DNA of 64,000 bases. It comes from Balamuthia mandrillaris (Eukaryota; Discosea; Longamoebia; Balamuthiidae). The stretch covers positions 1 through 64,000 of the forward strand of contig JAVKOQ010000171.1 in NCBI GenBank assembly GCA_031835245.1, read 5' to 3'. This document shows positions 1-64,000 of the stretch, one piece after another. The notes under the pieces are model-generated. The model saw only the letters and a list, made by a program, of their open reading frames with translations. It was not told where the DNA came from and did not search any database. The position numbers and the translations under genes were made by a program. Each line of letters begins with the position of its first letter. Positions within the stretch are counted from its first letter, which is position 1.

Positions 1-16
1 TCTCATCAGTATTTGC

Positions 17-964
17 ATGGCTGACAACGTTTCCTCCTCAAAGAAACTACAAGAAAGAAAGTATCGAGGCGAAAGGCTGACGCCTTTAATGAGCGCGGCA
101 GAAAGAACACGAAAGTTCAGGGAACAACAAAAGAAACAAGTTCTCAGTCGGTTCATTCCTACAACCCCGAAACACAGAGAATTAGCGGCAACGGCGTTTG
201 AAGACGAGCCGGCTACTTTCTCTCGAACGGGCTACTGGCAACTGAAGGAGGATCGCGGCGGCTATGCAGTGGTCCTCCTTATCCATGCAGTTAGAAAGGA
301 GCTATGCACGGGCTGTTCGAAGGACATAGAAGAGCTTGCTGGACAGTTGCCAAAACAGTATAAAAAGAAGACTAACCGTGAGGAGCAGGTAACTGTTCGT
401 CTTGGTTGGTGGTCTCGCTACCGTAAAAGCATTGTGGAAGTCAAAGGCACAAGCCATCCACTCTCCAAAAAGTGGCTAAACAAACATAAGCCGATATTTG
501 AGAAGGTGGCCTCTCATTTGAAGCAGCAGTTTCCGGAGCTGTTTGCGAGGTACATGGAGGTAAACGTTGAAGTGGAAAAGGCTTCTGGAAAACATAATCC
601 GTTTGCTCCATTTGGTATGTTTTTTTTTTAAATTTTATCAACACACATCTTTTGTTTATTTACCTCTTGTATTTCTCCTAGTACAGCAACAATAGTTATA
701 AATGTTAACTTCTGCGTGAGTGCTCATTTAGACAAAAATGACTATAGGGGTGGAGTAACAGCAATCCTTGTTCTTGGTACCTTTACGGATGGTGGTGCTC
801 TTGTGTTACCAGAACTAAACATAAGAATAGAAGCAAAACCTGGAGATTTGATTTTTTTTAATGGTTTTGATATTAAACACAAAGTGGAACCTTATTTTGG
901 CGGAACAAGATACTCCATTGTATTTTTTTGTCATCACGATATGCTCAGTTTTGTATTGCAGTGA
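17..964 (+). CDS. TET/JBP-type 2-oxoglutarate/Fe(II) dioxygenase-like protein
   Basis: Two exons, 17-614 and 696-964, joined in phase across an 81-bp GT-AG intron; about 288 residues. Using the earlier AGs at 680-681 or 685-686 runs into a stop or breaks the fold, so the AG at 694-695 is preferred. The C-terminal half has the double-stranded beta-helix signature: an HLDKND segment giving the metal-binding HxD pair, a GGAL/LPE strand, a KPGDLIFF strand, the distal histidine in KHKVEP, and the 2-oxoglutarate-binding arginine in GGTRYS. The basic N-terminal 190 residues match nothing I know. Relatives of this fold modify nucleic-acid bases and often travel with transposases; the next gene is a transposase. 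The true substrate cannot be read from sequence. The first ATG lies 17 bases from the window edge, so an earlier exon is possible. Confidence 0.72.
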
Positions 965-1265
965 ATTAATTATTAATAAAAGGAAGGTATCTCTGTTCGA
1001 CTCCAAGTGAAGCAACTTTTGTTTTTTTTATTTTTTATTTTTGATCTTTGTTTGAAATCTTTTCTTCATATATTTTATCATAAAAGGTGGAGATCTTCCT
1101 AGTCGACATAAATTATGGCCTCCAATAAGCATTTGTTTTAGTGATTGAAATTCATTGGTGGGTTTCTGTTGATTTATGAATTATGATTTGTTATTCAAGT
1201 CCGAAATATTCGGAGTAAAAAATGGCACCAAATGTATAACGGTTATATTTCCATATTAAGATTGT
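965..1265. other. AT-rich spacer between oxygenase and transposase
   Basis: AT-rich DNA with several runs of T and AATAAA-like signals just after the oxygenase stop (ATTAATAAAAGG near 970). It probably carries the oxygenase 3' end and the transposase promoter. I found no clear terminal inverted repeat by eye. Confidence 0.4.
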
Positions 1266-3459
1266 ATGACCTTTGAAAAAATAAGAAATAGCAGTTTGAT
1301 ATTTTCTTTTGTCAAACGTGAAAGCAGTAGCCCAAGTTCCAACAGAATGAAAACCACTTCTCATCAGCAGCACTATAAAGGTTGGAGCTTTGTTTCTTCT
1401 ATCCCTGTCAAGGATTTACCCCTATTCATGCTTGGCTTGTCCCCTGGTGCCCCGGTTGCCTTTCGATGTCGTTGGAAAACCAAAGGGATTGTTTGGTCAA
1501 AAGACGTTTCCGCCTGGAATCAGGTGAACCCGAGAGAAGGCCCAAATCTGGAGCTCAGTGTTGGAGAGGCGAAGAGGAATACCCCAGTGCTCTCTGAAGT
1601 TGTTTGGTGCAATGGCAAAATGGACTGCACCCCGCCAGCGAGTGCCAGTAACAAACGGATGAGTGCCTGCGGAAAACAGGCTCGATGGGCCATCTTTTCG
1701 GAGGATCTCCACACAGCGTGGATCTACCACACCGGGAGCCATGGAGAACGTTTCGCCCTCTACCACGATGTGCTGCCTGTTCCTGCTTTTCTTAAGAAGG
1801 AGATTCTTTCACGGGATGGATTGGAAACCAGTGCAGGAGGCCTAATCACTGCATCCTCTGCAAGGCGCCAGTTGGAAGCAGGGGCGATGTCTGGCTTGCC
1901 TGCTGCCATCCCAAAAGAGCTGCTGCCATCTGTGGCCAAGATTCAAGACATCATCGCATACGGAAGGAGGAAGCAGCGAGGTCAACAAGGGGAGCAGCCG
2001 TTAAGCCGCCAAGAGAGACTGCAACAAGCGTTGTCCCGAGAAACTATGTCCCCCTTCGTAGCTTGGCCTCGGCGGAGCCTCAGAGAGGGATACTTTCGCA
2101 CGCAGCAGCAGCTGCAAAGTAGTTGGATGATCATTCTTCTGGCGCCCCGTGCAGGAGAGCTTCTGGAAATGTGGGGCCAGGACATTGTAGGGCTGGACGC
2201 AATCTGGAAGCTTTCCAAAGCCGAGTTCCCAGTGTGGGGCTTGGTAGTTGAGGATGAACTTGGTCATCTGTGGCCAGTGGGCTTCCTTATTACCAACAAG
2301 GCCAAGGCAGAGGCGATTACCTTCTTCCTTCAGCTGCTTCAAACAAAGATGGCAGCTGACTTCCCAGACATCAACTGGAACCCCATTATAATGATGGACA
2401 AGGATAGGACAATCCGAAAGGCTGCAGTGGATGCAGGTTTCTCTTTTCTTTTGTGTGAGTTTCACGTTCAAAAACGATGGAGGCAAAAAACCTTGCGTTA
2501 TAAAGATGGTACTTTGTTGTTACCTCTTGTTTCCTTTTGTCTTTGATTTCGTCATTACTAACGCTGCGCTATGTTCCTTTTTCCTCGCAGACCAATCCGC
2601 GATCATGGCTTTGTTGAAACGTGTTCAGCATGCTCCGACAGAGGAAGAGGAAGAGGAGGCGCTTGAGCTGCTTGAATCGTCGTTCGGTGACTTTTACACC
2701 TACTTCAAAGCCAACTGGTTGTCTGCTGATTGGAAAGATGCGTGGACGACCAGAAGTCGCCCTGGTTTCAGAGAAGGCCTGTACAACACCAACAACGCGA
2801 CGGAAGCTTTATGGAAGAAGGTAGTGCGGCTGGACTTCCATCAAAAAAAGGCCAAAGCACCAGAAACTATGCAGGTTACCTTGGGAGAAACGACCCTTGC
2901 ATCGCACGACCTGGCGTTTCAGCAGAGATTGGCGGCCAAAAAGAAACCTAGACCTTCCAGGAGTATCCGCGCACTCTGGATAAGGCAGGCAAAGGGCTGG
3001 AAACTGGCACAGGAAGGCTACTTCTCTCCGATAACCAACCGTCACTTCTCCTTTGGCAAATACTACGTGTGTTTCGACTCTTGGCACTGTAGCTGCAACT
3101 TCTACCGTTGCACTGGCAAACGGTGTAAGCACATTTTTGCGCTGAGCTACCACTTTCAAAGGGAGTTCCCACGAGAAAGCTGTCCTTTTGACCATCCACA
3201 TCCTGCTTCTGTTCGAATTCCCACAGATCCTGCTGCAGTCGAAAGCGATCCCAGCGATGACAGCGACTCTGACCCTACCAACACTTCTAGTGATGATAGC
3301 GGCCGTGTCTATGAGGACACCACCAGCGATGATGACAAGGAGGAGGGCACCGATGATGATCATTGTCACCCAGATAAAGCGGAAGCAGCAGCCGCAGATA
3401 AAGATGAGGAGGAGGATGATGATGATGATGATGATGATATTATGATTATATCTTGTTAG
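1266..3459 (+). CDS. Mutator-like (MULE) transposase with SWIM zinc finger
   Basis: Two exons, 1266-2508 and 2591-3459, spliced in phase over an 82-bp intron; about 703 residues. The middle shows the MULE DDE core: DIVGLDAIWK (first D), IIMMDKDRTIRKA (second D), the CEFHVQKRW block and a glutamate in the NNATEALWKK stretch. Near the C terminus CSCNF followed by CKH gives the CxC...CxH SWIM finger typical of MULE/FAR1 proteins. The last 90 residues are an acidic Asp/Glu tail ending in a run of aspartates. Transposases of this class cut and paste DNA flanked by terminal inverted repeats. A later methionine at 1347 is an alternative start. The frame is intact on both sides of the intron, so the gene may be young or domesticated. 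Confidence 0.82.
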
Positions 3460-3850
3460 ATTATATAGGTATTCCTATACAAAAATTGAAAAAATTGCTA
3501 CTTTGACCCACTTTATCCGTTAGACTTATAGACTTAGAGTTTTATAGGATGGACCATGGGGAGTTGAATGCCGTAGGTTCTGAGTACCCACACCTAACCC
3601 TAACCTTGACATGAATAGCACATGCCCACAACACCTATTGCAGGAGAGGTACTGGCTCCTTACCTGTAGCAATCACCAGGACCTTGTTCTTGAAATATCA
3701 CATATGGATCCTGGATTGCCCAGACAACATCCATGCCTGCACAATGTCATCATATGTGCTTTCACTTGATATTTCACCGTTGTCAAGATGGGGTGTCATC
3801 ACCCACAGGACCTTATCCACACCACTTATGTGTCCCTTTAGGCTCTTGTG
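3460..3850. other. Intergenic region with two telomere-like units
   Basis: Follows the transposase stop. Around 3592-3606 the sequence CCTAACCCTAACC appears, about two units of a TTAGGG-type telomere repeat read on the other strand. Otherwise no gene is apparent; the 3' end of the minus-strand orphan at 3851 lies at the right border. Confidence 0.35.
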
Positions 3851-4651
3851 TCACGTTATGGTCACCTTCATGTTGTTTGTGTTGTCCATATGGGTTATTT
3901 TCCAGCTATAGGTAGTGTTAGGTTGCATAGGGGCAAAACACACGCCTGACCAAAGGGTGCTTTTCAATACATCAGTGAGTTCATGACCCATGTGAAAGCA
4001 GTTATCCAAGTTGACATTCACCCATGCCTCATACAGCAACAAGCCATCCTCCTCGTCCAAAAAAGCGCCCACATCATCAGGCACATGTTCTGGGATCTTG
4101 CTCCAGCTGATACTCATGGTATTGCTGATGAGATCGGAGGGCATAAATGGAGCAACTTGATGGGCATCAACTGACTTGGAGCATGTGTTAAAGGCCCCCA
4201 GTTTTAAGCTCTGCATGCATGTGGCCCTGAATAACATATAGCCATCCACAACTATCATGTGCTTGGTGACGCCCTTGCTTGGGTCGTTGATGTAAGTGCT
4301 TACAGTGTGGTAGGAACAGGTCCACCTGAGCATTGTTCCCATGATCCCAATCCTGCCATTCACATATTCAATCTCATGTTCCATGATTTGCTCAGGCGTT
4401 ATGTCACTCAGAGGCATGCCGTCCACCCACTCCACCATGATATCCAGACGCACAGCAGACTGGTGGTGCTTGTTCGTGCTAATACCAATTAGGCTTTCCA
4501 ATATCATGGTGTACCCCTTGGACTTTCTTGTGTACTCCAACCACCACGTCCCACGCTCGTTGTCCACACCAAAAGTGGCTTTGGGCATACACTCAGCGAG
4601 GTAAATCCCCACCCGTTTGTGGTTAAGTGTGAGGTCCATCTTTGTTTTCAA
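3851..4651 (-). CDS. Orphan protein of 266 residues, intronless
   Basis: A continuous minus-strand frame with ATG at 4651 and TGA at 3851-3853. I recognise no family. Composition is that of a normal globular protein: many Trp, Met, Cys and His, few low-complexity runs, and no transmembrane span or signal peptide. An acidic DDVGAFLDEEDG loop stands near residue 200. Most genes in this window have introns, so this intronless frame next to a transposase could be mobile-element cargo, a viral gene or a lineage-specific gene. A second in-frame methionine four residues in is an alternative start. Confidence 0.5.
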   Translation of the reverse strand: MKTKMDLTLNHKRVGIYLAECMPKATFGVDNERGTWWLEYTRKSKGYTMILESLIGISTNKHHQSAVRLDIMVEWVDGMPLSDITPEQIMEHEIEYVNGRIGIMGTMLRWTCSYHTVSTYINDPSKGVTKHMIVVDGYMLFRATCMQSLKLGAFNTCSKSVDAHQVAPFMPSDLISNTMSISWSKIPEHVPDDVGAFLDEEDGLLLYEAWVNVNLDNCFHMGHELTDVLKSTLWSGVCFAPMQPNTTYSWKITHMDNTNNMKVTIT

Positions 4652-4728
4652 TCAGTTTTGCAAAACACATCTTTTTGAATGTTTTCCAAGAAGTATAGAT
4701 TTTAAATAAGTAGCATTCTCTGTAAGCC

Positions 4729-5280
4729 ATGTCGACGAGAATTACCCGAAATTTGCAATATCTCACCGCAACACCAGTTAAGCATGAAGCGGAGAGGAAC
4801 GGGTTCACATGCTTCATGCAGACCCCAAGCGCCAGGCTCTCGAGCGTGACTGGCTCTCTACCGAAGGTGACCCTTAGCTTGCCTCCCGTGGATTGTCTCA
4901 TGACGCACTACCCCTGGTTCGAAGATTCCCACGCACGCACGATCTCGCTGCAGATCTCGTGCTCGGTGGATGTGTGGCAACGCTTTCTTTCATCAGAAAG
5001 GAGGTCATTGGAGAGGTCGCTGGTAAAGAGGGCAGCAAAGAGGTTGTTGAAGTGGTCGGCAAAGAGGTCGGTAAAGAGGGCAGCAAAGAGGTCGTTGAAG
5101 TGGTCGTCGAAGAGGTCGGCAAAGAGGTCGTCAAAGAGGTCAGTAGCAAACGTGGATGGCAAGTGCAGTCTGAGGTCCTTGTTAAGGAAGAACAAGAGAA
5201 AAAAGCAAACAAAACAAGCAAAGCGAATCAAAGCTGAGTGCAAGCGCCAAGCCCAAGATCGCAAAACACAAGGGAAATGA
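4729..5280 (+). CDS. Doubtful ORF built on a degenerate tandem repeat
   Basis: An ATG-initiated frame of 183 residues whose second half is Lys/Arg/Ser repeats (KRSVKRAAKRS-like). The +1 frame and the minus strand are also open here because the DNA is a short repeat lacking stops, so the coding frame cannot be chosen from sequence. No family is recognised. It may be a non-coding repeat. Confidence 0.2.
   Translation: MSTRITRNLQYLTATPVKHEAERNGFTCFMQTPSARLSSVTGSLPKVTLSLPPVDCLMTHYPWFEDSHARTISLQISCSVDVWQRFLSSERRSLERSLVKRAAKRLLKWSAKRSVKRAAKRSLKWSSKRSAKRSSKRSVANVDGKCSLRSLLRKNKRKKQTKQAKRIKAECKRQAQDRKTQGK
4998..5150. repeat. Degenerate tandem repeat of GAGGTCG(G/T)(C/T)AAA-type units
   Basis: Imperfect units of about 12 to 15 bases (AAAGAGG, TCGGCAAAGAGG, TCGTTGAAGTGG) are repeated across roughly 150 bp, with a larger period near 54 bp (AGGGCAGCAAAGAGG appears near 5028 and 5080). 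All frames are open through it. Confidence 0.65.
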
Positions 5281-5328
5281 TAGGGGGAAAAAAAAAAACG
5301 TCGAGGGTCCCAGCGGCTTGCTGCAATC

Positions 5329-5832
5329 TTGTTTCATTTAAAAAATAAGATGGAAGAAAGAACTCTCACGCATTTTGTCAAGCGACTGGAGGATGGGAAG
5401 GAAAACGAAGCTTTTTTCATTTGGGACAGTGCAAGCGCCCGGTCCGAAGGATGGAGTGCTTCCCTTGCTTGCAACAATGAAGCATGTGAGGTCTTTGTAC
5501 AAGTTCTTCGCCCATGTCATCGCTACTCTTTTGAGCTTCAAGTTCTTCGAGCTGGAGGAGAGGACTGGCGGTCCAGCTCAAACCAGATCTGTGCATACCT
5601 AGATGATGGAAATGTCTATGGCAGCTATAAACAGCTTCTGAGAAAAAGTAAGAAGACATGGAACCAAGTTGGAGACGTGGCTGGAATCGTCCTGGAAGGA
5701 GGCGCTGCCAAACTTATTTGCAAAGGAGAACATGTGGCCAGCATTGACTTAGGACATAATGATGTACTGTTGGTGGTTCGTGTTCACCCTGGAGGATGGT
5801 TGCAGCTTGTCCATAATCAAAAGCATAAATAA
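5329..5832 (+). CDS. Orphan protein of about 160-167 residues
   Basis: A single open frame ending with TAA at 5830-5832; the second methionine at 5350 (MEERTLTHF) is the likelier start. It looks like a mixed alpha/beta globular protein (EVFVQVLR, FELQVLRAGG, LLVVRVHPGG) with no signal peptide or membrane span. I recognise no family. Its strand-rich pattern is loosely like a beta-sandwich such as SPRY, but no diagnostic motif is present. The normal amino-acid mix, in contrast to the repeat just upstream, argues that it is coding. Confidence 0.5.
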   Translation: MFHLKNKMEERTLTHFVKRLEDGKENEAFFIWDSASARSEGWSASLACNNEACEVFVQVLRPCHRYSFELQVLRAGGEDWRSSSNQICAYLDDGNVYGSYKQLLRKSKKTWNQVGDVAGIVLEGGAAKLICKGEHVASIDLGHNDVLLVVRVHPGGWLQLVHNQKHK

Positions 5833-5980
5833 AAACAAACGAAGACGAAGAGCAGCAGTTAAAACAGGTTGGGAGGATTTCTGACATCCCTGGCTGTCGA
5901 GAGCTTCTTTGAGGAGGAGTGGGAACAGGAGATAGAGTCAAATAAAATAACTGTATTACTTTTTTCGAGTTGCAAGAAAG
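5833..5980. other. Convergent 3' region
   Basis: A short spacer between the stops of two converging genes. It contains AATAAAA near 5941, usable as a plus-strand poly(A) signal. No gene is seen. Confidence 0.35.
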
Positions 5981-7948
5981 TTAATACTGCCTCTCAGTTG
6001 CTCGCAAAGCATCTCCTATTTGTCTAAGCGCGGCATCACCATAAAATGAAGCTACACTGACCACAGAAATAGAGGTGGAGATGGTCGATCCAGTAGAGTC
6101 ATGCTGTTGGCTTGGCACAAAACGGAACCTGCAAGCACCTGAAGGGCATTCCTCACACGAATGCCTAAAGCTGCTTTTCCTTGCTCCAAAGCGCTTTGGA
6201 GGAGGTCCTATGCTGGAGGGAGAGACCATGGCGCCGCACTTCCTGCAGTTTTGTTGCACATTTCTCTTGGAGTTGCGGTTCGTCCATTGGTGATTGCAGT
6301 TCTCACATGTATATACACCGTAGCCGAAGGCCTGTTCAAGAGGAATGGCGTCATAGCGAACTTTGCATACTTTGCAACGAGAGACGGGCTTGTGGATGGG
6401 CACCATCTTCCACCACGTTCTGTTGTTGCATTCCTCACAGCCAAACTGCCGAAGCTCTCTGTATTTCTTGTCATGATGTTGCAAGTTTTCAGCAGTGAGT
6501 GTTGCCACTTGACGGCTTCCATTTCTGTTTCTATTTCCGTTTCTATCCCCGTTTCTCTCGCCTCTGACAATGTTTCTATTTTCATTTCCGTTACTGTTGC
6601 CGTTTTGTCCTCTTCCGTTGCTCGTTGCTTCTCCATCTTCTTGATCCTCGAGCGAGTATTGTTTGCACAACGCGGAGAACTCTTGACGTTTCGCAATGGG
6701 CAAAGCGTTAATCTTTTGACGAAGACTGTCGTGCAACTGGGGCACAAGAAGCTGCACATCCTGTGCCGCGTAGTCGATCATGTCAGCGGTGAGAGGACGT
6801 CGCGTCCACAAACTCATGTTTCGATGCTTCTGCTTGAAGTGGTCCTTTGAGGTATGGATGAGGTCCTGATCTTGCACGTAGGTTGACAGAAGAAAGTTGA
6901 GGGATGGGGACTGAGGATCTCCTGTCAATACGCGGTGGGCCAACTGCACGTCGAACACGTTTCGCAGTCTCACACCATAGTCCGCTCGCAAGGCCCTGGC
7001 GTCGTGGGTACAACCATGCATCACCTTCTCCACACCTGAGTCTTCCAACAGCTGACGAAGCAGCTCCTCTCCACCAAGAGTGGAAGGAGATGTATGGAGA
7101 GCGTTGGATGGTTGGGAAAAGCCATTAACGGAAATGATGTCTTCTGCCGTTTGCACATCGAAGAGGAAGACTTGTTTGGTAAGAGGGATGGCTAGTTGGA
7201 TGAGGGTCGTGAGGCCGTGCCGGGCGCCCAAGCAGTAGCCCTCGCAGTCCACCGCCACGATACGTTCTCGCTGCTTGGTGGCTTCCCAGCGTTCGTAGAT
7301 CTGCTGCAGCACTTCTGTAGCGTCCCTTCCGTTCTCGATCAGGCGAACGCTCCATTGGATTTCGCTCTTCGCCTTCTTTATTGCTTTAATGTTCTCGTTG
7401 TTGATGGCATTGATGGAGAGGTTCTGCTGCTGCCTACGCGGCTGTTGTTCTGGTCTTCGTCTGCGAGAAAGGTATGGAGTCACTCCTCTCACGTGGATCA
7501 CCCAGTCCTCTTGTGGAAGGTAACGTTCCAGCGCATGCGAGAGCTTCTGTACTTGAAGGTCAGCGCGGTAGTCAGGCCAATACCTTCGGAGGTAGTTGCC
7601 AAGCTCGTCAAGAGCTACCGAGTCCACTTTGTCAACCTGCTCTGAAACTATCCTTTGCAGGCGTTCCGTGGGGGCTTCTTCTTGTTCCTCTGCCTCTTCT
7701 TCTTCTTCGAGTGCGTCCATAGCTACAAAGTACTCGTTAGCTCGTTTGTAGAGTAGGAAGCCCTCATGCTCCTCCATTAGCACCTGTCGTGCTACTTTGA
7801 GGAGAGAGAGGTTGTCGAGCTCGTCCCTCCACGTCGGCCAGCGCGAGTTCAGGAGGGGTCCAAGAGCAGAGAGCGAAATTGGCTCGTCTCCTCTTTCTTC
7901 CAAGACCTTGTCCACCAGACTAGCAAACTTCTTATGAGACTGCTTCAT
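5981..7948 (-). CDS. DEDDy 3'-5' exonuclease with N-terminal LOTUS-like repeats and C-terminal Shiftless-like zinc ribbon
   Basis: Intronless, 655 residues. Residues about 7-67 and 92-150 are two similar helical segments with the pattern of OST-HTH/LOTUS RNA-binding modules; this assignment is tentative. Residues about 225-420 form an EXD1/RNase D-type exonuclease with all acidic residues: D234 and E236 in VAVDCEGY, D316 in CTHDARAL, and Y393...D397 in DYAAQDV. A low-complexity Asn/Gly/Arg linker follows (445-480). The C terminus (503-610) has paired cysteines at 504/507, 525/528, 548/551 and 568/571 with WWKMVPI and PVSRCKVC blocks, resembling the zinc-binding domain of the antiviral frameshift inhibitor Shiftless (SHFL). 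The likely role is RNA 3'-end trimming or decay, guided by the flanking RNA-binding modules. I know of no gene with this combination. Confidence 0.8.
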   Translation of the reverse strand: MKQSHKKFASLVDKVLEERGDEPISLSALGPLLNSRWPTWRDELDNLSLLKVARQVLMEEHEGFLLYKRANEYFVAMDALEEEEEAEEQEEAPTERLQRIVSEQVDKVDSVALDELGNYLRRYWPDYRADLQVQKLSHALERYLPQEDWVIHVRGVTPYLSRRRRPEQQPRRQQQNLSINAINNENIKAIKKAKSEIQWSVRLIENGRDATEVLQQIYERWEATKQRERIVAVDCEGYCLGARHGLTTLIQLAIPLTKQVFLFDVQTAEDIISVNGFSQPSNALHTSPSTLGGEELLRQLLEDSGVEKVMHGCTHDARALRADYGVRLRNVFDVQLAHRVLTGDPQSPSLNFLLSTYVQDQDLIHTSKDHFKQKHRNMSLWTRRPLTADMIDYAAQDVQLLVPQLHDSLRQKINALPIAKRQEFSALCKQYSLEDQEDGEATSNGRGQNGNSNGNENRNIVRGERNGDRNGNRNRNGSRQVATLTAENLQHHDKKYRELRQFGCEECNNRTWWKMVPIHKPVSRCKVCKVRYDAIPLEQAFGYGVYTCENCNHQWTNRNSKRNVQQNCRKCGAMVSPSSIGPPPKRFGARKSSFRHSCEECPSGACRFRFVPSQQHDSTGSTISTSISVVSVASFYGDAALRQIGDALRATERQY

Positions 7949-8172
7949 CCTCTCAGTCTCCTTTTTCTACTTTGCCAAACAACGAAAAAAAAAAAAACAG
8001 AGAAAGAGCTCCCCTAGCAAGCTGGTGACGGTGGCTGCCAGGACACACCGACGCGTAGATGGGAAGGAAATTATTTGAAAAATTACTCCTTTTTTTGGGG
8101 GCTTGTGTGCATATATTGCATATCGTGACGACATGATTTATACAAAGAGAGGGCCACTGTGTGTGCCCTTGC
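7949..8172. promoter_or_regulatory. Upstream region of the exonuclease gene and 3' end of the NADAR gene
   Basis: 224 bp between two minus-strand genes. A pyrimidine stretch lies just upstream of the exonuclease ATG on the sense strand (poly-A on the plus strand at 7985-7997). No TATA box is obvious. Confidence 0.3.
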
Positions 8173-8691
8173 TCATGCTTTGCTGGCAAAGTCGTCCATC
8201 AGCTGGACCAGCTTTCGGAGGTGTTCTTCGTTGCGTGCGCCTTCCTCCCGCAGCTCCTCTCGCACTCGTTCCAGAATGATGCCGTTCCAATAGGCCCAAA
8301 ACTCAAAGCCAAAAGCCTCGATGGGTCCTTCGGTGTTAACGAGCACTTTGCGGAGGTCCTCGTTCTGCTCGAACTTGGCGTAGTTGGCCTCATACATGAC
8401 TTGCACCTTGACCTTCTCCCAGTCCTCGCGGAGGCGCCTCTCGCGAGTTTGTCCGAGGCTCCACAGCTGGTTCCCGTCGGTATGGGCCATGATGGTTTCC
8501 TGATATTGAGGGTCGGTGCCTTCAAACTTCATGGCTTGAAAGTACTGTTCACAACTGATATATTTGCGGCCGTTCACAACGAACTTGCGTTGCAAGAAGT
8601 TGTCCATCTCGTCGTAATACGCACCACCGCACTTGCAAGGTCCGCCCATATTGCTGTTGTGTTGATTGCTTTTTTTTTCCTTCTTCTCCAA
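8173..8691 (-). CDS. NADAR-domain protein (YbiA/DUF1768 family)
   Basis: Intronless, 172 residues, or 158 if the second methionine (8649, MGGPCKCGG) is used. Nearly the whole protein is a NADAR domain: an FLQRKFVVNG strand, the CEQYFQAMKFEG helix with the conserved glutamate, a middle Trp/Glu helix (RLREDWEKVK) with VMYEANYAKF, and the closing FWAYWNGIILERVRE segment. NADAR proteins are N-glycosidases acting on riboflavin intermediates or ADP-ribose-type substrates, and are scattered among bacteria, viruses and protists. The N terminus adds a CKCGG motif. It shares a 325-bp head-to-head promoter with the alpha/beta hydrolase. Patchy distribution of the family makes lateral origin possible. 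Confidence 0.85.
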   Translation of the reverse strand: MEKKEKKSNQHNSNMGGPCKCGGAYYDEMDNFLQRKFVVNGRKYISCEQYFQAMKFEGTDPQYQETIMAHTDGNQLWSLGQTRERRLREDWEKVKVQVMYEANYAKFEQNEDLRKVLVNTEGPIEAFGFEFWAYWNGIILERVREELREEGARNEEHLRKLVQLMDDFASKA

Positions 8692-9016
8692 ATTCTTTTG
8701 TTGTTTTGCGTTTTGTTCACTGAAAAGGAATGAGCCGGATGGCCGCCGCTCTTATTCGCTTCGTTTGTCACAGGACGAACCTAGATTTCAGAGGAAGGAT
8801 GAACAATGAGCATTCCAAGGGTGGGTCCTGTTCAAGAAGGCCTCTGAGAAGGTGCGCCTGTAATGCGGTGTGGCCACCGCTCGCTGTTCCGTCAACCTAA
8901 TAGGTTGATGTTTAATCTATGCAAGGTACGAAAACACATCGAAATTCGAACGGTTGGTCTGACCAAAAAGAAAATAAGAAGAAGCAAAGGGGGCGGGGCA
9001 GCAACAGCAGGAGGAG
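8692..9016. promoter_or_regulatory. Bidirectional promoter region
   Basis: 325 bp between the divergent NADAR (-) and hydrolase (+) genes. It includes a short palindrome CAACCTAATAGGTTG at 8896-8910 that could be a factor-binding site. No TATA box is recognised. Confidence 0.35.
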
Positions 9017-9798
9017 ATGGGAGATCAACCACCGCAGAGGGAAGTGACTACCACCAGAAGGAAGACAACGGAGGAAGAAGACAGTGGGTCTTTTCCTGCA
9101 GAAGCCCTGCCTGCTACCAAAGAGCGTAGCAAGTCCGTGTTCGAGCTCATCAGTCCCGAAAAACAACGGCGCTCCAACCTACGCTCAGCGGCCGGTCCCA
9201 CCGCCAAAAGAAGCCTCTTCATGAGTTCCACCCTTAAGGATGACACGTCTGGCGGCGGCGGTGGTGGCAGTGGCGACAGTGGAAGCCGTCAACAGCGGAG
9301 CGCTAGTGAAGGAGGACCCGCTGTGGCGGCGCCCGCCAAGACCTCCCCCTTGAAACAGGGGAGGAAGAGGGCCACAAGGAGCTACTCCGCGCCCTCCTCT
9401 CCCGCAGGAGGGATCAACCCTTGCGTGCTCACTTTTCTCGTCGTTCTTTCTTTGGCCACTGTTTATGTTTTTTGGACCACGAAAGGTTCCTCTGGTTAGT
9501 CTCCTCCTCAACTCACTTTGTTCTCGTTGATGGGACGTTAGTTTCTCATCTTTTTTTTTCAGGATCGACGATGAAAGGTAAACTGGACGGCAACACGATG
9601 ATGTCGTTGAAGCATTGGCCGAGGCAAGTGTTGGAACACCACTCTCGCGGCATTCACGTTCCCATTCTCACCAAAAACGGGCGTACCGCCAATATTTTTG
9701 TGTACACGGCTGGTTCTTCTCGAGACAAGGAGGTTTTGTTGTTGTTGCACGGAGGTATCTTTTCTTTTCGTGGTTCTTTTGCAATTATCTCATGCTTG

Positions 9799-9835
<37 letters not shown>

Positions 9836-11205
9836 CTTTCTCTAACTCGCTCAACTACAGTGCCATGGTCTAGCCTCATCTATGACAAAGTTGTGAAAAG
9901 TTTGAGTAGTCATGCCAACAAGTATTACATAGTGGCGATGGACCTCCCTGGCTTTGGGCTCAGTGAGAAATGGGAAGATTATCCCTATGACATCGACTCG
10001 TTTGCAGGTGCATTGGATCGACTCATCTTTACTTCTCTCTCTCTCTCTCTCCCTCTCTTTCTCTCTCTGCCTCCTTTTCTTCCTTACAACGTTTGAGCTT
10101 ATCATTTTGCTTTGCAGAAACTGTTCGAGATGTGGTTCTTGCTATGAGCCTTGGAAGGATACATCTTGTTGTGGAGGATTTTAGTGGTACGAGGATTTGT
10201 TGATTCTCTCTTTGTTTTTATTCTCCATTGCGTGGTCCTTCTTTTACCTCTCTTCTCTCACCTGTTTCTGCTAACTTTGTTCCTTTTCAAAAGCTATGAT
10301 TGGCGTCACATTCGCACAGCAAAATCCAGATATGATGAGGAGTCTCACGTTGGTCAATCCTATTCTTGAACCTTCTGTAGTGGCCTTGCCTTATCCACTA
10401 TCTTCGTTGTTGAGTGACAGTTGGTCTCCCTCACGCTGGTTTTTCTTGGAAGAGCATAATGTTCCGGGTATTACTTGCTTCTTTTCCCCTTCTCTTGTTC
10501 TCTTTTTCCTCTCTCTTGTTCTCATTTGCTCATACAATACAAAAAGGGATGGATTGGTTGAGTTGGATTTCCTTTCGCTTTGTATCCGGTCTGGGTTATG
10601 TTCCATACAAAGAATGGAATTCTCACACATTTCTCTTACATCATGACGACGGCGACCGAAGCATAGCTGCTGCAATGAAGGCTTTGCTTCAACCACAAAA
10701 CGATGGCAAACAAGAAGACGGAACGAGCTTCTGGCAAAAACAAGTGGAAGAGATTCACAATAGCAATCACAATATTTCTCTTTGCTTCCTTTGGAGTTCT
10801 TCTGCGGTGGATCCAGTCGCTGCGGCACAGAAAGAGCACTTTGAAAGGATGATGCACAAGTTGATAACTTCGGCAACAGAAGATAGACGGATTATCTCCG
10901 AAGAAATCGAGCAACAGAGTCGTTATTTCTTTCCAGGAATCGAACCAACAGAGCTGATTACCGAAAAGTTTACCAACTTTGTGGATAGTTTAGGTAAAGA
11001 CATGGAGAAGGAAAAACGTTTGGAGCAGATTCGGCGCCAAGAGGAAGAGTATCTACAACATCATCAATACCACCATCATGACCATGATCATCATCATCAC
11101 CACCACCATCACCCTGCACATGTGCACATGCACGGAATGCACCACCACCCTCATCACTCTCATGATGCTCATCATTTTCATGTTCATGCTGAGCATGACC
11201 ATAAT

Positions 11206-11297
<92 letters not shown>

Positions 11298-11301
11298 TTA
11301 A
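9017..11301 (+). CDS. Membrane-anchored alpha/beta hydrolase with His-rich, His-Glu repeat tail
   Basis: Six exons, all joined in phase 1: 9017-9494, 9563-9754, 9861-10007, 10118-10186, 10294-10467 and 10547-11301; 604 residues. The N terminus is Ser/Thr/Gly-rich with one transmembrane helix (VLTFLVVLSLATVYVFW, about residues 137-155). The catalytic fold follows: the oxyanion HG motif in LLLLHG, VAMDLPGFGLSEK, then VVEDFSGAMIG where the nucleophile-elbow residue is Asp, as in epoxide hydrolase, haloalkane dehalogenase and MEST-type proteins, rather than Ser. The C terminus is a histidine-rich stretch followed by about 15 His-Glu dipeptides coded by a GAGCAC microsatellite, possibly metal binding. 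Two introns contain long (CT)n tracts. The substrate is unknown. Confidence 0.83.
11205..11297 (+). repeat. (GAGCAC)n hexanucleotide repeat in coding sequence
   Basis: About 15 perfect GAGCAC units code the alternating His-Glu tail of the hydrolase and end just before its TAA. The purity implies recent slippage and likely length variation between strains. Confidence 0.9.
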
Positions 11302-11376
11302 CACAAACACGAACAAGAACAACAAAAATCGTAGGATAATGTGGAGAGATGTACATAAACAAAACTGTTTTGCTCT

Positions 11377-14300
11377 TTAGTCTTGAGATTGTGAGGATTG
11401 TGCTGTTAGTGGCTGTAGTTGGTCTTGTAACTTTTCAAATAGCAAACCTACTCGAGTTCCTCTTCCTCTTTTACAAGGCTGCATTCCTCCCATTTCGTTC
11501 ACTTTGTGGATAGGGTTCGGTGTTATTGGCGACGTTGACAAAGCGTTAGTGTTGTGATTGTTGTTGTCAGGAGGTTGGCCGTTGACACCGTCTCTAGGTG
11601 AATTTTCTCCTTGTTTTTTCTTCTTTTCTTCTTCTTTTTTCCGTTTCTTCTCTTCTTTTTCGCGTGTTCTCTCCTCTCGCTCCCGTTCCTTTTCTTCCTC
11701 TTTCCGTTTCTTCTCTTCTTCTTTGTGTTTGTGCTTTTCTGCCTTCTCTCGAAGTTTGGCTTCTTTTGCTTCGTCTTTTCTTTTTCTTTCCTCGTCCTTC
11801 TTCTTTATATCTTCTTCTTCTCTCTTCTTCTTTTCTTCTTTGCGTTTTTTCTCTTCAAAAAGAGCTTGCAGTCCTCGCGGAGAATACTTCTTAACCGCAC
11901 GATTCTCAATAACAGAACTACTTCGTCTTCGTGGGCTTACAATAGCTTTAATATTGTAGTTGAACGAACCATGTTAGAGGAAAGAAAGGAAAGGGAAGAA
12001 GATACGCAGAATGAAACATAGCTCCCTACCTTCCACTGAGAACAATTTCTTCTTTTTCGCCGGCATCGGCAAGCCTTCAACGATTGGTGGCACATGAGAG
12101 GTCGGTAAGATATCTTCACAATCCCCAAAGCTAGAACTCCTTCTACGACCAGCAGAACCTCCGCCACTCTCCTCTTCAAACATGTACAGTTTGCTGCTGA
12201 GCACCAAGTTTGACATAGCGCTGGGAACAGGGTTTAAGGAAGCATCTGCACTCATCTTTCGTTTGATGAGAGGAGGAGAAGACGAAGATGGCAATGGTCG
12301 TTGAGGATCCATCGCCGAGTCGTTGGTGTTGTTGTGGCGAGAAGATATAGCGTCTGGACGAAAAATCCGAAAACTATCTGCTCGTTTCTTTTTGTTATCC
12401 GCTGAAGAAGCATCTGCTTCATTGTGAGGATACTCCATTGACTTGCGTCTAGATGCAGCATTTGGAGGAGAAGAAGAAGACATTGAGGTCGTTGTTTCCG
12501 GTGTTGGCGCTATCGCCTCGGTAGGTTGTTTCTTTCTGGGACTCGAGTTATTACTATGGGCAGCATTTCGTGGACTAGAAAGAGGGCTAAGGCTGAGCTT
12601 TTGTTCAAGAAAGCTTTCTGCTTGAGGAGGGGCTCCATCATCCTGAGGATGAGAGCGAGGACTGAGGCCGCTCTTTTTGATTTTTCGTTGCATCTTCTTC
12701 CAAACGTTTGTTCCTATATCGCTTTTCTCGTTGTTGTTGCAACCGGCTTCGAGTTTTCCGTCTTTGGAAATAACGACTGTTCGAAGATGAGGTGATACTT
12801 CGGACAGTAAACAGCCAAAGCTATTTGTGTGTTTTAGGCGCATAATTCAGCTTGACGAAGATGAGAAAAAGATGAAAGCAAGAAACAACAAAGGTTTACC
12901 GTATTTTGGCCTCAACTCCTTTGTGTTGTTCTATGAACTGACTCAACTCCTTTCGATAGGTTTCCAAATGTTGATAGATCTGAAGAGTACATGTTGCCAA
13001 TGACTCCATTGAATGTTGCCGAGATATTGAAGTCTTTTCTTTCGGCTCTCTGGGGCTTGGTTTTGCTTCTTCTTGCTCTTGTTGTTCTTTTCGTACTTCT
13101 GTTTCGGTGAACAGCATTCGAGGAGGAGGCGAATTGTCAGCATCTTCCGCCGTCTCTTGGTGTGTAGTTTTTCCGTTTGACTTTTCCGCCTTTTATAAAA
13201 GGATCAGAACCTGTTAACGAAAGTGAGAACAAACAAAGGAGGTGTAATAAGTACAGAAATGATTTGGTCAGCGATATCTTCTAGTTTCATAATGTAGGTA
13301 TGAACGAGTTCTTGCGTGGATCGGAGGTAGTCCTCCTTTTCTGTTTCCTCCACCCTATTTGCAACGTTCTGCACCAACTTTGCGACCAATATCAACCCAC
13401 GCAAGTTCTCTGGCGTGACGCTAGGTTGTTGTGCTGACTCTCCAGCACCTCCACTTCGACTATGATTATTGAAGTTTGAAAAAAAATGGAGAGTTCATGC
13501 GATACAGAGAGTGGCTTTAAGCGATGAACGTATGGAAAGGAAAAGAAAAACGAAACTAATGAAAAATGAGTAGCTAAAAGAAGAAAAACTATCATACCAA
13601 TGGAGACCAAAATGATAAGGAGAGACGATGACAGGACACAGCAATCGAAGGAACATGTAACTGCCGATCACATCAAAAGGAGTAGTTTCTTGATGTATCC
13701 GCAACTGCTCGTAGATGAGTTTCATGGTTTCTGCCCAATCTCTGGGCAGCGAAAGAATGTGATTGAAGATGCTATCCAGCATGCCCCTTGCGGCGGTCAT
13801 AACGTTCAACAGGTTTACTTCTGCGTCGTCTCCCTCTTTGAACCGTAGTGGATCCATCTTTTGAAAGAGATTATTAAAAGAGCAGAAGTGAACCGAAAAG
13901 AGAAGAGATGCAACGAGAAGAGCGAACAAAATCAGAAACGTGAAGAAAGAGAGCACAAGAGAAGCCAGGACAAGAGAAGCATGCAAGAAAAGATAGAAGA
14001 GAAAACCGACCTCATAGCGAAGGTTGCTGGTAAGGATAGAGTTCACGGTGTGGCTTAGCACCCGTTGAATAAACTTTTGGCCGGTGGCATGACCGTATTC
14101 GCTCAAAATAGTTACGTATATGTTTGTATCTCTCAATAGTTGTCTACTCTTGTCTGCAAAGAAGAATAGCCGAAAGAATAAGAAAAGAAGAAACACGAAG
14201 AAGAACCAAGAACGAAGAACGAACGAACAACTTGAACAGAAAACAGAAAACAGAAAATGGAAAGAGAGGAGTACATTTTTGAACTCCTTCTTTTATAACA

Positions 14301-14736
14301 AAGTTACGCAGCTTGTGACCACGATCATGACCGAGAAAAATATGTACTAAGGCGGTGGCCAGTTGGTCCATCTCAGATGACTTCGCAAGCTCCAACAATG
14401 CCTGAAGCAAAACTTCTTCTTCCAAAATAAACTATTTTGTTGGTTGCCATGCAAACAAGTCAACAAAACCAAAAACAGACAAAAGACAGGGCATACCGTT
14501 TCTAACTTTTGCATGTTCTCACGCAGATGAATGGCTTGTCTGTCTCGATCCATTGGGCTTTTGGGCGTTCTCTTCTGGTCTGGCTGACCGCTGCCACCGC
14601 CAATACCAAAGGCTCTCGGAGAGGGCAACAGGCGCACAGGTGAACGAGGAGAACAACTCAACTCCCCAGCGAGTTCCAGCCCGTCCTCATTGTTTTCCTC
14701 CGTTCGAAGGTTGAGTCTCAGCCTTGTGATCTTCAT
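11377..14736 (-). CDS. RasGAP-domain protein, 884 residues
   Basis: Eight exons in transcription order: 14736-14497, 14431-14275, 14153-14011, 13857-13598, 13459-13255, 13189-12900, 12820-12030 and 11945-11377; every junction keeps frame. Residues about 85-300 form the RasGAP domain: the arginine-finger site appears as QLLRDTN (R near 140), with the GQKFIQRVL helix and the diagnostic FLRLLCPVIVSP block near 250. Both catalytic arginines are therefore present, predicting stimulation of GTP hydrolysis by Ras-like proteins at membranes. After the domain come a helical region (TCTLQIYQHLETYRKEL), a long Ser/Pro-rich disordered segment with many SPR motifs (possible kinase sites) and a highly charged Lys/Glu coiled coil. 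No PH, C2 or CRAL-TRIO domain is seen. Confidence 0.88.
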
Positions 14737-15502
14737 GGTGGAAGGAGAAGAAGTTGAGGGAAAGTTGTTCGCTCCTTAGATCGAGCACGAGGGGAGGAGA
14801 GCAATGGGGTTTCTTTTTAGATATTCCCTCGTTATATTTCCTCTCTATAATAGACAGAAAGTTAATTTTTCGAAAGGGCACTTATTTCCAAATATAGAAA
14901 AGTTACCTTTTTTCGAGTGCTATCTCTCGTCCTCTCTCTTGTCTTGTTACGGGCTCTCCTCTCTGCGCTCTCCTCTTGGCTTCTGCTCGTTCTTCCTCTC
15001 CTCCGCGTGTCGTGTTGCAGTTGTTTGTTGTGGTGTGGTGAGGGTGTGAATATTCTCTTTGAAGGTTTCTTTGCTCGTTTTTCCTCACGTTTCTCTGATG
15101 TGTTCCCTTTCTTTGTGACGTACTATTTTTCTTTTTTCTTTTTTCTTTGTTTTGTGTTCAAGTTGGGCTTTCTTCCGTTTTTTCTCCAGCTGGTAGTCTC
15201 CTGGTGATCTTGGGTTGACCTCTCGTTCGTGTAACTGTATTAATGCTTCTTCCTTTCTTCGCCCATTTCTCCTCCGTCTTTCTTCTCGTTTTCCTTCTAT
15301 TTTTTTGTGCCCCGATAAAACTTAATTAAACCAATTACAGAAAGCAGAGCAGCTTCCATTCATCTTCACTTCCCAAGAGTTCTCGTATTATCGCATGCGC
15401 GCTATTGGTTGTTGTTGTGTGTTTCTGTTAAGGAGGGAGGAAGAAGAAGTCCCGATCATGCTCACCTTCCAGTCCTGCAACAAAAAAAACAAACAAACAA
15501 GG
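14737..15502. promoter_or_regulatory. Upstream region of the RasGAP gene
   Basis: 766 bp between the RasGAP start and the 3' end of the next minus-strand gene. It is strongly pyrimidine-biased on the plus strand (purine-rich on the RasGAP sense strand), with CTCTC/TCTT patches and a short TTAATTAA near 15325. Open plus-strand frames here are composition artefacts. No gene is seen. Confidence 0.4.
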
Positions 15503-17581
15503 CTAGAAGATGAGAAGCGAAGGTCGAAGAAGAGCAGAACTATCGTCTTCCCCATCTCCGTCATTGCTAGGAGGTTCAAACTCATAGTCATCGGAAGGGA
15601 GGCCTGGAGTGTCAGAGGGAGCTTCAGTGGAGCCGTACTCGAAGGCGCCGGCATCGGGGGCAGTTCCAGCAGCAGGACGAAGATGAATGTTAAAGTCGAA
15701 ACCCACTTCATAGTCGCTGATAGAGATGCCTGTGTTTACTGCTGGCGAATCGGCACTTGGAGAAGAAAATGGAAGTAACGTGTCAGCTTATTATAAAGTT
15801 GGAGGAGAGGGAAGCAGACCGAAAGAGCCAAAAAGAGAGACAAAAAAAAGAGAACGTACGTTAGAGTATAATCCCTTTGGGCAGCGTTTGTAAAGCCTAC
15901 TTCTTCCACGGTGAGCAGGCACTCATTGTTAGATACTTCGGTATTGCCAGAACCTCCCGTGCATTGAAAGTCTGTGTCGTCAAAGCTAGGATGTCCCGCT
16001 ATCAAATTGTTAAATATCCTGAATATGGCAATAATGAAGCAATGAGCAGATGAAGGAGGAGGAGGGAAAGAACAAAAACTGTAGAATAAGAACAAAGGAG
16101 GACACGAACTTGTTCATAGTATTTGGACTGGTGATCTTAATGGCAGCAGCCCAGGATGCTCCATTCGGTTTTTGCACGTTGACGAGAGTGTTATGGAACG
16201 CGTAAATGTATTTGCCAGCAATAGCAGCACCCAAATCGGAGGAAACGATGCCTGATCCTCTCACGTTCTCTATGACATTGTTGAAGATAAGATTGTCGCC
16301 GATGCCGTGGTGAAGGATGGCGTGACCGTTGTGTCCGTTGCGAATGATGTTGGAGAAGACCCTGCCGGTGGTTCCTCCTCCGATTTGAAAGCCGCTCGTT
16401 TGATACTGTTCGTTTGCAAGTCCGTAACCATCTGCAAAGCGATTTTGTTTTTGTGTTTGTAAGTGATTGGTAACGAGGAGAACGAGAGCATGTTGTATCC
16501 TACCTATAACATTAGCGAAGAGATCAACGTCCTCATCGCTGCATCCGACTTGGATGCCATCCCATCCACTGTTTTCAACGAGGTTGTTGTGAATCTTGAT
16601 GTTTCTCAATCGGTGAGCGGGCTTGCTCGTTGTTGCACAGCTCGAGATAGGATGATCATAACAGAAAGAACTTCCAATGTACATTCCTATATGTATCGGT
16701 TGACTGTTTATGTTCTGTCGTTTTTTCTTATCTCTCTTTCCCGTTCTCTTCTCTTAGATCAACTCTCGTCTCATTTCATCCTTTTATCTCTGTTTCTGCT
16801 TCTCTTCTTCTCCTATCTGCAACTCTCTGACAACACCGACTGAACAAACAACGGAAAGAGCAGCAATAACGAACCTTCAGTTCCAGCATCGTGAATAAAG
16901 TTATGATGAACGTGTATCCCCCTCATGACAAAGTTCCCATAGTCGTAAATGTCGGTATCGCAAACAGGGTCTTGCTTAATAGCCAAACCAGCGTATTTAC
17001 AGGATGACACTTCGACGTGATCTAACTCCAGATAAGAACTCAGTCCCAGAAAACCAAAGCACTGAGCGTTTTCTGAGGCAATGTCCCATCCATATGTAAT
17101 GCTTTCATCTCCGGTTCCTTTTGTCCAAAAAGTATAAGCAAAAGAATAGAACAACAACATCGAGTTAATTCTCAGACAAATCTACGAAAGAAAGAAAACC
17201 ACGAAAAATGAACAACGAACCAGTAAAATGAACATATTCACAGTCAAACAATTGAACGCCCCAAGAAGAGTCTTTGGCGCGAACGATGGCACGCCCTCCC
17301 TCGCAATTCGTGAAGGTAATTGGCTCCTCGGCAGTTCCTTTGAAGTTGTACAAGCGAACGCTCTCTCGCTCTCCGCTTTCGAAACAAACGGTTTGCCCCG
17401 GCTGCACAGGACCTCCCTCTTCAAATTCGTCGTTGCGAAGGTCGAGAGCAGCTCCAACGTTGAGAGGAATGACGCGATCGCATTTTTGTGGGCTACATCC
17501 TTGTCCTTGTACTCCTCCTCCAAAATAACTGCAACAGAAGCAGATCAGTAAAAATACAACATTAGGTAGGCTCGAAGACAT
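15503..17581 (-). CDS. Secreted right-handed parallel beta-helix protein
   Basis: Six exons: 17581-17221, 17117-16875, 16686-16504, 16431-16110, 16018-15860 and 15755-15503; 506 residues with all phases consistent. Residues 1-27 are a signal peptide (hydrophobic NVVFLLICFCCSYF core followed by GGGVQGQG). The body shows the periodic pattern of pectate-lyase-like beta-helix coils: IKIHNNLVENSGWDGIQV, VFSNIIRNGHNGHAIL, LIFNNVIENVRGSGI, IFNNLIAGHP. It closes with DAGAFEYG, a motif common at the end of bacterial secreted beta-helix enzymes. The family binds or cleaves polysaccharides outside the cell, but the substrate is not evident. The closest analogues I recall are bacterial, so ancient transfer followed by intron gain is possible. 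The acidic C-terminal tail ends in a hydrophobic stretch too short to assign as a GPI signal. Confidence 0.8.
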
Positions 17582-17784
17582 AGTTGGCTTGCGCAGTTGA
17601 AAGTCTTTTCTTTCGTTATTGTTGCAGACATAATAAAATGAGTTAATAAATTAGCGGTCAACCAATCAAGAAGAAACGATTAACATCGTTCGTTATCGAT
17701 GACATTCTTTACTATCGCTGCACTCGTATTTACAACATTTACAGAATGCTTTGGTGTTGCTCTGTTGGTGTCATACAAACATTG

Positions 17785-18521
17785 CTATTCAGGCTTGTGC
17801 TTCCGGATGTGAAAGATTCCAATGTCCTCACTTTGGTATTTTAGTTGTAACTTGTTCACAGGCACCTTCGTTACAACAACATCAGTTTTTGGTTCATTAA
17901 GAAACAAAAAACAAAGGAAGGACATGAGAACAAAAGAAAGAACGACAAGAATGAAACCTTTTGATATTTGAAGGAGTTGTCAAGAAGAGCTTCAAAAAAT
18001 TCGAGTTCGTGCCGTTCTCTTAGCTCGTGAGAGAGAATGATGGTCGTCCGTTCGTCGCACATTGCATTTAAGTATTTTATAATTGGCGAATAGTTGTTCG
18101 GATCGTTCGTGCAGTCACTGATGCATTAAAATGAAGTTAGTTTGTTGACCGAAACAGAAAGAAGGAAATACAAACGTCAAGAACACAAAGTCAAAGCGTT
18201 CTTTGGAAAGTTCTTCAAGCGTGTCCTCCCTTTCTCTGAACATCACAATAAAAAAAAAGTGAGATTGGAGAAAGCAGAGAGAAACAAAAGATAAGATGAA
18301 GAGTAAAAGAAGAACAAGAAGAGAACGAGAGCATACGGGCTGAGTTCCTTTATGGAAACGCGCTCTCTGTCTTTGACGTCCAGATTGTTGTCCACGTTTT
18401 TGCGGATGACGTCCAAGTTGGCAGCCTTATCTGTCAGCCTATGAAAGAAAGAAAGAAATGGTCGTATAAAGGCGATGTATGAAATACGAAAGAGTAAGAG
18501 GCATTGCAAAAGGACTGTGAT

Positions 18522-18565
<44 letters not shown>

Positions 18566-19086
18566 CAACGCACGTCACACGAGCTCCTACGACATCAACA
18601 ACACAAGCGCAATCACAATAAACAACATGAGCAAAAAGGGAGGAAGTGATGAAAAAAAATAGAAAAAAAAAAAACAGCTGAGAACCTCGCAAAGCACAGA
18701 CGATGCCAACAAGCCCAGTGCCAGCGTAGAGTTGCAACACTCGAGCGTCAGTGAATGCGTCGCTGGAAAACTCGCTTGTGTTCTCCAAATATTTGATCAA
18801 CGTAATCGTCTGAATTGGTTTGTTTTTTTTTGATCAGGATCAAGCACAACAGAAGAGAGCAACAGCACAAAAAGGAACGCTGCTTACAGGATCCCAAACA
18901 AAGGCATCGCCTCCTTGCGAGATGTTCTGTTTGGGACGACAGATGGCACACAGTAACAGTGGTGAGTCACTTCAACAATGAACACAAAAAAGAGAGGGAT
19001 TGTGAGTGATTGCATACCAGAGCGCGTTTGAAAGACTTGATGCTGCGTTCCACGTAAGAGTCGTCGTTAGGCCTGTTCGCTTCCAT
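17785..19086 (-). CDS. METTL21-type protein-lysine methyltransferase
   Basis: Eight small exons: 19086-19018, 18926-18888, 18809-18686, 18586-18574, 18438-18337, 18235-18176, 18117-17958 and 17865-17785; 215 residues. Family blocks appear in order: GDAFVWDP, VLQLYAGTGLVGIVCA (SAM-binding motif I, with AGTG in place of GAGTG), GARVTLTD (motif II, split over three exons), the DFVFLTDC acidic motif and TTIILSHELR. Human relatives methylate lysines of chaperones and elongation factors. Length is normal for the family (about 215-230). The fourth exon is only 13 nt, yet both neighbouring junctions restore the strictly conserved GARVTLTD reading. The neighbouring intron at 18439-18573 carries a sense-strand (CT)n tract. 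Confidence 0.88.
18574..18586 (-). other. 13-nucleotide microexon of the METTL21-like gene
   Basis: Flanked by AG at 18588-18587 and GT at 18573-18572. It adds four residues plus partial codons, giving GARVT and joining the SAM-binding loop to TLTDKAANLD. Without it the frame is lost. Confidence 0.8.
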
Positions 19087-19623
19087 TTTTCTTCATCGAA
19101 TGGATCTCTTCTTCACTCGACGCGATTTGATTGATTTTCTCCGTTCTCTTTGTTGGTCGCAAAAACTGCACCAATCGAGACCAATTTCTGCAATTTTCGT
19201 GTTCGCCGTAACGGATTTTGGTCGACGCCAATGGGCTGTGCACCTTTTGTGACCGTTATGATTTCCGTCCTCTTTTCCGAGCGAATTTCTCCCCGCCTGG
19301 GGAGAAATTCATTCATTAAACCGATATGGCCGTTTGATGATTGGCAGAAAACGCCCGAAAGGAATGAAGGACCGACCAATCACGTTGCCAATAAAAAGAA
19401 CCAATCCTCCAATGATTGATTTGACAGCCGCCAAACTGGCGAGGTATTATTCGTTACAGCCGGATTTTTCTTTTATCTTTTCTTTTTTATTAGAACACAC
19501 AAGAGAAAAAAAAAACAGCACAGCGCACACACACACTACTTTGCTTGTTTTGTTCCCTTCTTTGTTTGGTGTAATTTTATATTTATTTATTTTTTTCGAA
19601 CGTGTAACGATTAAAATTGAAGA
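19087..19623. promoter_or_regulatory. Divergent promoter region
   Basis: 537 bp between the methyltransferase (-) and the Lys/Glu-rich gene (+). It includes CGCCTGGGGAGAAATTCATTC near 19295 and an AT-rich, T-tract-containing 5' leader (19480-19620) before the plus-strand ATG. A short inverted repeat GAATTTCTCCCC / GGGGAGAAATTC lies at 19281-19310. Confidence 0.4.
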
Positions 19624-22600
19624 ATGTCCGAGAAAGAAGGCAAGAAAAAGCGATCGTTGTCCAAGAGCAAGAAGGACAAGAAGGAAGAGCTCGAAAACGG
19701 CAAGCATGACGCTGAGGATCCTCAGACTAACGACAAGGTTTGTTTTCTGGTCTTTCGCTATTTTTTTTTTGTGTGTGTTTTTTTTTTGCCGGATTATTTT
19801 ATCTTTTTTTTCATCGCAAGCGAAATCAAATCCAACTCACTCACTCACATTTGCCCATACAAAAAAAGGCGGCCAAAAAGGAGAAAGTAAAAAGTCCGAA
19901 AGGCGGAAAGCGAAAAGGCACCAAGGAGGAGGAGAAAGTGGAGGATGTGACTCCCGAGAAGCAGAAAGAGAAAGCCGAAGAGGAGCACCAGAAAGAAGCG
20001 GAGGAAGTGAAGAAGGAGGAAAAAGAGATCAAGTCCTCGTCTGAAGATGAAGAAAAGAAAGAGGAAGCCGCTGAGGTGAAGGACGAAGAGAAGGAGGAGA
20101 AGAAGGATGATGACAAAGAAGAGAAGAAGGAAGAAAAAGAGAAGAAAGAGGACGATGATGACTCTTCCTCGTCTTCTTCAGATGATGAAGATAAAGAGAA
20201 AGGCGACAAGAAAGAAGAACATGAAGAGAAGGAGGAAAAAGAGGAGAAGGGAGAAAAGAAAGAGAAAACAAAGAAAGGAAGCGGACATCACGAGAAAGAA
20301 GAAAAGAAGGAAGAAAAGGAAGAACATCCCAAAGAGTTGAGCAAACAGGAAAAGAAGGAGCTGGAAAGGAAGAAGAAGGAGGAAGCTGCCAAGAAGAAGA
20401 AAGAAGAACAGGAGAGAAAGAAGAAGGAAAAGGAGGAAGCCGCTAGAAAGAAGAAAGAAGAACAGGAGAGAAAGAAGAAGGAAAGGGAGGAAGCTGCCAG
20501 AAAGAAGAAAGAAGAACAGGAAAAGAAGAAGAAGGAAAAGGAGAAGAAGACACCCAAGTCTCCTGGAAAGCAACGCAAAGGAACAGCCGAAAAAGAAGAA
20601 AAGAAGGAAGTAGAGAAGGAAGGGAAGGACGAAGACAAGGAAGAAAAGGAGGAGAAAGAAGAAAAGGAGGAGAAAGAAGAAAAGGAGGAGAAAGAAGAAA
20701 AGGAGGAGAAGGAAGAAGAAAAATCCGTTGAGGTAGAGAAGAAAGAAGGAGAAGAGAAGAAGGAAGAAGAGCAAGAGAAGGAAGAAGAAAAGAAAGAGGA
20801 TGAAGAAGAGAAGGAAAAGAAAGAGGAAGAGGAGGAGAAAGAGGAGGAAAAGAAGCAGGAAGAGCATAAGGAGGAAGAAAAGAAGGAAGACGTTGTAGAA
20901 GAAAAGAAAGAGGTAGAAGAAGTTGCAGCTGCGTCATCATCGGAAGAAGGCGAAAAGAAAGAAGAGGAAAAGGAGGAAAAGGAGGAAGAACCAAAAGTGG
21001 AAGAAAAGAAAGAGGAAGAAGAGAAGGCTGCCCCTGTTGTTGCTGCCGCGGTAACGGAAGAAAAAGACGACAAAGAAAAGGAAGAGAAGGACAAAAAAGA
21101 AGACAAAGAAGACGACAGTTCCAGCTCTGACAGTGACCACGAAAAAGAGAAAGACGAGAAGAAAGAAGGTGAAGCCGAAAAGAAGGAGGATGAAGAGCAC
21201 AAAGAAGAGAAAGACAACGACAAGAAGGAAAAAGAGAAAGGAAAAGAAACACCGACGAAGAAGTCAAAGAAAGGAGCTGCCGACGAGAACCCCATCTCTC
21301 CGCGATCCAAGAAACGAACCGGAAGCATCATTCAACTGGCCAAGAAGTTGATCAAAGACAAAGAAAAGGACAAAGACGACCATCATCACACGAGTCCCCC
21401 AGAGACCAGAAAGGAGAAAGAGAAAGCGGAAAAGAAGAAGGAGAAGGAACCGACTTCTCCTTTGAGCCCTCGTAGCGGTGGTGGCGTTTTCGGACGACTG
21501 AAAGGAGGAAAGAAGAAAGAGGAAGCTGCTAAAGAAAAGAAGAAAAAGGAGGAACACCACGATGAAAAGAAAGAGAAGGAAGACAAGAAGAAGAAAGAGA
21601 AGGTAGAAGAGAAGGAACATAAAGAAGAAAAGAAAGAAGACGAAGTCAAGGAGGAGGCCGAAAAGAACAACGATGAGAAGGAGCCCAAGGCAGAAGACAA
21701 GAAGGAGGGAGAGGAGAAAGAGGAGAAGAAGGAGGAGAAAGAAGAAAAGAAAGAGGAGGATGAAAGCAGCAGCGAAAGCGAGAACGAAAAGGAAGAAGAG
21801 AGCAAAGAAGCCGAACCTGTTGCTGTTACCACTGAATCAACCGAAACGAAAGAAGAATCAAAAGAGGAACAGCCGGAAGAGAAAGAGAAGGAAGAAAAGG
21901 AGGTGAAGGAAGGAGAGAAAGAAGCAAAGGCCGAAGAAGAGAAGCAGGAAGAATCGGACGACAAAGAAACAGAGAAAGAAAATAAAGAGGAAGTAAAGGA
22001 AAAGAAAGAAGAAGAGAAGGAAGAGGAGGGAGAGAAGGAAGAGAAAGAAAAGGAGGAAGAAAAGGAAAAGAAAGAAGACGAAGAGGAACATCCTAAAGAA
22101 GAAAAGGCTGGAAAGAAAGATAAGAAGCACGACAAGAAGGAAGAGCACGGAAAGAAAGGAGGAGACAAAGAAGCAGCCAAGAAGAAGAAAGAAGAGCAGG
22201 AACGAAAGAAGAAGGAAGAACAAGAAAGGAAGAAGCGCGAGAAAGAGGAAGCCGCAAAGAAGAAGAAGGAAGAACAAGAAAGGAAGAAGCGCGAGAAAGA
22301 GGAAGCTGCTAAGAAGAAGAAGGAAGAACAAGAAAGGAAGAAGAAGGAAAAAGAAGAAGCCAAGAAGAAGAAGGAAGAAGCTGCTAAGTCTCCGAGAGAA
22401 AACGAAGAGAAGAAACGAAAGAGGACTGGTTCGAAGAAAGAAACTGCAAAGGACAAAACGGAACGTCAAGAAAAGAACGAAAAGGTAAAGGAGGAGGAGA
22501 AAGAAAAGGAACACGAGAACGAAGAGAAAGATAAGGAGGAAGAGCATCACGAGAAAGAGAAGGAAGAGCACCACGACAAAGAAAAGAAGGAAGAAGAGCA

Positions 22601-22799
22601 TCATGAGGACAAAGAAAAGAAGGAAGAAAAGAAGGAAGAAGAGCACCATGAGGACGAAGAAAAGAAGGAAGAAGATCACCATGAGAAAGCAAAGAAAGAA
22701 GAACATGACGAGAAAGACAAGAAAGAGCACGACCACGATGAGAAAGAAGATAAGAAGGATGAGTCATCATCTTCATCTTCTAGCGATGAATCCGACTAA
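19624..22799 (+). CDS. Lys/Glu-rich polyampholyte protein, 1014 residues
   Basis: Two exons, 19624-19737 and 19869-22799, in phase 0. More than two thirds of residues are Lys or Glu. ERKKKEKEEA-type segments alternate charge with the i to i+4 spacing of stable single alpha-helices, mainly residues about 200-290 and 800-890. Between them lie acidic serine clusters (DDSSSSSSSD, DDSSSSDSD, DESSSES) that are strong CK2-type sites, and SP-rich islands (SPRSKKRTGS, SPLSPRSGGG). There is no enzyme domain, signal peptide or membrane span. Because low-complexity composition opens other frames too, the case for coding rests on one uninterrupted 977-codon frame, a clean intron and an ordinary N terminus. 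A cytoskeletal, chromatin or spacer role is plausible but unproven. Confidence 0.78.
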
Positions 22800-22982
22800 A
22801 ACCATTGGGACTGTTTGCTTTAACGGTTGCATTGTATCCAATATATATGATTTTAATTGATAAATTTATTTTTAATTTTTGTTCTTGTACTCTCTGTCTC
22901 TTTCACAAGTTAACTTTGCTATAACCAGAACTTCAGAAATGTTTAAACTAAACAGGAAAAGAGTTGTTGGTGTTTATTGTGC

Positions 22983-25900
22983 TCACCCCAAATACTTGAC
23001 GTAGTTGGAAGGAAAGTATCCATAGTTACGTCCATTAATGGTGCCAAACCACCAGGTCTCGTCCACGCGTTCCTGGATGTAGACAGTGTCTCCAGCCAAC
23101 ATATCCAACTCCCTTTCGTTCTCTGAGACAAAGTCCCACAAAGCAACTGCTCTCTCAAAACCTTTGTGCTCTTCATAGTTGGATTGATGAGATGTTGAAG
23201 AATAAGGAGAAGGGTTGATAATTGCAGAAAGAGGTCCTTCCCAGCTCTTCTGCCGGTCAAGAGCATATTCAGGTCCTTCGTCACCTTCCCGTTCTTTTTG
23301 CTTTTCTTTTTCTGGATGCAGGTGATCCTGTGAAGAAGTTTCTGTTTGTTGTTGCTGTTGTGCTTCGGTTGTGTCGTCAGGACCTAACGTTTTGGCTTTT
23401 TGTAGTTCTCCGGAAATAACTTGATGGATGGTTGACCTGTGTTGCGTGTTAACATTCGTGTCTAAGAAAACACAACAAAATAAAAAAACGTACCCTCTCT
23501 GACGACCGATGGAAAACTGATTCTCTTTCACCCTCCGATCGATGAGAGCATCTTGTTTCTCTCCCTTCGCGCTGATCGTCGTTGTGAAGAACGTTCTTAC
23601 CTCCTCCAACTCGAGAATGCCTGGCAGCTGCCATACTTCGTTCAGCCATCGCGTTAGCTTTTGGCAGCGTTTCATGATGAATTTAGGGTCGGTGTTATCG
23701 CGAAGGTATCGCTTTCCAGGAAACTTTGGAATGTTCTTGTAATGCTCTCCCAACTGTTGCAAAGAGGAGTAAGAGAAATGTATACGAAGGAACTAAGGAG
23801 ATCAGAAAGAAGGAAGAAGAGACGAAGGAAAGACTGAAAATAAAGCAAGAGGAGGAGGGAAAGAAGGTTACGGACAAAGTCATTAAGTTTTAGGAACTGG
23901 CGGTAACGCTTTATGATGGTGAAAGATCCCTTTTCTCCGTTCAACTCCACGACATAAGCCTTATTTTACAAAAGCAGTCAAGCAAGAACAAACCAAAGAA
24001 GAAGAAGAAAAAAAAACAAACCGTAAACTCTTTTTCTGTTTCAGGTTTAACAGGTACAGTGAATAAGATTTTGAGCGTCAAATCCTTCAGCTGTTCCTTC
24101 TTCTCTTCATGCAATGCCTGAGAGCGAGAAGCATTCGACTGCCATTGTTTCATCTGACAGCGAATCCGTTCCACCCATTCGTCCTTTGCTTCAGCGCTCT
24201 CCAAAGTGAACGTGTGTAGCTCGTCGTAACGTGGATCCGTTATTGAGAAAGCTATGTCCGTTACTTTTCAAGTGTTGGTTTAAATAACCATTGGTTAGAA
24301 TAAGAAGGATGAAAAAGGCGAGAGAGAGAGAGAGAGAAACATACCCTTATCGTTGATAATAGCAGCTTGTTGCTTCGTTCGACTATACCATCTGATAAGC
24401 GAAACAAACTCATAGCCCACAGATGGCAAATCCGTCAAAGATGAAGACGAAGAAGCCGGTGATTTCGCAGCAGGAGCAATGGTGCTGTTGCTATTGTTGT
24501 TGCTGTCATCAGTCGAGTCCCCTTCATAGTGAAGAACGGCAAGACCATCGTTGAAAAAGAGAACAAGGCAGTCTTTGACTTTGGCCTTGGAGTCCGGATG
24601 AGAAAGACTAGTCATCTTGTGTTTGAAGTTGCGTGCTTCTTCAATGAGATAACGATTGTATTTTATCAAAGTTGGTTTCTACATATTGTTTCATTCTTTA
24701 AGTTAGCATGTGAATAACATAAAAACAAAAGCAAATGAACACCAAAGAAAAAAAGGGACGAGAACAACGAACACTTTTAGGCAATCCACAATTATGAGGA
24801 ACCAAATGACTGCATTCTTCATGAACATGAAACTTGCAACCAGAAGCAGAGCACTTCAAGACGCTGCCAACACTCATCTTTTGACAAAAGTTACAACGTT
24901 TTGTCTTGTGCGACTTTTTCCATGTGTGAGCAACTGGAGTTGAGCCCCATGATGGTGACTCGAGTAAATACTTTGAAAGGGAGGTTAAAAGAGGTCAAAG
25001 TGAAAGAAGAAAGAGAAAGAATAGACGCACTCCCAAACGAGGCCCCGTGAGATGCTGCGAGATATCATTAAGATGATGAATAGACTCATCTCTGCGTTTT
25101 CTCTCGTTGATGTAATTGGCTAACTCTGACATCTTCTCATAAGATTCTTTCAACATAGGATGGTCCTCGTGATCCTCTGGAGTGTACTTCATCAGCTCTT
25201 TGATGAGGAGGACGTAACGAGGAATCCGTTGAATGGGAGTATGTCTCAAAGACTCCAGCCCTAATATACCAACGTTCATTCCTGTGCCTAAAAACTGGAA
25301 ACAAAAACAACCAAGATGAGATGAAGAGAAGAACCGAAGAGAAGAGAGCAAAGAAGAGTATGTACTTCGATCATGGTGGCCACTTTTTTCTTGGCAGTGA
25401 TCCTAGATAAAGCCTCAGCTGAATTGCCATACTGGTTCACGTACTCCGTGTATACTTTAAGCGTTGGCACCTGTAGTCGTGCTTTCATTAGGTTTCTCAA
25501 GTGAACAAAGAGGAAGAAGAAAAAGAAGAAGAAAACGAACGATGCCAAGGAGTATTTGGCTGATAGACTCATTACTACTGCCATCAGAACCAGTAGTAGA
25601 ATCAGAATGTAGAACACATTTTTCGAGAGAAGCAAGAAAGCCTTTATGAAGAGCCAATAACACGTCCACGTTCAAAAAGATCTGCTTTAGTGTTTGTGGC
25701 TCCACTAATCCAGATTTCTCCATTGGAGCTCGATAGTTCTGAAAGAGAGAGTGAGAAACGGATAAAGAAGGGAAGGGAGAATAAGAAGAAAGAAGAGGAG
25801 AGAAGTAAAATTATAGGAAGCTAGAAAGGAAGAAGGAAGGAATGTACATCGATGAGCTGTTGTAAACATTCGACATAGGTCTTTTCCGTCGTATAAATCT

Positions 25901-26663
25901 CTTTTGCCACAAGCCCTCTTTTCTTTTGTGCTTTCTCTATAGTATGTTTTGTATTTTAATAAAAAAATAATAATAAGACAACAAACAAAGACAAAAACAA
26001 AACGACAAACACGAGAACGAAAACAAACAGAAAAGAAAACCAATAACAGAAAAGAAGCTAAAACACAGAAAAACAGCAGTTTAAAACAAAACCTTCAGGA
26101 GTAGGCTGAGATTGAGCCTCGAGCCTTTCCAACACGCTGGCCGAGCTGTTGACCAACGACAAGGAGACGGTCGGCAGGGGCGGCTGGGGTCGTGCTTGTC
26201 GCTGCTGGTGAGGCAAACGCAGGTGGGAGGTTCTGGGAGGTCGAGCCGGAGGGACCGCTTTGCCTCCTTCGGCCTCTCCTCTTTCACCTTCTCCATAAGC
26301 ACTGTTTTCGATGGAGGAAGAGGAGGAGACAGCAACGGAGGGAATGCCAGGCAAAGGCTTTGAGCCATGCCCACGAGTAAGAATGACAGAAGAAGAAGAA
26401 GTAGTTGCAGTTGGGGTGACAGTGGAAGAAGAAGAAGGGGGAAGAGGAGGAAGAGGAGCAGGACGAGTTGGATAAGGAGCGCTGCGACGTCGATCTTGTC
26501 GAGGCGGAGGAACTGGCAGCACGCGTTGTTGCGGTTGTGGTAGGTGAGGTGGTTGACCGTGAGGAGGCAGCGAGGAAGCACCGCTGACGGTGGCGGAGCG
26601 TGCGGCCAGGCGTCGGCTCAGCTCGTCAACGTTGAGGTGGTGAGGCGTTACCGTTTCCTCCAT
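22983..26663 (-). CDS. RhoGEF with proline-rich, DH, C1, PH, PX and SH3 regions
   Basis: Eleven exons: 26663-26093, 25936-25848, 25738-25541, 25470-25366, 25294-25031, 24970-24773, 24678-24345, 24251-24022, 23959-23876, 23753-23494 and 23436-22983; 928 residues, all phases consistent. Order: disordered Pro/Ser region (1-190); DH domain (about 195-405) starting VAKEIYTTEKTYVECL and containing HTPIQRIPRYVLLIKEL; a C1 zinc finger (about 415-470) with HTWKKSH, CNFC, CSASGC, HEEC and the final Cys; PH domain (about 475-640); PX domain (about 660-775) with the lipid-contacting RYRQF motif; Gln/Glu linker; SH3 domain at the end (ALWDF...WWFG...GYFPSNYV). It should load GTP on Rho/Rac at phosphoinositide-rich membranes. 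The donor at 24772 (GTTCGT) is used because it keeps phase. Confidence 0.88.
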
Positions 26664-27346
26664 AGCGGTGCTATAAACGTTTTTTGTTTTTCTGTTACTT
26701 CAAATTTTTCACTTTTTTTTTTGGTTTAAAGGTTCATTTTTGTCGACAATATTTTCCTTTTTAAGGTATTTTTTCAGAGAATTTCATTATCTGCCTTCTC
26801 AACCTATTATGTTTGGTCGTCCGATGCATTGCTGCCCCTTCGGATCGTGGTGTTGCGGTCGATGGGTTCCCCTGGACGTCCTCGTCACTCTCTCTATGGG
26901 ACCACCGACGTCACCAACTGCAAGCGCATCTCACTGCCTTTATTCACTAAACAACACAGGACATACGCTCCACATGGGAGCCATGAAAAGACACCGGATG
27001 CAGAAGGAGGCGAGCCCGATGGCCATGCTGCTCATGGGTGGGCAGGCGGGCGATCTCCCACACGAAGACCCCCACAATCGCTCCGAACAAAAGCAAACTG
27101 AGACACGAAACTAATTCCTTCGCTGCCTCTCCCTTACAAACTTTTGCTACTGCCTGCCCCGCAACCATCCAACCAATCATCCACTGCCACGCATCCACCT
27201 ACTGGCCTCCCACCATCCTCCCAGTCGCACCATGCCACGAATCCTTCTCTTTCACCGCAACTCCGTGGTCCATAGCGTCTCGCTCCTCGTCCTATGGAAC
27301 CTCGATTCTGCACTGTACGATACATAGAGAAAGAGAGGAAAACATC
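26664..27346. other. Upstream region of the RhoGEF gene and leader of the RNA cluster
   Basis: 683 bp. The left third is T-rich RhoGEF 5' sequence. The middle contains a weak minus-strand ORF (separate entry). The right third abuts the first 5S gene. Nothing else is recognised. Confidence 0.3.
26947..27180 (-). CDS. Weak candidate small membrane protein, 77 residues
   Basis: The frame begins MIGWMVAGQ and has one plausible transmembrane helix (SLLLFGAIVGVFVWEIA) after a Lys/Cys-containing segment. Its stop is followed within a few bases by GTGAATAAAGG, a usable poly(A) signal, which is the main argument that it is real. No family is recognised. It could be chance. Confidence 0.25.
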   Translation of the reverse strand: MIGWMVAGQAVAKVCKGEAAKELVSCLSLLLFGAIVGVFVWEIARLPTHEQHGHRARLLLHPVSFHGSHVERMSCVV

Positions 27347-27465
27347 GGATACGGCCATACTGCGGAGAAAGCACCGCTTCCCGTCCGATCAGCGAAGTTA
27401 AGCTCCACCAGGCGATGTTAGTACTGGGGTGGGTGACCTCCCGGGAATCCATCGTGCTGTATCCT
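27347..27465 (+). rRNA. 5S ribosomal RNA, copy 1
   Basis: 119 nt beginning GGATACGGCC and ending GCTGTATCCT, so 5' and 3' ends pair as helix I. It contains the internal promoter box AGCGAAGTTAAGC and the conserved GTACTGGGGTGGGTGACC. A run of eight T follows at 27470-27477 as the RNA polymerase III terminator. It differs from copy 3 only by T for A in the GACC(T/A)CCC segment. The sequence is very close to the Acanthamoeba 5S as I remember it. Confidence 0.97.
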
Positions 27466-28410
27466 CCTTTTTTTTGCTTTCGTTTGCGTGTTCTGTTCTC
27501 CCTTCTCCTGCTTCCTCCATCGTTCTTTTTCCCCTTCTTTCTTTTTGTTAACGGATCATGTTGTGATGCACCTGCTCTCCCATCTCACGGCATTTGTGCT
27601 GCGTTATAAGACACTGCTCATGTTTTTCGCACAATTTTCTCCAGATGCCGAACACCAGGAGCTCAGCCAGGAGAACCGGATGTGTTTTGACCGTGACTGT
27701 GGGGTCATAGTGCGGACGGGACGTTTGTGCTTCGTACGTTTAGCAAATACTGGGTTTGCTGTTTGCTGAATTATATACGAAGTAGTTCTGCAAGAGAAAG
27801 AGAACCAGCGACATCACAAACGTCACTTTAAAAACACAACATGCCCACATTCTCCCCCTTCGAGAAGATGCCATCATCGAGAGGCAAGCTGCCCGCAGCC
27901 GCGCTCGTCCAACGCGCTTACTCAAGCACCAGCAGCATCAACTTCAGCCATGTTGAAAGAGCAAATCCCAAGCGTTTTTGGAGAGTGTGAGCGCTGAGGG
28001 TGCGGTGAATGTCCGAGCATGGAGGCTGCGAAGGGAGCAGGAGAAAGGGTGGCGGAAGTAGAGTGGAATGGAGACGAAGAAGAGATCGAGAGCGGGTTGA
28101 ATATCGAGAAGAGCAGGAGCGAGTTACAGGGTTGCGGGTGGATGAGTTGCGGAAGAGAGCAGCAGTGCTGGTCGAGAGGGAGAAGGATCGGTGGTGCGGA
28201 TTGATGATTTCATCTCTGACAAGAGTGGAGATAAAATGTTGACGGAAAGAAACAAAAAGACAGAAGCTAAAAGAAAACAGACAGAGTCCAGGATAGGCGA
28301 AAGGAAACAGAGAAAGAACCAGAAAAAAAAAGAAAGAAAATGAGGAAGCAGGAGGAGAGAGAAACAGACCACCAAACAGAAACAGAAAAAGTGGAGAGCA
28401 TAAAAAAAGG
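27466..28410. other. Spacer between 5S copies 1 and 2
   Basis: 945 bp holding only short chance ORFs. The first half is pyrimidine-rich, the second (28000-28400) purine-rich with GAGAGCGGG and AGAAAC runs. I searched for U1, U4, U5, U6, 7SL and tRNA signatures and found none I would support. Confidence 0.4.
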
Positions 28411-28529
28411 AGGATACAGCACGATGGATTCCCGGGTGGTCACCCACCCCAGTACTAACATCGCCTGGCGGAGCTTAACTTCGCTGATCGGACGGGAAGC
28501 GGTGCTTTCTCCGCAGTATGGCCGTATCC
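28411..28529 (-). rRNA. 5S ribosomal RNA, copy 2
   Basis: 119 nt on the minus strand, opposite in direction to the other two copies. It differs from copy 3 by one base (AGCTCCGCCAGG instead of AGCTCCACCAGG). The termini pair and the internal control region is intact. A minus-strand T run (plus-strand A run at 28402-28408) lies just after the 3' end as terminator. The upstream flank does not match the GAAAACATC found before the plus-strand copies. Confidence 0.96.
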
Positions 28530-28804
28530 GACTGCCAACGAACGTTCTTGCAGCGTGGTAGCATCCAATTTGACCTTCTTTCGTGCTGTTTGGCTACATC
28601 CGAAGGCATTGAAGGTTCTGTCCGCCTACAAGTACCATCCACAGGACAGGATCACTGACCAGCTCAAAGACATTGAGATAGATGGAGGGTCAATCAGTAC
28701 TCCCCCCATTTCCGCCATTCTATCCAGAGGCTGAGCATCAGCAAGTAGCTGGCGACCCTGTTTCTTATTCTTTGTCGTTTGATGGCTGAAAGGTGGACCG
28801 TTGC

Positions 28805-29012
28805 AACAAACTCTGCAGGAGTGCTATGCAGAGCCGATCCGAGGTATGAGGCCGGTTCAGCTGGCAAGCCAGCGCACCAAAAGCGCCTCACCCTTTCCCC
28901 TAAGGAGAAAAATAAGTTTAATCATAAGAGACAGTCTTGGAGGACAGTCATCCAGGGATTAAGCCAGATAGAACAGATACTACACTTGATCGGAGCTGAT
29001 GTCCGAGAAGAT
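28805..29012 (-). ncRNA. U2 spliceosomal snRNA
   Basis: The minus strand reads ATCTTCTCGG at the 5' end, then GATCAAGTGTAGTATCTGTTCT, the nearly invariant U2 block whose GTAGTA pairs with the intron branch site. Downstream is a Sm-type site (TTATTTTTC), then stem-loop III (GGTGAGGC pairing with GCCTCATACC) and stem-loop IV (CTCTGCA pairing with TGCAGAG at 28811-28833). Stem I (TTCTCGG...) is more divergent. The 5' end is placed from the TCTCGG block; the 3' end is approximate. Branch-like CTAAC/CTGAC sequences in this window's introns are compatible with the GTAGTA. Confidence 0.93.
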
Positions 29013-29301
29013 GGTTTCTGGCTTTGCTGCGTCGAGCTCTCTTGTTCCTGCACCCCTTTGAGTTTTCAGTTATGGGCGAGGAAAGGGTCTGGAATTTGGT
29101 TGGTGTGATGTCATTCTGCCAATCATGTCGCCATGAAAGCGGGAGGTAACTCTTGAAGATTGGCGCGGAAGAGTGGAAGGTACCGCATAAATAGGAAGGA
29201 GAGAGAGAGTGTGAGAGAGATGAGCACTTAAAACACGTTAAGGCGAACACGCTCTAACTAAAGCGTTACAGACGATACGTGGAGGAAGAGCGGAAAACAT
29301 C

Positions 29302-29420
29302 GGATACGGCCATACTGCGGAGAAAGCACCGCTTCCCGTCCGATCAGCGAAGTTAAGCTCCACCAGGCGATGTTAGTACTGGGGTGGGTGACCACCCGGG
29401 AATCCATCGTGCTGTATCCT
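29302..29420 (+). rRNA. 5S ribosomal RNA, copy 3
   Basis: 119 nt with the same termini and internal promoter as copy 1. It is preceded by GGAAAACATC, also present directly before copy 1, suggesting a conserved upstream element or a shared duplication. Followed by TCCTCTTTTTTGC, a T-run terminator. Confidence 0.97.
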
Positions 29421-29726
29421 CCTCTTTTTTGCTTTCTGTTCTGGTTGGTGGTCTGTTCGCTCCTCCTGCTTCTTTTGCTGTTCATTCTGTCTGTACGAAC
29501 ACTTTGTGCTGCCTTTTTTCCCTTGGTGCGTCTTCTCCTCCGTCTCTGCCTAATGCTATTGACCTTTTTGCAACACTGTGGAAGGGAAGACCATCGCATC
29601 CTCTTTGCCTCCTCCTCTTTTGCTTTCGAGTTGTCTCTTTTGTGTTTTGTTAACACTTGCCATATGAAAAACAAAACGCTGTTCTCATGTAATCGTTATC
29701 CCTAGAGAAGAAGCCAAAGGCGGGAA
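29421..29726. other. Spacer after the 5S/U2 cluster
   Basis: 306 bp of pyrimidine-rich plus-strand sequence leading to the 3' end of the minus-strand acetyltransferase gene. No feature is recognised. Confidence 0.35.
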
Positions 29727-31190
29727 TCAAAAGGCATCCGTTCTCCAAGCCAAGAAAGGGAGTTCATGGTTCATCCACTCGCAAAGGTCCTTCGCAGTTA
29801 CTGCTTCGTCCGCCTTCTCCTGGCGTCCCATTTCCAGCATTCTAGTTCTGCAAGTCTGCTCATCACAAACTACTTTCATCATCATCCCTTCGTCTCTTCT
29901 TATCTCTCTTTCGGTCCCTCCTTCTTCATCTTCCATATTCCTAAAATGTTTCTCAACGGCAGCTGGTACAACCAGCTTTATCCTCTCTGCTTCTTCTTTT
30001 TCTGTTTCTTCTTCCAAAAGAGCTTGCGAGATGACCTTCAACAGCGCAACGAATGCGTCTCTTCCCCCGTCCTTCACAAACTCTTCCTCCCTCGCTCCGA
30101 ACTCTTGAACGTACAAACTCTTCTCTGCTGCGTTTTCTTCTTTCAGAGGCAGATAAGCTGTCATGTAAGCTTGAACAATCTTCTGGGGATGGTCTGCTTC
30201 TGCTTCTTCTACGATGACGAATGTAGCGCTCATCTTGGCTTTTCGGTGTTGTTGAAGCTCGTAACGGACCCATTGTTGCCAGTAATTACCACTCCTTATT
30301 CTTTGTTGTTGGTCTTCTCTCTCTTCGTTGTCACGATCAAAAGTCCCATTGAAATGAGTTCCGCTATACTTTCTATATATCTGTTGTATCTGCTTCCAAA
30401 TGTTTTCTTCGTCTTCGTCTTCTTCTTTGTTTTCCTTCTCTTCATGTCTCTTTTGTGGTTTAAAGAACAGGCGTTGAAAGAAAACTTTGGCCTTCTCTTG
30501 AGAGTTTTCATGGTGATGAGGAAGAATATAGCGACGAAGAGGATAAACGTGAACTACGGTAGGAACGCTCTGCCATCCCAACGACTTGTAGAACGGTATC
30601 GCGTTGCTGGTATGAAGGCTGCCCAACACCATGCCCGTATGCTGCATCCACGTTGATGCTTTCTGTTGTTGTTCTGTATCAGTTATCTAGAGTGACTGCC
30701 ATTAACAACCAGAACCAAAGGAAGCAAACCTGAAGCAAAGCAGAGGCAAGACCCATGGAGCGATACTGTGGCTTGGTGCTGACCTCGCCGATGCCGCCCA
30801 TGGAAAAGGTTGTGCCACGCACGTACACCTTTCGGCAGTACACCCGGACGGTGCTAGCTATCACCACCTTGTTGTCTCGGGCGTTCTTATCTACCGCTAC
30901 AAATATGCCATCCACTGTTCTCCACGGATCTTGAAGGACAAAAAGAAGAAGACCAAGAAGAAGAAGAAGGAAGAAGAACAAGAACATGAAGAATAAGAAT
31001 AACAAATTGGAGTTACGTAATGTCTTCTTGCACAAAATACATTACCATTGTACCAGTGGCTTACAAAGTAGTTGCGAGGTGTTTGAGTGAACACGAACGC
31101 GAGGTGATCGAACCAAACCTCCAGCTCTTCCTCCCCCAAGGACCGAAACTCGAAGCTTGGCGAAGCGGCGCCGCTTTCTTTTTCCTCCAT
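29727..31190 (-). CDS. GNAT-family N-acetyltransferase, 434 residues
   Basis: Three exons: 31190-31046, 30929-30730 and 30686-29727, phases 1 and 0. The N-terminal half is a GNAT domain: LVDHLAFVF-type helix, GIFVAVDKNA strand, and the acetyl-CoA-binding block MGGIGEVSTKPQYRSMGLASALLQ-type (positions 77-115), where R-x-x-G-x-A is the pyrophosphate loop. Then SNAIPFYKSLGWQSVP, the usual GNAT closing strand, is seen. After an acidic linker (EEKENKEEDEDEEN) a second, poorly conserved alpha/beta region carries SATFVIVEEAE and AYMTAYLPL, resembling the degenerate second half of Eis-like double-GNAT proteins. The acceptor substrate is unknown. The second intron is only 43 bp, the shortest in the window. 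Confidence 0.75.
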
Positions 31191-31692
31191 CTGCGTTCTA
31201 TAGTTGTTGTCAAATTTTTTACAATAATTTGTCCATTTTAAGAAAATATTTTATGATATTTCGGGATCTGATCGAACAATTGATTGGAAGACGACTAATT
31301 ATCGTAACGGACTCACTCTCTTCCTTGCTGTAAAACTTACACCCAAGCTGCATGCGGAGGTGTTGAAGAAGAAGAAGAAGAAGAAGAAGAAGAAGAAGAA
31401 GAACAAGAACAAGAAGAAGAAGAAGAACAAGAACAAGAAGAAGAACAAGAACAAGAACAAGAACAAGAACAAGAACAAGAACAAGAACAAGAACAAGAAC
31501 AACAAGGAGCAAGAATAGAAAAGAGAACGATAGAACGAGAAGGAGAGAGGAATGAAATAATTTGAGAGAAGAGATAAGAACAACAACAAAGAGAGAAGAG
31601 AGGAACAAGAACAAGAACAAGAACAAGAAGAACAAGTGGTGGAGATGAAAAGGGCAATAGGAATGAGATGTTCTTCATTGAAAACAAACAGC
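31191..31692. repeat. AAG/AAC microsatellite block between two minus-strand genes
   Basis: Positions 31366-31503 hold interleaved AAG and AAC trinucleotides (GAAGAACAAGAACAAG...), pyrimidine-rich on the sense strand of both neighbouring genes, and a second short patch lies at 31608-31630. Open frames through it (Leu/Val or Ser/Cys runs) are artefacts. The rest is promoter sequence of the acetyltransferase. Confidence 0.85.
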
Positions 31693-33554
31693 CTATTCTT
31701 TGGAGGAAGAAGGCAAGTCGACAGCACGTCCGTTCACAATGACCTGTTTGATGTTGCGGTCATCTCCCAAAAACAACCACTTCTCAAAGATGTCCAACAG
31801 CTCATCGCTTGAGAACACGTCGAATGGACTGCCTTCAGCCTCCGCATCCACGACCAACGCATCAAAGCTGTTGTTGAAAGGACAAAAATGAGAAGAGAGG
31901 AGAAAAGAGAGCGAAGAGAGAAGAGGTATTATACCATTTGCCCGGAAGAAAGTTGCCAGTCTCCTCCGCAAGGCCAAACACATTAGCTCCCGCCAGTGTA
32001 CATAGATAGAACGCCTCTGCAAAGGTGAGCGGCGCGTAGCCCTTCTCTTTCTTTCCCTCGCCTTCATAAAACGATATGACATTGCTGGCTGTAACCACGT
32101 TGCGTAGGGCATCCAGCATGCTGGGGCTGTATCCTCCCGAAACATCCGTTCCAACAGCGATCTTGCTCAAGCCTTTCTCCATCAAGTGCCGCACGTTCAG
32201 CACGCCGCTGTGAAGAGTGAAGTTGGAGTTGGGACAGTGGGAGATGCTTGCTCCTGTCTTCTTGAAGAGCTCAATCTCCTCCTCTGTAAGATAGATGCCG
32301 TGGGCCATGACCGTCTTCTCGGTCATCAGAGAACAGGCCTCGTAGACCTCGGCATAAGAGGAGTACTGTGGGTGGAGATCCTTTACCCAGGCCACCTCGT
32401 TCTTGTTCTCGCTGATGTGGGATTGGATGAAGAGGTCGTGCTTCTTGGCCAGAGCTCCCAAACCTTTCATCAGCTCCAAAGTGCAGGTCGGCACGAAGCG
32501 AGGGGTGAGAGCTGGTTGCACGAGCGGATCGCCCAGGGAGAGAACGTCTTGAACAAAGGCTTCCGCATCGGCGAGAGCGTCCTCTGTGCTGGCTTCGATG
32601 TAGGTTTCGGGAGAGTTTCTGTCCATGCTCACTTTGCCCACGAATGCGCGTTGTCCATACTTATGCACAGTTTCTTTGTTTTAAGAGGAACAGAGAACAA
32701 AGGAAAGAGAACCAAGAGAAGTAAAGTTAGAAACAACAAAAGAGAAAAATAAAGAGAGAAAGAAAGAGAAAAAGAGAAAGAAGTACCAGCCAAAACGCGA
32801 GTGCCTTCGCGGTGGATGGTGCCGTAGTAGGCACAGGTTGTGGTACCACTTCGAAGAGTCCTTTGAACCACTTTATCGTATACTGCATTCAAGCCAAGAA
32901 AGTTTCATAAGTAACAAGAACCACTTTGTAAGGAAATGGCAAAAGAAAACGAAAAAGAACAAAGGAGAAATGGCAAAAGAGAACGAAGGAGAGAGTGAGA
33001 GATAACCATGCACTGCAAACTCTTTTTCACCGAACTTGGCCTCAGTGGGGAACGTATACTTGTTCAACCAGTCCTACAAAGGTATCAAGCGTAAGTTACT
33101 GTGTCCAACAAGAAAGAGCAAGCAAGAGACAGGAAGAAATTGAGCGAGAGAGAGAGAGGGAGAGAGAGAGAGAGAGAGCCAGAGACAGAGTGGCAAAGAG
33201 AGTAAAAACGAAGAGAGTAAAGCCCAGAGGAGAAAGGAAACAGAGAGAGGGAGGCGTTACCAACAAACCAAGGTCCATAGCAGTGCCAGAGAATACATAT
33301 TGAGGAGCTGATAAAAACTAGTGTTAAACGACAAAAAAACAAAACCATCCTACATAAACGAGTACACAAACCATGGGTATGAGTGTCTATGAAGCCCGGA
33401 GCAAGAAAGCCTTTGGGCGGGACTTCGCGAAGGTGACAGTCAGAGGCCCATGGCAGGTCGGGATATTCCTTCTCCTTCAGCTCCTCCAAGGAAGCCTCTT
33501 TCTTGTGCAGGAACGCTATGCGACCATTATCAAAGAGACCTAAACAAGCCTTTT

Positions 33555-33597
<43 letters not shown>

Positions 33598-33762
33598 CAT
33601 AAGCTGTATTGCTTTAAAAGAGAAGAGAAGAGGAGAGAAAAAAAAGCCAAAAAAAAGAAGAACCTTTGGAAGAACTTCCAGTTTTTCAAAAGACAGAGAG
33701 TGGACGATGCTTCCTCGCCAAACGGTTCGTACGGCAGCGGTCGTTGTTGCTGTTGCGGCCAT
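31693..33762 (-). CDS. GDA: Guanine deaminase
   Basis: Seven exons: 33762-33664, 33549-33372, 33307-33261, 33073-33007, 32882-32787, 32673-31935 and 31867-31693; 466 residues against about 454 in human. Signature blocks: PGFIDTHTHAPQY (zinc ligands HxH), DLGLLDWLNKYTFP (directly restored by the exon 3/4 junction), SGTTTCAYYGTIH, QSHISENKNEV, AHGIYLTEEE and GTDVSGGYSPSML with the metal-binding Asp. It hydrolyses guanine to xanthine and ammonia in the cytosol, in purine salvage and catabolism. Choosing the donor at 33260 rather than 33268 is what keeps frame and family fit. Several introns carry sense-strand (CT)n tracts, the longest at about 33556-33594. Confidence 0.95.
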
Positions 33763-34023
33763 AGCTTCGTTTGTCTTTCTCGTCACCTCTCTTTTTTTTT
33801 TTTAATACAAATGTTGTTTATTTGCGCTATAGTGGCTGGGCTGCTCAACCTCGTAGTACCAACAGCACCTCTCTCGCTCTCCAAGAGGGCAACAGATGGA
33901 CGGTGTGCGCCCCCGCAGACACCAAAAGACACGGAGGGCTTGGCGGTAGGATGGATCCTTTTATCTCTGATGACTCGTGTCTCGGTGAAGAAAGAATGCA
34001 CCGAACAAAAACAGAATTTCGAC

Positions 34024-34071
<48 letters not shown>

Positions 34072-34221
34072 ATGCCATTGAGAAGAAGACAATTTGTCCT
34101 ACCTCCTCTTCATATTTTTAAAACAGTCCTTCTTGTGCATGTGCTGGTATTTTTTTTAATACATGCTAGTAGCCTCTTCGCGTCATCAAGGTTATGTAAT
34201 AGTGATGACATCTGAGGCCTG
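33763..34221. promoter_or_regulatory. Upstream region of guanine deaminase
   Basis: 459 bp between the deaminase start and the 3' end of the next minus-strand gene. A (GA)n tract of about 20 units at 34029-34068 gives pyrimidines on the sense strand of both flanking genes. No other feature is recognised. Confidence 0.4.
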
Positions 34222-35724
34222 TTATAAGCTGTGTCTTTCCTGGGAAGAAGTTGGCGGAAATACAATATATTGAGTTGAGGATGGCGGAGAACAAGAAGGA
34301 GGCGAAGGCGAAGAAGCAGGAGGCAGAGGTGTTGCTGTTGTTGGGGGAAGGAGTGCATCACAAGGGCGATGAGGAGGGAGAAGAACGGCAGGAGGAGAGA
34401 AAGAAGAAGCATCATTTACAACGAGAGTAGAAGATGGATAAAAGTGTTGTCGCTGGTTGTTGTTGAGCCCGTTTGGTCTTGTCGTGGAGGAGCTGAACGT
34501 GTTTTCCGTTTGTATTACTTTTGCTGTCAAACCTGGACTCTGTGATAAAAACTTGTTAACAACGAAGGAGAAAAAATGGAGCGAGAGAGAACATACGCCA
34601 ACGCTTCTGGATTTGGTTACTTGGGAAAGCTCGATGCTTCTCAGCAAGGAGTTAGAAGGTTCTCCTGTCCAATAATACATTGCAGCGGATCGAGCAGAAG
34701 CAGAAGAAGGGGGTCCTGACAACAAACCGTGAGTTGAGATGATTCTATGTGGATAAGCAGCAGAAGAAGTTGCTGATGTAGAAGAAGAGGAAGAAGAGGG
34801 GGAGGAAGAGAAAGAAATAGAAGGACAACAACAAGGAGCCGAAGACGAGGCGGGAGGTGAGGGAGAGTGAGAGTCTGTGCCAACGCAACAGCCGTCTTCG
34901 GACAGCAAACTGGCTTCCACTCTGTGCAGTTGCATCTGAAGAGCTGCTTGTTGGCTGTTCACACCTTCCACCAAAGTGGTTAAATTGTTGACGGAGGCTC
35001 GAAGTTGTCGTTGCTCTTCTAGGATGGTTTCCAGAAGTGTCACCATCAGGTTTGACGTGGAAGAGGACTCTTGCCGCATTTTTTCGAGCTCTTGTTTGCG
35101 TTCTTCGACTGTTCTGGCGATGAACAACTCATCGATCTCATCCATCCCTCCACCTTCAGAGGTGGACAATCCCTTTGCACCTCCATCATCGTTTCTCTGT
35201 TCTGTTGACTTTCGGTCTTTCCTGTTGCTGGCTTTCGGCTTCGTCTTCTTAGTTCGTTGCCTCTTTGTGGGCTTCCCCTTCGGAGTAGCTCTCTTCCTCT
35301 TCCGGGACTCCGTTTTCGTTGTGGTTTGCTTTTGCTTCATATTGGAAGAAGAAGAGATGGTGGTAGTTGTCGTTTGTGGCTGGTGTTGCTTTGTCGTTCT
35401 GTTGATAGCAGGTAGATGGCGGGAGTATTGCGTTCGTTGAAATGTCAGCGGGGATTCTGCCACGAGGTCACCCTCCAACTCGTCACTTTCATTGTCTTCG
35501 CTTTCCAAAGGAATAAACTCCTCGTCGCTTTCTTCTCGTTCGTTATAACCATCCGCTTCTTCCCTTCGTGCTTGCACTCCTTTTTCTTCTTCTTTCGCGC
35601 TCTTGTTGTTATTTTGCTCGTAGTTGCCTTTGCGGTGCATGTCTCCTAAGCAGGACAGGAGAAGCTCTTTTGTTGCTGTTGCAACGAGTTGCGGAGTTGT
35701 TGCTCCTGAACCTGCAGCAGCCAT
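34222..35724 (-). CDS. Disordered nuclear-type protein with a coiled coil, about 481 residues
   Basis: The frame is open throughout, but a 57-bp intron (34540-34596; donor GTATGT, acceptor CACAG) lies inside it in phase 0; its length is a multiple of three so the frame survives either way. The protein has an acidic Ser/Glu segment near residue 65, a basic patch rich in KRKRATPKGKP and KRQRTKKTKPK that looks like a bipartite nuclear localisation signal (about 138-165), a single amphipathic coiled coil (ERKQELEKMRQE ... LRASVNNLTTLVEGV, about 205-270), and long Ser/Pro tails. I recognise no domain. The coiled coil suggests self-association. A transcriptional or chromatin role is a guess. Confidence 0.62.
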   Translation of the reverse strand: MAAAGSGATTPQLVATATKELLLSCLGDMHRKGNYEQNNNKSAKEEEKGVQARREEADGYNEREESDEEFIPLESEDNESDELEGDLVAESPLTFQRTQYSRHLPAINRTTKQHQPQTTTTTISSSSNMKQKQTTTKTESRKRKRATPKGKPTKRQRTKKTKPKASNRKDRKSTEQRNDDGGAKGLSTSEGGGMDEIDELFIARTVEERKQELEKMRQESSSTSNLMVTLLETILEEQRQLRASVNNLTTLVEGVNSQQAALQMQLHRVEASLLSEDGCCVGTDSHSPSPPASSSAPCCCPSISFSSSPSSSSSSTSATSSAAYPHRIISTHGLLSGPPSSASARSAAMYYWTGEPSNSLLRSIELSQVTKSRSVGVCSLSLHFFSFVVNKFLSQSPGLTAKVIQTENTFSSSTTRPNGLNNNQRQHFYPSSTLVVNDASSFSPPAVLLPPHRPCDALLPPTTATPLPPASSPSPPSCSPPSSTQYIVFPPTSSQERHSL

Positions 35725-36086
35725 GACTTCTTAGGCTTGTTGTTGGTCCGGTTTGTTCTTTTTTTAAAACACAAAAAAAAAAGAAATGGAATAAAGAAAA
35801 GGGGGAGAAAAGTTACAACAAAATGGTTTGGGAGCAGAAAGGAAATACAAAAAAACCAACCGACTGCGGATTGGGAGATCAACCGTCGCCACCAACAGTC
35901 GCGTTTCCTTTGCCGTTCCGCAAGACCTAAAATATCACAGCAAGGCAAGATACCGGCAAGATGTAAGCGGAGGTGTAATTACGGAAAATCAGGAGAGACG
36001 TTACGGAAAATCAGAAAATAAGGGTCGAGCGTTGCTAAGGGATCGGAACAAGAAAGAGAAGATAACGACAAAATATAACGCACGCT
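35725..36086. other. Spacer with short direct repeats
   Basis: Contains TTACGGAAAATCAG twice (35978-35991 and 36001-36014) and the upstream region of the previous gene. No gene is apparent. Confidence 0.4.
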
Positions 36087-36718
36087 TTAGTCTGGCCGTT
36101 CCGGCAGGCTTTTCCGGTGAATCCCCCCCCACAACCCCTTAATTGGTTGTAACTTGCAGTTTGGATGACGCCTCTCTGAAAGGAGTGGTTGCTGTAGGGC
36201 TTCCAATGTGAGCGCGTTTCTTTCTTCTTCGGTTGGATGACGCCTATCTGAAAGGAGTGGTTGGTGCAGGGCTTCCAATATAAGTGCCTTTTTGGTTTTT
36301 GGTTTGAAGAGATCCAAAAGTAGAGAAGTAGAGGAAAAGCTGGAAAGAAAGTGGTTCCCAACGGGAGAGAGACAAAGAGAGAGCGAGAGAGAGCGAGAGA
36401 GAGAGAGAGAGAGAGAGAAGAAACGAGATGCTAAGAGATCAACAAGAAAAACAGAATGAAGAAAAGACCGGAATAAACACAGAAATGAAATGAAAGAACA
36501 TGTTGTCAAAAAAAACAGAAAGAAAGAGAGAAGAAAGGAGTGAGAGGAAGAACAGCTCACTCTACGACTCACAAAGGGTAGAGAGAGAGAGAAAGAGAGA
36601 GCAGAGAGTATAGACCCGAGGAAAAGAAAAACAAAAACAGACGAGAGAATAGACGTACCGAAATGTAGGGCTTCGAAACGAAAATGTAGCACAAACGAGA
36701 GCGAAAAAAGAGGCACGA

Positions 36719-36760
<42 letters not shown>

Positions 36761-36966
36761 CCATCTACCTGTCCTCCTCCTTGGAGAACCCAGCAAAAGT
36801 TGTGTTGGCAGGCGGTTGTTGCCGTTGTCGTTCGACCCAGCAGGATTACAAGCAAGCACGGTTGTAGCGGAAGTTTCCGTTGCAGCCCTGTTGTCCTTCC
36901 CCCTTCTCTCTCCACCACAACAACAAAAAAAGTGTAGCAAACGAGTAGTGCCACCACCTCCAACAT
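36087..36966 (-). CDS. Uncertain gene with a duplicated 24-residue segment at its C terminus
   Basis: The clearest part is a terminal exon on the minus strand, about 36340 down to the stop at 36087, reading LLLDLFKP then two related units LEALHQPLLSDRRHP and LEALQQPLLSERRHP about 24 codons apart. Substitutions between units are conservative (D/E, H/Q), which suggests selection on protein. Upstream at 36966 an ATG begins a frame with a hydrophobic stretch, and a donor GTAGAT lies at 36768, but I could not join the pieces through the CT-rich middle with confidence. No family is recognised. Confidence 0.3.
36160..36296. repeat. Tandem duplication of a roughly 72-bp unit
   Basis: TTGGATGACGCCTCTCTGAA at 36161 recurs as TTGGATGACGCCTATCTGAA at 36233. 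The two copies share GGAGTGGTTG and GGGCTTCCAAT and stay in register for about 50 bp before diverging. Confidence 0.85.
36721..36758. repeat. (GA)n tract
   Basis: About 18 GA dinucleotides on the plus strand, i.e. (CT)n on the minus strand. It lies in a probable intron or leader of the uncertain minus-strand gene. A similar tract sits at about 36381-36418. Confidence 0.8.
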
Positions 36967-37103
36967 TTTAAAAAAAATAAAAAAAAATAACTAAAAAGTT
37001 TCACAAAAGAAAAAGAAAAAAAGAAACCAATGCAACAACAAATGGGTGAAAAAAAAAACACACAAAGACAGCAACACATATCATGTGAGCTCCTTCTTTA
37101 CAG

Positions 37104-39746
<2,643 letters not shown>

Positions 39747-40053
39747 CTTCACCGCTTAACTTTTTTTTTGTTTACAAGCTTTCTGTGAAATGAGCTCATT
39801 GTCGGGAAGGTCCCCCAAAAAAAGCACAACCTTTGCACCTACTGCACGCCTTGTGCGCGTTCACTTTTCAAGACAGCTCCGTACACCACAAAAAGCTCCC
39901 GGCGGTGCAGAACATCGCGCAAGCACGGCAGTACTGCGGTGGCGCTTGGACATGCTAACACCAAGCACAGAGGAGAGGGGGACTTGCGAACAAAACGAAT
40001 TGGAGGCTCTTTAAAAGAAAACTACCCTGAATAACCATAAATTTAATATATGA
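39747..40053. promoter_or_regulatory. Spacer between the ZZ-GNAT gene and tRNA-Ser
   Basis: 307 bp. The left part is the minus-strand promoter with a T-tract near 39763. The AT-rich stretch ATAACCATAAATTTAATATATGA directly before the tRNA may serve as its upstream element. Confidence 0.35.
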
Positions 40054-40135
40054 GACAATGTGGCCGAGTGGTTAAGGCGACGCACTGCTAATGCGTTGGG
40101 CTCTGCCCGCGCAGGTTCGAATCCTGCCATTGTCG
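40054..40135 (+). tRNA. tRNA-Ser (anticodon GCT)
   Basis: 82 nt. GACAATG pairs with CATTGTC at the ends. The D arm contains GTGGCCGAGTGGTTAAGGC (A box), the anticodon stem/loop is CGCACTGCTAATGCG with anticodon GCT, a long variable arm typical of tRNA-Ser follows (GGGCTCTGCCC), and the T arm is GCAGGTTCGAATCCTGC (B box). CTTTTTTG follows as terminator. No intron. Confidence 0.97.
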
Positions 40136-40250
40136 ACATACTTTTTTGTTTTTGAAGCTAACAATTCGTGACGACCCGAGTGAAACACTCCTCTACTTCT
40201 CGGGACGACGCGATTTTTGCTCGATGAAACAAGAAACACAACCAGAATAG

Positions 40251-40603
40251 ATGAGAGGAGGAGTGGCTCAACTTTGTTTTCCCGGCACTTCTTCTTCCTC
40301 GTCTTCTTCTTGGTGCTATTCTTTTGCTCGTTCGTGCAACCTTCCTCGTGCCTACGACACCCCCCTCCGACTTTTCTCTTCTCGCTCCATTTTTCCCTCT
40401 TCGCCCGCATTACGCTTCATCCACACCAGCACGATGCAACAACCGCAAAGCGACGCTCACAATGTGGAGGGGAAGGATGAAGAGGAACTGACCCCTTTGG
40501 ACGTGGCTCACAACCTCCAAACGGTGAAACAACAGATCTCGGACCTTTGTCAAAAGCTTACTCTCCACAAAGAGGTAAAACGTTGATTGCGAAATTTTGT
40601 CTT

Positions 40604-40654
<51 letters not shown>

Positions 40655-41919
40655 CTTGCTCTTCTCTCTCCTTTTTCTCTTCTCTTTGTTGTCATCAAAC
40701 AACGAATCAAACAAACGAACAACACAAAATAAAAGCCAAGGTTGGTGGCTATCAGCAAGAAGAAGCCAGCCTCGTTCATCAAGGCGTGTTTCGAGGAAAC
40801 GGGACACGTCTACTTTGGAGAGAACTACGTGCAGGAACTTGTTGACAAAGCCAAACAGGTTTCTTTACTGCTCCACTATTTCTTCTTTCTTCTTCTCTGC
40901 TCTTCTTCTTTCTTCATTCTTTTTCTTCTTTCTTCCTTGTTCTTCTCTGCTTCTCTGCTTCTCTTCTCTGCTCTTCTTCTGCGCTCATTATGTTCCATTG
41001 CGTCCAAAAAGCTCCCAACAGAGTTGCAATGGCACTTTGTTGGCCATCTCCAGTCCAACAAGTGTAAGCAGCTCTGTGCTATCCCTAACTTACGTATGCC
41101 ATGCTCCTCCGCTCCTTCCGCTCTCCTCTTCTGTCTCCTGGTTCTCTTCTTTCTTCCTTATCATTCTTGTCTCTTTTCTTTGCAGACATGGTGGAAACGG
41201 TGGACAGCGTGAAGTTGGCCAAAGCGTTGAACAAAGCAGCGGCCGCCGCCACTGAGACCAGAACATCTCCGCTTAACGTCATGGTTCAGATCAATACTTC
41301 CAGCGAAGACAGTACGTTACTTCTCTCTGCTTCTCTGGTTGTCTCTATGTTGTGCTCTGCTGTTTCTTTCTCTTCTCCGCTTGTCTTCTTCGGTTTAAAG
41401 AGTTTTTCTGTAAACAACAGCAAAGAGTGGAACGACTCCAGAGACCTGTGTAGAAGTCGTGGAAGAAGTCATTCAAACCTGCCCCAATCTTCGTTTCTGT
41501 GGCTTGATGACTATCGGCCGTCCTGGTCCTTCTCCTGAAATCGATTTTAGGGTACTTCCCTCTTCTCTTCCTCTTTCTTTCTGTTTTTTTCTTTCTTTAT
41601 CTCTCTCTCTCTCTCTCTCTCTCAGCCTTTTGGCAACTGCTCTGCGTTCTCTTCTCCGTTGCTCCTTCTAACGCAACAATAAAGTTGTTGCGGGACTGTC
41701 GGAAACGACTCTGCGAGAAGCTGCAGCTCAATGAAGAGGAAGTGGAGTTGAGCATGGGCATGTCTAGCGATTATCTCACTGCTGTACGTTTCTCTCGCTT
41801 TCTCTCACTCTCTTCTTTTTTTGCTTACACGAAACACAAAACGAAAAAACCAGATTGAAGAAGGAAGTACAAACGTTCGAGTTGGCAGTTCCATCTTTGG
41901 TGCTCGCGTCTATTCTTGA
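40251..41919 (+). CDS. PLPBP: Pyridoxal-phosphate homeostasis protein (YggS/PROSC family), probably mitochondrial
   Basis: Seven exons: 40251-40574, 40736-40858, 41012-41093, 41186-41311, 41421-41551, 41685-41783 and 41854-41919; 316 residues, all in phase. Family blocks: LVAISKKKP (the lysine that binds PLP), GENYVQEL, WHFVGHLQSNK, VETVDSVKLA, VMVQINTSSEDTKSG, RFCGLMTIG, ELSMGMSSDY and STNVRVGSSIFGAR. Starting at 40251 adds about 60 residues rich in Arg, Ser and Leu without acids (FSSRSIFPSS, LRFIHTS), a convincing mitochondrial presequence; starting at the internal methionine 40434 would give the standard cytosolic length. It binds PLP and buffers vitamin B6 supply to enzymes. Introns carry sense (CT)n tracts. 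Confidence 0.95.
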
Positions 41920-42061
41920 TGCCTTGGCTTCTTCCTTTTGCTTCATGAGAGAACAACAGAGAGAGAGAGAGAGAGAGAGAAAGATTCGTTGTGGGGGAAA
42001 TAAAAAATACAAAGGAAAAAAGTATTCCAAACAACACAAAACAAAAAGAAAAAGAAAAAAA

Positions 42062-43380
42062 CTACATCAAATCACTTTCACTAAGACTATCCGAATCATA
42101 GTCGTAACTTCCATCTTCCACCTCTCTTCCTTCGTCGTGCTCGTCTTCCCAATGGTAATGCTCTTCCTCGTACTCATCATCCACATCGTTTTCCATCCGG
42201 TCTTCATCTTTTTCTTTTTGTTCCGCCTCTCTTTCTCGTTTGAAACTTTCGAGCTTGCCGTTCAGCAGTTGATGATGGCTCTTGGAGGAGGGTAAGGAGG
42301 ATGCATCACTCGTTTTGTTGACGCCGTGCTCGTTCTTCAATTTTGTCCGATAATCAGTGTCGTGGTTAGGAGTAGATTCGTTTTTGTGGATTGAAGAAGA
42401 GAGGAAAGCAAGTGAAGAGGGGAACAGAGAAGATGATTTAGTTTTGGCGAAAGGGGCAGAGTTTGTGGGAGAGGCGAAGGGGCTTTGATAAGCAGAGAGA
42501 CGACACTCCAGATCTTTTACCAAAGCCAACATGTCATTCACGAGGTCCAACGGCGAGTCTGATCCGTTCAATTTGCTGTTATTGTTAAGATGTCTATTGT
42601 GATTGTTCATCAATTTCTTGTTGTGACGAGTTTCGTGATTGTTTTCAGGAGTTAAAGTTGTTTGTTGTTGTGAAGATGGAGAAAGGGAAGAAGGAGAGGG
42701 AGAACGAGAGGAAGAGGAAGAAGAACGAAGTCTTCGTCGTCGCCGATGCCGATCGCGAGAAGAAGACGAAGTTGGTGACTTTTGTCGTCGACGAGAGGAA
42801 GAAGCAGAAAATGAAGGAGAGGCAAATGGAGAAGAAGGAGAAAGCTGATTGCGATCCTCTTCTTCTCCTCTTCCTCTTTCTTCGTCGTTTTTGTCCAAAA
42901 CATCATCGTTTGTTATTAGTTCGTTGAGAGATGATGAAGAAGCGTTATTTGGCAAAGAAGAACGTCTGCGACGTCGTGGTTGCGGCGGAGAGGGAGAAGG
43001 AGAGGAAGCATCTCCTCCAACTCGAGGCGAAGCAAGTGGAGTATGAGGAAGTGATTGCGCGCTTGTTTTTGAGTTTGTGACAGACAAAGACAGAGAAGAA
43101 GAGGATGAAGAAACGGAAGAAGCGGAAGAAAAAGGAAGAAGAGTGCCATCGGACGCAAAAGCAGAAGCGTGTCGGAGAGACTCTCTGGTTTTGAGGAGAG
43201 TCCCGCTGGCAGTTAGGAGAGGAGGAATGTTGTTGAGAAAATTGTTGTTGATCTCCATGGACAGAGGTCGTTGGTGATGTTGTTGTTGGAGCTGTTGATG
43301 ACGTGAGAGTGGAGGTGATTGGGGTATGTTGAACGAGAATGTGCCGTTGCTGTCGCTGCTCTCTCTGAGCTGTTTGTGAG

Positions 43381-43421
<41 letters not shown>

Positions 43422-44087
43422 GAGACAGAGAGAAGAGATTAATTTCTTTTGTTAAGAGCCAAAAATAAAAGAGAAACGACAAGGAAGAAGCGACAAGAAT
43501 GAAAGAAAGAAAACAAAAAGCCAGACAACAAATAGGACTGAAAGGTAAAATAGAAAGGGTACCCGGACGCCCGCCAATGCCGCTTTCCTACGTAGACTTG
43601 CGAGTTCGGACTTTTGATCTGTAAGCGACAAAAATTAAGGCATGTAAGTTCACGAATTGAAAAGAAGAACCAAGCGAAAAGAAACCATTAATTTCTTCTC
43701 GTAGTCTTTGGATGAGCTCTTCGTCTTTGGATACTCGTTCTTCGTATTCGCTGCGCAACCATGCCGTTTCCTCGATAGCTTGATCCAACTTCATCGTTAT
43801 GTCAGTGTTTGTAGCTGTTGCTTCCCTGTTTTCCAAAGAAAAAGAAGTATAGCAAGACAGAAGGTTTTGAGTTATAATTCAAAGAAAAAAGAGAAAAGAA
43901 AGAGAAAGGAGCAAAGAAGAACCGTTCGCGACGTTCAAGGTCATCATTGTCCTGTTCTAACCGCCGTCGTTGTTGCAACAGATCAACTTTTTCTTTCTTC
44001 AATGTCTCCAACTCAACCCTCATCTTTTCAATCGTGTCAGCCGCCTCCGCCGTATTTCGTTGATGTTTGATCTTGTTTTTTTTTTTA

Positions 44088-44122
<35 letters not shown>

Positions 44123-44545
44123 ACGGAAATAAGCGAAATGGAGAACAAAAAGAAACAAATAGGAGAATAGTGACAGAAGGGAACTCGAAGAAGAAAAAGA
44201 GAGAGAGAGAGGGAGAGTGGGAGAGAAGAAAATGAGAACCATGTCTTCCTCCGTTTGCGTTTTGAGCAAAGAATAAGCCCGAGTGACCTCCTGCAGCTGC
44301 TTCTCCGCACGCTGTAGCTCCGCCTCCATCTCCTCCTCTAGGGCCATGCTGGAGTCCCGAAACTCGTTGTAGGCCGCCTCCAGCTCCTCCAGCTCCTCCC
44401 TCCGCTCTCGCGCTTTTCGTTTCCAGTATTCCACCTCTTCTTGAATGGAGCCAAAGTGCAGCTTTTCTTCATCGCTCTCCTCTCCGCCTCCTCCTTTTTC
44501 GCCTCTTTCTCCCCTTTCTCCTCTCTTCTTTCGTTCTGCCATCAT
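42062..44545 (-). CDS. NudE/NDEL1 homologue, dynein-LIS1 adaptor
   Basis: Five exons: 44545-44240, 44071-43923, 43825-43686, 43618-43563 and 43369-42062; 652 residues in phase. Residues about 30-190 are the NudE coiled coil: FGSIQEEVEYWKRKA, EELEAAYNEFRDSSMALEEEMEAEL, then ITMKLDQAIEETAWLRSEYEE. The long C-terminal half is Ser/Arg-rich and disordered, but keeps LDLVNDMLALVKDLECRLSAY, matching the conserved C-terminal helix of animal and fungal NudE, and ends in an acidic tail (DYDSDSLSESDLM). NudE proteins bind LIS1 and dynein intermediate chain for nuclear movement and spindle function. It is nearly twice the usual length (about 345) because of the Ser/Pro expansion. Shares a divergent 1.06-kb region with PTB. 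Confidence 0.88.
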
Positions 44546-45606
44546 CGCATGCGGACAACGCGTAGAGGAAAAAAAAACCCTTTGCTGCTGTTCCTTCCTC
44601 CTGTTTCTTTATGCAAAGGAGAGAAAAATAAACAAGATGAGATGAGAACAAGATTGAAAGGAGAAAGAGGCTGAGATTCTAGAAATTTTGAATACCAATC
44701 AGTTATTGTTTTGTATTATTATCGTAGCTCGAACGAACAATCCTTTGGGTTCTATGTCCGCACAAGATCTTTTTTTTAAAAAAAAAAAAGAGCAGAGGGT
44801 TGCTTCTTTCTTCCCTCTTTTTCTCTTCCGCCGAAAATTTTTTTGTTGCAGCAAAGAAATAACGCTCTTCTTTCTTCCTCCCCTCCGCTACCTTTTTCTT
44901 TTTCTTCGCGCCCTAAAAGGTGTGCAATGGATGTGTGTCTGCGTGCAAGCTGTTTCGTCCAGAGGTCGAGGCTATATCACTGGACAGTTTTTATCCTTGC
45001 CGATTTCCACCTTAATATGTGTAGACATGCAGTATAAACGGTACGCGATGAAGCGCTCCTCAAGCGCAAAAATTGTTAAAGGTGGGAGTCGAACCGGAGC
45101 ACTACCGATCATGTCGACGCAAATGGGGGCAAAATTTCGTGTGGAATATGATCCACCAATCGCCGACGAGCTATTTCTAAATACCCCTCGCGTAAAAATC
45201 GCTCTTTCCTCCTTTTTTCTTTTTGGTCCGTTAAATTTATTTTTTTTTTGGCCACAGAAAAAAAAAACGTTAGGTACACGCTACCTCACACGACTTCCCA
45301 CCCCTTTCGACTCTCTCAAGTCTCTTCCTCTTCCCCTTTGCTTTTCCTGTCTTCTGTCCTCTGCTACTAAGGTACGCTACATTTTTGAGTTTGATTTTGA
45401 TTTTGATTTTTTTTTCACTCGCTCCCTATTTTTACGATTTCTTCCTCTTCTCATCTGTTTTTTTTCCCCTATTTTTTTGCCTTGTGTTCCACTTTGGTCT
45501 TTCTATAGCTCTCTTTCGCTCTTGTCTCGCTCTCGTTTCTTCGCTACTACTACCTCGTTCTTCGCTTTCCTTGTTTCTTCCGTTCTCAACCTCTTCCTTC
45601 ACAAAA
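44546..45606. promoter_or_regulatory. Divergent promoter region of NudE and PTB
   Basis: 1061 bp, T- and CT-rich on the plus strand in the right half (45200-45590), which is probably PTB promoter and 5' leader. A plus-strand frame at 45029 is open but has no recognisable protein. A GGTGGGAGTCGAACC sequence at 45082 resembles a tRNA B box on the minus strand but no tRNA can be folded around it. Confidence 0.45.
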
Positions 45607-47244
45607 ATGATGTCAGGGTATTATTCTCTCGTTTCCTTTTTTTCCCATCTCTTTGATTTTTTTACCTCTTCTCCAAATTCCTTTTCCTTCCATCAATCTG
45701 CCGATTGCCCAAATCATCTTTTTTTTCTTCCTTTCTTTTTTGTGTTTAGTTGACGGTTCCCCCTGACCTTTTTCACCTACTTACATAGCACCCAAGAAGA
45801 TTTCAGCTATGACGGCAGTGACCAGATGAACAAAGGCAAGTCTGGGGAGAACATGCCCTCTCCCGTCGTTCACGTGAGGAACCTCCCTCAAGACTGCTCT
45901 GAGCAGGAGATCACCGCCATTGCCTGTCCCTTTGGCAGGGTGGAGCGCGTGTTCATGCTGAAGGGCAAGAACCAGGCCTTTGTGCAGATGCAGGATCTGC
46001 AGACTGCCACCGCCCTCGTCCAGTACTACTCCCAAGTGCAGGGCAACATTCGCGGCAGGCCCTGCTACTTCCAGTACTCGAACCGCAATGAGATCACCAC
46101 TACGCCAGAGGATGAGCAGCCCAACCACATCCTCTTGGTCAGTGTGCTGAACCTCGCCTACCCCGTCACCATCGACACCCTCTACCAGGTCTTCTCCAAG
46201 TTTGGCGCCATTGTCCGCATCATCATCTTTAACAAGAAGGGCTTCCAAGCGCTGGTCGAGTTTGCCGACAAGTCCGCCGCCCAGAATGCCCGTGAGTCCC
46301 TCGACGGCCAAAACATCTACAGTGGCTGCTGCACCCTCAGCATCAAATACTCTCGCCTGCCTACCCTCACCGTGCGCTACAACAATGACAAGACGCGCGA
46401 CTTTACCAACCCCTCACTCCCCTCTGGCGGTGATCCCTCTGGCGGACCCTCTGCCGCTGGCCCCGCTGGTGCCGCCGGCATGGGTCCCGCCGGCATGTTC
46501 CCTGACAGCAACCCCTACGCCCCGTACGGCTATCCCCCTCAGTATGCTGCGGCTGCTAAGACGGCTGCCGCTGGTATGGGTCCTGCCGGCATGGCTATGG
46601 GAGCCATGCGCATGCCTGGCATGCCTCACGCTGCTGGCATGGGCATGGGCGGTCCCACTGTCCTCATCGTCAGCAACTTGACGCCGGAACGCATCCTCCC
46701 CGACCACATCTTTACTCTCTTTGGTGTCTACGGAGACGTCCTTCGCGTGAAGATCCTCTACAACAAGCCTGACACTGCCCTCGTCCAGTTTGCCTCCCCT
46801 CATGGCGCCGAGACGGCCCTCTCTCACCTGAACGGCCTGCCCTTGCATGGCAAGAATCTCCTCATTAACTTCTCCAAGCACAACTCCATCTCCCTGCCTC
46901 GCGATGCCCAGCAGGAGGGATCTCACCTCACCAAGGACTACTCTGGTTCTCCTCTCCACCGCTACAAGGTGCAGGGCAGCAAGAACTATCACCACATTTG
47001 CTCGCCCAGCCCCGTCCTTCACATCTCCAACATCCCCATCGCGGCCACGGAGGAAGAAGTCAAGGCCCCCTTTTCCCAGTTTGGCACCGTCACTGGCTTC
47101 AAGTTCTTCAGCAAGGACAAGAGGATGGCCCTCTTGGAGATGAGCAGCTTGGACGAGGCGGTGGAGGCCCTGATGAACCTGCACGACTACTTGTTGGGGG
47201 ATCACAACCTCCGCGTCTCCTTCTCCAAGTCCCAACTTCAGTAA
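45607..47244 (+). CDS. PTBP1: Polypyrimidine tract-binding protein, four RRMs
   Basis: Two coding exons: a minute first one of 11 nt (45607-45617, ATGATGTCAGG) and 45789-47244; 488 residues. The join gives MMSGTQEDFSYDGSDQM before RRM1. RRM1 (about 27-100, VVHVRNLP ... GKNQAFVQM), RRM2 (about 115-190, KGFQALVEF), a Met/Gly/Ala-rich linker (about 205-285), RRM3 (VLIVSNLTPERILPDHIFTLFGVYGDV ... TALVQFAS) and RRM4 (VLHISNIP ... RMALLEMSS) follow the PTB/hnRNP L order and spacing. It binds CU-rich RNA to control splicing, IRES use and 3' processing. Codon use is more GC-rich than in neighbouring genes, as expected of a highly expressed gene, and the whole RRM region has no introns. Confidence 0.95.
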
Positions 47245-47946
47245 AGAAGAAGAAAGAAAGAGCCACCATTTGTGTGTGTTGAACTTTTCTTTTCTTTCTG
47301 TTGTTGTGAGCCCACCTGTTCTTCTGCCACCCCCCTCCCTCTTTTTTAAAGGAGCTGGAGCTCAGCTCTCCTTCCTCCTTTTTTTTTTCTTTTTCTCCCT
47401 TTCATTTCGTTCATGTACGTTGCTCTTCTTGTTGCATTGACGCAAACCCTTTTAACAAACAAAAAACAACAAAACAAGAATACAAAGTTTCACTTGCGTC
47501 CGTTGTTTGATGATGGTTTTCTTTCTTTCTTTTCCAATTTCTCTGCATTTCTTTCCTTCTTTCCTTCATTTTTTAAGGTATCAAAGGACCAATTAAAAAT
47601 CAGAAATTTGACGTAAATATTTCCAATTTTGAACAATTGAGATCAATTAAACTCACCCCATTGGCTATCCCATTTAAGGCACCTCTTTAAGAAATAAGGA
47701 ACCCTCCTTACGTTTTGGGGGCTGCCACTATCCTCTCCTCTCTCTCTTTTTCTCTCTTCAAGAAATAAAAAAAAAAGAGACTCTCTTCTTCTCTCTTTTT
47801 TTTTTTTAAATTCTCTCTTCTTCTTCTTCTTCTTCTTTTCTTTCTTTCTTTCTTTCTCTCTTTTTTTGTTTCTCTTCTTTTCATTTTTCTTCTGGAAAAG
47901 ACAAAGGAAGCAGCCAAAGTTTTGTTTTGTTAAAAAAAAAAACAAA
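47245..47946. other. PTB 3' region and promoter of the transporter gene
   Basis: 702 bp with several long pyrimidine runs (47360-47400, 47760-47890), including TTCTTCTTC blocks. If the PTB transcript extends through here, its 3' UTR would contain many PTB-type CU elements. No gene is seen. Confidence 0.4.
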
Positions 47947-50403
47947 ATGATGAACGAAGAGACGGAGGAAGGGAGAGTGACGGCTGCAAATAGCAATAAG
48001 GAGGGGGCGAGGCAGTGGTGGACAAGGTTGGCAACCCTTCGGCACTTCAAGCTCTTCCTGCTGTGTTTGTTTTTCATCTTGACTGGAGTCGGTACGTTTT
48101 ATTTTTTTGCTCTTTCTCTCTCGTTCAACATTGGCTGTTGCTACCTCCTTCTTACCTGCTACTTTTTTTTTCTTCCCATCTCTTTCATTTATGTTTTTTG
48201 TTTTTGTTCTCATCTCCACTTCATACTTTTCTCTTCTTGTTTTCTCCTTTTTTTTTCTTCTCTTTCATGTTTCATCTCTGAACTTTCGTCTCTCTTCTTT
48301 TCTTTCTTTTTTCGTGTGGTTTAAAGGCAGCAATGTGACGTTCTACACGATGGGCTTGGACATGGAGGGCTACCCACTGTTCCTTCTCTACTCGACCTCC
48401 ATCCTGTACATCCCTCCTTCCTTCCTGTGGCTCTATACGGCGCACTATTGGAACAAATGGAAGCAGAGAAAGAAGGAGGAGAGGGAGAAGGAGAGCGAGC
48501 AGCTGTTGTTGGCTTCGCAACAGGCATCGGACGTGTTGGCGCCGCTTCAGATCCCATCTCCCACCTATGAGAAGCTGGCAAACAATGAAGGACAGGAGGA
48601 GAAAGAGGAGCGCACAAGCTTGTTTCCAGCGACCACGGCTAACAATGATGTTCTGAAGGATGGAGATAAAGTGGGAGATGAAGAGCAGGAGACTGAAGGA
48701 GAAGAAAAGACAAAGTTGTCATGGCAGAAATTGCACTTGCATTACGTTGGTATAGCTTTGGCAACTGTGGTTTACTCTGCTATGGTTCAATATCCTGTAC
48801 GTAACACCTTCCTTCCTTGCTTCGTTTTTGTGCTCTTTCTCTCTGAGTCCTCCTTTCATCTATTTCTTCCTTCATCCTTCAACCATCATCCCTCATCCTT
48901 CATTCGTTATCCGTCATCCTTCAAGCTTAATCCTTCATTCTTCGTTTGCGTCTTTTTTTTCTTCCTCTTAACGCTATATTTGCATCGGTTAAAAAGGATC
49001 CACACGTGAGCGGCAGCTTGCAGTCCATTCTCGCTCAGGTCTCTCTTCCATTGACTGGGCTTGGCGCTCGTTTCTTTGGTGAAGAGCGATTCGGATTCTG
49101 GAAGGTGCTTGGAGGCTCTGTTGTGTTTTCTGGTACCGCGTTGGCTGTATTACCACCCGTTTTTCATTCTTCTGCTGGCAATTGGATTTGGGTTTTGGGT
49201 AATGCCCTTCTGCTTCTTTGCGCTTCTATCTTAGTCATTCTTCTCGTTACCATTCCCTGATCTACTTCTCTTTTCTCGCGGTATAATTTCTGATGTTTGT
49301 TTTTTCTTTTTCAAGTGTATTTCTTGTCCAACTTTCCGTTGGCGGTTCAAGCTGTATGGCAAGAAGTGTTGTTCATGCGGTACGTGTGTTTTTGTTATTC
49401 GTTTGTTCGTTTTCATTTTCTCCCACTTTCTTCCTCCTCCATGTCTCTTCAATATCCTTTCTTCTGAGATGTATTTTAACACCAAAGGTATCACGTGGGA
49501 GAGCTTCACGCCGTCGTTTGGACTTCCATCTATTGTGCACTGGGGATGGTACTTTGTTTTCCTCTAGATATGGTTCCCTTCTTAGGGGGTTTGGACGTCT
49601 CTGGACTCATGGAGTATGTGTCTTCGTCCTTTATCTTCCCCATTCTCCTTTATCTCATTCCATTTGCAATGCTAACTTTTTCATTTGCAGCAATCAAAGG
49701 GATGCTTTTCTTTGCTTCTTTGGAGTGGAGCCATTGGTGCCACAGTGTCGCAAAGGGGCGTGGGGGTCCGTCATCATCTTCACTGCTTTCTACTTTGTCA
49801 ATTCCTACTTGCTTGCTCTCGTAATCTCTCATGAGGGAGCCACTTTCCAAGGAGGTTTGCTGTTATCTACTTGCTTCTGTTGCTGTTGCTCTGTTAATTG
49901 CTAACCCTTCTCTTGCTTTCTGCTTCTCTCTCTTTTTCAATTCAAAAATGTTTTCTCGAAAAGTGGTGGGAACGTTGATAACACCAGCAACATCAATCTA
50001 TTATGCCATTCCCTTTATCGCTCGTTCCGAGTATGAACGGTTGACTTGGTATGTGATAGTGGGGCTGGTGCTGATTCTCGCGGGCATGTTCCTTTACAAG
50101 TTGGACATTGACCCCTCCCAACTTTGGCGAAAGTTTTGTTGTTGCTCCGATCAACGAGTCCTCATTATTGGTAACGAGGAAGAAAAGAGGAGACAGGAGA
50201 AGAAGGACAACGGAGGTGAAGAAGAAGATGAAAATGAACAGGGAGTCATGACGCTGATCGGAGGGAGAAGAAGAAAAAAGTATGTCGTCGTCGGTGCAGG
50301 CGACGCCGACGACGGAGCGGGGGATGCTGCAGATGTGGAACAACCCACAACGGTTGTCGTTGAGAGCGAAGAGGGAACGAGACATTCTCCTCGTTGTAAA
50401 TAA
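47947..50403 (+). CDS. CRT-like transporter of the drug/metabolite transporter superfamily
   Basis: Seven exons: 47947-48091, 48327-48796, 48997-49198, 49316-49379, 49488-49613, 49691-49854 and 49964-50403; 536 residues in phase. About ten hydrophobic helices are seen: LFLLCLFFILTGVG, PLFLLYSTSILYIPPSFLWL, YVGIALATVVYSAMVQ, VLGGSVVFSGTALAVLPPVF, GSVIIFTAFYFVNSYLLALVI, WYVIVGLVLILAGMFLYK and others. Family hallmarks are SNFPLAVQAVWQE near the middle (the CRT pattern of a Ser/Pro helix followed by a Glu) and GTLITPATSIYYAIPF. Long acidic loops lie after helix 2 and at the C terminus (with CCCS). Relatives sit in the digestive vacuole or endolysosomal and plastid membranes and move peptides or thiols. 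The substrate here is unknown. Confidence 0.75.
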
Positions 50404-50482
50404 TTTTTTTTAACAAAGAAAAAACAAACAGAATTATAAAACAAAACATTAAAAGTTTTAAGATGCACAATAAACTACATAT

Positions 50483-50885
50483 TTAAGGGGGCTTGCCATG
50501 CTTTCTTTCTTGTTCGTCTCTGTCCGGGCACTTCTCGGACGATCTGTCCTTAGCGTAGCCCATGGCCTTCAGAGCCGTCTCAATGTCGTCCAAAACGTCA
50601 GGGTCTTCGATGGTGGCGGGCGTCGTGTAGACTTGGCCTTCGGCGATCTTTCTCATGGTGGCGCGAAGGATCTTGCCGGAGCGCGTTTTGGGGAGAGCGG
50701 AAACCACTGTGGCGTGTTTGAAGGCGGCCACGGGACCGATGTTTTCGCGAATTTGTTGGATGCATTCGCGGATGACTTCTTTGGAATCTCGTTGTACTCC
50801 TTTTGAAGAGGGAGAATGGAAGATGAGAAAGAGAATAGTGAAAAGAGAGAAACAGAGAACAGAAGGACACAACAGGGACTACAAA

Positions 50886-50922
<37 letters not shown>

Positions 50923-53349
50923 AGTCAACGAAAGAAAGGGAGAAAAACCTGATTTGAGGACCAAAAAACCAAGAGGTAATTCTCCTTTAAGTTCGTCAGG
51001 AACCCCGATGACAGCACACTCAGCCACATCAGGGTGAGCAGAGAGAACTTCTTCAAGCGAACCGGTGCTCAATCGATGGCCGGCAACGTTGATCACGTCA
51101 TCAGTTCTGGACATGACATGAATGTAGCCTTCTTCATCAATAACTCCTGTTTTCATGGAACGAAAAAGATTCAGAGAGAGAGAGAGAGAGAGAGAGAAGA
51201 AAGCGACGAACAGAAATAGTCTTACCAGCATCGCCAGACCGATAGTAACCAGGGAAAGTTTCAAGGTAGGCAGAATGGAACTTGTCGGCAGCCTTGAAGA
51301 GGTTGATTAGAGTGCCGGGAGGAAGTGGTAGCTTTATAGCAATTTCACCAAGGTGATGACTGCGAGGCAATGGGTGGCCAGCATCGTTTAGCACTTGTAT
51401 GTTGTAACCTGGAACTGCCAATCCACAACTGCCGTGTTTGACAGGAAATGGAATTCCTTTCTCGGTCAGTCCTTTGTTTTGTTTATTTCGTTAGGCCAGA
51501 GAAAAGCAGAAGAAATGAACAAGAGGTGTGATAGAAAACGATAAGAGATTCTAGGAGAAGAGGCGAAAGAATATTTAAAAAATCTCACCGAGAAAGTTTC
51601 CACCAACACACCATCCGGTCTCAGTTTGCCACCAGTGATCGATGACAGGGGTTTTGCCTCCCAAAATCCGTTCGGCCCAACGAATAGTGTCAGGATCACC
51701 TCTCTCTCCAGCCAACCACAACGAACGCAGGCATGATGTGTTATATTCTTTGAGCTTTAGGCCATGTGGATCATCTTTCTTTATGGCTCGTAACGCTATT
51801 TAAAATTTGTGGTAAGATACAACAAACAAACAACATAAAACAAAGACGAACAAACAGCGAATATGAAATAGAAGGGATGAAAAAAGAAAGAAAACAGAGA
51901 CCAGGAAGAATGCAAGGAAGAGAGGGATGTACCTGTCGGAGCAGTGAATAATGTTCTAACATTATGCTCAGAGATCACACGCCAAAAGGCACCGCTATCA
52001 GGAGTGCCGACCGGTTTACCTTCATAGAGTACAGTGGTGTTGCCATTGAGAAGCGGCGCATAGACTATGTAACTGTGACCCACCACCCATCCTATGTCGG
52101 ATGCCGCCCAAAAGGTTTCCCCAGGTCTTGCTCCGTAAAGTTTCCTCATGGAATACTTGAGGGCCACCATGTATCCTCCATTATCTCTGTTTGAGCATAA
52201 GCAAAAAAAGAAAATGCAGAATGCAGAGTGCACAAAATGAGAACAAGAACAGTGAAGCAATAAAGAAAAAAGTAAGTACGCATACCTGAGGATTCCTTTG
52301 GGATTGCCAGTAGTGCCAGATGTATAGAGAATGTAAAGCGGATCAGTGGCTGCCACCGGCACGCATTCCGTAAACGGCCGGTTGACAACCTTGCTCCTCT
52401 CCTCCATCCACTCTCCCTCTCCCCTCTCTGGCCGCAGCCCCATCCCCTTCTCGCTGCTCAGCCTCCTCGTCTCCTCGGCGATGCGCTGCCTCGTCTCCTG
52501 CGGCAATCCCGGCAGCAGCTGCTCCTCCCGCAGGGCGCCCCGCGAGAGAATCAAGCATCCGCTGGGAGGTTTCCACGCGCTGTGGTCCAAGGCCTTGTCC
52601 ACCAGGGGTTTATATGGGACGACGCGGGAGGGCTCCAAGCCATAGTTTGCCGACAGGATGATCTTCGGTTGACTGTGGTCCACCCGCGCGGCCAGCTGGT
52701 CGGCGGCAAAGCCCCCGAACACCACGTTGTGAACGGCCCCCAGGCGGGCGCAGGCCAGCATGGCGATGACGGCCTCGGGGATCATGGGCATGTAGATCAG
52801 CACGACGTCCCCCTTCTGGACGCCCTTGGAGGAGAGGAGGGCCGCCATGACCTGCACCTCGCCCAGGAGCTCCTGGTAGGTCAGCCTCCTTTGGGAGCGC
52901 GTCACGGGGCTGTCGTGAAGGAGTGCCACCTGGGAGGCCCTGCTGCTGCCTCCCTCCCCAACGACGTGCGCGTCGAGAGCGTTGTAGCAGGTGTTGGTGA
53001 GGGCGCCTTGGAACCATTGGGGGTAGTCGTAGCGGGGAGAGGGGGAGCAGGAGCCCAGGACCCTGTCCCAGCGCTTGAACCACCGCACTTGCTCGGCCTG
53101 CTCGGCCCAAAAGCTCTCTGGCTCGGCCAGGGAGCGTTGGTGCTCCCTCAGGTAGGCCTCTCGGGCGGCCTGCAGTTCCTCCGCGCTGTTGGCATAAGGA
53201 GAGGAGCAGAAGCAAGCAGCAGAGCTGAACGGGTGTTCGACGCGCCCCCCACGCGAGCGAGAGCGGCTTCCAGCCGCCCCGCCCCGTCCGCCCAAGAGGA
53301 GAGCAACGTTGGCCTGTTGCAGCAGAGCGTTTCTCCGCTGCCGCAGCAT
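50483..53349 (-). CDS. ACSS3: Acyl-CoA synthetase, ACSS3-type (propionyl/acetyl-CoA)
   Basis: Six exons: 53349-52286, 52186-51933, 51795-51589, 51456-51226, 51146-50949 and 50799-50483; 756 residues in phase. Residues 1-50 are Arg/Ser/Ala-rich without acids and look like a mitochondrial presequence. Core motifs: YILYTSGTTGNPKG (ATP loop, near 345), ASDIGWVVGHSYIVY, DHWWQTETGW (acyl-pocket region), YYRSGDAG and KTRSGKILR with the catalytic lysine near 696. The TALRAIKKDDPHG segment fits ACSS3/PrpE better than ACSS2. It activates short-chain acids with ATP and CoA. The first exon is very GC-rich, unlike the later exons. Confidence 0.94.
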
Positions 53350-54332
53350 CCCTGTGGCGTGGCGTGGGGTTTTCTTTTTTTGTTCTGTTTTTTTGGTTTT
53401 TGGTATTTATTTTTTTTATTTGGTGGATCTCGTTGACTTTTCGCGAAAAGATGTCTTTTTTTGTTGACGAGGTAAACGATCGCCGGTTCGATTCCGCTTG
53501 AATACATGTCGCTTTGTTAAAGGTGATTAAATGAAAACACCTGCGACTTGGGGACGGGGGCCGTGAGCGTCATATCCGCTGGATGTATTGGACAAACATA
53601 GTTCTTTTCCTATCTCATCTCATCTCTCTCTCCCACTTCTCTGAGATGAGATAGGACACGAGAGAGAGAGAGAGAGGGAGAGGGAGAGGAAGAGGGAGAG
53701 GGAGAGGGAGAGGAGAGGAGGGAGAGGAGAGAGAGGGAGAGGGAGAGGGAGAGGGAGAGGGAGAGAAGAAAAGAGAGGGAGGGGAGAGAGAGAGAGAGAG
53801 AGAAAGGGAGAGAAGAAAAGAGAGAGAAGAGCGGCTTATGTTTTTTTTTCCTCTTTATTGAAGCGAAAAATAACACATTGGATAAGAGCAGAGAGTTAGT
53901 TGAGGGGAGGATAGGGAAAAAGGGGGGTAGCTTATGGTCATCTGCAGGAAAGAACAGAAGGTATGTCCTCTTTTCTTGTTTCAGCCGTGCAAAGCAATCG
54001 AAAGAAGAAGGTGTTATTGAGGAGGAGAATGAGAGTGAAAAATAGGTCAGAAAAAATAAACGATAGAAACAAACAACAAATAACGGGATGGAAGAAAGAA
54101 AGGTTCTCACCAATGAGACCACCCAAAACAGCCAACGAAATGAAAAGGCGAATAACAAAAAGAAAAACCAAATAAACAAAATAGAGGAGAGAGAAAGGTG
54201 GTTGTGTGTACAGCAAAGAAAGAAACACAAAGAGCAGAAAGAGAAAAAACAGAAAAAAGAACAGAACGATGAGAGATTGAAAAAAAAAACATAAAGAGAG
54301 AAAAGAAGGACGAAAGAAAAAAGAACTCGAGC
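53350..54332. repeat. Intergenic region with a GAGAGG/GAGA array
   Basis: 983 bp. The stretch 53656-53830 is nearly pure purine on the plus strand (GAGAGAGG, AGAGGGAGAGG), so pyrimidine on the strand of both flanking genes. The left part holds ACSS3 upstream sequence with a T-rich run and a GGTTCGATTCC element at 53483 that resembles a tRNA B box but has no tRNA around it. No gene. Confidence 0.75.
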
Positions 54333-57412
<3,080 letters not shown>

Positions 57413-57978
57413 TTGTGGGTGTGTGTGTGTTTAAAGGAGGTAGTGGTTGTTTGTGTGTTTCAAAAAAAAAAAAAAGAAGAGGAGACAGAAAAAAAAATAG
57501 AGAATGATTTGTTTTTTTTGTAGTCAACAAAAAAAGTGTAGCAGGTACGTGAGAGGGAAAAAAAAAGTGTTGTTTGCGTAGAGGCAGAGAGAGCCAATCA
57601 ATCACGCTTCCAAAAGGGTAGAAAGAGGAAAGTAGAAGCAAGTCGAACAAAGGGAGAAAATGGAAAAAAATAAATAAATAAGAGGGGGGAGAAAAATAAA
57701 AACAGGTGAGCAATGTTTTGCCAAACTCCCGTGAATCGCTACCCAGCAGCTCCAGTGGTTGTCTTCTTCCTTTTGAGTAGGCCAACTCTTTTTCTTTTTT
57801 CTTCGCTTTTTGTGACGACAAGCTGAGGGGCCAATGAATATCCATCTCGTGTCGTCGTTGTTTGACTTGCTCCGTGTCGACCCTAGGCCAATTGTGCAAG
57901 GGAAGAAAGAGAGCAGGAACAGGGAGACGAAGGCACCTCGGGTCCGCGAAAGTAGCATTCCTATTTTTATTTTTATTT
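57413..57978. promoter_or_regulatory. Upstream region of poly(A) polymerase and 3' region of the F-box gene
   Basis: 566 bp with several poly-A/poly-T runs (57461-57475, 57490-57500) and GTGTGTGTG at 57418. No coding frame of normal composition is seen. Confidence 0.4.
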
Positions 57979-59136
57979 TTAGATAGAAAAAGAATAGGTG
58001 TGCAGCAACTTGTTAGGAAGAGGGCAGCCATGGCTGTGAGCCCACTCCACCAGTTCAAAGTGCTTGTGCCGATCGGCAGTGGCTAATGTCTTCTTATCCC
58101 ATGGGCATCCATGGGCACGCAACCACTTGAGCAACTCCAAATGGCCTCCTCTGGCGGCTGCCTCGCAGGTACTTGGACCCCACGGGCATCCGTTCTCATG
58201 TGCCCACTGCAGTATTTCCAAATAGCCCCTCTCTGCCGCTACCATGCAAGTAGCCTCATCCCAATGGCGTCCCTTCTTTCTCAGCCACTGCAAGACTTCC
58301 AGCTGTCCGTTGGCTACAAGATAGATGTATGCTTTGGGGTCCCAAGGACATCCGTTCTCGACGGCCCACTTCAACACCTCTATTTTTCCTGTGGCGGCAG
58401 CAAAGGCGCAGGTGGAGCTGTCCCAAGGACAACCGCGCGCTCTCAACCACTTGAGGACCTCCACATTGGCCGCAGAGGAGCTCACCTCGATGTCCCAGGG
58501 ACAGAAGTTGCTCTGGAGGTACTCTAATATGTGCATGTGGCCTTTCCTTGCTGCTCCGCTGAAGGTATCGGCACTCCAAGGGCATCCGTTCTCATAAAGA
58601 TATTGCAGGACCTCAAGATGGCCGTAACAAGCTGCCCATTTGCAAGTGTCTTCACACCACATGTACCCTCGCGCTCGAAGCCATTTGAGCACCTCCAACT
58701 GGCCTCCGCTGGCTGCCCTGGTGCAAAGATTTATGTGCTTGGTGTTGCAGCCTTTCGCCAGCACCCATTGAAGCACCTCCATATGACCGAATTCAGCAGC
58801 CGCTTCTGCGGTATAACTGTCCCACAGACAGCCCTTTTGCTCGTGAGCCCATTTCAGCACTTCCAGCTGGCCTTGCCGGGCAGCAAGCATGTTGGTCCGA
58901 GGCGTCACTTGATAGTTGGCATGGTGGACGGCCCACTGCAAGAGGTTCAGGCTGGAACAGACCGTTTGCGCGCTGAGCTTGCGGCGGAGGGCCTGAGGCG
59001 TGCAGTTGAACCATCGATGACAGGTCCTGGCTGCAATGGCCGCCAGGCCATCGGGCAGCATGCCCAGGATGACGGACAGCAGTTCGTTGGGAAGGAGCTC
59101 TTCGATGTAACAGGGCGATGTGCAGGCCTCTTCCAT
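57979..59136 (-). CDS. F-box and ankyrin-repeat protein, intronless
   Basis: 385 residues in one exon. Residues about 10-50 are an F-box (LLPNELLSVILGMLP ... CHRWFNCTPQALRRKL). The remainder is eleven or twelve ankyrin-like repeats of about 26 residues with the signature GHLEVLQ(Y/W)L..(N/K)GCPW, the hallmark of the short ankyrin repeats abundant in giant DNA viruses and amoebae. The F-box recruits the SCF ubiquitin ligase and the repeats choose the target. The surrounding genes have 5-11 exons, so a lack of introns here hints at retrocopying or exchange with large DNA viruses. Shares a 243-bp divergent promoter with the deacylase gene. Confidence 0.88.
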   Translation of the reverse strand: MEEACTSPCYIEELLPNELLSVILGMLPDGLAAIAARTCHRWFNCTPQALRRKLSAQTVCSSLNLLQWAVHHANYQVTPRTNMLAARQGQLEVLKWAHEQKGCLWDSYTAEAAAEFGHMEVLQWVLAKGCNTKHINLCTRAASGGQLEVLKWLRARGYMWCEDTCKWAACYGHLEVLQYLYENGCPWSADTFSGAARKGHMHILEYLQSNFCPWDIEVSSSAANVEVLKWLRARGCPWDSSTCAFAAATGKIEVLKWAVENGCPWDPKAYIYLVANGQLEVLQWLRKKGRHWDEATCMVAAERGYLEILQWAHENGCPWGPSTCEAAARGGHLELLKWLRAHGCPWDKKTLATADRHKHFELVEWAHSHGCPLPNKLLHTYSFSI

Positions 59137-59379
59137 CTCTCTCTTAAGAACTTCAGTGATGTGGTGGTTCCAAAAAACAAACCAACGAAAAGCGTGAGCG
59201 GGTGCCAGAAGAAAGAAAGAAAGCAGCAGAATGAAGAGAGCCGAACCTTTGTTCTCGTGCAGTTGTTGTTTCCGTTAACAACTTTCAGTTCAGGGCGATA
59301 ATTACAGACCCTTCGTGGAAACTCATAGGTTGCTCCCAAGCAGCAACGCCGGAGAGAAAGAAAGAAAGAAACCAAAGGC

Positions 59380-59940
59380 ATGGCAGAAGAGGAGGACCAC
59401 AAAAGACGTCAAGCGCTCTTTGAGTTCCTGCGGACGAAAGTGGGCATTACCGACGCCGAAGGGCGAACCGTCTCCCACCCGCCCGTTCACACCGTGGAGG
59501 CATGGAGACCCCATGTCGAAGAACTCGGCCTCGCCGCCTCTTCCATCATTTGCAAGAACCTCTTTTTGAAGGACAAGAAAGGGACCATCGTGTTGGTCTT
59601 TGCCCATGCGGACACTGCGGTCAACCTGGGGACTCTCGGCAAGCATCTCAAACTCCGTAATCCTCGTTTCGCTGGGGAGGATCTCCTCCAGGAGGTGTTG
59701 CAGGTGAAGCAGGGCTCGGTAACCCCTCTCGCTCTTTACAACGACCGGGAGGCGCACAAAGTTGGCATCGTTGTGGTGGACTCGGTTTTGTACGATGATG
59801 ATGGAAACGAGGAAAAGTCGTTGTTGGTGCATCCGTTGACCAATGACCATACCACGATGATACGCAGCGGCGAGTTGAAGCGCTTCATCGCTGCGTGTGG
59901 TCACCAGGAGCAAGTGGTTGACTTTGCGGCGTTGTCCTGA
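59380..59940 (+). CDS. Prolyl-tRNA-editing-domain protein (YbaK/ProX, PRORSD1-like)
   Basis: 186 residues in a single exon. The YbaK/ProX fold shows VEELGLAASSIICKNLFLKDKKGTI-type strands (with the KNLFLKD block containing the catalytic lysine), VLVFAHADT, LLQEVLQVKQGSVTPLALYND (the GSVTPLAL substrate-binding loop) and SLLVHPLTNDHTTMI. Stand-alone forms hydrolyse mischarged tRNA, typically Ala-tRNA-Pro, to keep translation accurate. Length is usual for PRORSD1 (about 170). It has no targeting peptide, so it is probably cytosolic. It is intronless like its divergent F-box neighbour. Confidence 0.9.
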   Translation: MAEEEDHKRRQALFEFLRTKVGITDAEGRTVSHPPVHTVEAWRPHVEELGLAASSIICKNLFLKDKKGTIVLVFAHADTAVNLGTLGKHLKLRNPRFAGEDLLQEVLQVKQGSVTPLALYNDREAHKVGIVVVDSVLYDDDGNEEKSLLVHPLTNDHTTMIRSGELKRFIAACGHQEQVVDFAALS

Positions 59941-60514
59941 AGTTTGTTGTTACTGTTGGTGAGACAAATAAGATGATAGTGTTTTGTGGAAAGAAAAAGA
60001 AGAAGTAGAAGAAGAATCAGCAAAGAGCCACCACCAAACTTGGTTCCAAACCCAGTTCTTAAAGGCACTTTTGCTTATTTTTGTTCTTCTTCTACTTCAT
60101 CTTCTCCTTCCTTCTTGGTCTTCTTCTTCTTCTTGTTCTTTCAGTGTTTTCGCATCTGGAACCACTTTGCCGGTAGCCGCTGGGAGGATGCGTTCACAAG
60201 GACCCAAGAGATAAGAAAAGAGGCGGAGCTGCTCTACCAAGAGGACTCGGAGGAAGACGAGGAGGATGACGATGGCTGTGCTGCTGAGAGGGAAGACGGA
60301 ACCGACCTGATTCTTGTGGATGCGGATGATCACGTAGACCACCACGAGAGAGAAGAAGTAGAGGAATGAGAACACCACCCAACGAACAGAAGAAGCTGTG
60401 GGTTTCTCATGCCTATGGTTTCCATGGCAACAACATAACACACAAAAAATAGAGAGCTCCACTACGTTTTTCAGACTATAAAAAGGGTGCATTATTGTTG
60501 GTTATGCATCAAGA
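59941..60514. other. Spacer with an acidic open frame
   Basis: Besides deacylase 3' sequence, this holds a plus-strand frame that can be spliced: donor GTTCTT near 60055, pyrimidine tract, acceptor TTTCAG at 60142, giving NLVPNP then CFRIWNHFAGSRWEDAFT and an acidic tail ending with TGA at 60367-60369. No start codon could be found for it, so it may be the end of an unrecognised gene or chance. Confidence 0.25.
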
Positions 60515-60587
60515 GCTACCGTGGCGCAATGGAAGCGCATTGCATTCCGGCTGCAAAGGCTGTGGGTTCAAGTCCCACCGGTGGCTA
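60515..60587 (+). tRNA. tRNA-Arg (anticodon CCG)
   Basis: 73 nt. Ends GCTACCG and CGGTGGC pair with one G-T. D arm GCGCAATGGAAGCGC, anticodon stem TTGCA/TGCAA with loop TTCCGGC giving CCG, T arm GTGGGTTCAAGTCCCAC. TAATTTTTTG follows as terminator. The D loop is short but has the GG pair. Confidence 0.9.
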
Positions 60588-60690
60588 GATAATTTTTTGA
60601 ATTATTTTATCAGGATTTTCCTTTTCAACTTCTTATTAAATGTGGGTTCAAGTCCCACCGGTGGCTAGATAATTTTTTGCATTATTTTTC
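60561..60690 (+). repeat. Direct duplication of the tRNA-Arg 3' half
   Basis: Positions 60561-60599 (T arm, 3' acceptor strand and terminator) recur exactly as 60641-60679, 80 bp downstream, and similarity continues weakly for ten more bases. The second copy lacks the 5' half, so it is a tRNA fragment and not a gene. Confidence 0.93.
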
Positions 60691-61002
60691 TATTTGCCTA
60701 ACGCGCAATGGTTTGGTGTGGCAGTGGTCCTTGTCGACACTGATTTGTCCCGCTAAAAGTAGCGCGGGGAAGCGGAGGGACTTTTTTGTTGCCCGTTTTA
60801 CCCTTGCCACTTCTTTTCAGTCATCTGGCGTTAACTTTTCATTTCTTAACATTCTCCAGGGACAAATCTCACCGTCGGCAAGATAATTTTTTTTGTTCAC
60901 GAATTTTCCGTCTTTCGCTGCAAGAGAGAGCTTCCTTCGCACCACCACCACCGGCAGGAGGACCATGTAGTTTTTTCAAGAAGAACGGAAGAAGAAGAAC
61001 TC
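60691..61002. other. Spacer upstream of the 196-residue orphan
   Basis: 312 bp with two small GC-containing patches (TAGCGCGGGGAAGCGGAGG near 60760) and no gene recognised. It contains the promoter of the following gene. Confidence 0.3.
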
Positions 61003-61839
61003 ATGGAAGAACAACAGACGGGTTCGCTGGCTGGTGTCGATCTTGCGGGCATACGGCTAACCCCTACCTCCCACACGGTGCTTAGACCTATCGACGGGAC
61101 GGAGGTGGAGGACAAAGCCTGCTCTTTGTTGGTTTCGGTTCTGCAGGAACTGACGGGGCGAATCTTTACCCCTGTTCCTGACCTGCTTTGGCTGCGTAAC
61201 ACGGCCTTTCATACCTCTTTTGAAGCAGCATCCGGCACACAAGCACGGATTCCTCTTTTGGTATGTGTTGTTTAACTGTTTCTTTTGTTTCCTTCGCTGC
61301 TCGTTCTCTTGCTGCTCTCTGCTCTTCGCTTATTCTCTCTGCACTCAATCTTTTCTATCCTCTCTTTTCTATTGTTCTCTTGGTCTCTCGCTTTGCTCTC
61401 GGTATAGCTTATCTCTCCCTTTTACTCTTGTCCTTTTGTTCTTTCTCTATTTCTCTCGTTCTCTCTTCTCTCTTCTCTCTGTTGTACTTATGCTCTCGAA
61501 CAAAAGGTTGGAAACAGTGTGGACGTTGCAAAAAAGTTGGAATGGACTGAGCTAGCACAACAAGTCGAGGCTCTAGAGGAAACAGGTTCTTTGGTTCGCA
61601 CCATGGGTCCTGCTCTTGTCCTCACAGGCAAAAGAGGCGAGAGGGGCGTTCTGTATTCTGTTTGTTGGTTCTTGACGGAGGTGTTGGGTTGTACTCTTCA
61701 CTCGGATGGCAAGCTCTCCATGCCATCCTCATCGCCAAGCGTGTTGGAGGTAACCCAAGTGGACATTCAACACCGTCACATTCCTAAGGAGAAGAAAGAG
61801 CTCTTTGATGTGTTTCTCAGCAAACGAAATGTGCTATAA
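61003..61839 (+). CDS. Orphan two-exon protein, 196 residues
   Basis: Exons 61003-61260 and 61507-61839, in phase 0 across a 246-bp CT-rich intron (GTATGT ... AACAAAAG). The product looks like a soluble alpha/beta protein: IRLTPTSHTVLRP, KACSLLVSVLQELTG, RTMGPALVLTGKRGERGVLYSVCWFLTEVLG and a Lys/Glu-rich C terminus. No signal peptide or membrane span. I do not recognise the family. Normal composition and a clean intron support coding. Confidence 0.6.
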
Positions 61840-62041
61840 CAGAATGCGTAGACCGCAAAAGTACGACCGCTGTAGCATAATTTTTTTTTTTAAAAAAAGG
61901 AGGAATCGTGGCTAAAAGCTTCAAAGAGAAACAGAACCAGCACACACCTTCTCTTGATGGCACCATTGGGAACATCATATAGCAGAGAGGGAAGACGATT
62001 CCTGGTTTGTGGGCAGAATGGATGTAATTTTGGACAACCAA
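61840..62041. other. Spacer before the tRNA-Arg pair
   Basis: About 200 bp, with an A/T homopolymer pair (TTTTTTTTTTTAAAAAAAGG) at 61881-61900. No gene. Confidence 0.3.
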
Positions 62042-62113
62042 AGGCGCGTGGCCAAATGGAAAGGCGTCTGCCTACGGAGCAGAAGATTGTGGGTTCGATC
62101 CCCACCGTGCCTG
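62042..62113 (+). tRNA. tRNA-Arg (anticodon ACG), copy 1
   Basis: 72 nt. AGGCGCG pairs with CGTGCCT (one G-T). A box GTGGCCAAATGGAAAGGC, anticodon stem/loop TCTGCCTACGGAGCAGA with ACG, T arm GTGGGTTCGATCCCCAC. Followed by TTTCTTTTTA. Confidence 0.94.
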
Positions 62114-62478
62114 ATTTCTTTTTATATTTTTTTGGTCTAGATCTATGTTGGAATCGATCGTGTGTTCGTATGAAAAGGACCAGCTGATCGTACCCATCAC
62201 GCAACCAAATGTATGGTTCCTGTGCTCAACTTTATTGGATGTAAGCTTTGATTCTTCATCCTGGCCGCGTGCTTGCAACAAGGCGTCTCCTGCGACCTCA
62301 GACCTGAACACAAACAAGATGAGGTAACTTTTGTTCTGAGGAGTACCAGAGGGAAGGGAGGGAACCAAAAATGTAGCGTTGAGAGGCACCGAAGAAGTAC
62401 AGCTCCTTCGCCACGTGGAAGATCTGTCTACTTGCGTGGGCCCTGCAGTTATTCATCGCCAAAAATAAAAAAAGAAAT
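62114..62478. other. Spacer between inverted tRNA-Arg genes
   Basis: 365 bp with no coding gene. The first about 25 bp (ATTTCTTTTTATATTTTTTTGG) match, inverted, the last 25 bp before the second tRNA, so both ends of the spacer belong to the inverted duplication. Confidence 0.45.
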
Positions 62479-62550
62479 CAGGCACGGTGGGGATCGAACC
62501 CACAATCTTCTGCTCCGTAGGCAGACGCCTTTCCATTTGGCCACGCGCCT
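62479..62550 (-). tRNA. tRNA-Arg (anticodon ACG), copy 2
   Basis: Minus-strand copy identical to copy 1 over the full 72 nt as far as I can read, in convergent orientation. The 3' flank (TGATTTCTTTTTTTATTTTTGG) is also nearly shared with copy 1. Confidence 0.94.
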
Positions 62551-62685
62551 TTCGCACGTATTGCTCTTCTGTTTTGAAAACACATCATTTTGAGCTGGCT
62601 TAGTCAAGATCGAGAACACCAAGAAAAGGACTGGAATAAAAAAGTTAAACTGCGGCAACCAAGAAAGCGAACGCTCTCTCTCGAC

Positions 62686-62887
62686 ATGGTACGCCTTACC
62701 CCTTCTCACGCTCACGCTTGAACTTTGTTTTAACGTTCCGTTTCTCGCTGGTGTTGTTTCTTGTTTTCCTTCTTTTGACCTCCAGTCAGCGGTATGATCT
62801 CTCCCCCCCCCCCTTCCTTCCTCTTGCTTCAAATCAGCTTACGCATTCAGCGTTGTTGTGGCTATGATTTGTTTTTTTGTGAAACTC

Positions 62888-62928
<41 letters not shown>

Positions 62929-64000
62929 AGGAGCACCGCCCAGCAAATGGGCCATGCGGCGGGAGGCCAAGCGCCAAATGTACCTCCAAAGCACAGAAAA
63001 GGGTGTCACCATTCGACCTCGCGAAAAGAAAAAGTACACTCCCACTTTCTCTTTATTTTTGTTCACACTCTTTTTTTTTGTTCAACGACTGATCTTTCTC
63101 TTCCACTTGGTAGTGAGGCACCTCATTCCACGCAGTGCCAGAAATGTTTGCAATACGGCCATTGGACCTATCAGTGCAAGAACCCGAGGGTATACAAGAA
63201 AAGACCCTCACGCACTTCCCTCGTCAAGAACCCAAGCCTGCTTCCTTCCCACACACTCGACGTTCCTCCTCCTGAGCTACCAGAGTACGAACCTTACTTG
63301 TCGTTTCTTTCTTACCTTCTTTCTTGTCGCTTCTTTCTTTCCTTGTGTGCTTGGTTGCTTTCCTTCTTTTGTTGATCTAAACTGATAAACTAATTTTGCA
63401 AAACAATATATTTGAATGAATAAACAGGGCAACAAAAGCTATAAAGGAAGAAATAGAAAAGCTGTTAAAGTCTAAAAGGAAGAGGTCTTCGCGTAAGAAG
63501 CGACGACGGCGAAGAAGCTACAGCAGTAGCAGCAGGTATCTCTTCTCTCTCTTCCCTTTCTTCTCGTCTCTCTCTCTCTCTCCCCCCGTAAATACTGCTC
63601 TTCTTTTCTCTATGGTATTAATTGTTTTCTTTTATTTCAGTGATAGTAGCAGTGATAGCAGCAGTAGTGATAGCAGCAGCAGTGATAGCGAGAGTGACAG
63701 CGATAGTGATAGTGATAGTGATAGCAGCAGTGATAGCAGTAGTGACAGTGAAAGTGATGATAGCAGTAGTGATAGTAGCAGTGATAGCAGCAGCAGCAGC
63801 GAAGAGGAAGATAGAAGGCGAAGAAAGAGAAGAAAGAGGAGACACGACACGGATAGCTCTGCTTCGGAGGGAGAAGAGAAGGCGAAAGACGACAGAGAGA
63901 AGAAAGAAAGGAGGGAAGAGGAAGACGAAGAAAGTTATGATGGTGGTAGCAACAGGAAACGGAGGCGACAATCAGAGAGCAGGGAACACGAAGAAGGAAG
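62686..64000 (+). CDS. ZCCHC10: ZCCHC10 homologue (zinc-knuckle protein with Ser/Asp tail), cut by window end
   Basis: Supported exons: 62927-63033, 63114-63284, 63428-63535 and 63641 to the window end, all in phase. The start is uncertain: ATG at 62686 directly followed by a donor (GTACGC), optionally with a 6-nt exon (TCAGCG at 62786-62791), joins in phase to [10 protein letters not shown]; otherwise the internal ATG at 62954 is used. The diagnostic part is a CCHC knuckle [14 protein letters not shown] followed by KRPSRTS, as in ZCCHC10. Then a Lys/Arg patch and a long (S/D)n run of TGATAGCAGC-type repeats, as in the animal protein. The family is nuclear and of poorly known function. The frame remains open at 64000. 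Confidence 0.82.
63641..63802 (+). repeat. Ser/Asp-coding microsatellite
   Basis: Imperfect repeats of GATAGCAGCAGT and GATAGTGATAGT code alternating Ser and Asp in the ZCCHC10-like tail. Variation between units suggests it is old rather than freshly expanded. Confidence 0.75.

Follow-up and report, generated by a model that had tools for sequence, protein, structure and literature searches.

The locus at 5981..7948 in Balamuthia mandrillaris raises the question of what kind of protein carries both a 3'-5' exonuclease domain and the zinc core of Shiftless (SHFL), and what such a protein might do. The open reading frame, P0001, lies on the reverse strand (5981..7948, -) of the window, by which we mean the whole 64,000-nucleotide stretch that was analysed (46.3% GC). 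It runs in a single frame from ATG to stop, encodes 655 aa with 0 internal stops, and is closed at its 5' end by an in-frame stop 18 bases ahead of the ATG. As judged from sequence comparison and structural models, its body is of the Egalitarian type and its C-terminal end carries a SHFL zinc core. The assembly searched comprises 64.8 Mb in 775 contigs, and a six-frame search of it returned a single Shiftless-type domain, that of P0001 itself. Directly upstream on the same strand lies an ORF with a NADAR domain (8173-8691, -; Pfam E 4e-19). Elsewhere the window holds an ORF with a weak MULE transposase match (1260-2546, +; E 3e-5, below the cut-off), a 1022-aa ORF of purine repeats with units of 39-75 bases and no Pfam match at E <= 0.001 (19731-22799, +), and a 496-aa ORF with four RRM_1 stretches (45754-47244, +), which we take to resemble a polypyrimidine-tract-binding protein.

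The central part of the protein is a DEDDy 3'-5' exonuclease domain of the Egalitarian type (residues 199-413; 6710..7354, -). The Pfam family DNA_pol_A_exo1 (PF01612) scores 80.4 bits over residues 228-413 (cut-off 23.6; E 1.8e-22), and in a search of PDB sequences the Egalitarian entry 9uju comes out on top, the best among 26 matched sequences (E 2.1e-20, residues 199-434), the next natural DEDDy enzyme being human exosome component 10 at E 2.4e-5. D234 and E236 (in DCE; 7241..7249, -), D316 (7001..7003, -) and Y393 and D397 (in YAAQD; 6758..6772, -) are all present. We take these five to be the DEDDy motif residues, an assignment that agrees with the Pfam exonuclease match, and the complete catalytic set that the initial annotation had described is thereby borne out. 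The equivalent residues are intact in the exonucleases of the Andalucia, P0008, sea-urchin and abalone relatives, to which the P0001 domain scores 62, 73, 108 and 82-89 bits, respectively. Within the basic stretch of Drosophila Egalitarian (Egl) at 682-687, K682, Q683 and R686 are identical in P0001 (K372, Q373 and R376, with K374 and H375 intervening), R687 stands opposite a gap, and K657 and K659, outside this stretch, are not conserved.

Further PF01612 matches occur in the genome, those closest to P0001 being L004 (C17; 64 bits) and L006 (C31; 53 bits). When the Andalucia exonuclease is compared with this genome it scores higher against the L004 locus (72 bits) than against that of P0001 (60 bits). 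In L004 (692-2916) a similar exonuclease has behind it a P-loop ATPase region, for which all family matches are weak and below the cut-off (Spore_III_AA, E 0.004); a stretch that looks winged-helix-like by eye precedes the exonuclease, and L004 is possibly another fusion of an Egalitarian-type ED with an exonuclease.

Ahead of the exonuclease, the N-terminus is modelled, at a pLDDT of 85, as two winged helices: a first, Egalitarian ED1-like domain (residues 1-80; 7709..7948, -) and a second, ED2-like or LOTUS-like domain (residues 90-164; 7457..7681, -). With VIA-align the model of the pair ranks Egalitarian ED1-ED2 first, narrowly ahead of TDRD5 LOTUS in second place and with no support from sequence profiles; single LOTUS domains match only the second domain. 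The Foldseek search with the model of the whole protein likewise has Egalitarian as its top structural match; the N-terminal model alone yields no Foldseek match at E <= 0.001, with ESCRT-II at rank 1 and Egalitarian at ranks 4, 9, 10, 12, 14 and lower. The pair aligns with the N-terminus of the relative P0006 (32% over 181 columns, E 1e-24), and L33, W37 and P38 are invariant across eight aligned repeats, four of these being from a pair of near-identical proteins.

The sequence searches that could have tied this region to the LOTUS family returned none of it. The OST-HTH profile (PF12872) has no match to the whole of P0001 at E <= 10, in a search whose HMMER filters drop most matches above about 0.1, and 0 matches in the genome in six frames at E <= 1; the N-terminus alone has no match among PDB sequences at E <= 10; and a profile built from the eight repeats retrieves 8 rows, mostly designed helical proteins, with a best E of 0.005 and no LOTUS domain. 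An identification as LOTUS by sequence was set aside on these results, and the assignment rests on fold and domain order. The description of this region in the initial annotation as LOTUS-like repeats therefore holds in that repeats exist and adopt a winged-helix fold in the model, with Egalitarian and the TDRD5 LOTUS domain as the top structural neighbours, but it finds no OST-HTH profile match.

At the other end of the protein, beyond an Asn/Gly/Arg-rich low-complexity linker that is modelled with low confidence (residues 436-480; 6509..6643, -), lies the Shiftless core (residues 484-612; 6113..6499, -). The UPF0515 profile of the SHFL family (PF15135) scores 96.6 bits over residues 474-632 (cut-off 29.8; E 2.1e-27), and human SHFL (9kbo) matches residues 500-603 among PDB sequences (E 2.4e-15), ranking after two Egalitarian entries. 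The resemblance to Shiftless that had been proposed from the C-terminal cysteine pairs and the WWKMVP and PVSRC blocks (504-528, inside the UPF0515 match) is thus confirmed by both profile and sequence comparison. The core contains the LTxENL helix, four CxxC pairs (C504/C507, C525/C528, C548/C551 and C568/C571) that are invariant in 10 aligned sequences, a further cluster, C598/C601/C606, and a stretch aligned with human residues 164-199, the RAA, which is reported to be required for antiviral activity (PMC11055011, PMC9324250). The human N-terminal helical domain (aa 1-103) is absent, the Pfam match starting at model position 78 and the alignment with the human protein at residue 108, and the last helix, LTxENL, is the only part of it that P0001 shares. 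For this reason we regard P0001 as the carrier of a SHFL core and not as a Shiftless.

The core is followed by the SHFL linker with HDSTGSTISTSIS (residues 613-628; 6065..6112, -). Human SHFL 240-256 aligns with P0001 612-628, a piece that on its own scores only 1.6 bits, and the motif HxSxGST is aligned across ten sequences in such a way that T622 and T625 occupy the positions of human T250 and T253. These two threonines are reported to be phosphorylated by CK1 and needed for inhibition of -1 programmed ribosomal frameshifting (-1PRF) and for antiviral activity, T250 being needed also for the association of SHFL with polysomes (PMC12724340). Of 94 SHFL-domain proteins, 73 have the motif, a share that may be inflated because the 94 were gathered with a motif-containing query, and 21 lack it; the search pattern occurs in 0.1% of shuffled sequences. 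A C-terminal helix is predicted, with low confidence and from secondary structure, at residues 638-654 (5987..6037, -), in the position of the C-terminal helix in the published SHFL layout (PMC11055011).

The same 94 Shiftless-domain proteins, drawn from candidates sampled at lengths of about 293 to 933 aa, allow us to ask how widespread the arrangement is. By Pfam, exonuclease and SHFL domains occur together in three of them: P0001, P0007 and P0008. The combination is thus not confined to this genome, being found also in P0007 of Andalucia godoyi and in P0008; P0007 is ANDGO_02446 of A. godoyi, which we take to be a jakobid, and bears the EukProt name "3'5' exonuclease domain containing protein". 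Three others (P0006, P0013 and P0014) have the N-terminal pair and SHFL without the exonuclease, and P0015 has Shiftless and no further Pfam domain. In a Shiftless tree of 92 of the 94 sequences (two short matches dropped; 121 columns; bootstrap not settled) these seven proteins fall on one side of a branch with support 99/97. Within that side the three exonuclease carriers are ungrouped, the best tree implying 2 changes with 1 still allowed, and they are ungrouped again in a nine-row exonuclease tree, where a constraint placing them together is not rejected (p-AU 0.07). The trees accommodate either a single fusion or two.

Other members of the set have other partners. P0052 (749 aa) combines a SIR2-like domain (27.2 bits, cut-off 24.5) with a near-complete Shiftless domain and could act as an effector that consumes NAD, with Shiftless as its sensor; P0016, P0036, P0075 and P0081 join ZU5 to Shiftless; and P0009-P0012 each carry three or four Shiftless-type stretches in tandem. 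Given such varied layouts, it seems that the Shiftless core is mobile, a module either older than animals or moved between eukaryotes. Pattern scans, which need short conserved stretches and may miss distant copies, gave 5 matches in IMG/VR and 61 in GTDB genomes with no relative confirmed in either, and a viral or prokaryotic source was set aside on this basis.

What might such a protein do? Egalitarian is reported to consist of LOTUS-like EDs followed by an exonuclease-homology domain, and in its structure ED1, ED2, the exonuclease domain and the XAD together grip a stem-loop (PMC13186709). For Shiftless, the cysteines are reported to be required for binding to ribosomes and frameshift RNA, while a cysteine mutant still restricts HIV-1 infectivity (PMC11055011); the protein co-precipitates with MOV10 and UPF1, partly in an RNA-dependent manner, and co-localises with XRN1 in P bodies (PMC5309953). 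From these facts about the Egalitarian clamp and about Shiftless with its ribosome and decay-factor partners, the most likely role of P0001, by analogy, would be the recognition of structured RNA, possibly during translation, with optional 3'-5' degradation. The two winged helices and the exonuclease body would grip a structured (hairpin) RNA in the manner of Egalitarian; the SHFL core, via its zinc ribbons and the linker with CK1-type threonines, would tie the protein to ribosomes or their mRNA; and the exonuclease, with all of its DEDDy residues, would then degrade or trim the bound RNA in the 3'-5' direction. We infer that P0001 binds RNA, associates with ribosomes, is phosphorylated, acts as a nuclease and takes part in the surveillance of structured or foreign RNA, and we give the reading of P0001 as a three-module RNA-processing protein, in which an RNA clamp, a SHFL tie to ribosome or mRNA and a 3'-5' exonuclease act together, a probability of roughly one half.

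One rival reading turns on catalysis. P0001 might instead be a non-catalytic adaptor whose exonuclease domain serves as an RNA-holding platform, the protein's work being to localise structured mRNAs, store them or repress their translation; the exonuclease-homology domain of Egalitarian is reported to bind RNA at a distance of about 15 A from its putative catalytic residues, which are dispensable for function (PMC13186709), and P0006, P0013 and P0014 make do with the N-terminal pair and SHFL. The retention of every DEDDy residue in P0001, as in the exonucleases of Andalucia and P0008, diverged as these are, speaks against a purely structural domain, with the reservation that Egalitarian retains them too, and we regard the adaptor as a possible but somewhat unlikely account. 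That the parts were joined by an error of assembly or ORF prediction, from two neighbouring genes, would be conceivable in that the gene structure is known here from genome sequence alone. The frame is, however, a single one of 655 codons without a stop, P0007, which belongs to a named EukProt gene set, and P0008 show the same order exonuclease, linker, SHFL, and the N-terminal pair precedes SHFL in P0006, P0013 and P0014; we consider such an artefact most improbable.

A more specialised function is conceivable as well, in which P0001 is a dedicated effector against viruses or retroelements, its SHFL part recognising frameshifting or otherwise structured foreign RNA that the nuclease then destroys. 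SIR2-like domains are common in immune effectors, and the relative P0052 joins one to its SHFL domain. SHFL itself is reported to restrict DNA, RNA and retroviruses (PMC9230503, PMC5309953). Against so dedicated a role, SHFL is reported to have bound a random-structure control RNA as well, with the HIV frameshift element preferred (PMC9324250), and is placed in ribosome stress surveillance by the title of one paper (PMC10747187), and the 14 Pfam-scanned ORFs of the window include no conspicuous immune gene. We judge this effector to be quite improbable, and return to the three-module RNA-processing protein as the reading that we favour.

The initial annotation knew of no described protein with this layout, and the claim stands in part: the fusion is undescribed in the literature searched, but the first two thirds of the protein are matched by Egalitarian. 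The novelty of P0001 lies in the SHFL core appended to this body. Among the papers listed from that literature, which excluded preprints and included few subscription journals, none describes the fusion or reports Shiftless from protists, and no relevant paper in it discusses Shiftless and Egalitarian together, the sole co-mention being unrelated by its title. Shiftless homologues have been named in hemichordates and echinoderms (PMC5309953); the zinc core and the positions of the two essential threonines are now found outside animals, physically joined to an exonuclease and an Egalitarian-type clamp. This joining suggests that the module engages structured, translated RNA destined for processing, and the presence of Egalitarian and Shiftless parts in one gene suggests, from sequence, that the Shiftless core predates animals and was tied to RNA processing. 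The fusion bridges the fields of mRNA localisation and antiviral defence, and provides a naturally occurring protein for testing the two activities, sensing and cleavage, side by side. A bolder possibility, which we think rather unlikely, is that the Shiftless core was an ancient eukaryotic sensor of ribosomes or structured RNA, originally with its own nuclease and Egalitarian-type clamp, that animals split these parts, and that P0001 is the surveillance enzyme in its unsplit form, with CK1 acting as its switch through the same threonines. If so, Egalitarian would have kept the clamp and an exonuclease with dispensable catalysis, and Shiftless the sensor, which now recruits decay factors in trans.

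Set beside the known systems, P0001 resembles the LOTUS/OST-HTH proteins (PF12872; TDRD5, TDRD7, MARF1, Oskar) in its modelled fold only, with no sequence match listed at E <= 10. The closest exonuclease-SHFL proteins, P0007 and P0008, share with it the order exonuclease, linker, SHFL core, intact DEDDy residues and a SHFL domain that is 51-55% identical, whereas their exonucleases are only 28-30% identical and the winged-helix pair finds no alignment in their N-termini, which span about 100 residues. Like Drosophila Egl (PDB 9rvy, 9uju), P0001 has a DEDDy exonuclease-homology domain, ahead of which a tandem pair of LOTUS-like winged helices is predicted; it differs in having two EDs found against three in Egl, in retaining, of four residues that were mutated in the Egl exonuclease domain, only R686, and in its C-terminal SHFL core, for which the matched Egl chain has no counterpart. 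Where Egalitarian has the tetrahelical XAD after the exonuclease, the alignment ends at Egl 742 and P0001 has helices at 404-436 in a low-confidence model. With Shiftless (SHFL, C19orf66, UPF0515; PF15135, 9kbo), in contrast, the core is placed on an exonuclease protein and the N-terminal helical domain is missing, and what the two share is the four-CxxC zinc core, the aligned RAA region, the HxSxGST linker with the equivalents of T250 and T253, and the predicted C-terminal helix.
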